Positions 1 to 39,047 of a stretch of DNA of 39,047 nt are shown here, in pieces; position 1 is the stretch's first letter, and every line of letters begins with the position of its first letter. The DNA is from Acidobacteriota bacterium. Lineage in GTDB: Bacteria; Acidobacteriota; Vicinamibacteria; Vicinamibacterales; UBA2999. Both the position numbers and the translations under genes were made by a program. Location: NCBI GenBank assembly GCA_030650395.1, contig JAUSDY010000174.1, positions 1 to 39,047 on the forward strand, in the 5' to 3' direction. The notes under the pieces were generated by a model that ran no database searches, was not told the origin of the DNA, and saw only the letters and a list, made by a program, of their open reading frames with translations.

Positions 1-136
1 CAATGGTGGCGCCCGCTTCGAGGTTGTCGAAGACGATCGACACCGGCATGCGCGTGCCCGTGAACACCCACGCCCCGCTGACTTTGCCGGGGATGCTCTC
101 GACCGCAGGACATTGTGACCAATCGAGGAACGCCAT
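1..136 (-). CDS. DUF433-family protein, N-terminal part (runs off left edge)
   Basis: The first 45 codons are present; the rest lies left of the window. The reading begins MAFLDWSQCPAV and continues with PGKVSGAWVFTGTRMPVS, the characteristic opening of DUF433 proteins, small DNA-binding antitoxin-like proteins usually encoded next to a DUF5615 PIN-like toxin. A GGGAGG-type ribosome binding site lies about 8 nt before the ATG, which supports this start. The family role is known only as a presumed toxin-antitoxin or regulatory partner; the partner gene, if present, would lie off the left end. Confidence 0.8.
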   Translation of the reverse strand, partial: MAFLDWSQCPAVESIPGKVSGAWVFTGTRMPVSIVFDNLEAGATI

Positions 137-226
137 CGTCCCATTCCCTCCCACTTCAGCTTAGAGGATACACCTCGCCCATAGCGTCGGAGTCCTCGGG
201 GAATCGGCTCCCGAGGCCGCCGCGTC

Positions 227-250
227 GAGTGACATGTTGAGTGACATCGT
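227..250. repeat. Tandem 12-bp repeat (two copies)
   Basis: GAGTGACATGTT is followed directly by GAGTGACATCGT. The repeats lie in an intergenic stretch (137-589) with no convincing gene. Multiple short terminal repeats of this style occur at ends of some insertion sequences (for example IS21-type), but no transposase is present, so this may be a solo end or chance. Confidence 0.4.
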
Positions 251-383
251 GCTGGCAAAATCGGCAAACGGACGCAAAGGGATGCAAGCGTGGGCAGAAA
301 TTGGAAGACGCTAAATTGTTGACGTCGCGCGCGTTACGCTGAAAACGCCCGTCTTCATTGGGGTTTTCGTGAACGTCTCAAAA

Positions 384-403
384 GAATCCCACCCTCTCCG
401 CCA
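384..403 (+). other. tRNA-Ser 3'-end-like segment (possible attachment site)
   Basis: These 20 bases match what one expects for the T-arm 3' strand, acceptor strand and CCA of a bacterial tRNA-Ser (AATCCCACC then CTCTCCGCCA). No D-arm, anticodon arm or matching 5' acceptor strand precedes it, so it is not a complete tRNA. Such isolated 3' ends commonly mark the far boundary of an element integrated in a tRNA gene. The att interpretation is inference. Confidence 0.45.
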
Positions 404-517
404 GCCTTCGCTCTCCTCACTCGCCTAGCCAGCCCCTCGGGCTGGCCAACAGTTGTTCGTCGAGCTACGGCTAGGCCAGTCCTTCGGGCTGGCCATGTAC
501 GCTACGGGCGAAGGCTG
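402..517. repeat. REP-like palindrome cluster
   Basis: CAGCCTTCGC at 402-411 is the exact inverse complement of GCGAAGGCTG at 508-517. Between them are two further hairpins: GCCAGCCC/GGGCTGGC with a 3-nt loop at 428-446, and an imperfect relative of it at 474-494. This nested arrangement resembles repetitive extragenic palindromes. With the tRNA-like segment and the 12-bp tandem repeat it is the main content of the 137-589 intergenic region. Confidence 0.6.
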
Positions 518-589
518 TCACGCCGAAGCGGCGCAGCCGCGAAGGCGGACTTACAGTATCGATTTCTGTTAAGGGAGGAAGACTACGCG

Positions 590-694
590 ATGTTCGCGCA
601 GCTTCGGGAACGATTGAACAGCCCGTTCAACGCCTTCGCTGGGAAGGCGCGTGTTCGATCGACCATTGCACGCGTTCGGCAACGAACGCTGTGA
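590..694 (+). CDS. Short ORF with strong RBS, possible truncated gene start
   Basis: A 34-codon reading frame beginning MFAQLRERLNSPF follows an excellent GGGAGGA ribosome binding site about 10 nt upstream. It ends inside the 3' end of the convergent Fic gene (overlap 627-694). The product is basic and has no recognisable domain. The strong translation start with an abrupt end suggests the first codons of a gene cut off by the Fic locus, but it may simply be a chance frame. Confidence 0.22.
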   Translation: MFAQLRERLNSPFNAFAGKARVRSTIARVRQRTL

Positions 695-2177
695 ACGACG
701 CGATATTCATGTCGATGCTCGCCTGGTCCAGGGCCGATAGGTAGGCGTCCCGGTCTTCGACGCGGATCACCGTCCAAGGATAGCCGCCGGACGCCAGCAT
801 GGCGTTCATCACGAAACGCGCCATCCGTCCATTCCCGTCAGGGTAAGGATGGATGTAGCCGAACAGCCAGTGCCCGAGCACCGCGCGAACGCCAGGGTGC
901 ATTTCGTTTTCCAGGAGATCGAACAGTTCCGGCATGGCATCCCGCACGGCTTCCCACCGCGGCGGCACGTAGCGCGATGTTCGCAGATAGACGGCATCGT
1001 TCCGGTAGCCCGCGAGGGCGGCCGCCGGAATGATGCCCGCGGCCACGCAAGGCTGGAACAGCTCGCGATACCAGTCCATGTGCGTCGCGCGCGCGCGCGC
1101 GCCGGGATTCGCGCCCGAGATGATCTCTGAGACCGTTTCCTTCACTCGCTGGAATGCCTGCCAATATCCGCGCGCCGCCAGCGCATCCCGGCTCTTCCGA
1201 TCATCATCATGATGTTCAGGGTTCCAGTTTCCCTGCTGTACCCTTGCAATCAGCTCGGGCGTCACGGTGTAGCCCTCGATCGACAGCGAGTGATACGCGT
1301 CGCTCTTGTAGATGTCGTCCACGAATCCGAGATAAGCGCCTTTGTCCTGTGGAAGCCCCGGTGCTGCCGGAAAATTCTCAGCGACCACGTGTCGCATAGA
1401 CTTCCACATCGCCCGTATGCGGCCGACGATGGGCGTCACTGCCGGTGGAAGGACGCTGAACGTTTGCGCGGCTTCAAACGGGTCGGTCTCGCGCGAGTCA
1501 TAACCTGCGGCGCTCATCGCCTTGAGGATCTCGTCGGCAAGCTCAGGCCGGCCGATCCGGCGGAAGGCTCCAGCGAGTACACCGGCCTTGGCCGAGTTCC
1601 CACCCGCTAGAAGGAAACGCAACAGGTCCGACGCGTCGCGCAGGCCTGCGAGCACGACCTGCGTTTCGAGCGGCTGGCGGCCGAAGGACGACTCCGGCAT
1701 TCTCACGAGTGTTGCCGGCGGTGAAAACAACCGTAGACCGTTTCTTTCTGTGAGGGCCGCTGCGTCGGGCAGGTCAGACTTCAGGTCGTAGAGCGATGGC
1801 CCGAAGAGCAGGTCAAGGTTGTGGTTCGTGCCCTTCGGGCTGTAGACCACAACCTGTTTCGGGATGACCGAGTTCTCTGCGAGAAGGAGCAGCGACTGTT
1901 CCGGCGAAAGGTGCCACGCGTCGCCGAAACGCTGGTCGCAGTAGCGCGCGCAGAATTCCCAGAAGGACGCATACCAAGGCGTGCTATCGCCATCGTGCGC
2001 ACCCGGGCTGGAGGAAATCAGCCAGCCTTTCATCACCTCCCGAAGGAAGCCGTTTTCGAGGAGCCGTTCCCGGTCAACGCGGCTCAGCTCGCTCGACTGG
2101 ATCACGCGCCGCCCGCTTTTCTGCAGAGCCTGCAGAGCGGTGAGGGATTTAGCGAGCTTTTCGTGCGGTGCAGGCAT
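627..2177 (-). CDS. Fic-domain protein (probable AMP-transferase) with N-terminal wHTH-like region
   Basis: 516 residues. The Fic catalytic motif HPYPDGNGRMAR is at residues 443-454, with the catalytic His, the Mg-binding Asp and the anion-hole GNGR all present. An (S/T)xxxE(G/N) inhibitory motif, SLSIEG, lies upstream at 297-302, the layout of class II Fic enzymes that hold themselves inactive through an N-terminal helix. Known family chemistry is transfer of AMP (or another NMP) to a hydroxyl side chain of a target protein. The first ~200 residues look like the winged-helix region of AbiEi-type antitoxin/regulators (residues 13-55 resemble the HTH), suggesting a DNA-binding module fused to the enzyme. 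Four 24-bp repeats directly upstream fit autoregulation. Target unknown; the domain assignment at the N-terminus is less certain than the Fic domain. Confidence 0.9.
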   Translation of the reverse strand: MPAPHEKLAKSLTALQALQKSGRRVIQSSELSRVDRERLLENGFLREVMKGWLISSSPGAHDGDSTPWYASFWEFCARYCDQRFGDAWHLSPEQSLLLLAENSVIPKQVVVYSPKGTNHNLDLLFGPSLYDLKSDLPDAAALTERNGLRLFSPPATLVRMPESSFGRQPLETQVVLAGLRDASDLLRFLLAGGNSAKAGVLAGAFRRIGRPELADEILKAMSAAGYDSRETDPFEAAQTFSVLPPAVTPIVGRIRAMWKSMRHVVAENFPAAPGLPQDKGAYLGFVDDIYKSDAYHSLSIEGYTVTPELIARVQQGNWNPEHHDDDRKSRDALAARGYWQAFQRVKETVSEIISGANPGARARATHMDWYRELFQPCVAAGIIPAAALAGYRNDAVYLRTSRYVPPRWEAVRDAMPELFDLLENEMHPGVRAVLGHWLFGYIHPYPDGNGRMARFVMNAMLASGGYPWTVIRVEDRDAYLSALDQASIDMNIASFTAFVAERVQWSIEHAPSQRRR

Positions 2178-2191
2178 CGGAGGTCGTACTG

Positions 2192-2287
2192 TTTACAAGC
2201 CTTTGGTGTTATGTTAAAACAAGCATATCATGTCGTGTAACCACAAGCAAATAATGTTACGCAACTACAAGCAAATGATGTGGTGGA
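2192..2287. promoter_or_regulatory. Four phased 24-bp direct repeats upstream of the Fic gene (operator array)
   Basis: The core ACAAGC occurs at 2195, 2219, 2243 and 2267, exactly 24 bp apart each time. The last three copies extend to ACAAGCA with an A/T-rich tail and ATG at a fixed offset. The array begins 15 bp upstream of the Fic start codon and covers the region where its promoter must lie. A GTAAC/GTTAC inverted repeat (2237-2241, 2256-2260) brackets the third copy. The surrounding 2178-2441 region holds no convincing gene. Binding by the Fic protein's own N-terminal domain is an inference. Confidence 0.75.
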
Positions 2288-2441
2288 TCTGCGAGGTTAA
2301 GACCGGCAGGCCAGAGTTTCGGAACAGCATCCTCGGCAAGAACAGCCGCATCAGCCAGAACGTCGGCGTGAACTCGATATGCGCCCGCGGCTCTATGCGG
2401 GTAAAAACGACTTTCTTCGATTTCAGTCGCATCGCGCAGGA

Positions 2442-3689
2442 TCATCGGCGTACCGTGCTGATCTCAGGTTGAGGCTGGTGTGGACCCGCACGACGTGACG
2501 ATTGCGGATGCCATCCAAGCAGTCCAAGCATCACGAAGAAACCCACGACATAGGCGACTGGGACGTACCAACCATGTCGAATCCAGGCTCCAACTGAGCG
2601 AGCTTGCGGAAACAGATTCGACAGCGCGACTCCCGACGAGGAGCCAAACCAGATCATCGAGCCACCGAAGCCGACGCAATAAGCCAATACGGCCCAATCG
2701 TAGCCGCCCTGGTCGAGGGCGAGTTTCGTCAAAGGAATATTGTCGAACACCGCAGACACGAAGCCCATGCCGAACGCAGTGTGCCAGGACGGGGCCGGCA
2801 GCTGTTCAACCGGCATCATGGACGCGGCGATGACGAGCGAGAGCAGAAACGCGGTGCCGCGGCTGGCCTCGGTCAACAAATGCCAGTCGGGACGGCGAAT
2901 CGGCGCGGACAGCAGAATAACTACCCACACAGCGACACCAATAAATGGAAAAGTGTCCGCCAAGTCCGCGAAGTTCACATTCACGATGACATTGGCTCCG
3001 ATCGCGGCGACGAGAATCGCCACCACGATCCCGACACGGATCCAATCAATGTTCGGGCGATGCTCGACGTCTTTCACAATCGGCGAGTAGCGCTGCTGCT
3101 GCCGCGAAGCCGGAAAGCCAAAGACGAACAATGCCGTCAGAGCGGCGACATAGGCGGGGAAAACAGCTTGTGGGGCCACGCCGTCGATCCACATCATCGT
3201 CGTCGTCGTATCCCCGACCACACTGCCGGCTCCGCCTGCGTTTGACGCTGCAACAATCGCCGCCAAGTAGCCAATGTGGAGCTTCTTGAATAGCGAACGG
3301 GCCATGGCGCCGCCGATCAACGCGCCCGCGATGTTGTCGAGAAACGACGACAGGACGAACACAATCGCCAACAGCAGGAATGCGCCTCGCCAATCATCCG
3401 GCAACACATGTGGCAAGGCTAACGGCACGTGGCTCTTCTCGAAGTGTCGCGACAGCAAAGCAAATCCCAGCAGCAGACATGCCAGGTTGGCGACGATGAC
3501 CCATTCGTGCGACAGATGCGCCGCCAGCCCATCGAGTCCGGCGGCACCTCGAAACGATCCGAACAGCAGCTTGTATAGCGTGATCGCCAGGAGTCCGGAC
3601 GCTGCGATCTCCAACGTGCGATGGTGCCACAGCGCCACACCAAGCAAAGTGAACGCGAACAGTAAGAATTCGATAGGAATTTCTGCCAT
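2442..3689 (-). CDS. NhaD/ArsB-type ion transporter (probable Na+/H+ antiporter)
   Basis: 415 residues with about ten to twelve hydrophobic segments over its whole length, apart from a polar C-terminal tail of about 20 residues. The pair of half-helix motifs typical of the NhaD branch of the ion-transporter superfamily is visible: SFLDNIAGALIGG near residue 114 and GDTTTTMMWIDG near 158, followed by a second DNIPLTKLA motif in the C-terminal half. NhaD proteins exchange cytoplasmic Na+ for H+; a citrate or arsenite transporter relative is the alternative annotation. It lies 6 nt downstream of the small membrane protein gene and likely shares its transcript. The ATG start fits the hydrophobic N-terminus. 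Confidence 0.8.
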   Translation of the reverse strand: MAEIPIEFLLFAFTLLGVALWHHRTLEIAASGLLAITLYKLLFGSFRGAAGLDGLAAHLSHEWVIVANLACLLLGFALLSRHFEKSHVPLALPHVLPDDWRGAFLLLAIVFVLSSFLDNIAGALIGGAMARSLFKKLHIGYLAAIVAASNAGGAGSVVGDTTTTMMWIDGVAPQAVFPAYVAALTALFVFGFPASRQQQRYSPIVKDVEHRPNIDWIRVGIVVAILVAAIGANVIVNVNFADLADTFPFIGVAVWVVILLSAPIRRPDWHLLTEASRGTAFLLSLVIAASMMPVEQLPAPSWHTAFGMGFVSAVFDNIPLTKLALDQGGYDWAVLAYCVGFGGSMIWFGSSSGVALSNLFPQARSVGAWIRHGWYVPVAYVVGFFVMLGLLGWHPQSSRRAGPHQPQPEISTVRR

Positions 3690-3695
3690 GGCTGA

Positions 3696-3881
3696 CTAGC
3701 GACCGTCAGCCTTCGGCTTCGTGTCACGGTTCACAGCAGTATCGCCGCGTTTAGTGGCGGCGAGTAGCAGGAACAGCAAACCGACCAGCAGCAGTACATG
3801 CACGGCTTGCCCAACGTCAAAGACGCCGAGCACGCCGAGTAGCCAAGAAATTAGCAGTACGAGGGCGGTTTTGAAGAACAC
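3696..3881 (-). CDS. Small two-TM membrane protein, Lmo0937-like
   Basis: 61 residues starting at a GTG that follows a perfect AGGAGG ribosome binding site by 6 nt, which decides the start over the longer upstream-open frame. The product is two hydrophobic segments joined by a short loop (ALVLLISWLLGVLGVF and VHVLLLVGLLFLLLA) plus a short charged tail. This size and shape match the Lmo0937 family of tiny membrane proteins, whose function is unknown though they are often stress-induced. The gene sits 6 nt before the NhaD-like antiporter gene, so the two are probably co-translated. Confidence 0.65.
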   Translation of the reverse strand: MFFKTALVLLISWLLGVLGVFDVGQAVHVLLLVGLLFLLLAATKRGDTAVNRDTKPKADGR

Positions 3882-4020
3882 GTAAATCCTCCTGGTCTCT
3901 CGACCACGAGGATGGCGGCCCGACCACCCAGATTCCTGCAGCGGAGGTTCCGCCGCACCCATTGGTGTTTTGCTCTGACAGGCTATGCCAAAAAGACCGG
4001 TGGTGTGAAGGGAAATGGGT

Positions 4021-5058
4021 TCATGACGGCGGTCTGCGATCCAGCTCCTTCAGCTTCACGATAAAACTGACCGGCACGCGGCTCGGGTTGAAGCACACCT
4101 TGTCGTCGCAGGCCTGGTATTCGAGCGCCCCGGTGATGGTCACTGTCGTCATCCCCGCCAGCAGCTTCTGGGCTTCCGGGGTCGCGAGCAGTGTCAGATC
4201 GCGGCGAAGCTGGAAGGGTTTCATGAACACCTCGACGCGCTCGTTGAGCGGCTTGAAATGATAAATCTCCGACGCCGGGTAGATCGTCGGCTGCGGCCGC
4301 AGCCACGGCTGCGGGTCGAGCGTGAGCTGGACGACTTGGTAATCGTGTTTTCCGGGCGCGTATAGGTGCATGCCCGCCTTGGGCGTGACGTTCACGGTGA
4401 TTGCGAGACGCTCGCCTGGGGCCGCAATCCCGTCGCTGATCGCCGCAGTCATCGTGAGATGTCGAGTGTCGGCGGAGATCGCTCCGCCAGCGACACCGGC
4501 GCCGAGCGTGCTCAGAATCGTGGCGGCGGTGTAGCGCTCCTGGTAGGCATCCTCGAAGAATCGAGACCGCACGACTCCCTTGCGATCCACCACGAAGGTC
4601 CCGGGATGCGGAATCCCGTAGGTGCGTGACTTCGGATCGACCGTCTCGTTGAGCAGGCCGTATTTCCTGATGATGGCCGAGCCCGCGTCGGAGATCAGCG
4701 GAAAGGTAATCCCGCGCGAATCCGAGAACTTCCTGAGAGTCTCGGGCGAGTCGTAGCTGATGGCGATCAATCCAAGGCCCTGCTTGGCAATGTCGGCGTA
4801 GCGGCTTTGCAGCTCCACGAGCTGCGTTTTGCAGTACGGTCACCAGTCGGCGGATCGAAAGAACACGAGCATCGTGCCTTGCGCGCCGTAGGTGGACGCC
4901 AGCGCGTCGGACTTGTCGAACTGGTCGATACCGGTAAAGGCCGGCGCCGCTGAACCGACTTGCGGTCCCAGCTTGGAAGTGTCGACCACGGCAATGGACT
5001 GACCTGAAAGGCCAATGATTGACAAGGCACACGCTCTTCTCCTGGGTTTCGTTGGCAC
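4021..5058 (-). CDS. Candidate selenoprotein: redoxin (UxxC) fused to DsbD-like N-terminal domain
   Basis: Read through one in-frame TGA (4842..4840) this gene encodes 345 residues. The TGA replaces the first Cys of the thioredoxin-fold CxxC motif: FFRSADW-TGA-PYCKTQL, so the active site would be Sec-Pro-Tyr-Cys. Homology continues on both sides of the TGA: an AhpC/TSA-type redoxin (about residues 35-190, with PHPGTFVVDRKGVV) and then a DsbD alpha-type domain (about 195-340) ending with its paired-cysteine motif YQACDDKVCFNPSRVPV. A perfect stem-loop follows the TGA at the spacing required for a bacterial SECIS. Start is uncertain: GTG at 5058 is the most upstream in-frame start and no good RBS is obvious; the first residues are hydrophobic but not a clear signal peptide. 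The gene follows msrA by 41 nt, suggesting it supplies or relays electrons to MsrA outside the cytoplasm. Alternative reading: a nonsense mutation splitting the gene. Confidence 0.8.
4809..4842 (-). promoter_or_regulatory. Putative bSECIS element with its UGA codon
   Basis: On the coding (minus) strand the UGA at 4842..4840 is followed after 14 nt by GCAGCUC-GUG-GAGCUGC (4825..4809), a perfect 7-bp stem with a 3-nt loop that starts with G. The loop begins 22 nt after the UGA. Known bacterial SECIS elements need a small apical loop with an early G roughly 16-37 nt downstream of the UGA, so position, loop and stem all fit. The elongation factor SelB would bind it; selA/B/C/D are not in this window. 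Confidence 0.7.
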
Positions 5059-5099
5059 GCTGTTTCTTCGCTGAGCGGCCCAAGAACGCCTGTCGGCAG

Positions 5100-5801
5100 C
5101 TACCGAGTTCCGGACACGAGTACGGGCACCGCCCGATACACCGCCGGCAACAAGCGTTTCAGATTCTCAATCTTCGGCAGATCGTTGTAGACGATGTAGG
5201 GATAGGTGGGATTACGGACGAGAAAATCCTGGTGATACTTCTCGGCTGGATAGAACGCGCGGCCCATTTCGATCGTCGTCTCGATCCGCCTCTTGAACGC
5301 GTGGGTGGCGTCGAGTTGTGCGATGTAGGCCTTCGCGACCGCGGCCTGTTCGGCGTTGGCCGGGAAGATCGTTGACCGATACTGCGTCCCGGTGTCGGGG
5401 CCCTGCCGATTGAGCTGCGTCGGATCGTGAGCCACGGAGAAGAAGACCTGCAGCAGTTGTCCGTACGTCACCTGCCGTGGATCGAACGTCACCTGAACCG
5501 ACTCGGCGTGGCCCGTCGTGCCATCGTTGGTCAACTCATAGATCGCCGTGCTTTTGGCTCCGCCGGCATAACCGGAGACGGCGTTACTCACGCCTTTGAC
5601 ATGCTGGAAGACACCCTGCACACCCCAGAAACATCCGCCGGCAAGAACCGCCACCTCCGATGCGGCCTCGCCTGCGGGCATGTCGATGGCGGGCGCCGGG
5701 AGAGCGAGACCTTCCTGGACCGTTGCTGACATGATCCGCATCGCCAGTCCGGCGAACAGAAGAACCGCGATGAGAAGCCGGCGCGGGCTGACATGGTTCA
5801 T
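5100..5801 (-). CDS. msrA: Exported peptide-methionine (S)-S-oxide reductase
   Basis: 233 residues. The catalytic GCFWG motif is at 56-60 with nucleophile Cys57, followed by the conserved SGYAGG and GHAESV, with EKYHQDF near the C-terminus. MsrA reduces the S-epimer of methionine sulfoxide in oxidised proteins. The N-terminus (PRRLLIAVLLFAGLAMRIMSA) is a signal peptide or membrane anchor, placing the enzyme in the periplasm, unlike the usual cytoplasmic MsrA. It is the first gene of a minus-strand run with the selenocysteine-candidate redoxin-DsbD fusion 41 nt downstream. The catalytic residue here is encoded by a cysteine codon, so this MsrA is not itself a selenoprotein. Confidence 0.93.
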   Translation of the reverse strand: MNHVSPRRLLIAVLLFAGLAMRIMSATVQEGLALPAPAIDMPAGEAASEVAVLAGGCFWGVQGVFQHVKGVSNAVSGYAGGAKSTAIYELTNDGTTGHAESVQVTFDPRQVTYGQLLQVFFSVAHDPTQLNRQGPDTGTQYRSTIFPANAEQAAVAKAYIAQLDATHAFKRRIETTIEMGRAFYPAEKYHQDFLVRNPTYPYIVYNDLPKIENLKRLLPAVYRAVPVLVSGTR

Positions 5802-5811
5802 GATGGTCTCG

Positions 5812-7578
5812 CTAGGCGATCTGATACTCCGGCGTGCTCATGATCAGATGCACGGTCAGACGTAGCGCATCTTCCATGTACGTCTTGGCGCGATCGACCG
5901 TGTCGGTTCCCAACTCCTTGGTCAGGAATGTCACGAGCGCATCCCTCGTGCCTTGCGCCGCGGGCACGCGCAGCAGCCGCCACAGCAGGTAATCGACGGC
6001 TTCCGCCGTCGTCTTCGCGCCGCTGTCGAACACCATCGCACTCAGATCCAGTTGCGCCGCGCGACGCGGCGTGGGAATGAGTTTTCGCGCCGCCTGCTGC
6101 CAGCCGACGTATCCCGAGATTCGCGTGTTGAATCGCTCGTCACGCTCGAGCGCCACCATGTCGAACGCGCTCATGTTCGACGTGTCGCTCACCGCGGTGG
6201 CCGCGCCGACGTCGAGCCCATCGCGCAGCCGCTGGCCAAGCACGTTGTCGCTGCCGGCGTTGAAGTTCCAGTCCCTGAAGCCGGTCATGTCGGGGATCAG
6301 GAGATCGCGGGCCACATTGCCGCGCGCAATCAGCAGGCCCGGCGTGATCCACGCCTTGCCGCCTGCCCACCCCGCCACCGACGGGGGATTCAGCAGATGC
6401 TGCCCCATGGCGATGGTCGCCTGGTTGAAGTCGGGCACTCCCGGGACGGCGTCGGCGCCCAGCTGTTTCATCATCGTCACCAGGTGTTCCACCGGCCCCT
6501 TGATGTGGCCGCCGTAGCTGGCCTGGCTGTAGAAGTCCTTCGACGAGAAGATCGCGGTGAGCAGCGGCTTGACCTCGTAGTCGTGGTCGCGCAAGACCGA
6601 GCCCAGCTTGCGCCGCAGCTCCGGCGACAGCTCGTCGCGCACCATGAAACGGTAGATTTTTCCCGCGAGGAACTCGGCGGTCACCGGCTGCTCGAAGATG
6701 ATCTTCAGTACGTCCACGCCGCCGAGGTTCCCGGTCCTGCCGAGGAATGTCTTCGCGCCGCCATCGTGCTTCAGAGGATCGACCTTGAACGCGAGGTTGT
6801 CGAAGTACCAACCGGTGAACGCCCGCGCGCACTCGCGCACGTCGCGCTCGGTGTAGTTGCCGACGCCCATGGTGAAGAGCTCCATCACTTCGCGGGCGAA
6901 GTTCTCGTTCGCGGCGCCCTTGACGTTGTACTGCGCGTCGAGGAAGTACAGCATCGCGGGGTTCTGCGCGACGCGGATGGCCAGCTCGCGGATGCTGCCG
7001 GTCGCGCCCCGCTCGAACAGGTCGATCTGCTGCATCATCTTGCGGTAGTCGCGGACCTTGTTCTCGTGCGTGGCGAAGTGCCCGTGCCACAGCAGGGTCA
7101 TCTTCTGCTCGACGGGATGCGTGGTCTGCAGCATCCGGTTCGCCCACCAGTAGCCGAGCCGCCGCGTTTCGAGCATGGTCGCGCGCAGCCAGTAGAAGAA
7201 GCGATCGGAGACCGGCTGCACCGGCCGGTTGCCGGACGGCTTGGCCGCGATGCCCATCGACGCGCCGTCGCGTTCGGCGCGATCGGTCGCTTCAGGACGG
7301 CTCTCTGGAAATCCGTTCAGCGTCGGATCCCACAGACCCGATTCCACGAACGGCTGCATCTTCGGATTGGGGACGCGCTCGTAGTGCACGAGCGAGCGGA
7401 CCGCCGCGTCGAGGCCGGCCTTGGCGAGCGCCTCGATCTCCGCCGGCGTGCCGCCGAACCCCGCGTGCGTGAGCAGATGCGCAGCGCGATCGTAGTTCCA
7501 GTCGGCGGCCGCGATCGGCGTCAGGTCATCCTTCCAGGCTGCCGGTCCCGGAGACCAGCCGATGCGATTGGCCATCAT
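5812..7578 (-). CDS. DUF1800 family protein
   Basis: 588 residues from the ATG at 7578, which follows a GGAGAG ribosome binding site; an upstream TTG (7590) is possible but less likely. Typical DUF1800 features are visible: an N-terminal AAHLLTHAGFGGTPAEIEAL helix, HGHFATHENKVRD, NENFAREVMELFTMG and TERDVRECARAFTGW. Function is unknown. Family members are nearly always paired with a DUF1501 gene and presumed to act in the envelope. This copy has no obvious signal peptide and could be exported with its Tat-dependent partner. It lies 19 nt downstream of that partner gene. Confidence 0.9.
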   Translation of the reverse strand: MMANRIGWSPGPAAWKDDLTPIAAADWNYDRAAHLLTHAGFGGTPAEIEALAKAGLDAAVRSLVHYERVPNPKMQPFVESGLWDPTLNGFPESRPEATDRAERDGASMGIAAKPSGNRPVQPVSDRFFYWLRATMLETRRLGYWWANRMLQTTHPVEQKMTLLWHGHFATHENKVRDYRKMMQQIDLFERGATGSIRELAIRVAQNPAMLYFLDAQYNVKGAANENFAREVMELFTMGVGNYTERDVRECARAFTGWYFDNLAFKVDPLKHDGGAKTFLGRTGNLGGVDVLKIIFEQPVTAEFLAGKIYRFMVRDELSPELRRKLGSVLRDHDYEVKPLLTAIFSSKDFYSQASYGGHIKGPVEHLVTMMKQLGADAVPGVPDFNQATIAMGQHLLNPPSVAGWAGGKAWITPGLLIARGNVARDLLIPDMTGFRDWNFNAGSDNVLGQRLRDGLDVGAATAVSDTSNMSAFDMVALERDERFNTRISGYVGWQQAARKLIPTPRRAAQLDLSAMVFDSGAKTTAEAVDYLLWRLLRVPAAQGTRDALVTFLTKELGTDTVDRAKTYMEDALRLTVHLIMSTPEYQIA

Positions 7579-7597
7579 CTCGCTCTCCAACCGTCCG

Positions 7598-8845
7598 CTA
7601 CGCGCGGAACATCTTCAGTGTCTCGAACTTCTGCCCCAGCACCTTCGTGGCGTCGGCGCCGAGCCACCCGTCGATCATCGTGGCGTAGACCTGGCGGAAG
7701 TCGACGGTGTTCTCGAGGTTGTCGCCCAGCACCAGGTTGGTGAGGCTTGGCGCCTTGCCGTACAACCCGCCCTTCACGGCATTGCCGATCACGAAGTTCA
7801 CCTGCGCGGTGCCGTGGTCGGTGCCCAGGCTGGTGTTCTCCGGCACACGCCGCCCGAACTCGCTGTAGACGTACATCACCACGTCATCGGCGCGGCCGAT
7901 GCGCTGCATCTCCTGGAAGAAGCCGGCGATGGCATCCGAGCAGTACTCGAGCTGCCGATCGTGCGGGGACGCCTGGTTAACATGGGTGTCGAACAAGCTG
8001 CCGCGCAGCGGCACGTAGTACAGCCTGGTCGGAAAGTCGGCTTCGATGAGTGCCGCGACCTTATCGAGGTCGAGCAGGCGCAGGTCGGGGTTGGCCTTGC
8101 GCTGATACTGGCTCCAGGCGGCACGCACCACTTCCGATGCCTGGGCCGCGCTCTTCGTGACGTCCAGCACGTAGCGATGGGCGTCGCCCACCGGCGCCTG
8201 CGCCACCAGCGCGTCAACGACCGACTTCTCTTGCGAGAACAGCGCGCGCTGAAACCGCATGGGATCGATGAACACCAGCGGCACGTGATGCTCGGCCTTC
8301 ACCGCCAGCGTCTGGCTGTCGGAGATGTTCACGATCAGGTTGTCGCGCGACCCTGCCGGGTCCATCGCTGATGCGGTCCGGCCAATCCAGCCGTACTCGT
8401 TGCCGCTGTTGGGCGCCGCCGTGTGCATGAACGACATCGACGTGAAGTGCGAGAACGACGGCTGGTCGTAGCCCACGCCCTGGACGATCGCCACCTTGCC
8501 TTCGTCGTAGAGGCGCTTCATCCCGCGCATCGACCGGTGCCAGCCGAACTGCGCGTCGATCTTCAGCAGGTCCTTTTCCTTGATGCCGATCGTGGGCCGA
8601 TGCTTGTAGTACATCGGGTCGCCGTACGGCACGATCGTGTTCAGGCCGTCGTTGCCGCCGAACCACTCGAACACCACGAGAATCCGGCCGGAGGTCGCCG
8701 CCGCTGAAGCCCGGCTCGCCTGGGCCAGGACGAACGGCACGGGTCCCAGTCCACCAAAGAGGCCCAACCCGAGGCCGCCGGCACCGATCCGCATCATGTC
8801 GCGGCGCGAGACGCCACAGCCGCTCAATGGATTCCTGATTGTCAT
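7598..8845 (-). CDS. DUF1501 family protein, Tat-exported
   Basis: 415 residues. A twin-arginine signal is clear: SRRDMMRIG at residues 13-21 followed by a Gly/Leu-rich segment ending VPFVLAQAS. The mature part has the DUF1501 features (VVFEWFGGNDGLNTIVPYGDP, SEFGRRVPENTSLGTDHG), a fold related to alkaline phosphatase/sulfatases. The enzymatic role is not established. It is the upstream member of the DUF1501-DUF1800 pair. The ATG follows an AAGGCGGG ribosome binding site. An 83-bp intergenic region separates it from the divergent metalloprotease gene. Confidence 0.92.
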   Translation of the reverse strand: MTIRNPLSGCGVSRRDMMRIGAGGLGLGLFGGLGPVPFVLAQASRASAAATSGRILVVFEWFGGNDGLNTIVPYGDPMYYKHRPTIGIKEKDLLKIDAQFGWHRSMRGMKRLYDEGKVAIVQGVGYDQPSFSHFTSMSFMHTAAPNSGNEYGWIGRTASAMDPAGSRDNLIVNISDSQTLAVKAEHHVPLVFIDPMRFQRALFSQEKSVVDALVAQAPVGDAHRYVLDVTKSAAQASEVVRAAWSQYQRKANPDLRLLDLDKVAALIEADFPTRLYYVPLRGSLFDTHVNQASPHDRQLEYCSDAIAGFFQEMQRIGRADDVVMYVYSEFGRRVPENTSLGTDHGTAQVNFVIGNAVKGGLYGKAPSLTNLVLGDNLENTVDFRQVYATMIDGWLGADATKVLGQKFETLKMFRA

Positions 8846-8928
8846 GCCACCCGCCTTTCAACGGCGGGGCCAAGGATACCACCGGCGTCGCGCGCCGAAT
8901 CGACTGACGATAAGATGGAACAAACCTC

Positions 8929-10701
8929 ATGCCTCTGCGACGGTTGGCCATCGTTTCTCTCGCGGTGATCGCGGCCCTGACGGCGTCGCCCGTACCGCCG
9001 ACGGCAGCGCTGGCGCAGTCGCCCAACCCCTGCGTGGCGGCACTGGCGGCCGAGGGCGCCACGGCCATGCGCACGCCGCCCTTCCGCGCGCCGAAGTACG
9101 GCCGCTTCGGCGCGGATACGCGTGACATTCGCGATCTGTTGCAGCTCTCGGCGGTGTCCTCGCAGGCACGGTCACGTGCCACATCGACAGGCGCGCGGCC
9201 CGCGGCCGACCGCGACGACAACAACATCGCGATCCTCGAGGATAACGGCGGCGACCTGATCCTCCGCGCCAATCCGTTCGACCTGGCAAACACCGGGCTC
9301 CGCTTCGAACCAGCGGGCGCCGGATACGCCGTTACGATCACCGGCGCCGAGTTTCGCGCGGCGCTCGGCCGCACGCTGACCCTTGGCGACGACGACTCCG
9401 TCGCGCAGACGATCGCGTTCCCCTTCGAGTTCTACGGCCGCCGCTTCACGTCGCTGTTCGTCAACTCCGACGGCAACCTGACCTTCGAGGAGGGCGACAA
9501 CGCGTCGACCGCGCGCGGACTCGCGCGTCTCGCCTCGGGCGCGCCGCGGATTGCGCCCTTCTTTGCCGACCTCGATCCATCGGCGGGCGGCCGGGTGTTC
9601 TTCGACAGCGCCCCGGACGCGATAACGATCACGTGGTGCGCCGTGCCCGGCTTCGGGCTCCCGCAGGCGATGACCGTGCAGTCCGTGCTGTTCGCGAACG
9701 GCGCCATTGAATTCCGTTTTGGCGTGCCGGATCTCACCAACGGCATCGTGGCGCTGTCACCGGGCCGAACCGAAACGGTCACGGCCCTTGATTTGAGGAC
9801 CGGCGGCCAGGTGACCGAGCCGGTCGCGTTCGGCGAGCTGTTCACCGCGTCGCCCTCGCTCGACCTGGTGGCCGCCACCCGCAGGTTCTACCAGTCCCAC
9901 CCGGACAACTTCGAACAGCTGGTGTTCTGGACCGACACGACGGTGGTCACCACCGCCTTCGCCTTTGAATCCACGGTGAAGAACGCGATCACCGGCACCG
10001 GGCTGGAGGTCTTCGACTTCTCGGCCGAGCTCGGCAGCGGCGGATCTCTCGAGAGCGTCATCAACATGGACCGCATCTCGAAGTACCCCGACACGCCGGC
10101 CGCGAAGATATTCGGCGAGATCAGCGCCCTTGGCATCCTCGCGCATGAGACCGGCCACCGCTGGCTGGCGCGCCTGCTGTTTCGCAACGCCGACCGCTCG
10201 ATCTCGGATCAGCTGCTTGGCCGCCAACTGGCGCACTGGAGCTTCTTCATGGACTCCGACGGATCCGTCATGGAAGGCAACGAGATCGAGGACCTGGGCG
10301 GCGGCGCGTTTCGGACCGCGGCCGCCACCGAGAAATACAGCCGCCTCGACCTCTACGCGATGGGCCTGGCCACCGACGCCGAGGTGCCGCGCTGGTTCTT
10401 CATCGACGCGCCGATCTCCGATCGGACCCGCGAGTCCGGGCCGTTTGTCGGCAGCACCATTACCGGCACGCGCCGCGACGTGCTGATCCAGGACGTGATC
10501 GACGCTCTCGGCCCGCGTGCCCCTGCCGCGGCCGACTCGCCGCGCCTGCACCGGCAGGCCTTCGTGTTCGTCCGGCTGGCCACCGCCGTGCTCAATCCGC
10601 AGGACCTCACGCGCCTCGCCCGCATCCGCGAGGAGTTCGGCCCGTTCTTCAGCCGCGCCACTGAGAACCGCATGACGGTGCGCACGACGCTCGCGCCATA
10701 G
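8929..10701 (+). CDS. Secreted putative metalloprotease (HExxH), unrecognised family
   Basis: 590 residues with an N-terminal signal peptide ending near LAQS (residue 31). The middle part (about 150-300) contains FPFEFYGRRFTSLFVNSDGN and resembles nidogen-like/beta-sandwich extracellular domains. A zinc-protease motif HETGH is at 406-410, followed by WLARLLFRN; MEGNEIEDLGGG about 45 residues later could supply the third (Glu) ligand. These features point to a secreted zinc peptidase, but I cannot assign it to a named peptidase family. It is monocistronic: chrB is convergent 4 bp after its stop. The start ATG has only a weak ribosome binding site; a GATAAG-like box lies ~15 nt upstream. Confidence 0.65.
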   Translation: MPLRRLAIVSLAVIAALTASPVPPTAALAQSPNPCVAALAAEGATAMRTPPFRAPKYGRFGADTRDIRDLLQLSAVSSQARSRATSTGARPAADRDDNNIAILEDNGGDLILRANPFDLANTGLRFEPAGAGYAVTITGAEFRAALGRTLTLGDDDSVAQTIAFPFEFYGRRFTSLFVNSDGNLTFEEGDNASTARGLARLASGAPRIAPFFADLDPSAGGRVFFDSAPDAITITWCAVPGFGLPQAMTVQSVLFANGAIEFRFGVPDLTNGIVALSPGRTETVTALDLRTGGQVTEPVAFGELFTASPSLDLVAATRRFYQSHPDNFEQLVFWTDTTVVTTAFAFESTVKNAITGTGLEVFDFSAELGSGGSLESVINMDRISKYPDTPAAKIFGEISALGILAHETGHRWLARLLFRNADRSISDQLLGRQLAHWSFFMDSDGSVMEGNEIEDLGGGAFRTAAATEKYSRLDLYAMGLATDAEVPRWFFIDAPISDRTRESGPFVGSTITGTRRDVLIQDVIDALGPRAPAAADSPRLHRQAFVFVRLATAVLNPQDLTRLARIREEFGPFFSRATENRMTVRTTLAP

Positions 10702-10705
10702 TTGC

Positions 10706-11770
10706 CTACTTCGGGCGGCTGCCTTTGTGCTTCCGGGTGACCACGGACCGGGGGCGTGATGGCCGAATCGACTGGCCGAACGACCGATAGAGGGCTTCGA
10801 AGAGGGTCATGCCCTGATCCAGCAGCATGCTGTCGTCCATCGACGACAGCTGTAATCCATCGATGGTGATGCCAAGCGTCGCGGCCTCCGGCGCGCCAAA
10901 CTTGCCGTCCTTGAGATCGAGGTCGTGAACGATTTCAGCGATTCGTGCGACAGCGGGATCGCTGATGGCAAAGCGGGCTGCCAGCGTCTCGAAGGTGCAG
11001 CGATCCCCCTCGTGACCGAAACCGGCGCCGAACATGTCGAAGGGCAGCGCGTCACCAGCGCTTTTGACGTCGGTGATGAATCCAAAGCGCGCTTTCGAAT
11101 CGATGAATCTCCGGATCAGCCATGCGGAGGCCATCCGATCGACCCCTGGTCGCGGACGAGTCACCCACAGACGGCCGTCGTATTGGCCCGCATCCGCAGG
11201 ACCGCGCGTAGGTTGTGGGCCTTTCCCCTTGGCTGCGGACGGAGCCGCCGCCTCCAAATTGCCGAGTAGCGTAACGACGCGATCGCGTCCGGCGCTGCCG
11301 AAGAAATCGACGCGCTCGATGGCGGCAAACCGCTCTCGGTAGCGGGCGAGATCGCGACGTCGACCGGGGGGTCCTTGTCGAGACGCGCCGGCGCGCTGAA
11401 TCCGCTGCAATTCGCTTGCAAGTGCTGTGTAGGCCTGCTGCCGCACCTGGCGGAATTGGTCGATCAGTGCGGCCCCGGCTGCGGCATCGAGATGATCGGC
11501 TGAATACACGACGGCCTCGCCACCAGCCCCTTCAATTTCGACCTTCAGCCATTCGAAGTCCTCGCGTGACTCGGCCGTGTCAGGCAGCACGTAGACGGAC
11601 TGCTTGACCGCGACCGCACCCAGTTCCTGAAGGCGGCGCCAGGTCCGGACGCGCAGATTCGACGGGGTTGGTGGCAGTTGGTGGACCAGAAGCAACCAGC
11701 CCCGCGGACCTGCGCCGGGCAGGGGGCGCGCGCGAGTGACGCTGTTGGTCGTGGCAAGTGGCTTCCGCAT
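10706..11770 (-). CDS. chrB: ChrB-type chromate resistance protein/regulator
   Basis: 354 residues from the ATG at 11770. The N-terminal domain (WLLLVHQLPPTPSNLRVRTW...KQSVYVLPDT) and C-terminal domain (WVTRPRPGVDRMASAWLIRRFID..., FGHEGDRCTFETLA) both match ChrB, known as a chromate-responsive regulator or accessory protein for the ChrA efflux pump. No chrA is present nearby. An in-frame ATG at 11830 would add 20 residues and would be leaderless from a GATAAT box; I prefer 11770 because it keeps the palindromic operators out of the coding region and has a TATACT box ~24 nt upstream. The gene is divergent from a class-V aminotransferase gene, implying shared control. Confidence 0.85.
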   Translation of the reverse strand: MRKPLATTNSVTRARPLPGAGPRGWLLLVHQLPPTPSNLRVRTWRRLQELGAVAVKQSVYVLPDTAESREDFEWLKVEIEGAGGEAVVYSADHLDAAAGAALIDQFRQVRQQAYTALASELQRIQRAGASRQGPPGRRRDLARYRERFAAIERVDFFGSAGRDRVVTLLGNLEAAAPSAAKGKGPQPTRGPADAGQYDGRLWVTRPRPGVDRMASAWLIRRFIDSKARFGFITDVKSAGDALPFDMFGAGFGHEGDRCTFETLAARFAISDPAVARIAEIVHDLDLKDGKFGAPEAATLGITIDGLQLSSMDDSMLLDQGMTLFEALYRSFGQSIRPSRPRSVVTRKHKGSRPK

Positions 11771-11775
11771 GGCGT

Positions 11776-11864
11776 GTAACTGCTGTTGCCAAGTATACGG
11801 CCCTTTGCCGGGCGTGTGTAATGTAACCATGTTGACATTATCATGTAACAGTAGTTACATTACA
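11776..11864. promoter_or_regulatory. Divergent chrB/aminotransferase promoter region with three palindromic operators
   Basis: Three related palindromes of the form GTAAC-N3/4-GTTRC occur at 11776-11789 (GTAACtgctGTTGC), 11823-11834 (GTAACcatGTTG, imperfect) and 11845-11858 (GTAACagtaGTTAC). In addition TGTAATGTAAC (11817-11827) is the exact inverse of GTTACATTACA (11854-11864). A plus-strand promoter TTGACA (11832-11837)-17 bp-TTACAT (11855-11860) places transcription start at or next to the ATG at 11869, so the third operator overlaps the -10 box. On the minus strand TATACT and GATAAT are candidate -10 boxes for chrB. The binding protein could be ChrB or an unlinked repressor. Confidence 0.7.
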
Positions 11865-11868
11865 AACC

Positions 11869-13158
11869 ATGACTTTGAATCGCCGGCATTTTCTGTCGTT
11901 ATTGCCCGTCGCTGCGGTTCAGCCGCGGGTCTTCTCGTCGAGCGACGCACGCTTACTGCAGCAGCCCACTGCCGCATCGTTTCCTGCGCTGCGTCAGCAG
12001 GTCGCCGGCCGCCCACTGGCATATCTGGACAGCGCGGCGACAACGTTGCGCCCGCAGGCCGTGATCGACGCGCTCGCTGATTTCTATGCAACCGACAATG
12101 CGAACCCCGCGCCGGTGCACACGCTGGCTCGCCGCGCGGCATCCCGGTTGACGGCGGCGCGTCAGACCGTGGCGCGATTCATCAATGCCCCAAGTCCAAA
12201 CGAAATCATCTTCACGCGAGGATCGACCGAGGGGATCAACCTGATCGCCAGCACCTGGGGCGCTGCGAATCTCCGGCCGGGTGACGAAGTGATCCTCACG
12301 ATTGCGGAACACAACTCCAACCTGCTGCCGTGGACACGTGCGGCGAAACAGGCGGGCGCCACCGTTCGGGTTGTCGATTTAGACGAAGAGGGCCGCCTGC
12401 GGATCGACCAACTGAAGCAGATGACCTCTGCGAAGACCCGTCTCATCGCGTTCAGCCATGTTTCCAACGTGCTGGGCCTCGTCAATCCCGCCAAGGAAAT
12501 CTGCGCGCTGGCCAGGCAAGCTGGTGCGCGCGTCGTCATCGACGGCGCCCAGTCGGTACCCCACGTGAGCGTAGACGTGCAGGACATCGGCTGCGACTTC
12601 TACGTGTTCTCCGGTCACAAAATGCTCGGCCCGATGGCGACTGGCGTCGTGTGGGGTCGCCTGGATCTATTGGACGCGATGCCTGCGTACCACGTGGGTA
12701 GCAACATGGCCCACGACGTGGACTTCGAACATGCGGCGATCGAGCACGGAGCACAGAAGTTTCAAGCCGGAACGCCGGACGTCGCCGGGCCGGTCGGGTT
12801 GGCGGCGGCGATCGACTTCCTGACAGCGATGGGAAAAGACGCGACATGGCGTCACGATCAGGAGTTGGTGCGTCATGGTCTGGCGCGCTTGCGTGAGGTG
12901 AAGGGCTTGCGAATCATCGGACCAGTATCGGCGCCGAATCGCGTGCCGGTGTTTACGTTTGTGATCGACGGGAAGTCGCCTGTCGTCATCGCCAATGCTC
13001 TGGATGCACGAGGCATCGCCATTCGCGCAGGCGACATGGCGGCATTGCCGCTATTGAAACGCTTCGGCGTCTCCGCGGCTGCGCGCGTGTCCGCGTACGT
13101 GTATTCGACGACACACGATATCGACCGTCTGGTTCAGGCGCTCGCCGATATCGCTTGA
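11869..13158 (+). CDS. Class-V aminotransferase, SufS-like but lacking the catalytic Cys; possible Tat signal
   Basis: 429 residues with the fold-type I PLP features of the SufS/CsdA group: LDSAATTLRP, FTRGSTEGINLIA, VVIDGAQSVPH and the PLP-binding SGHKMLGP (Lys251). In true SufS enzymes the persulfide Cys lies in a RxGHHCAQP loop; here the same position reads RAGDMAALP (386-394), so the cysteine is absent and ordinary cysteine desulfuration is unlikely. The N-terminus NRRHFLSLLPVAAV resembles a twin-arginine signal, which would place the enzyme in the periplasm; it may also just be a spurious extension. The substrate is unknown. Position opposite chrB with shared operators suggests induction by the same stress. 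Confidence 0.8.
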   Translation: MTLNRRHFLSLLPVAAVQPRVFSSSDARLLQQPTAASFPALRQQVAGRPLAYLDSAATTLRPQAVIDALADFYATDNANPAPVHTLARRAASRLTAARQTVARFINAPSPNEIIFTRGSTEGINLIASTWGAANLRPGDEVILTIAEHNSNLLPWTRAAKQAGATVRVVDLDEEGRLRIDQLKQMTSAKTRLIAFSHVSNVLGLVNPAKEICALARQAGARVVIDGAQSVPHVSVDVQDIGCDFYVFSGHKMLGPMATGVVWGRLDLLDAMPAYHVGSNMAHDVDFEHAAIEHGAQKFQAGTPDVAGPVGLAAAIDFLTAMGKDATWRHDQELVRHGLARLREVKGLRIIGPVSAPNRVPVFTFVIDGKSPVVIANALDARGIAIRAGDMAALPLLKRFGVSAAARVSAYVYSTTHDIDRLVQALADIA

Positions 13159-13223
13159 GAGGTCTACGATGAGCCTGATCCATCGCATGTTGGGTCTGGC
13201 GTTGTCACAGGTATTATTTCCCC

Positions 13224-14219
13224 ATGGCAGCCCTTCGACTCAGCCAACGCCGCAAGCGCCGTCGGCTTCGCTCAGGGCAGGCTCTCGCGCGTCGCTTCAC
13301 CGGCATCGCGGCGATGCTGGTCTGGTCCGTCACTGCGGCGGCTCAGCCCGGGGCCCCCGCCACGCGGACTTTGCGTGGTGGGGTGGAGTCACCGGCCGCT
13401 CCTTCCGCGCCGCCGGATCAGTTTTTCAATTCCAACGGTGTTCGCATCAGGTACGTCGAGCAGGGGCAGGGGCCCGCGATCGTCCTGATGCATGGCTACA
13501 CCGGCACGCTGGATCGGCACTTCATCGCCAACGGCGTGTTCGCGAATCTGGCAAAAGATTATCGCGTCATCGCGATGGATCTGCGCGGGCACGGCAAGAG
13601 CGATAAGCCGCACGACCCCAAGGCGTACGGCGAGACGATGGCAGGCGATGTGGTGCGGCTGCTCGATCACTTGAAGATTCCGCGCGCGCACGTCTTGGGC
13701 TATTCGCTCGGCGCGATGATCGCCGGCCGGCTGGCGACGATGCATCCGACGCGGCTGATTGGCGTCGCGTACGTCGCCAGTTTGCCGCTGCTGGAGGGAG
13801 CGACGTACATGGACACGTTTGCTCAAGAGTCCGTGAAAGAGCTCGAGAGCGAGCTGCCGTTCAAGTCGCTCGTCGTCGCGCTGCAGCCACCCGGCGCGAA
13901 GCCGCCGTCAGACGATGACGTCCGCAAGGCGGTGGCGCCTCTGGTGGCGGCCAATGACGTGCGGGCGTTTGCCGCGCTCTGGCGCGGTTACAAGACGCTC
14001 ATCGTGTCCAACCAGCAGCTGACAGCGGTGCGGGTCCCGTCGATCGTGCTGATCGGCAGCGAAGACATCAGCGCCGCCGGCGTTCCGGAGCTGAAGAAGA
14101 TTCACCCGCAGATCCGGACGTTGGTGGTGCAGGGTGCTCAGCACGGCGGTCCCGAGGGCGTGATGCGGCGTCCCGAATTCATCGCGGCGCTGCGGGAGTT
14201 CCTCGCCAACGCGCGCTAG
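13224..14219 (+). CDS. Secreted alpha/beta hydrolase
   Basis: 331 residues. The alpha/beta-hydrolase core is complete: HG oxyanion motif (VLMHGYTG), MDLRGHGKSDKP, nucleophile elbow GYSLGA, acid residue near LIGSEDISAAG and catalytic His in VQGAQHGGP. The substrate cannot be predicted. A hydrophobic segment (FTGIAAMLVWSVTAAAQP, ~25-42) looks like a signal peptide preceded by an unusually long arginine-rich stretch. That stretch is encoded by a REP-like palindrome (13229-13283), so the annotated start may be displaced and the true start may lie at an internal codon near 13300. The ribosome binding site is poor. Confidence 0.8.
   Translation: MAALRLSQRRKRRRLRSGQALARRFTGIAAMLVWSVTAAAQPGAPATRTLRGGVESPAAPSAPPDQFFNSNGVRIRYVEQGQGPAIVLMHGYTGTLDRHFIANGVFANLAKDYRVIAMDLRGHGKSDKPHDPKAYGETMAGDVVRLLDHLKIPRAHVLGYSLGAMIAGRLATMHPTRLIGVAYVASLPLLEGATYMDTFAQESVKELESELPFKSLVVALQPPGAKPPSDDDVRKAVAPLVAANDVRAFAALWRGYKTLIVSNQQLTAVRVPSIVLIGSEDISAAGVPELKKIHPQIRTLVVQGAQHGGPEGVMRRPEFIAALREFLANAR
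13229..13283. repeat. REP-like palindromic element overlapping a gene start
   Basis: AGCCCTTCGACTC at the left and GCTCAGGGCAGGCT at the right form partial inverse complements (GCCCT/AGGGC plus AGCC/GGCT), the pattern of a common intergenic palindrome in high-GC genomes. It lies at codons 2-20 of the alpha/beta hydrolase frame and accounts for its arginine-rich N-terminus. Confidence 0.4.
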
Positions 14220-14263
14220 AGTAAACTTCTTCCGAGTACCACGTTTCAAAGGGGATTGAATCG

Positions 14264-14725
14264 ATGCGAATCAGAAATCTGCTTGTTTGCACTGCCGCCT
14301 TCACTGCCGCGCTCTTCTTCGCCACCCCGTCCTGGGCCCAGGTCGACCCGCGGGAGGCGCGATTCGGGGTCTGGGACAACTCGACCAATCCCAACAACGT
14401 CATGACCTACGAGGCCTTCGAGAAGGGCGGCAGTAAGCTCACCGTCAGCAACCCGAGCAATCCGGCGAGCGACTGGAGCTATGTGACGATGTTCGACGGC
14501 AAGTTCCGTCCCGTCACTGGCCAGCCGGGCTCCGAGACGGCCGTTGAGATCATCAACGCGAAGAGCATCCGCATCTACAACAAGCGGGACGGCGTGGTCA
14601 ACCAGGTGGTGATCAACACGTTATCGGAAGACAACAACACGATCAGCAACGAGTACATCCGCATGGACAAGGAAGGCAAGATCACGGGCGTCACGCACGT
14701 GACCTACCTCCGCCGCAAGAAGTAA
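14264..14725 (+). CDS. Small secreted protein of unknown function
   Basis: 153 residues with a clear signal peptide (MRIRNLLVCTAAFTAALFF...SWA, cleavage after about residue 25) and an AAGGGG ribosome binding site. The mature part starts VDPREARFGVWDNSTN and contains many beta-prone stretches (GSKLTVSN, SIRIYNKRDGVVNQVVI, ITGVTHVTYLRRKK), suggesting a small beta-barrel such as a lipocalin-like fold, but no family is recognised. It stops 2 nt before the trypsin-fold protein gene and is almost certainly co-transcribed with it. No cysteines suitable for disulfides are seen in the mature part. Confidence 0.75.
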   Translation: MRIRNLLVCTAAFTAALFFATPSWAQVDPREARFGVWDNSTNPNNVMTYEAFEKGGSKLTVSNPSNPASDWSYVTMFDGKFRPVTGQPGSETAVEIINAKSIRIYNKRDGVVNQVVINTLSEDNNTISNEYIRMDKEGKITGVTHVTYLRRKK

Positions 14726-14727
14726 CG

Positions 14728-16350
14728 ATGCGAAGCGCCGTCGCGGTGGCGATGCTGGCGCTCGGCCTGCCTCACAGCCTACCTCTCTGGGCCGTCACGC
14801 AGGACACCGGCGTGCTTCGCATCACCGTCGTCCTGACCGATGCCGACGGCAACGTCACGCCGATCCCGCGCGTAGTCTTGCTGGTCAGCGACAATCCGGC
14901 GACCAGCGCGCCGCGGCGCGTGCGGACCGGCCCGGACGGCGCCGTCGAGATCCGACTTCCGCCCGGAAACTACACCGTGGAGTCGGATGCGCCCGTCACG
15001 CTCGGCGCACAATCCTACGCCTGGACGCAGACGATCGACGTCACTCGTGGCAGTAACGCCCTGTCACTCACGCCGGCCAACGCGGAAATCAACACCGACA
15101 CCGGCGGCGCCTCCGGCGTCGGTGCGCCGATGCGCGCCGATTCCGCCGTCATCTTCACCAAATGGCGCCACAGCCTCGTCCAGATCTGGACGCCGACGTC
15201 GCACGCCTCGGGCTTCCTGATCGACGCGCGCGGATTCATTGCGACCAACGAGCGGTCGATGGGTGATGCGACGGCCGTGGAGGTCGAGTTCTCAGGCTTC
15301 AAGATCGCCGGCCGCGTGATCGCGTCCGATAAGCAGCAGGGCGTCGCCATCATCTGGATCGATCCGGCCACGGTGTCTTCCATCCCGGTGATCGGGCCTG
15401 ACTGCAGCGCCCGACCGGGCGCAACGGTCAAGTACGAACAGAAGGTGGTCACGCTGGTTGCGCCAATGCTCGAGCCGAAGAGCGCCATCCTCGGAACGGT
15501 CGGGCGGGTTGAGACGGTGGTGTTTGACGTCGACTGGCGCCTTACCGGAGGTGCCGCTGGTGGGCCGGTGTTCTCCGCGGACGGCCGGCCGATCGGCATC
15601 ACCCTCGCTGACGAAGAGCGCGAGGATTCGCGTCGCCGCGATTCGCAGGCCATTGCCTTGAGCAACGCCTGCAGCGTGTTGGCCGCGGCGGAGAAAAAAA
15701 TCGCCGGCGCGACTGCGCCACCAGGGACCCGTCTGCGCGTTGAGGATTCGCGTGCCGCTACCCGAGCGCGCGTGGACAAACCTTCCACCTTCGCGCTTGG
15801 CGCTTCGGCGGACAAGAAAGGTTTGTCCCCACAAGACCCGAAGGCACCCCGCTTGTCGATCCCGACCGTGTCGTCGTCGAACTTCGACATCTCGTTGATG
15901 ACGCCGGCGATGGCAGACAGCGACGCGGTGCGGTCGAACCCGCGTACCGACTTCGGCCAGTGGACGGACTACGTCATCAACGCGCCGCCCGTGCTGCTGG
16001 TGCGCGTGACACCGCAGTTCGAGGAGAGCCTGTGGAAGACCATCATGCGTGGCGCCGCCGCGACCCAGGGCGTCGGCTTGCCGCCCCTGAAGAGCTTCAG
16101 CGCGAACTTCCTTCGCCTGCGCGCGTTCTGCGGCACGGCGGAGGTTGCGCCCATTCACCCCTTCACCATCGTGCGCGAACTGCAGGACCGTGCTTCCATT
16201 CGTGAAGGCCTCTATGTGTTCGCGGTTGGTGATTTCGGCCCGCACTGCGGAGCGGTGCGCTTCGATCTCTATTCCGAAAGGTCGCCCGACCGCGCAGACA
16301 CCCTCAACGTCGATCCCAAGCTGTTGGCGCAGATCTCAGCAGCTCAGTAG
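14728..16350 (+). CDS. Secreted trypsin-fold protein with degenerate catalytic triad (pseudoprotease)
   Basis: 540 residues: signal peptide (1-~22), a carboxypeptidase-regulatory-like beta domain (~28-115, GPDGAVEIRLPPGNYTVES), an HtrA/trypsin-like domain (~140-310), a linker and a C-terminal domain (~380-540) of unknown type. In active HtrA-like proteins the triad sits in TNAHVV, a D-x-A-V/L strand and GNSGGP. Here they read TNERSM (173-178), QQGVAII (203-209) and GGAAGGPVF (274-282): His, Asp and Ser are all replaced, while the glycines and flanking strands remain. It is therefore probably a non-catalytic binding protein. The linker contains residues encoded by a palindromic repeat. Two nucleotides separate it from the upstream small secreted protein gene. 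Confidence 0.75.
   Translation: MRSAVAVAMLALGLPHSLPLWAVTQDTGVLRITVVLTDADGNVTPIPRVVLLVSDNPATSAPRRVRTGPDGAVEIRLPPGNYTVESDAPVTLGAQSYAWTQTIDVTRGSNALSLTPANAEINTDTGGASGVGAPMRADSAVIFTKWRHSLVQIWTPTSHASGFLIDARGFIATNERSMGDATAVEVEFSGFKIAGRVIASDKQQGVAIIWIDPATVSSIPVIGPDCSARPGATVKYEQKVVTLVAPMLEPKSAILGTVGRVETVVFDVDWRLTGGAAGGPVFSADGRPIGITLADEEREDSRRRDSQAIALSNACSVLAAAEKKIAGATAPPGTRLRVEDSRAATRARVDKPSTFALGASADKKGLSPQDPKAPRLSIPTVSSSNFDISLMTPAMADSDAVRSNPRTDFGQWTDYVINAPPVLLVRVTPQFEESLWKTIMRGAAATQGVGLPPLKSFSANFLRLRAFCGTAEVAPIHPFTIVRELQDRASIREGLYVFAVGDFGPHCGAVRFDLYSERSPDRADTLNVDPKLLAQISAAQ
15774..15828. repeat. Palindromic repeat embedded in the pseudoprotease gene
   Basis: GGACAAACCTT at 15774-15784 is the exact inverse complement of AAGGTTTGTCC at 15818-15828, with a GC-rich centre (CTTCGCGCTTGGCGCTTCGG). 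The element keeps the reading frame open and encodes part of the linker between the trypsin-fold and C-terminal domains. It looks like a REP/MITE-type insertion tolerated in a linker. Confidence 0.6.
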
Positions 16351-16383
16351 GTGAATGCCGCGCGTGTGCTAGATTTCGTAGCT

Positions 16384-16446
16384 ATGCATACGAGTCTTCT
16401 CGCAATCCTTCTCGGCTGGTCATTGATTCTTTGCGCCGCGCGCTAG
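16384..16446 (+). pseudogene. Relic copy of promoter and signal peptide of the 23.2-kb hydrolase gene
   Basis: The frame MHTSLLAILLGWSLILCAAR then TAG closely matches the opening MHTRLVAILLGLSLMLGAAR of the alpha/beta hydrolase gene at 23183. The similarity extends upstream through the GTGTGCTAGATT promoter box (from about 16355). Homology stops right after the signal peptide core, and the following sequence to 16516 has no recognisable coding content. It is a decayed partial duplication, perhaps still transcribed from its own -10 box. Confidence 0.7.
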
Positions 16447-16516
16447 CTTTCACGCTCACGAGCGACGCGTTCCTTGTCATGTCTGCACAGTAGATTGGCG
16501 GCCGTCCGGGCCGTAT

Positions 16517-17455
16517 TTACCGAGGACGACGCGCACAGTACAAAGGCCAATGGGTCACGTTGGGCCGACCTTCAGGGAAGTGACCGCGCTGCTCGACCCG
16601 CGAATCGTGCGGTTCGGCATCCGGTTCGACTTCTAGACCTCCATGCGCACGACGCGCAAGGACGAGACGCCGGATCGGTTTCACAGGGTCGATTCGGCGT
16701 TCTCGCGTGCGCGGCAACGCGTCTGGTGTGGATAGCCATGGCCACTCGCGCCGTTCGAGTTCCCGGCCCTTGCGCCACACGTAGTCCCATGCCGGTGGTG
16801 CGTCCTGATTGCGGATGTACCGCCTCAGGCGGCGGTGTACCGCCGCGAGATATTCCGTCCCGAGCGCATCGGCGGCGTCGTTGATGCCGCGGTTGTAGGC
16901 GCGGATCGCGAGGTCAAGGTCGCCGCCGGCCTCATCCAAGAGCAGCGACATCCAGATGGCGACGAACCGTGTCGCCTTCCACGGGTTGACATACTCCGCA
17001 TCGGTAAACGCGACATCGACACGCCCGCGCTGGTGGAGCTCGCGCAGCCGCTCACGGGCGAAGTGCGATGCACCGCCCAGCCCGATGTCGCGGCTGCCGT
17101 CGCGGTTGACGAACACCCCGCGATGATCGAACCACGACTCCGACATCACGATCGCCGTGAGCGTGTCGGCCGCTAGGCGCGGCGGCACTGCATAGCCACC
17201 ACCAACGTCATAGAACCCCGACCAATAGGCGACCATCTGGCGGTACGCGACGGTGCGCATGGGCTGGGGAACGAGGTCCCACGCGTGCGCGTCCATCGCG
17301 TCCCACGCGCGCGGATTCATCAGGATGGGGCGATGGCGCGCCAGCAGGTTGTCGAGCGGCGCGCGCGGACGCACCTGATCCTCTCGCGACCAGACCGCGA
17401 TCGGCACCGTTGACGGTCCCGATGCTGCCGGGCGGAACGACCAGCGGAGTCTCAC
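16517..17455 (-). CDS. Lytic transglycosylase-like (SLT domain) protein
   Basis: 312 residues. The SLT core is visible: a helix with the candidate catalytic Glu in [14 protein letters not shown] (~100-115), then [20 protein letters not shown] and [17 protein letters not shown]...[10 protein letters not shown], matching the E-S, GLxQ-like and AYNxG blocks of soluble lytic transglycosylases. Such enzymes cleave peptidoglycan glycan strands. No clear signal peptide is seen, which is odd for this activity; a phage-type or non-classically exported enzyme is possible. It starts with GTG overlapping the stop of the RodZ-like gene (GTGA, 4 bp), so translation is coupled. The C-terminal ~60 residues are Arg-rich and low in recognisable structure. 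Confidence 0.75.
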
Positions 17456-17769
17456 GTCCGGATCGATCGAGCGCGATCCACTCGCCGCCCTGGTCGCTCG
17501 GGCGGTGCCGGCTCCTCACGCGGCTCGAACCGCGCGCAATACTCGCTCGCGAGCTCGCCCGGGTCCAGACCCACTTCGGCCGCCAGCGTCCGAACATACG
17601 CCTTCCGGAACATCCCGCCGGGCAGGCGCCCGAAATCATTCCGTTCGATGGCCTCCAGCGTGAAGATCGAAAGCTTGGTCCGATGCGCGGCGTCGCGAAG
17701 CGACAGCCCACGCTGCTCGCGGGCGCGCCGGAGACGGCCGCCGACATCGTCCGCCATGATGTGCTGCAT
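17452..17769 (-). CDS. RodZ-like helix-turn-helix protein (soluble, short)
   Basis: 105 residues from an ATG that follows a GAGGAGAGG ribosome binding site; longer upstream-open frames lack one. The HTH_25 domain typical of RodZ N-termini is complete: [40 protein letters not shown] and [17 protein letters not shown]. RodZ normally continues with a transmembrane helix and periplasmic domain and links MreB to the wall machinery; here the protein ends after a charged tail with no membrane segment. It lies between otsA (28 nt upstream) and the SLT gene (4-bp overlap). It may be a DNA-binding regulator rather than a true RodZ. Confidence 0.75.
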
Positions 17770-17797
17770 GTCACACCTCTCCTCGGGTCGTTCCTCA

Positions 17798-19354
17798 TTA
17801 AGCGGATATCGCTTCTGGAACGAACCCCTGCGACGAGGTCGAGTGGCGACGATGGGTGTCGACCATCGCGTCCTGGACCATTTGTTGCGCCCACCAGGAC
17901 GCGTCGAATTTCGCGACATTGGCGCGCAGCAGACGCATCCGGATCGACTGTTCCGCCACCGACATGTCAAGAGCCTCGGCGAGCGCTGCCGCCGACTGGT
18001 CCACGCGGGACGGATTCACTACGAGTGCGGCGCGGAGCTGCTGCGCCGCGCCCGCAAACTGACTGAGGACCAGCACGCCGCGTTCGTCGTCTCGCGCGGA
18101 CACGAATTCCTTGGCCACCAGGTTCATCCCGTCATGCAGGCTTCCGACGTAACACAGATCTGCACATCGGTAGTATCGGTAGACATCGGCGGGCTCGTGG
18201 TGCGATTCCAGCAGACGGATCGGCCGGTACGAGCTCGTGCCAAATCGCCGGTTGACGCGCTCGCTGGTCTCGAGTATTTGCGTCCGCGCTGCTCGATAGG
18301 ACGGCAGGCAGTCGCGACTCGGTTCGGCGACCTGAACGAACACGAAATGTTCCCTGAATTCGGGCTTCAGTTTGAGCAGGCGCTCGACGGCAAGAAACTT
18401 CTCATTGATGCCTTTGGTGTAATCCATTCGATCGATACCGACACCAAGTCTGACGCCCGGGGGCAACCCAAGGTCACGACACACACGTTCGCGACACGCC
18501 GCGAATGACGGTAACGCGCGCACGGCCTCATTCGAGCAGTCGATGCCAACGGGGTAGGCGCGGACGGCCGTCGATTGGCCGCGGTAGGTGATCGTGTTCT
18601 GCAGGAGATCGACCTCGGCGTCAAGAAGGGCTTCGACGCAACCCAGAAAATTTCTGCAGTCATCGTCGGTTTGAAAGCCGACGATGTTGCTACCGAGCAG
18701 TCCGTCCAGAAGTTCGCGTGCCCAGGGGCACGTCCTGAAGGTACCGGCACGCGGCCACGGAATGTGCCAGAACGCCACGACGGTGCTCGACGGCAATCGC
18801 TGTCGAAGCATGCGCGGCGCCAGCGCGAAGTGATAGTCCTGCACGAGCACGAGAGGGGAGCCGCCGCCGGCTTCGCCGGCCACCGCGGTCGCGAATCGCG
18901 CGTTGGCAGCCTGATACATTTGAAAGTCAATGCGCCGGAAAGTGGGCATCACATCAACCGCGTGGCAAAGAGGCCAGAGTCCCTCGTTGGCGAACCCATA
19001 GTAGTAGCCGCGGTGCTCAGCCTCCGGAAGCGACACGTACCTGACGCGGTACTGAGGGTTGGCGGGCGGCACACTCATTCCGCCGCGATCGTCGACCACG
19101 AGGCTGTCGGCGTCCCCGGCGGCGTGCGCCACCCATGTTCCCGAATAAGTTTCAATCAACGGCTCGAGCGCGGTGACGAGCCCGCCGGCCGAGCGCTTGA
19201 CGACCACGGCACCATCCGCCGCGTACTCGTGCCTCAGTGGCGCACGGTTTGCGAGCACGATGACGCGATTCCAGCCCGGCGGTGTGTTCTGCGAGCCTCG
19301 CGCTCGTTCGAGCATGCGCAAGTTGTTGTCCCGGCGGTTTGCTAGTCCAAACAT
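17798..19354 (-). CDS. otsA: Trehalose-6-phosphate synthase (GT20)
   Basis: 518 residues, slightly longer than typical OtsA (~470). GT20 landmarks are present in order: VIVLANRAPL and RSAGGLV (55-61), the NDP-sugar and acceptor region YYYGFANEGLWPLCH, QDYHFALAP, HIPWP (197-201), GVGIDRMDYTKGI and the C-terminal LHDGMNLVAKEF. The enzyme joins glucose from a UDP/ADP-glucose donor to glucose-6-phosphate, giving trehalose-6-phosphate for osmo- and desiccation protection; a glucosylglycerol-phosphate synthase is the close alternative. No otsB phosphatase gene lies beside it. The ATG follows GGAGGG by 4 nt. It is the first gene of an otsA-HTH-transglycosylase run. Confidence 0.9.
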   Translation of the reverse strand: MFGLANRRDNNLRMLERARGSQNTPPGWNRVIVLANRAPLRHEYAADGAVVVKRSAGGLVTALEPLIETYSGTWVAHAAGDADSLVVDDRGGMSVPPANPQYRVRYVSLPEAEHRGYYYGFANEGLWPLCHAVDVMPTFRRIDFQMYQAANARFATAVAGEAGGGSPLVLVQDYHFALAPRMLRQRLPSSTVVAFWHIPWPRAGTFRTCPWARELLDGLLGSNIVGFQTDDDCRNFLGCVEALLDAEVDLLQNTITYRGQSTAVRAYPVGIDCSNEAVRALPSFAACRERVCRDLGLPPGVRLGVGIDRMDYTKGINEKFLAVERLLKLKPEFREHFVFVQVAEPSRDCLPSYRAARTQILETSERVNRRFGTSSYRPIRLLESHHEPADVYRYYRCADLCYVGSLHDGMNLVAKEFVSARDDERGVLVLSQFAGAAQQLRAALVVNPSRVDQSAAALAEALDMSVAEQSIRMRLLRANVAKFDASWWAQQMVQDAMVDTHRRHSTSSQGFVPEAISA

Positions 19355-19559
19355 TTAGCCCTCCAAACGCGCATCGCCACGCTCATTGGAGTAGACATCG
19401 CCGGCCCCCGCGGTTCCATCCAGTGGAGGGTGGAGAACGGACGTTTTTGTAGGGGAGGGACGGTCCGGGCGGCAAAGGACTAGGTGAGTTGCCGTGGCAT
19501 TGCTCCCCTGTTGACAGGATGCCGATTACTCGATGCATGACGTACGCTGGGAGATAGAG

Positions 19560-20885
19560 ATGCGGCTGAAGACCTGGATCGTGGCGGCGCTCGGGCTTGG
19601 CAGTCTTGTCGTATTGATCGCGGTGTCGATGCTGGCCTTGTCCCGGAAGGCCCAGGACATCTATGCCCAACTCGACCAGCTCAACAACCATCACCGCCGC
19701 GTTGAAGAGAATCTCCGGCGCCTCCGGTCGGACGTCAACCTGTCGGGCATCTTCGTCCGTGATTACCTTTTAGACGTCGCCAGAGAACGGGCGCCCGAGT
19801 ACCGAGAGCAGATAGCTGAGTTTCGCCGGACCAACATGGCGACGTTGGTCGAGCTTGAGATGTTGACCGCGCGTGACGACCAAATCGACAGCCTTCAGAC
19901 GGAGCTCAACGAATATTGGGAAACGTTCGATCCCCTGTTCGACTGGACGCCAACCGAAAAAATCCTTCGCAGCGCCGCCTTTCTACGACGGGAAGTGGTC
20001 CCTCGACGCGAGGCGGCTCTCGCTATCGCCAGAGAAATCGAAGAGCTCAACAATGCGAATTTGGCCGCTCAACGAGACGAAGTGGCCCGCCGCCATACCG
20101 CATTCCGCGATGACCTCCACCGCCTGCTCTGGCAGACAGTGCTGCTGGGTCTCGGAGTCGCGATGGTCGTCGTGTTGCGTCTGCGAGTGCTCGAGAGGCG
20201 GTCCGACGCCGCTGAACACCAGATGCGCGAGCTCTCGCAACAGCTCGTCAACACGCAGGAAGAGGAGCGCAAGAACCTGTCTCGCGAGCTGCATGATGAT
20301 GTCGCCCAAGTGCTGACGGGACTCAGGATGGAGCTCGGTCGCATCGAGCGCACCAGCCCAGGGACCGCTTCCGCGGTCGCGCTATGTAAGGCGCTTGTTG
20401 ACGACATGTTCCGCACGGTCCGCAATCTGGCGCTTGGCCTCCGTCCCAGCATGCTGGACGATTTCGGCCTTCAGGCCGCCCTCGAATGGCACGTGCGCGA
20501 TTTCATGACCCGGTACGCCATTAACGTTGAACTCAAGATGGTCGGCGACTTTGATCGGCTGCCGGATCGCCACCGGACCTGTGTATATCGGATCGTGCAG
20601 GAGGCGATGACGAACTGTGTCAGGCATGCCGACGCCAAAAACATCCAGGTTGGTGTCACCACGACCGAGGGCCAGCTACGAGTATCGGTGAGTGACGATG
20701 GTGTCGGCCTTGATCCGGCTTGCCGTCGTACCGGCCTTGGGCTGCTTGGTATCGATGAGCGCGTCAAGGAGCTTCAAGGCACGGTGACCATCTCGCCTGA
20801 GGCTGAGCGAGGAACCACGTTAGCGGTCCGTCTTCCATTGCCCGCCCCCATCATGGAGACGCCACTTGCGCGTGCTGCTGGCTGA
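19560..20885 (+). CDS. NarL-type sensor histidine kinase
   Basis: 441 residues from the ATG at 19560, chosen because GGGAG lies just upstream; an ATG at 19533 has no ribosome binding site. TM helix 1 (~5-28), a periplasmic/extracellular helical sensor region of about 150 residues (CHASE3-like in character) and TM helix 2 (~190-210) precede a HisKA_3 domain, phospho-acceptor His245 in SRELHDDVAQVL, and an HATPase domain (IVQEAMTNCVRHADAKN, VSDDGVGLD, GLGLLGIDERV). It autophosphorylates and passes phosphate to the response regulator whose TTG start overlaps its last 20 bases. The signal is unknown. A 205-bp region upstream separates it from divergent otsA. Confidence 0.9.
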   Translation: MRLKTWIVAALGLGSLVVLIAVSMLALSRKAQDIYAQLDQLNNHHRRVEENLRRLRSDVNLSGIFVRDYLLDVARERAPEYREQIAEFRRTNMATLVELEMLTARDDQIDSLQTELNEYWETFDPLFDWTPTEKILRSAAFLRREVVPRREAALAIAREIEELNNANLAAQRDEVARRHTAFRDDLHRLLWQTVLLGLGVAMVVVLRLRVLERRSDAAEHQMRELSQQLVNTQEEERKNLSRELHDDVAQVLTGLRMELGRIERTSPGTASAVALCKALVDDMFRTVRNLALGLRPSMLDDFGLQAALEWHVRDFMTRYAINVELKMVGDFDRLPDRHRTCVYRIVQEAMTNCVRHADAKNIQVGVTTTEGQLRVSVSDDGVGLDPACRRTGLGLLGIDERVKELQGTVTISPEAERGTTLAVRLPLPAPIMETPLARAAG

Positions 20886-21504
20886 CGATCACAGCATCGT
20901 CAGGCGTGGACTGCGAGGACTGCTGGAAGCCGCAGGGTTGTCAGTGGTCGCAGAGGCGGCAGACGGACTCGACGCGGTGCGACTCTGCGAAGAGGAGCGT
21001 CCGGATCTCCTCATCCTCGATATCGGCATGCCGAAACTGAGCGGCATTGAAGTGGCGGCTCGCGCCCAGAAAATGGATCGGCCACCCGGCGTCATCATCC
21101 TGAGCGTGCACGGCGACGAGTCGTACATCATGCGCGCCCTCGCTGCCGGTGCCCGCGCCTATCTCCTCAAGAGCGCGACCGATGAAGACCTGATTCCCGC
21201 CGTTCGTGCCGTCGCGTCAGGAAAGCCGTACTTCAGTCCCGCCGTCGCCGCGGTGCTCGTCGAAGACTACGTTCGCCAGCTACAACAGCGCGGGCTCACC
21301 GATTCCTATCACCTGCTGACCGATCGTGAAAAAGAGGTCCTTCAATTGCTGGCGGAGGGACGCTCCAACAAGGAGGTCGCCACGCTGCTCAATCTCGGGC
21401 TGTCGACCGTCGAAACGCACCGCGCCAATCTCATGCAGAAGCTCAACCTGCACAACACTGCTGAGATCGTGCTGTATGCGGTTCGGAAGGGTCTAATCGT
21501 GTGA
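20866..21504 (+). CDS. NarL/FixJ-family response regulator
   Basis: 212 residues from a TTG start nested in the 3' end of the kinase gene. The receiver domain has the acidic pair (ADDH), phospho-acceptor Asp52 in LLILDIGMP, Ser in ILSVHGD and Lys in YLLKSAT. The LuxR-type HTH is complete (LTDREKEVLQLLAEGRSNKEVATLL...STVETHRANLMQKL). The overlap with the kinase gene implies translational coupling and a one-to-one pair. A strong hairpin follows the stop codon. Target genes are not identifiable from this window. Confidence 0.93.
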   Translation: MRVLLADDHSIVRRGLRGLLEAAGLSVVAEAADGLDAVRLCEEERPDLLILDIGMPKLSGIEVAARAQKMDRPPGVIILSVHGDESYIMRALAAGARAYLLKSATDEDLIPAVRAVASGKPYFSPAVAAVLVEDYVRQLQQRGLTDSYHLLTDREKEVLQLLAEGRSNKEVATLLNLGLSTVETHRANLMQKLNLHNTAEIVLYAVRKGLIV

Positions 21505-21555
21505 CGTCCACTGCATCCTTAGACGAAAACCGGATCGACGCCGGCGGAATTAGCA

Positions 21556-21586
21556 CGGTGGGCGCCGGCAAGTGCCGGCGCCACCG
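21556..21586. terminator. GC-rich hairpin between convergent genes
   Basis: CGGTGGGCGCCGGCA, a 2-nt loop (AG), then TGCCGGCGCCACCG form a 14-bp stem with one bulged G. It lies between the plus-strand response regulator and the minus-strand MBL fragment, about 50 bp after the regulator stop. There is no T-run on either side, so it may act as a Rho-assisted or bidirectional transcription block. Confidence 0.55.
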
Positions 21587-21600
21587 AACCTACTTCGCCG

Positions 21601-22047
21601 TCACCCTTGTCGTGGCTCAATCGTCGACACGCGGGCGCCGCTGATTCCGAGCCGCATCAGGTCCTCGCCCCAGACGACTTTGCCATCGAAGACCTGCTGA
21701 ATCTCGTGAACGATCTGCTCGCGCACTCCGGGCAAATCAATCTGCGCGAGCAAGTGCGTCAGGACGAGCGTCTTGACCCCCGCCCGTTTCGCGACGATGG
21801 CGTTATCGCGATGATTGCCGCAGGCCGCTCGATAGGCGGGCGTGGGCTCGGTCCCGCTGAAGTAATGGTTCATGTGAATGAGGAGGTCGCAGCCCTTGGC
21901 CAGCTCGACGATCGTGTCGCTCGGCCCGCTGTCGCCCGTGTAGCAGATTGACCCTTCCTTCGTATCCAGGCGAAAGGCGAGGCACTCCAGGTACGGCTGC
22001 ACGTGCTGCGCGTGGCCGACGGTGATCTTCCAGCCAATCTCTTCGCT
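21601..22047 (-). pseudogene. 3' fragment of an MBL-fold hydrolase gene
   Basis: The frame, open from the base after the TGA at 22048, reads SEEIGWKITVGHAQHVQPYLECLAFR and continues with ICYTGDSGPSDTIVELAKGCDLLIH, NHRDNAIVAKRAGVKTLVLTHL and VFDGKVVWGEDLMRLGI. This is the C-terminal half of a beta-lactamase/RNase-Z-like metallohydrolase: the GDS and THL metal-ligand motifs are present, but the N-terminal HxHxDH half is missing. A GTG-initiated product of 133 residues could still be made (MQPYLECL) but would lack half the metal site. The upstream end abuts, without a start codon, the stop codon of a beta-propeller gene fragment, marking a deletion or rearrangement junction. Confidence 0.75.
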
Positions 22048-22255
22048 TCACTTGACGGAGTACTTGGTAAACGCGCCGCCCGCCTGCGGCAGCGAGTTCG
22101 GCCCCTCCGCTGCGTAGACGTTACCGTCCGCATCCACCGCAACGCCTTCCCCCGCCGTGCCCTGATACACCCGGTCTTCGCGCTCGAAGCCCGGGATGAA
22201 CGCGGTGATGCGGTCCTCGTCGAGGGGACCGATCCGCACGCCGTTGCGCCAATAC
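22048..22255 (-). pseudogene. 3' fragment of a beta-propeller (NHL-like) gene, paralogue of the 24.2-25.4-kb gene
   Basis: The last ~68 codons (WRNGVRIGPLDEDRITAF ... GGAFTKYSVK, stop) match the C-terminus of the intact gene at 24222-25391 (WRDGVRIGPVDEDRVTAF ... GGAFTKYSVK) with scattered substitutions at DNA level. The match ends at about 22255, where the sequence switches to a permease fragment on the opposite strand. It is a diverged, truncated copy with no start codon of its own. Confidence 0.8.
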
Positions 22256-23147
22256 GACGATTGCACCAGCCGGCGCCGTCGATGCATCGGCTGCGGTGAC
22301 GGGCATGACCGAGTTCGTCACGCCGGGGTTTTTTGAGCTGTTTAGCATTGCCCGCAGCCGCGGCCGTGACTTTACCTGGGCCGACAATGCCAGGGCCCCC
22401 GCCACAGCGATCATCAGCGAATCGGTGGCGGAGCGCCTGTTCCCCTCGAGCGATCCCATCGGGCAGGAGCTGCAAACAACGACGGCCGGTGCGATCACCC
22501 GTTTGATCATCGTCGGCGTCGTCGAGAACGCTCCGATCGGGCGCATCGACGAACCCCAGGTGCCCGTGGTGTTTCGACCGATGATCCAGAACCTGGCCCA
22601 AGCGGCCGTGCCGCTGGCGCATGTCCGTGTCAACGGCGATCTCACACAAGCCCGCGAGGGGTATGTGCAAGCCGTGACGTCACTTGGCCGCAATAACGTG
22701 CGGGTGCGGGCCCTGTTCACCATGGATGACTGGGTCGACGGTGCGCTGCTTCAGCAGCGGCTGGTCGCCAACGTTGCGACGTCCGCGGCGGCGCTCGCCG
22801 TCCTGCTGGCCGCGATCGGCATCGGCGGCGTGCTGGCGTACTCGGTGACCGCCCGCGTGCGCGAGATCGGCATTCGTATGAGCGTGGGCGCCACGCAGGG
22901 GTCGATTGCGCGAATGGTCGTGCGCGAAGGACTGGTAGTCGTCATCGTCGGAGTGGCGATCGGGTTGCCGTCTAGTCTGGCGGCCGCGACATTGGTGCGC
23001 TCGCAGCTGTATGGCGTTTCTCCGGGCGATCCGCGGATGATCGGCGGAGCGATCCTGGTGTTCGTGGTGTCCAGCGTGATCGCCGCCTCTTTCCCGGCGC
23101 TTCGTGCGTTCAGGATTCATCCCATGGAAGCTCTGAGACGGGAATAG
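22252..23147 (+). pseudogene. C-terminal half of an ADOP-type (MacB/FtsX-like) permease
   Basis: The open frame (NTTIAPAGAVDASAAV..., then EFVTPGFFELFSIARSRGRDF) is the second MacB-type periplasmic domain and the last FtsX block of an ADOP permease, ending VRSQLYGVSPGDPRMIGG and FPALRAFRIHPMEALRRE. About three C-terminal TM helices are present; the N-terminal ~430 residues are missing. Initiation could occur at GTG 22296 but the product would lack the first permease unit. The point where homology starts corresponds to where the minus-strand N-terminal half at 36.35 kb stops. ADOP proteins are a duplicated-permease family especially abundant in Acidobacteria; their substrates are mostly unknown. 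Confidence 0.8.
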
Positions 23148-23166
23148 GCGATTGCCGCGGCGCGTG

Positions 23167-23175
23167 TGCTAGATT
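23167..23175 (+). promoter_or_regulatory. Extended -10 promoter element (TGCTAGATT)
   Basis: TG-N-TAGATT matches an extended -10 box and ends 7 nt before the ATG at 23183, so transcription would begin at or next to the start codon (leaderless mRNA). The same box and spacing are conserved in the relic copy at 16367-16375, which supports functional importance at the time of duplication. Confidence 0.5.
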
Positions 23176-23182
23176 GCCAGGT

Positions 23183-24220
23183 ATGCACACACGTCTCGTC
23201 GCCATCCTTCTCGGCCTGTCATTGATGCTCGGCGCCGCGCGCGTCTCCGCGCAGGGCGGCAGCATCCTGCCGCCGGTGCCGACACCGACCGACATCAAGC
23301 CCGGCAGCATTACCTGCGACGAGTGTCCGTACCCATACCCGAGCAAATACCTCACGATCAGCGTCTACGACCAGGACGTGCGCATCGCCTACATGGATGC
23401 CGCGCCGCGCGGCGCGGCCAATGGGCACACGGTGCTGCTGCTGCACGGCAACAACTTCGGCGGGTTCTACTTCAAGGCCATCATCGATGCCCTCACCGCC
23501 GAGGGCTTCCGCGTCATCGTCCCCGATCAGATCGGCTACGGCCGATCGTCGAAGCCGATCGCGCCGTACAACTTCAACTCGCAAACGCGCAACACCTACC
23601 TGATCCTGCAGCACGAAAAGATCGAGCGCGCCATGGTGATCGGCCACTCGATGGGCGGCATGATGGCGGCGCGGATGGCCACGCAGTATCCGAAGGCCAT
23701 CGAACGCGTGGTGATCTACAACCCGATTGGCCTGACCGACGGCCGCTTCGACCGGCCGATGACGCCTATCGATCAGGGCTACCAGCAGACGCTCAAGGGC
23801 ACCGACTATCAAAGCGTCCGCGCCAGCCTGAGCCGTTACGTCGGTCACGACCCGAAGGCGTGGAACGCCGAGTTCGAAAGCTATACGCGCATCCGCTATT
23901 CCTGGACGCTCAGCGCCGACTGGCCGCGGCTGGCCATGGTGCAGGCCCTGATTAGCCAGATGCTCTACGCCGATCCCGTCGTCTACGACTGGGCGCACAT
24001 CCAGGTGCCGACGCTGGCCTTCGGCGGCGCCGAGGACCTGCTGCTTGGTCCTGCGGCGCGCTTCCAGGAGCGGATGCACGTGCTCGCCAAGACGATCCCG
24101 AACGGCAACGGCCGCGTGCACCTGATTCCAGGGCTCGGCCACGTGCCGCACCTCGAAGCGCCCGACAAGGTGCTGCCGCCGCTCGTCGCGTTTCTCAAAG
24201 AAGGCGTGACAGCGCGCTAG
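23183..24220 (+). CDS. Secreted alpha/beta hydrolase
   Basis: 345 residues from the ATG at 23183. Signal peptide MHTRLVAILLGLSLMLGAARVSAQ is followed by a cap-like N-terminal region with a CDEC motif and then a full alpha/beta-hydrolase core: LLLHGNNFGG, PDQIGYGRSSKP, nucleophile elbow GHSMGGMMA, acid residue in FGGAEDLLLG and His in GLGHVPHLE. The family includes epoxide hydrolases, haloalkane dehalogenases and esterases; the substrate is not predictable. Its stop codon lies one base before the stop of the convergent beta-propeller gene, leaving no room for a terminator between them. A partial copy of its 5' end exists at 16.4 kb. Confidence 0.9.
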   Translation: MHTRLVAILLGLSLMLGAARVSAQGGSILPPVPTPTDIKPGSITCDECPYPYPSKYLTISVYDQDVRIAYMDAAPRGAANGHTVLLLHGNNFGGFYFKAIIDALTAEGFRVIVPDQIGYGRSSKPIAPYNFNSQTRNTYLILQHEKIERAMVIGHSMGGMMAARMATQYPKAIERVVIYNPIGLTDGRFDRPMTPIDQGYQQTLKGTDYQSVRASLSRYVGHDPKAWNAEFESYTRIRYSWTLSADWPRLAMVQALISQMLYADPVVYDWAHIQVPTLAFGGAEDLLLGPAARFQERMHVLAKTIPNGNGRVHLIPGLGHVPHLEAPDKVLPPLVAFLKEGVTAR

Positions 24221-24221
24221 A

Positions 24222-25391
24222 TCACTTCACGGAGTACTTGGTGAACGCGCCGCCCGCCTGCGTCAGCGAGTTGGGCCCTTCCGCCGCGTAGACGTTGCCG
24301 TCCGCATCGACCGCGACGCCTTCTCCCGCCGTGCCCTGATAGACCCGGTCCTCTCGCTCGAAGGGCGGGATGAACGCGGTGACGCGATCTTCGTCGACCG
24401 GACCGATGCGCACACCGTCACGCCAGTTCGGGTGGTTCAACGGACCCGACTCCGAGTCGATCGCGTAGAGCAGGTTGCCCTTGATGAAGAACCCGCTGAT
24501 GCGCCCGAACATGTAGCGCGACTCGAGGTACTTGCCGTCCTGATCGAAGATCTCGAGCCGATGGTTGCCGCGGTCCGCCACCCAGAGGCGGCCCTTCGCG
24601 TCGATCACCATCGCGTGCGGCGTGCGGAACTCACCGTGGCGCACGCCGAGTTTGCCCCACGACTTGATGAACTTGCCGTCCGCAGTGAACTTGCTGATGC
24701 GCGCCGTGGCGCCGCGCTTGAGCCCCTCGGCGATGGCGGCGTTGGTGATCATGCCCTGGCCATCGTGCCCGTCAGAGACGTAGATGCTGCCGTCGGGTCC
24801 GGTCACCACGTCGTTCGGCTGGTTGAATTGGCCGTCGGCGTTGCCCGGCTTGCCCGCGATGCCGAGGCTCAGGAGCTTTTCGCCCTTCGGGTTGAACTTG
24901 TGGACCTGGTGACCCTTGGTGCCCTCCTTGTTCCCGGCGAAGTCGGCGACCCACACGTTGCCGTTCCGATCGACGTGGATGCCGTGCGGCGTCACCATCA
25001 CGCCCTTGCCGATATTGGCGAGCACCTTGCCGGTGCGGCGATCGAACTTGAACACCGGATCGACCGGGTTGTTGTCGCAATCGACGGGACCGCCGCCGGC
25101 CGTGCCCGCGCCGCAGCGCTCGTAGGCCCAGACGTGGCCGTCCTTCGGATCGATGTCGATGCCGGCGCTCGTGCCCCACTTCCGTCCGGCGGGCAGCTCG
25201 CCCCAGTTCCGGGTGACGTTGGGGGCGGGATTCGGCAGACCTTCGCCCGTGATGAAATTCCCTGCGGCCGTCGCGGGCTTTCCCTTCGACGCCGCGGCCT
25301 GGGCGTGAACGCTGGTACCCGCGTCCCACGTCGTCAGGAAAAAGGCGGCGCAGACGCTGAGGGCAGATACGAGGATTCGTGACAGTGACAT
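24222..25391 (-). CDS. Secreted six-bladed beta-propeller (NHL-repeat-like) protein
   Basis: 389 residues from an ATG with an AAGGAGCTG ribosome binding site. Signal peptide (MSLSRILVSALSVCAAFFL...VHA) precedes repeated propeller blades recognisable by HGIHVDRNGNVWVADFAGN, QPNDVVTGPDGSIYVSDGH, HAMVIDAKGRLWVADRGNHRLEIFD and GEGVAVDADGNVYAAEG. Such proteins resemble peptidyl-alpha-hydroxyglycine lyase domains and NHL proteins but often act as binding scaffolds; no catalytic assignment is justified. A diverged 3' fragment of a paralogue lies 2 kb away at 22048-22255. Gene order with the neighbouring hydrolase is tail to tail. Confidence 0.88.
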   Translation of the reverse strand: MSLSRILVSALSVCAAFFLTTWDAGTSVHAQAAASKGKPATAAGNFITGEGLPNPAPNVTRNWGELPAGRKWGTSAGIDIDPKDGHVWAYERCGAGTAGGGPVDCDNNPVDPVFKFDRRTGKVLANIGKGVMVTPHGIHVDRNGNVWVADFAGNKEGTKGHQVHKFNPKGEKLLSLGIAGKPGNADGQFNQPNDVVTGPDGSIYVSDGHDGQGMITNAAIAEGLKRGATARISKFTADGKFIKSWGKLGVRHGEFRTPHAMVIDAKGRLWVADRGNHRLEIFDQDGKYLESRYMFGRISGFFIKGNLLYAIDSESGPLNHPNWRDGVRIGPVDEDRVTAFIPPFEREDRVYQGTAGEGVAVDADGNVYAAEGPNSLTQAGGAFTKYSVK

Positions 25392-25466
25392 GGCAGCTCC
25401 TTGGGTTCGGTTCGATAGTAGAGCCGAGACAGGCGGTCCGCCGCAAGGGGCATCTGAGTAACTGAT

Positions 25467-25499
25467 AAAACGGGTGGGACTCGGGTTCAAGTCCCACCC
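25467..25499 (-). terminator. Rho-independent terminator downstream of the small exported protein gene
   Basis: On the minus strand GGGTGGGACT, an 8-nt loop and AGTCCCACCC form a perfect 10-bp stem followed by GTTTTAT. It lies 18 nt after the stop of the 25517-25873 gene, the ideal position for an intrinsic terminator. The same DNA on the plus strand looks like a tRNA T-arm, so the terminator may derive from a tRNA 3' end. Confidence 0.75.
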
Positions 25500-25508
25500 T
25501 TCCGATCA
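25483..25508 (+). other. tRNA 3'-end-like segment
   Basis: GGGTTCAAGTCCC followed by ACCCTTCCGATCA resembles a T-loop, T-stem 3' strand, acceptor 3' strand and near-CCA end. The 5' acceptor strand expected to pair with it (CGGAAGG) is not found upstream, and the T-stem 5' strand is displaced by 7 nt, so it is not a functional tRNA. It could be a relic of integration into a tRNA gene. Confidence 0.35.
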
Positions 25509-25516
25509 CCCGGCTA

Positions 25517-25873
25517 CTACGGGCACTTCGCCGCGACCATGGCGATGGCCGAGAGCGTCATGTAGTGATCGGCGGCCGGCGGCTTCGGCTTGGCGCTTTC
25601 GGCCTCCTTGGCTGGAACGTTCACGCCGGTGATGTCGATCTTGTGACCGACGTGTGGCGCCAGGTTGGCCTTGGACGACACGATCCCGATCGTCTTCGGA
25701 CCCTTTTCCGCGGTGCTCGTCACGATGAACGTGCCGTCCGCGGTGCCCTTCGCGAGGCACCCGGTCATGGTGTGTTCCTTGGGTGCGGGCTTCGCCGGTT
25801 CCTGCGCCCGTACGCCCACCGACAACGCGAGTGCGGCCGCCGCGGCCGCTCCGTATACCAACAAGTTCTTCAT
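25517..25873 (-). CDS. Small exported protein of unknown function
   Basis: 118 residues from an ATG with a perfect CAGGAGG ribosome binding site (the frame is open further upstream but without one). Signal peptide MKNLLVYGAAAAAALALSVGVRAQ, then a Pro/Lys linker and a small beta-rich domain: HTMTGCLAKGTADGTFIVTS, TIGIVSSKANLAPHVGHKIDITG, DHYMTLSAIAMVAAKCP. The pattern 'TGCL-K ... F-L/V-T ... HVGHKV-ITG' recurs in small acidobacterial exported proteins with a presumed OB-like fold, but no function is known. Two cysteines (in TGCL and at the C-terminus) could form a disulfide. The gene has its own intrinsic terminator. Confidence 0.75.
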   Translation of the reverse strand: MKNLLVYGAAAAAALALSVGVRAQEPAKPAPKEHTMTGCLAKGTADGTFIVTSTAEKGPKTIGIVSSKANLAPHVGHKIDITGVNVPAKEAESAKPKPPAADHYMTLSAIAMVAAKCP

Positions 25874-25947
25874 GTTGCCTCCTGAGATGGTTGAATCAGG
25901 TGTCAACATAGGACAGTTCGCCCGCTGCGCACAACCCCATACCGGTG

Positions 25948-25981
25948 GCCCTTGAGGATCAGCGTAGCGAAGCCCAAGGGC
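25948..25981. terminator. Hairpin downstream of csbD-like gene
   Basis: GCCCTTG and CAAGGGC, 7 bp inverted repeats with a 20-nt loop, lie just after the CsbD-like stop codon on the minus strand. There is no T-run, so it may be a weak terminator or an mRNA-end stabilising REP-like element. Confidence 0.35.
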
Positions 25982-25987
25982 AAATGA

Positions 25988-26194
25988 CTACTGCTTGATG
26001 CGGTCGCCGAGATCCTTCACGGCTTCCCCGACCTTGCGCTTGGCGGTACCGAAACCCTCCTGAATCTCGCCCGACGCCTGATCGACCACGCCTTCGTCGT
26101 GCAGGTCCTGATCGCCGGTGGCGTCGCCGATCTCCTGTTTCACTTTGCCCTTGACCTGATCGAACTTACCCTTGATTTCGTCGTTGTTCGGCAT
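25988..26194 (-). CDS. CsbD-family stress protein
   Basis: 68 residues, the normal length for the family. Two CsbD-like repeats are visible: NDEIKGKFDQVKGKVKQEIGDATGD and the second half with GEIQEGFGTAKRKVGEAVKDL. CsbD proteins are small, hydrophilic, probably largely unstructured general-stress proteins of unknown molecular role. The ATG follows TAGGAGCC. The 340 bp upstream of it contain only a decayed peptidase fragment on the opposite strand. Confidence 0.9.
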   Translation of the reverse strand: MPNNDEIKGKFDQVKGKVKQEIGDATGDQDLHDEGVVDQASGEIQEGFGTAKRKVGEAVKDLGDRIKQ

Positions 26195-26404
26195 GGCGGC
26201 TCCTAAAAGATGTCGATGTGGAACGGTCTCACCCCCCTTCGCCCGGCGCGAAGCGGTGTTACTACCTCTAGAAGCAAGAGATGCGCCACAACCCGGCGGA
26301 GAAGTGGCCTGTAAGGACGGCTATGGGCATAATCCACTTTCACGTGGACATGGCGATGACTTCACAGACCTCGACGCCTGTGTGCGAAGCCTTCGCACCA
26401 TGCC

Positions 26405-26524
26405 TACGGTCCAGGCCTGCTGTCGATTTCACACGGGCCGAAAGAGTTCGTGGACACCGACCGCATCGTCGAGTGCGCGGCCATCTACGCGCGCGTGGCG
26501 GCGAGCGTGCTCGAGCCGCGGTGA
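26405..26524 (+). pseudogene. Possible 3' fragment of an M20-type peptidase gene
   Basis: The frame ending at TGA 26522-26524 reads YGPGLLSISHGPKEFVD then TDRIVECAAIYARVAASVLE. This resembles the last helix region of M20/ArgE-like metallopeptidases, where a conserved SHgPnE-type motif precedes the final helix. No continuous upstream frame or start codon belongs to it, so it would be a truncated remnant. The similarity is short and the call is tentative. The rest of 26195-26534 shows nothing recognisable. Confidence 0.35.
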
Positions 26525-26534
26525 GCCGACGAAA

Positions 26535-26829
26535 TCAGCCGCGCGGCAGATAGCCGTTCACTAACGAAGCCCAAGTTGGATCTGCCCGATGCCAGCGGCC
26601 GTCGTGGCCATCACGGATGATGAGATTGGTGTTGAGCCGGTAACCGTCCTCACCACGCCCGGGGAGGTACAGAAACCCTTGATCGGTCGCGGGGTCAATC
26701 GCGTAGTGCATGACGTACGGTTTGAACACGCCTGTCGGCGCCAGCGCGGGCACCGGCGTTGCCCTTCGCCAGGAGCGGCATGCCGGCGGCGACGATCAAG
26801 GCCAACACAGCGAGGCTGCGAAGGGTCAT
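26535..26829 (-). pseudogene. Small secreted protein gene with a frameshift
   Basis: An ATG at 26829, two nt after the stop of the DUF5916 gene and preceded by AGAGGTG, opens a clear signal peptide (MTLRSLAVLALIVAAGMPLLA) but that frame then degenerates (GADRRVQTVRHALRD, stop). In a neighbouring frame, from about 26765, a well-formed protein follows: LAPTGVFKPYVMHYAIDPAT, GFLYLPGRGEDGYRLNTNLI and DPTWASLVNGYLPRG. Joining the two with one indel near 26755-26780 restores a ~97-residue secreted protein. No family is recognised. A sequencing or assembly error would explain it as well as a real mutation. Confidence 0.55.
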
Positions 26830-26831
26830 GT

Positions 26832-29096
26832 TCACCTCTGAATAAGGTAGTTCACCTTGATCACCAGCTGGCGGTCTTTCTTGCCGAAGATGTCGGCGGG
26901 GAGGCCGGTCTGCGACAGATCGTTGTAGACCAGGTAGAAGTCGCTGCCCGGGCGATGAATCAGGTTGAAGCGCACGTTGTTGGAAAAATCGTGGGTTGAC
27001 GAGTTGTATTGCGTCAGGCTGCGGACGGTCATCCGCGGCGAAAACGTGTAGTCGACGCGCAGCGTCGTCAGGTTGACGAGAAAGTTGCCCCACGGCATCT
27101 GCACATCGTTGCGGTTGAACTGCAGCTCCGCGGCCATCCGGCTCGACGCGCGCACGCCACCGGACGCCGACAGGTTCCGCCGCGTGCCGCCATAAAACTC
27201 GTTCGGTGAAAACGACAAACGCGTATACAACCGCCGCCCGGGGCTGGTGTTGTAGCTGAAGACCCACTCGTGGGCGTTGTAGCCGCCGATTGGAATGGTC
27301 ACGCCCGGCACGATGCGAAACGGCACGTCGAGCACGTCGAGGCTTTTCTGGTAGATCACGTTGATGAACGAATCGTCGCGAAGGGTCGTGCCGAGCATCA
27401 GGTGATGCACGCGGCCGACGAGCCGATTGGTCTGATCGGTCGTGTAGGTCAGCACGTACATCGGCTCGAGCATCTTGATGTTGCCGCGCTTCGGCCGCGG
27501 CGTCGGACTGAAGTATGCCTTCGTCGTGCGAATGCCGGTCCGCTGCACGAACCCGGCCTCGGCGTTGAAATGATCCTGCACGTCCAGGTAATTGAGCCAG
27601 GCGTTCCACTGCGGATCGCGATAGGCTACGCGTCCGTACAACGCCATGTCTTTGCCGGCAAGTCCCGGGGTAGCGGTCTTGGCGAGAAACGCGTTGACCT
27701 GGATGTTGCCGCTAATCGCCAGGTTGGTATCCACGCTCATCGTCCGGTTGTAGTGCGTGCTGCCGTTGACGGCTTCCTTGTTGATGAACAGCGCGCCGAC
27801 GCGCGAGCGCTTGAAGATGTCGCGGCTGTAACGGCTGACAAAGAAATTCTCGCCGGCCTTGCCAAAGGCGTCTTCGGTCTGCACGTTGAGCAGGCCGATG
27901 TTGTGGCTGCCGGATTTGCCGGCGAGGCGGGCGCCGCCCACGATCGGAATCGGCGTGCCGGTGTCCGACAGCCCGATGCGGCGGCTGAAGAACAGGTCGG
28001 TCTGAACGGGCGCAGACGTGAACGAGCTGCCGGTGCCGACGGTGAACAGGTTGGAGTTCTCGAGGAAGAAGTCGCGCTTCTCGGGAAAGAACAAGCCGAA
28101 GCGCGTGAGGTTGACCTGCTGCTCGTCCACTTCGACTTGTGCGAAGTCGGTGTTGACGGTGAGGTCGAGGTTGAGGCCCGGCGTGACGCCGTAGCGCACA
28201 TCGAGACCGATGTCCCGAATTGCCGTCGTCGCTCCCACTGTGCGGCTGGTTCGTACGTCGCGGACGCCGCCGACCAGGAACGGCTTCAGCTTGAGGTCCC
28301 AGCCGAGGCTGAGGCCGCGCAGCCCGGTGAGCTCGCCGGCGAGGCTGACGCGGGTGAGAGTGTAGGCCTTGGGAATCGGCGCCCAGAAGACCGTCTCGTT
28401 CTTGCGGCGGATGTGCCGTTCGAAGTTGATGCCCCACGCCTGCTCGTCGCCTTTGGCGAAACGCAGCGTGTTGACCGGGATCGAGATCTCCGCGGTCCAG
28501 CCGTCGGGCGTAATTCGCGCGGCGGCGTCCCACACCCCGTCCCAGTTGCGATTCACGTTGGAGGTCGTGCCGCGGCCGCCGCCCTCGCCTTCATCGAACA
28601 CCTGCTGTTCGAGCTTCGCGCCGAGTGGCGTCGTGAGGAACATGAACGCGTTGCGCGAGTCGTGGAAGGTGTCGAGAATCACCTGGAAGTTGTCTTCATC
28701 GAACAGCCGGTCGGCATCGCGCCGCATTTCGGTCGCGATCACCGAGAGCGACGCGTAGGCGTGGACGCCGATGAACAGGTGGCCCTGGTCATACAAGACA
28801 CGGACCTCGGTGCGGTCCGACGCAGCCTGGCCCTCGTTCGGCTCCTGTTGAGTGAAGGTGTCGATCGGCAGGGCCGACTGCCAGACGGCTTCATCGAGGA
28901 CGCCGTCAATTTTCGGCGATTCGGTGGCGAGTACAGCTCGCACCGACGGACGCTCGCCTCGCGTCAGCGGCTGGCCGGTGGTGCGTGCCGGCGCCGCTGG
29001 TTGGTGGAGGTGCTCCGTACTTTGAGCGGCTGACAGTGATGGCAGGATGCAGAGGGCGACCGCGACGAAAACATTCGGAGACAAAACTGATTTCAT
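26832..29096 (-). CDS. DUF5916/CBM9-like outer-membrane protein
   Basis: 754 residues from ATG at 29096. Signal peptide (MKSVLSPNVFVAVALCILPSLSAAQ), then a CBM9-like carbohydrate-binding domain (~50-230: PKIDGVLDEAVWQSA, EVRVLYDQGHLFIGVHAY, GWTAEISIPVNTLRF), then the DUF5916 region starting near RFGLFFPEKRDFFLENSNLF and continuing as alternating beta strands to the C-terminus, ending in an aromatic-rich strand typical of outer-membrane barrels. Such proteins are presumed to bind or import glycans at the cell surface; none has a settled function. The start lies in the loop of an inverted repeat and lacks an obvious ribosome binding site. Confidence 0.88.
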   Translation of the reverse strand: MKSVLSPNVFVAVALCILPSLSAAQSTEHLHQPAAPARTTGQPLTRGERPSVRAVLATESPKIDGVLDEAVWQSALPIDTFTQQEPNEGQAASDRTEVRVLYDQGHLFIGVHAYASLSVIATEMRRDADRLFDEDNFQVILDTFHDSRNAFMFLTTPLGAKLEQQVFDEGEGGGRGTTSNVNRNWDGVWDAAARITPDGWTAEISIPVNTLRFAKGDEQAWGINFERHIRRKNETVFWAPIPKAYTLTRVSLAGELTGLRGLSLGWDLKLKPFLVGGVRDVRTSRTVGATTAIRDIGLDVRYGVTPGLNLDLTVNTDFAQVEVDEQQVNLTRFGLFFPEKRDFFLENSNLFTVGTGSSFTSAPVQTDLFFSRRIGLSDTGTPIPIVGGARLAGKSGSHNIGLLNVQTEDAFGKAGENFFVSRYSRDIFKRSRVGALFINKEAVNGSTHYNRTMSVDTNLAISGNIQVNAFLAKTATPGLAGKDMALYGRVAYRDPQWNAWLNYLDVQDHFNAEAGFVQRTGIRTTKAYFSPTPRPKRGNIKMLEPMYVLTYTTDQTNRLVGRVHHLMLGTTLRDDSFINVIYQKSLDVLDVPFRIVPGVTIPIGGYNAHEWVFSYNTSPGRRLYTRLSFSPNEFYGGTRRNLSASGGVRASSRMAAELQFNRNDVQMPWGNFLVNLTTLRVDYTFSPRMTVRSLTQYNSSTHDFSNNVRFNLIHRPGSDFYLVYNDLSQTGLPADIFGKKDRQLVIKVNYLIQR

Positions 29097-29112
29097 CAAT
29101 CGAGATCAGTTT
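29084..29112 (-). promoter_or_regulatory. Inverted repeat enclosing the DUF5916 start codon
   Basis: AAACTGAT and ATCAGTTT (8 bp, perfect) flank a 13-nt loop that contains the ATG. In the mRNA this would place the start codon in a hairpin loop with no Shine-Dalgarno sequence nearby. Alternatives are an operator site or a weak terminator for the S1-repeat gene that stops at 29125. Confidence 0.4.
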
Positions 29113-29124
29113 AACTCATGGTCT

Positions 29125-30090
29125 TCACTCTCCACGCGGGGTGAGTGCGCCTCGCAGCTTGTCGGCGAGCGATCCAAAACCCTCCGCCGCCGGCTCGGCA
29201 TCCGTTCGCTCGTTGTAATCGCGCAGTTCGGCGTCTTGCGCCAAACCCTTCTCGGCACTCTCGTCGGGCGCCTGGACGAGTGTCCGTGGATCGTCGGTGA
29301 GCTGTTTCAAGCTGAGGGAAATCCTCTGCTTGTCCTCGTCGACGCGCAGCACCTTGACGGTGATCTCCTGGCCGGGCGAGACGACCTGCGTTGGATCCGG
29401 CACGCGCGACCAGGCCATTTCTGAGACATGGAGCAGGCCCTGCACGCCGGACCCGAGCTCGACGAACGCGCCGAACTCGCGGACCGATGCTACACGCCCG
29501 GTCATCACCGCGCCAACGACGATCGATCGCCGCACCTCGACGGCGTTCGCGCGTTGCTCTTCCTCGAGCAGCGCGCGCCGCGACACGACGAGATTCTTCC
29601 CGCCGTCCTTGTATTCGATGATGCGGAACGCGTAGACGCGCCCGATGTGCTGCGCCGGGTCGGTGGTTCGCACGTTGTCGATCTGCGAGAACGGGCAGAA
29701 GGCGCGCTGCCCGGCGATGCGGACCTCGTAGCCGCCCTTCACGTCGCGCTCGACTTTTCCTTCTACCGCCAGGCCCGCGCGAAACGCGTCTTCGAGTTGT
29801 CGATTGGTTGCGGCGCCTCGCGCCAGCTTCCTCGAAAGTGTCAGACCGCCTTCGGTGGATACCACCGTCGCCTGGATGCGCTCGCCGACCGCGACCTCGA
29901 GCACGCCGTCGGTGTCTTTCAGCTCGCTGACTTCGATCTGGGCCTCGCCCTTGCCGCCGACGTTGACCAACGCCACTTCCGAACCGATCGCGACGATGGT
30001 GCCCTCGATGGTCTGGCCGCGCTTGAAGCGCTTCGCCTGTTGCGAAGCCTCGAACATCGTGGCGAAATCTTCTTCAAGTTCGTCGGTCAC
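29125..30090 (-). CDS. S1-repeat RNA-binding protein (three S1 domains)
   Basis: 321 residues from a GTG that overlaps the YhbY stop codon (GTGA) and follows AGGAGACCG. Three S1 domains are visible at about 24-93 (GQTIEGTIVAIGSEVALVNV), 106-175 (GLAVEGKVERDVKGGYEVRI) and 192-262 (GAVMTGRVASVREFGAFVEL), with an acidic tail. Ribosomal protein S1 has four to six repeats, so this shorter protein is probably an S1-like translation or RNA-stability factor rather than rpsA itself. Coupling to yhbY supports a ribosome-associated role. Confidence 0.9.
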   Translation of the reverse strand: MTDELEEDFATMFEASQQAKRFKRGQTIEGTIVAIGSEVALVNVGGKGEAQIEVSELKDTDGVLEVAVGERIQATVVSTEGGLTLSRKLARGAATNRQLEDAFRAGLAVEGKVERDVKGGYEVRIAGQRAFCPFSQIDNVRTTDPAQHIGRVYAFRIIEYKDGGKNLVVSRRALLEEEQRANAVEVRRSIVVGAVMTGRVASVREFGAFVELGSGVQGLLHVSEMAWSRVPDPTQVVSPGQEITVKVLRVDEDKQRISLSLKQLTDDPRTLVQAPDESAEKGLAQDAELRDYNERTDAEPAAEGFGSLADKLRGALTPRGE

Positions 30091-30389
30091 GGCGCGGTCT
30101 CCTGAGAACCTTGATCGGGTCGCGGACGCCACAGCACCAGGACCTTGCCGACACGCTGGACTTCCGCCGCATCGGCGCGGGCGCCGATGGCTTCGCACAG
30201 CGCTTCGCGGGCGTGGCGATCGGCACCGTTGATTTTCACCTTGATCAATTCGTGCGCCGCGAGCGCGCGTTCCACTTCGGCCGCGACCGCCTCGGTCAGC
30301 CCGGCATTTCCCACCTGAACGGCGGGTTCGAGCGCATGCGCACGCGCCTTTAAGTGGGCGCGTTCACGCGCAGTCAGGGTCACCGGCAT
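30087..30389 (-). CDS. yhbY: YhbY/CRS1-type RNA-binding protein
   Basis: 100 residues, the usual size for bacterial YhbY. It opens with LTARERAHLKARAHALEPAVQVGNAGLTEAV, followed by AHELIKVKI and GKVLVLWRP, the conserved blocks of the CRM domain, including the GxxG-like VGNAGL loop that contacts RNA. Family members associate with pre-50S ribosomal particles. The gene overlaps the start of the S1-repeat gene by 4 bp, giving a two-gene RNA-binding operon. Confidence 0.92.
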   Translation of the reverse strand: MPVTLTARERAHLKARAHALEPAVQVGNAGLTEAVAAEVERALAAHELIKVKINGADRHAREALCEAIGARADAAEVQRVGKVLVLWRPRPDQGSQETAP

Positions 30390-30492
30390 GTTTCAATTGT
30401 AGCCTCGCGTCCGGCTGGTGAATGCCTTACCGCGGCAGTGCCAGATCGGGTAAATTTTTCGCACGCAGATCGGTCTCTTTACTGGAGGATTC

Positions 30493-30755
30493 ATGAACGT
30501 CAGGCAGCCGGTTTCTCGTCGTCGGTTTTTCGGAGGGGTCGCCGCGACCGTGGGTGTCCTGGGGCTCCGGCCCAGCGTGGACCTCCGGTGATCGAAGAGT
30601 TCCGCAGCAAGGGTGTCCTGGTCGGGCGTCCGTTCCCGCCGATGATCCAGCACATGCGCGTCTCGGTCGGCTTGCCCGAAGAGATGGACCGCTTCACCAA
30701 GGCCTTCAAGGAAATCTTCCCGAAGAAGGCGCCGCAGACGATGGTCCGCGGCTAG
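30493..30755 (+). pseudogene. Relic of a Tat-exported HisC-like aminotransferase (internal deletion, frameshift)
   Basis: An ATG with an excellent GGAGG ribosome binding site opens MNVRQPVSRRRFFGGVAATV, a textbook twin-arginine signal peptide, and the frame stops at 30589-30591. In another frame the DNA then encodes VIEEFRSKGVLVGRPFPPM, HMRVSVGLPEEMDRFTKAF and stop at 30753-30755: the C-terminal 50-60 residues of a histidinol-phosphate-type aminotransferase. About 300 central codons, including the PLP lysine, are missing. The two ends therefore belong to one gene that lost its middle. An intrinsic terminator still follows it. Confidence 0.8.
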
Positions 30756-30766
30756 AAACAAACATC

Positions 30767-30800
30767 AGGCGGGTCTAAAGACCCGCCTCTACTTTTTTCT
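30767..30800. terminator. Rho-independent terminator
   Basis: AGGCGGGTCT, loop AA, AGACCCGCCT form a perfect 10-bp stem; six T's follow on the plus strand at 30793-30798. It terminates the aminotransferase relic and lies 28 bp after the end of the convergent AI-2E transporter gene, where it could also act in the other direction. Confidence 0.9.
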
Positions 30801-30827
30801 TAGCGCTGGATCGGCGGTTGTGGGGGT

Positions 30828-32669
30828 TCACGCCGCTTCGATTGCGACTTCGCCCGGCCGTGGCAGCTCCACGAGCCCGGCGAGGTAGTCGCGGGTCTCG
30901 GTCAGCGTCGACGACACGAGCGTCGCGCCCGCCTCCCGCAACACTTGCGTGCTCTCGTCGGCCAGCGCCGGCGGGGCCCATCGCCCCACCACAATCCGCA
31001 CGTCGGGCAACGCGGCACGCAGCCGCTTCACCAGATAGCGCGTCTTCGACGCTGGGCTGGGGGGCAGATCCGCGAGGCAGACGATCGACACCCCTTGTGC
31101 GTGTACGAGCGACACGAGATCCGCCGCCAGCATGCGCTCCGGCGTAATCTCGACGACGACCGATCGGCCGGTCAGCAGGTGGCCCAGCATAACCAGCGCG
31201 AGCTCGTCGGCGACGCCATTGGCGGCATAACCCAACACGCGCAGAGGCTCCAACGGCGCCAGCGGCGGCGACGCTTCGGGCGAGGCGGGCGCCGGTGACA
31301 GCCGGCGGATCGATTCGGCCGCTTCAGCGAGCAGCTCGCGGGTGGCCTCGATCACGCCGGCTTCTTCCTCCACCGACAAGCGGCGCTCGATGCGATCGCG
31401 CTCCGCATAGTTGAGCGCCGGCAGCAGCAAGGCGTCGTAGACCGTGTCCGCGGACCCGGTCTTGATGTGGCGCTCGATGAGGTCGGCGGCTTCGCTTGGG
31501 TCGCGGGCCAGCAGCCGCTGGTAATAGCCGTACTCGGGTGCGAGCGCAGGCGTGTCGGCGATCAGCGTGCCGACAAATTCCAGGCCGGGCACGTGCTTGC
31601 CCAGCACGACGAGGCACACCGTCAAGGGCGTCGCCATCAGCAGGCCCAGCGGTCCCCACAGCCACGTCCAGAAGGCAACGGAAATAAGCAGCGCCACCTG
31701 CGACACACCCGCCGTGCCGGCATACAAGGCGGTTTCCAGCACCAGGTTCGTGAACAGCTCGAGCACGACGAACATCGCAACCACCCAGAGCGGATCCACC
31801 CAGCCTGGGAGGGCGGCGAGGCTCACCGCAATCGGCGCGCCCGCGCCAAGCACCGGCCCCACGTACGGAATGAACCGCAGCGCCGCACCGAGCACGCCCC
31901 ATACCAGCGGATAGGGCACACCCAGGAAGAACAACCCGAATCCGGCAACGATGCCGTAGACGGCGTTCACCAGCGACTGCATGAGCAGCTGCCTGCTGAC
32001 GCGCGTGCCCGCCTCGTCGAACGCCTTGGTTGTCACGGTCAGCCGCCCGTGGCCGACCAACCCGATCAGCCGGTTGCGCAGATCGCGGCGCTCCAGCAGC
32101 ATGAAGATCACGAGCGCGACCACGAGCGCGGCGGTGCCGAGCGGGCCGACGATGGGACCGAGCCACGCGATGGCGGGGAAACCCGCAACCGGTTGCGAGG
32201 CCACGACCACAGACCGCGGTGCCGGTCCCTTTGCCGGATCGGACTTGCCAAGATCGATCTTGATGTCTTCGATCGTTTCCTGCAGCTTCTCGACCGCACC
32301 GCCTTTACCCGCACCGCGAACGTCCGCGATCTTGGCGAGGATGTTGACGCGGTAGCCGGGCAGGTCCTCGGACAGGTGATTCATCTGCCGCACCAGTCCC
32401 CAGCCGGCCGTGCCGAGCACGATGAACACCAGCGTCACCACCGCGAGCACCGCCGGGACGCGGCCCAACCAGCGTTCCAGCCATGACACCGGGGGCGCCA
32501 GGACGAATGACAACAGTGCGGCCAGCGCGATGGGCACGAGCACGGCCTGTGCCCAGTAGAGCACGACGATCACCAGCACGCCGCCGGCAAACGCCACCCA
32601 ATGCTTCACGCTGCTCGACGTCTCATCCACGAACGCGCACCATTCATCGACTGTAGTGCGCGCGGCCAT
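30828..32669 (-). CDS. AI-2E family transporter with a long cytoplasmic C-terminal domain
   Basis: 613 residues. The first ~375 contain about eight TM helices with family features: LVPIALAALLSFVLAPPVSWLERWLGR, the PYPLVWGVLGAALRFIPYVGPVLGA block and WTWLWGPLGLLMATPLTVCLVV. Members export or import varied small molecules or ions (AI-2, Na+); the name does not imply AI-2 here. Unusually, ~235 further residues follow: a helical segment with PEYGYYQRLLARDPSEAADLIE and then a Rossmann-like alpha/beta domain (GVSIVCLADLPP, DVRIVVGRWAPP) reminiscent of a cobalamin-binding-type fold, suggesting a regulatory module. An adjacent YihY-type gene is divergent. Confidence 0.88.
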   Translation of the reverse strand: MAARTTVDEWCAFVDETSSSVKHWVAFAGGVLVIVVLYWAQAVLVPIALAALLSFVLAPPVSWLERWLGRVPAVLAVVTLVFIVLGTAGWGLVRQMNHLSEDLPGYRVNILAKIADVRGAGKGGAVEKLQETIEDIKIDLGKSDPAKGPAPRSVVVASQPVAGFPAIAWLGPIVGPLGTAALVVALVIFMLLERRDLRNRLIGLVGHGRLTVTTKAFDEAGTRVSRQLLMQSLVNAVYGIVAGFGLFFLGVPYPLVWGVLGAALRFIPYVGPVLGAGAPIAVSLAALPGWVDPLWVVAMFVVLELFTNLVLETALYAGTAGVSQVALLISVAFWTWLWGPLGLLMATPLTVCLVVLGKHVPGLEFVGTLIADTPALAPEYGYYQRLLARDPSEAADLIERHIKTGSADTVYDALLLPALNYAERDRIERRLSVEEEAGVIEATRELLAEAAESIRRLSPAPASPEASPPLAPLEPLRVLGYAANGVADELALVMLGHLLTGRSVVVEITPERMLAADLVSLVHAQGVSIVCLADLPPSPASKTRYLVKRLRAALPDVRIVVGRWAPPALADESTQVLREAGATLVSSTLTETRDYLAGLVELPRPGEVAIEAA

Positions 32670-32727
32670 GGCGTCAGCGTGCCGAATTGAACAGTCAGCG
32701 AACGGGCGTCCGCGGGAGGTTAGAGGG

Positions 32728-33630
32728 ATGCCGATACGCGCGCCGCTGATGTTGCGAATGCTGGGGTCTGCGGGCCGGGCCTGGTGGGATGACGACGCGC
32801 TACGACTCGGCGCGTCGCTCGCGTATTACACCCTGTTTGCGATCGCGCCGGTCCTGCTCGTGGCAACGGCCATCGCGGGCATGTTCTTCGGCACCGAGGC
32901 GGTCCGTGGCGAAATTGTCGGCCAGCTCGATCAGCTCCTCGGCCGCGAAGGGGCGCTCGCCGTGCAGAGCCTGCTCGAGGGCGCCAGCCAGCGACGCGCC
33001 GGCATTCTCGCCACCGTGATTGGCAGCATCGCCTTCGTCGCCGCGGCGACCGGCGCGTTCCTCGAGCTGCAGGTGGCGCTGAACATGATCTGGCGGGTCA
33101 AGCCCAACCCGCGCGCGAGCCTCACGGCGTTCCTGATGGACCGCGTGCGGTCGTTCGGGCTGGTCGTGGCGATCGGCTTCTTGTTGCTGGTGTCGCTTGC
33201 GGTCACCGCGGCGCTGGCCGCGCTCACCGCCTGGCTCTCCCGGCTCTCGCCCGGCCTGCCCCTCGTGTGGAGCGGCGTGAACATGCTCGTAACGCTGGTC
33301 GTGACGACGGGGCTGTTCGCGCTGCTATTCCGTTTCTTGCCGGACGTGCGGCTGCGATGGCGCGATGTCACGACCGGGGCATTTGTGACCGCCGTGCTCT
33401 TCACCATCGGCCAACAGGTGATTGGCCTCTACCTGGGCCAGAGCAGCACGGCGTCCAGCTACGGCGCCGCCGGGTCGATGATGATCCTGCTGCTGTGGGT
33501 GTACTACTCGTGCCAGATTCTGCTGTACGGCGCTGAGTTCACACGCGTCTACGCCCTGCGCCACGGTGCGCGGCCCGCGCCCGAGCCCTTCGCCGTGAAG
33601 GATCCTGACGCGTCCGCCGCCAGTTCGTAA
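32728..33630 (+). CDS. YihY/BrkB family membrane protein
   Basis: 300 residues from the ATG at 32728, which has a GGGAGG ribosome binding site upstream; an open frame extends further but without one. Six TM helices and the family blocks are seen: [23 protein letters not shown], then [33 protein letters not shown] and [35 protein letters not shown]. Function is unsettled; despite old names it is not an RNase, and transport or lipid roles have been suggested. Its last 82 bases overlap the 3' end of the convergent LLM oxidoreductase gene. Confidence 0.9.
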
Positions 33631-34577
33631 GAGCGCAGCCGAGCGGCGTGATCGTAAATGTGCGAAACGATGATCAACTCGTCGGCCTTCGTCTGTTCGA
33701 TGAACTCGCCCATCTGCGCGCGCACGGTTTCTGCCGATCCGACAAACGACACGCGCGTGCGCTGCAGCGGATCGAGCGGCTCCGACGGATCGCGCGCCCA
33801 TTCTTGTGACGGCGGCGGCAGCAGAATCGGACGGCCCGAGCGCAGGCTGGCGAACGACTGCCGCCCCGACGAAGCGAGAAACCGCGCTTCATCGTCTGAA
33901 TCGGCCGCGACGACGTTGACACCGAGCATGATGTGCGGCCTGGCGAGCCGCTCCGTTGGCTTGAAGCGCTCTCGATAGATTTGCATCGCATCGAACAGCA
34001 TCGCGGGCGCGAAGTGCGAGGCGAACGAGAAGGGCAGCCCAAGCTCGGCGGCGACCTGCGCGCCGAAGGTGCTGGAGCCGAGGATCCAGATCGGCACGTC
34101 GACCCCTGCGCCCGGCACCGCCTGCACCAGTTGATTGGGTTGCGCTTCGCGGAAGAACGCCATCAACTCGACGACGTCGCTGGGAAAATCGTCGGGATTG
34201 GTCTGGAGCGTGCGGCGCAATGCCACCGCGGCGGCGCGATCGGTTCCGGGCGCGCGGCCGAGACCGAGATCGACACGGCCGGGAAACAGTGACGCCAGCG
34301 TGCCGAACTGCTCCGCGATCTGCAGCGGCGCATGGTTCGGCAGCATGATGCCGCCGGCGCCGATGCGAATGGTGGACGTCTTATCACCAACATGCGCGAT
34401 CAGCACCGCGGTGGCGGCGCTGCCGATGCCGGGCATGTTGTGATGCTCCGCCAGCCAGAACCGCTTGTAGCCCCAGCCCTCGGCGTGTTGTGCGAGATCG
34501 ACGGTGCGGCGGAAGGCATCCGCCGCGGTGCCTCCCTCAACAATCGGCGACAGGTCGAGGACCGCCAAAGGAATCAT
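33549..34577 (-). CDS. LLM-class flavin-dependent oxidoreductase
   Basis: 342 residues from the ATG at 34577. Luciferase-like features: [62 protein letters not shown] and [24 protein letters not shown], with the common LLM subfamily 'alkane/monooxygenase-like' order. FMNH2- or F420-dependent oxidation of an unknown substrate is expected. The start sits 8 nt after a TATTCT box, suggesting a leaderless transcript. The divergent ring-cleaving dioxygenase gene starts only 19 nt away. The C-terminal 27 codons overlap the YihY gene on the other strand. Confidence 0.9.
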
Positions 34578-34596
34578 GTTGATCCAGAATAGCAGC
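34578..34596. promoter_or_regulatory. 19-bp divergent start region between LLM and MhqO-like genes
   Basis: Only 19 bp separate two divergent start codons. The minus strand carries TATTCT 8 nt before its ATG and the plus strand CAGAAT 6 nt before its ATG, so each -10-like box would lie within the shared spacer and both mRNAs would be leaderless, with -35 contacts inside the opposing gene. The two promoters physically overlap and should be mutually exclusive. Confidence 0.45.
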
Positions 34597-35547
34597 ATGG
34601 ATCTCCTCGGCATCCATCACCTCACCGCCATCTCCGCAAAAATCAGGGAGAACCACCGCTTCTACACGCAGGTGCTGGGCATGCGCCTCGTCAAGCGATC
34701 GGTGAACCAGGACGATGTGCGGGCCTATCACCTGTTTTATGCGGACGCGAAGGGCAGCCCCGGCACCGACCTGACCTTCTTCGACTGGCCGGCCCCGCGC
34801 GAGCGGCGCGGCGCGCGCAGCATCGTTCGCACCGGCCTCCGCGTCAAGGGCGCGGCCACGCTCGATTGGTGGGTCCACCGCCTGGATGAATTGCAGGTGC
34901 GGCACGGCGCAATCGCCGAACGCGACGGGCGCCTGTCGCTCGATTTCGAGGATCCCGAAGCGCAACGCCTGTCACTCGTCGACGACGGCGGCGCCGGCGA
35001 TCCGCCGGTCGCGTGGGCGAAGAGCCCCGTCCCGGCGGAGCATCAGATTCGCGGCCTCGGACCGATCACGATGAGCGTGCCGATGCTCGAACCGACCGAC
35101 GCCTTACTCACGCGCGTGCTCAACATGCCACAGGCGCGCGATTATCCGCACCCCGAGAACCCGGCCAACCGCGTCCACGTGTTCGCGATGCGTGGCGGCG
35201 GCGCGCACGCGGAGCTGCATGTGGCCGTTCAGCCCGAGCTGCCGCCGGCGCAGCAGGGCGCCGGCGGCGTGCATCACGTCGCGTTCCGTACGCCCGATGC
35301 GGATTACGATGCCTGGGCCGAACGATTGACGGAGCAGGGCATCCCCAACAGCGGCAAGGTCGATCGCTACTGGTTCCGCAGCTTGTATTTGCGCGAGCCG
35401 AACGGCGTGCTCTTCGAGATCGCCACCGAGGGGCCGGGCTTCGCCGTCGACGAAGACGCGGCGACGCTCGGCGAGAAGATCGTGTTGCCGCCGTTTCTCG
35501 AAGGGCAGCGCGACGACATCGTCGCCAACCTGCTGCCCATCGATTAG
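34597..35547 (+). CDS. Ring-cleaving dioxygenase (MhqO-like, double glyoxalase fold)
   Basis: 316 residues with two vicinal-oxygen-chelate halves: residues 1-~130 ([58 protein letters not shown]) and ~150-316 ([39 protein letters not shown]). Metal ligands His (IHHLT), His (VHHVAF) and Glu (LFEIA) are in place. Related proteins such as Bacillus MhqO act on hydroquinone-type aromatics. A serine hydrolase gene resembling MhqD follows 9 nt later, which reinforces a quinone-detoxification reading. Confidence 0.88.
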
Positions 35548-35556
35548 TGCCGCGCC

Positions 35557-36213
35557 ATGCCGACACCACTTGATCCGCACGCCGGCCAGCCGATCTTGTA
35601 TCGCGGCGCCGCGATCGCGGAGGCGCGGCTGGCGGCCGTATTGATCCACGGCCGTGGCGCATCCGCCGAAGACATCCTCGGACTCTCGCAGGAGTTCAGC
35701 GCGGACGATGTGGCATACCTGGCGCCGCAGGCGGCTGGGAACACCTGGTATCCGTACTCGTTTCTGGCGCCAACCGATCAGAACGAACCGGGCCTCAGCT
35801 CGGCACTGGGTGTCATCGCGTCGATCCTTGCGACGCTCGAAGAACAGGGCATCACCGCCAATCGCGTGGTCTTGATGGGCTTCTCGCAGGGTGCCTGCCT
35901 GACGTCGGAGTTTGCCGCCAGGCACGCGCGCCGCTACGCCGGCGTGGCGGCCCTGAGCGGCGGCTTGATCGGTCCGCCCGGAACCCCGCGCGACTACACC
36001 GGCACGTTCGCCGGCACGCCGATCTTCATGGGCTGCAGCGACGTCGATCCGCATATTCCGGTCGAGCGCGTGCGTGAATCGGCCGACGTGTTTCGCCGCA
36101 TGGGCGCGACAGTTGACGAGCGAATCTACCGCGGCATGGGCCACACGGTGAGCCAGGACGAAATCGAGGCCGTCAACGAGATCATCGCGATCAACAACGC
36201 CGCTCCGAAGTAA
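35557..36213 (+). CDS. MhqD/phospholipase-carboxylesterase-type serine hydrolase
   Basis: 218 residues, normal for the PF02230-type group. Catalytic residues are clear: GFSQGA nucleophile elbow, Asp in GCSDVDPHIP and His in YRGMGHTVSQDE, with LIHGRGASAEDIL as oxyanion loop. Family members hydrolyse small esters; MhqD in Bacillus is induced with MhqO by 2-methylhydroquinone. The gene begins 9 nt after the dioxygenase stop, so the two form an operon. Confidence 0.88.
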   Translation: MPTPLDPHAGQPILYRGAAIAEARLAAVLIHGRGASAEDILGLSQEFSADDVAYLAPQAAGNTWYPYSFLAPTDQNEPGLSSALGVIASILATLEEQGITANRVVLMGFSQGACLTSEFAARHARRYAGVAALSGGLIGPPGTPRDYTGTFAGTPIFMGCSDVDPHIPVERVRESADVFRRMGATVDERIYRGMGHTVSQDEIEAVNEIIAINNAAPK

Positions 36214-36227
36214 GGTGCGCACAGGCC

Positions 36228-36350
36228 ATGCTTCCACCCTCGACCGGCGGCGTTGCTCACGACTTCAACAACATCCTGACGGTGATCCAGGCGACCGCGC
36301 TCGATTTGAACGAGGTCGTGTCCAACATGTTCCGGATGCTGCAACGCATC
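36228..36350 (+). pseudogene. Fragment of a histidine-kinase dimerisation domain
   Basis: GGVAHDFNNILTVIQATALD is the unmistakable phospho-acceptor (H-box) segment of hybrid PAS/HisKA kinases. Only this ~35-residue piece exists: there is no sensor domain before it and no ATPase domain after it, and the frame runs on into the antisense of a permease gene. It lies 14 bp after the MhqD-like stop, at the same rearrangement junction as the truncated permease. Confidence 0.75.
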
Positions 36351-37594
36351 CTGGTGTTCTGGCCGCTGAGCGGCAGGTGTGTGCTGGCCCCGGCCGAGAT
36401 CACCCCCGGCTGAGTCTGAAGTCGATCGACGACATCGCGATGGAAGCGAATCACGCTGGCGACGTCGGCATAGCGCGCTTCGGGTGGAACCAGGTTGAAC
36501 GTGAGCACGCCGTCGGTTCGCACGCCGGTGTCGACATCGAGCACGTGCTGCAGGCTGCGCGCGGCGAGGCCCGCGCCGACGAGCAACATCAGCGACAGCG
36601 CCACTTCCGCGGCGACGAGGGTCGCGCGCACACGCTGGCTGGCGCGTCCCGTCGTAACCGATCGTGCGGTCGATCGAAGCGCATTGCTCGAGGTGTGTTT
36701 GGTGGTTTGCAGGGCGGGCAGAATGCCGAACAGCAACCCGGTGAGGAGCGAGATCGTGAGCGTGAAAAACAGCGTGGTGCGATCCAGGGCGGTCTGATCG
36801 AGCCGTGGAATATCGGCGGGGCTGAGCCCGACGAGCAGGTCGAGGCCCCACGCGGCCAGCAGCACGCCCGCACCGGCGCCGACGCCGTAGAGCACCAATG
36901 TCTCAGTCAGCAGCTGCCGAACCAGGCGCCATCGTCCCGCGCCAAGGGCGGTACGGACGGCGACCTCGCGCTCGCGCGCCGATGCGCGCGCCAGCAGCAG
37001 ATTCGTCACGTTCGCGCGGTTCGACGGGAACTCGAAGTCTTTCGGCATCACGCCGACGATGGTGTAGGGGCGGGCGTTGACGGTGACGACCCGGCCGACG
37101 ACCGACGGGTCGCCGCCGAAGCGCCGCTGCCATAACGCATGGCTCAGGACGAGGACCCGATCGCGTCCGCCTTCATTTTCTTCAGGACGAATGGTGCGGC
37201 CGATGAGCGGCTGCACGCCGAGGGCCGTGAATACTTCCGCCGAGACCATCTGGCCGATCACCAGCTCGGGATCGCCGTCGCTGGAGAAAGTGAAGCCGGT
37301 GCCGATGTAACCGCCGAGCGCGTCGAAGGCGCGCGACTCGCGCTGCAGATCCAGAAAATTCTCGGACGACAGCCGCGTGCGATTCACCGGGGCGGGGTGC
37401 TGTTCGTAGACCACGAACAGCCGATCGGCATCCGGAAACGGCAACGGCCGCAGCACCACCGCATTGACGATTGAGAAGATGGCTGTGTTGACGCCGATGC
37501 CGATGGCCAGCGTCACAAGGGCGACGGCGGCGAAGCCCTTGTTCTGAAGCAGGGCGCGGAGGGCGTAGCGGACGTCCTGGATAATCGAGTTCAT
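36346..37594 (-). pseudogene. N-terminal half of an ADOP-type permease, with internal deletion
   Basis: From ATG 37594 the product begins MNSIIQDVRYALRALLQNKG, TM1, and the first MacB-type periplasmic domain (SSENFLDLQRESRAFDALGG, VVTVNARPYTIVGVMPKDFEFP). At residue ~192 it jumps in frame to NVTNLLLARASAREREVAVRTALGAGRW, so about 110 residues including the rest of that domain and a TM helix are lost. FtsX helices and the start of the second unit follow until GASTHLPLSGQNT (~36350), where homology stops and antisense kinase sequence begins. The missing C-terminal half corresponds to the fragment at 22252-23147. Confidence 0.8.
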
Positions 37595-38033
37595 GGTGGG
37601 TTGGGAGAGCGAGGATCGCGCCGATCCCGCCTCGACAGTTAACCCGGTGCGAATGTTGATGTTATCGAGAGAGCAAGCCGGACCGGGCCCCTGATGGTGT
37701 TCGGCGACGGACGCCGCGGTGACCGGCCGCGGACGATTGAGGCTAGAACCCTGGTTGCAGGCCGGCGGCACCGAGGATCGCCGCGATCAGGTCACTCCCT
37801 ACACAAGTTAGGTAGTCCGCTGCTCGCCCGGGACGTGCTCGGCGCCAAAACAACCCGCCTCCGCGGCTCGGAGATTGCAGCGTCTCTAGCTCTAGCGGTC
37901 CACACGCCCTTTCACGTTTCTTGCGGGACCTCCTACGAGACAAGACACTTCGAGTCGAAGTGTCGTCCTTCAATCGCGGCGCTGTTGACCGCCGCGTTCG
38001 ATCGCAGATCAAGACAAAGTGAAACCGGGGCAC
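37595..38033. other. Intergenic region with a perfect hairpin, no gene seen
   Basis: This 439-bp stretch between the divergent permease fragment and the PAS sensor contains no convincing reading frame. At 37944-37964 GACACTTCG-AGT-CGAAGTGTC forms a perfect 9-bp stem with a 3-nt loop, about 70 bp upstream of the sensor gene; it could be an operator or an attenuator-like structure. Confidence 0.4.
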
Positions 38034-39047
38034 ATGCCTACTACTGACAAGAGCACTGCTGACGCGGCTGATGCAAACATCGACGTCCGACACGCTGAGG
38101 CGCTGCACGCCAGCGAAGAGCGGTTTCGGGCGTTGTTCGAGTTGGGTCCCACGGCCGCCTACTCCTGTGATGCCTCGGGTCAGATCCGGGAATTCAATCG
38201 CCGCGCTGTGGAACTGTGGGGCCGCGAGCCAGCGGCAGGGGATACCGACGAGCGGTTTTGTGGCTCGTTCAAGTGGTTCCGTCCGGACGGCAGTTTCATG
38301 CCCCACGAGCAGTGCCCCATGGCCGAGGTGGTGAGCGCAAAATACCTGAGGTACGTGACGGAGAAGTGCTCATCGAGCGGCCCGACGGCTCGCGGGTTAC
38401 CGTCGTCGTGAATGTCCGTCCGCTGAAGAACCAACGCGGAGAAATCACGGGAGCCATCAACTGCTTTTACGATGTCACCGCGCGCAAGCAGGCGGACGAG
38501 GCCCTGCTCCAGGCGGGGGCGCTGCAGAGCGCGATTTTCAACAGCGCGAACTTCTCGAGCATCGCCACCGACGCCAAGGGTGTCATCCAGATTTTCAACG
38601 TCGGCGCGGAGCGGATGCTGGGCTACACCGCCGCCGACGTGATGAACAAGATCACGCCGGCCGACATTTCCGACCCGCAGGAAGTGATCGCGCGCGCCAA
38701 AGCGCTAAGCGTCGAGCTCGGAACCCCGATCACGCCGGGCTTTGAAGCCCTGGTGTTCAAGGCCTCACGCGGGATCGAGGACATCTACGAGCTGACTTAT
38801 ATCCGCAAGGATGGCAGCCGCTTTCCGGCCGTCGTGTCGGTCACGGCGCTGCGGGATGCTCAGGGTGGAATCATCGGCTATCTATTGATCGGCACTGATA
38901 ATACCGCTCGCAAACAGGTCGAAGCAGAGCAGAAGAAGCTCGATCAGCGTCTGCGCGACCAGCAGTTCTACACGCGCTCGCTCATCGAATCTAACATCGA
39001 TGCGCTGATGACTACCGATCCGCTCGGCATCATCACCGACGTCAATA
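38034..39047 (+). CDS. Multi-PAS sensor (probable hybrid histidine kinase), frameshifted and cut by right edge
   Basis: The frame starts MPTTDKSTADAADANIDVRH and enters a PAS domain (ASEERFRALFELGPTAAYSC, FNRRAVELWGREP). At an AAAA run (38339-38342) the frame is lost; adding one A restores SAKIPEVRDGEVLIERPDGS and the frame then stays open to the window end. It encodes the PAS-associated segment ending INCFYDVTARKQAD, a second PAS (SAIFNSANFSSIATDAKGVI, YELTYIRKDGSRFPAVVSV, IGTDNTARKQ) and the start of a third (TRSLIESNIDALMTTDPLG). Output domains lie off the right end. GTG 38019 is an alternative start. Either a sequencing error or a real frameshift explains the break. Confidence 0.75.

Follow-up and report, generated by a model that had tools for sequence, protein, structure and literature searches.

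Prx-like thiol:disulfide oxidoreductase selenoproteins, with a PF00578 domain and a UxxC or UxxU motif, are listed in the passages of PMC13188914 and PMC9312934 that bear on them. By 2006 the Acidobacteria had been credited, in the passage available, with 4 selenoproteins in 3 families. Prx-like selenoproteins of the UxxC type are already known from the literature passages drawn on here (PMC13188914, PMC9312934, PMC1794560, PMC12013277 and PMC2398784). A selenoprotein fusion of a redoxin with a DsbD-alpha domain was not found described in the literature searched, which covered few subscription journals. Here we describe a gene that very probably has this architecture, in a stretch of 39,047 nucleotides from a bacterium of the Acidobacteria; the stretch as a whole is referred to as the window.

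The minus-strand frame running from 5058 to 4021 has the TGA at 4842-4840 as its sole internal stop. The preliminary description had reported a redoxin-DsbD frame in which a lone TGA falls on the first Cys of W-TGA-P-Y-C-K, and both the frame and its coordinates are correct. It had also expected mechanical gene calling to split the gene. This is what happens: a 265-aa ORF with a GTG start is called at 4021-4818, and the N-terminal piece is shorter than the 80-aa limit used. The part 3' of the TGA is under purifying selection, with dN/dS between 0.106 and 0.199 against nine homologues. The features of the gene are collected in Table 1.

Table 1. Features of the candidate selenoprotein gene, in positions of the window.
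Feature	Position	Strand	Remark
Probable selenoprotein gene, 345 residues with Sec73	4021..5058	-	GTG at 5058 is an unproven start; stop TGA 4023-4021
In-frame TGA, very probably selenocysteine, residue 73	4840..4842	-	motif W-TGA-P-Y-C-K
Codon of Cys76, UxxC partner of Sec73	4831..4833	-	
SECIS-like hairpin GCAGCT, loop CGTGG, AGCTGC	4809..4825	-	predicted fold: 7 pairs with GTG loop
AhpC-TSA / peroxiredoxin-fold domain, residues 34-165	4564..4959	-	105.7 bits, cut-off 26
DsbD-alpha-like domain, about residues 193-337	4048..4482	-	
Codon of Cys317, first of the alpha-domain Cys pair	4108..4110	-	invariant, 25/25
Codon of Cys322, second of the alpha-domain Cys pair	4093..4095	-	invariant, 25/25
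N-terminal stretch, possible short signal peptide	4993..5058	-	by eye

We compared the site in two sets of homologues. The first was drawn from 99 genomes of the same genus, family and order, the studied genome included, and comprises 65 loci: all listed matches that cover the TGA position, down to an E-value of 1.2e-24. The other listed matches are either weaker, resembling ordinary peroxiredoxins, or fragments that do not reach the position. Among the matches listed, the homologous codon is TGA in 54 of the 65 loci and TGC or TGT in the other 11, so Cys-containing homologues do align at the TGA, one of the checks named in the preliminary description. One remote Cys row (L098) was later dropped, leaving 54 TGA and 10 Cys loci. 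The second set comes from named public genomes, where at least 590 stretches matched and at least 347 encode a relative; the best 80 of these at least 347 were kept. The scan patterns were the Cys-coded DWCP[YW]CK and YQACDDx[VIL]C, which makes the sampling uneven. By sequence 44 of the best 80 loci are new (43 TGA and 1 TGC). With both sets pooled and one further duplicate removed there are 107 distinct sites among the matches listed, 96 with TGA and 11 with Cys. A tree of these sites requires 8 changes between Sec and Cys, and at least three of these changes are forced by well-supported branches.

All 80 sources of the second set are metagenome assemblies. Most are labelled Acidobacteria, but Gemmatimonadota and Pseudomonadota also occur, together with one Planctomycetota and two Acidimicrobiia. 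At the site, the two loci labelled Acidimicrobiia (L148 and L166) do not differ from loci found in G086 and G014, genomes that belong to the order and family of the studied genome; such labels are therefore unsafe. The studied genome has a paralogue on another contig (C136, 20-1021) that also contains a TGA and is 79% identical. Among plasmids 91 records match, none over more than 80% of the query.

Bacterial SECIS elements usually have a G early in the apical loop, 16-37 nt from the UGA. In the gene studied here a hairpin begins 14 nt past the TGA, with GCAGCT and AGCTGC around NGTNN, and its loop G is 21 nt from the UGA. This hairpin is no more stable than dinucleotide-shuffled sequences (z -0.48; of 200 such sequences 62 fold equally well or better), and the case therefore rests on comparison. 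Among the matches listed, all 6 pairs are present in each of the 54 TGA genes of the first set, versus 9.9 expected from synonymous redraws, while 2 of its 10 Cys genes have the full stem (Fisher 1e-8, uncorrected for descent). In agreement, the RNAalifold consensus contains the stem in TGA rows and lacks it in Cys rows. In the second set, the best 80 of at least 347, all pairs are found in 40 of 43 TGA genes; the exceptions are two loci with broken pairs (L141 and L147) and one with an N (L188). The sole new Cys gene of this set (L161) retains the full stem. So does another Cys-coded gene, L079 of genome G023, and both are possibly recent changes from Sec to Cys. In G023 none of selA, selD and tRNA-Sec is above the limits used.

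Columns 21/31 of the stem are G-C in 86, A-U in 9 and G-U in 1 of the 96 TGA rows among the matches listed. The A-U state requires 4 changes on the tree; the 3-4 independent comparisons, nearly all in the same direction, are too few for significance. In L170 the outer pair is swapped to C-G. Synonymous codon identity at codons +5 to +11 is 0.886 in 33 TGA rows versus 0.660 in 7 Cys rows; outside +1 to +11 it is 0.489-0.585 in the same TGA rows. Codons +1 to +4 are about equally conserved in TGA (0.831) and Cys rows (0.857), so their conservation is not specific to the TGA. Within the studied genome the hairpin pattern occurs exactly in two places, this gene and the paralogue. Two further places have 2 mismatches; a reversed control pattern gives 6 and 6 places at up to 2 mismatches, and the inexact places are therefore meaningless. 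The family offers, from bacteria that have been little studied, a clear SECIS in which compensatory changes occur.

The preliminary description had suggested a search of the genome for selA, selB, selC and selD. In the draft assembly selB is found on contig C137, selA on C9 and selC, a tRNA-Sec with anticodon tca, on C156, but selD is not found. By eye, the best selD match in the genome (L011) resembles a ThiL-like kinase. All eight congeners have selD (8 of 8), each with one internal TGA, and congener SelD is probably itself a selenoprotein. On one side of selD in G004 the DNA, starting some 0.86 kb beyond the gene, matches contig C85 of the studied genome from base 19 on; the DNA on the other side gives short scattered matches only. 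The end of C85 is thus close to where selD would be expected, and the gene is probably missing through an assembly gap beside this contig.

The machinery and the TGA form mostly occur together. With limits of E 1e-50 for selA, E 1e-25 for selD and at least 56 bits for tRNA-Sec, the 42 genomes with the TGA form contain selC in 37 cases, selA in 38, selD in 38 and at least two of the three in 40. For the 8 genomes with Cys forms only, the corresponding numbers are 0, 1, 0 and 0. Among the 49 genomes without the examined site, selC is found in 33, selA in 37 and selD in 35. Two genomes (G025 and G058) carry both forms and are counted among the 42; the counts carry no correction for common descent, and the genomes include several incomplete ones. 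A tRNA-Sec is not seen in 5 of the 42. The Rfam cut-off for tRNA-Sec (47) is exceeded in 5 of 14 control genomes and is not strict enough; our limit was placed by eye in the gap between 56.9 and 52.7. Seven matches below it (L101-L107) are all tRNA-Ser(tga). ARAGORN, run on G000, G018, G030 and G033 out of the 70 genomes above the limit, finds tRNA-Sec in each. The family is a natural Sec/Cys comparison, with matching presence and absence of the Sec machinery.

In three genomes (G018, G030 and G033) the homologues L075, L076 and L078 adjoin tRNA-Sec and selA, possibly as a Sec cassette with its own client. In G014 a homologue lies near selA and selD.

Two other explanations of the TGA should be weighed against selenocysteine. 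A Cys redoxin gene could have acquired a nonsense codon by chance, through decay of the gene or a sequencing error, and an otherwise open frame with a single stop is what such an event would leave. However, TGA occupies the same site in 96 of the 107 distinct homologous sites among the matches listed, and it is followed by a conserved hairpin and by sequence under purifying selection. The conservation of the TGA in other genomes refutes this explanation for practical purposes, and we give it next to no weight. Alternatively, the UGA could be read as Trp, Cys or Gly, by near-cognate readthrough or under another code, and the failure to find selD in the draft genome is in line with this. Against it, wherever another codon stands in place of TGA among the matches listed it encodes Cys (11 of 11 distinct sites), tRNA-Sec(tca), selA and selB are all in the genome, and the gene itself terminates in TGA. 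This makes a non-Sec reading very improbable. The original selenoprotein claim, by comparison, agrees with Cys homologues that align at the TGA, with a conserved SECIS-like hairpin behind it and with selA, selB and tRNA-Sec in the genome. Judged from these sequences, the UGA at 4842-4840 is very likely read as selenocysteine at residue 73; we stop short of certainty because one flank only backs the selD gap.

The best Pfam match of the protein is AhpC-TSA, and this domain contains the UxxC motif. A model of the whole protein, built from 25 aligned sequences with Cys written for Sec, is confident (pLDDT 90.2, pTM 0.84). In this model the first domain comes closest to BcpB (Z 19.9) and AhpE (Z 19.4), a rank that they share with other structures. 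Disulphide reductases of the ResA type match the domain too, and no NCBIfam model, among the 16 matches listed, reaches its cut-off. In AhpE we take the key residues to be the peroxidatic Cys, the Thr of TxxC and a catalytic Arg. In the alignment to AhpE, Cys76 corresponds to the first of these and U73 to the Thr, while Pro152 falls on the Arg position, occupied by Ala in the R116A structure; the latter two marks of a typical peroxiredoxin are thus replaced. There is no variation at position 73 (Sec written as Cys), C76, P152, C317 or C322 in any of the 25 sequences.

It could be argued that the selenoprotein works as a peroxidase, with either Cys76 or Sec73 attacking peroxides and its partner as the resolving residue. 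The nearest folds are indeed the peroxiredoxins BcpB and AhpE, Cys76 takes the place of the peroxidatic Cys and AhpC-TSA is the best Pfam match. However, the TxxC Thr is U73, an invariant Pro152 (25 of 25) stands where AhpE has its Arg, and the disulphide reductases of the ResA type match as well. We consider a peroxidase the less likely reading, though a serious rival. The placement of U73, Cys76 and Pro152 in the AhpE alignment suggests instead that Sec73 attacks and Cys76 resolves, by chemistry of the thioredoxin type. The preliminary description had assigned the UGA residue to the resolving position; this is probably wrong, as U73 is the N-terminal residue of UxxC, at the Thr site of peroxiredoxins.

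The DsbD_N match of the second domain (residues 214-326) scores 22.5 bits, under the Pfam cut-off of 25, but all 25 of 25 family members match the PF11412 profile at E 0.01 or better, the best at 6.9e-9. Searched by sequence against solved structures the domain has zero matches, and a profile search gives one irrelevant weak match. Modelled alone it reaches a pLDDT of 92.4, and the modelled fold is closest to ScsB (Z 12.4) and DsbD-alpha (Z 9.7-11.2), with the next folds at 8.4. Both the fold and the Cys pair of DsbD-alpha appear to be present in the model. The homologues start with signal-like stretches, and the protein itself has a short, poor signal peptide as judged by eye; it is probably exported. 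The studied genome encodes one DsbD_TM protein, on contig C94.

Comparison supports a recoded frame, an interchange of Sec and Cys, the hairpin, the two folds and the greater part of the Sec machinery, and from these a mechanism can be proposed. When a ribosome reaches the UGA at 4842-4840, an mRNA hairpin beginning 14 nt downstream would bind SelB with Sec-tRNA(UCA), and selenocysteine would go in at residue 73. The product would be an exported thiol-disulphide oxidoreductase with a peroxiredoxin fold, a thioredoxin-like UxxC and a DsbD-alpha-like domain, with Sec73 as attacker and Cys76 as resolver. Electrons may flow from a CcdA/DsbD-type membrane protein to C317/C322 of the alpha domain and on to the U73-C76 bond, a route that we propose tentatively. 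The reduced redoxin would then reduce oxidised substrates outside the cytoplasm. We infer export, the direction of the electrons, the substrates and the roles of U73 and C76.

Several neighbours in the window deserve mention. A methionine sulphoxide reductase A lies just upstream on the same strand (5100-5801, minus), with Cys rather than Sec in its GGCFWG. An operon with msrA was rejected: among 77 loci (L022-L098, with flanks of mostly about 1.5 kb) the adjacency is found in the studied stretch only. An Rfam nhaA-I RNA at 3910-3960 (minus; 53.4 bits, cut-off 37) is upstream of ORFs 3696-3962 and 2442-3689, neither of which has a Pfam match at 1e-5. By eye, the N-terminus of a class-V aminotransferase (11869-13158, plus) is Tat-like; export would be unusual for a desulphurase-like protein. 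The window also encodes a Fic protein (627-2177, minus), adjacent DUF1800 and DUF1501 proteins (5812-8845, minus) and a ChrB-like protein (10706-11830, minus).

The gene is found in Acidobacteriota genomes and in some labelled Gemmatimonadota and Pseudomonadota. As mechanical calling splits it, a probably exported selenoenzyme is easily missed. Among known systems, the Prx-like PF00578 selenoproteins share the AhpC-TSA domain with Sec first in UxxC; their table rows name no DsbD-alpha domain. The 'Redoxin family protein' (PF08534; HEU0032618.1 and MBA3499694.1) likewise has, in its table rows, a redoxin domain and UxxC, and may be the same family. TsoB (Rhodanese/DsbD fusion-like, NF045694) is likewise a selenoprotein with a DsbD-related fusion but, according to the passage available, differs in its rhodanese domain, UxxxxU motif and two Sec; NF045694 is not among the NCBIfam matches of our protein. 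The protein with Unknown_3 joins, in the passage from PMC2398784, a Prx-like UxxC domain to an extra domain with conserved Cys, as here; however, Unknown_3 is described there as having three Cys with CxxC, while the pair here is CxxxxC. Finally, the N-terminal domains of DsbD and ScsB have the fold and the invariant Cys pair in common with our second domain, at 10-17% identity, but there the alpha domain stands in front of a membrane domain and here behind a Sec redoxin. It is conceivable, though rather doubtful, that the family is a compact, membrane-free 'seleno-DsbD': an exported relay fed by CcdA and kept across several phyla, in some genomes next to Sec-machinery genes, in which a Sec redoxin of peroxiredoxin fold and thioredoxin chemistry replaces DsbD gamma beside the alpha domain. 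If so, the cassette next to the Sec-machinery genes would carry its own client.
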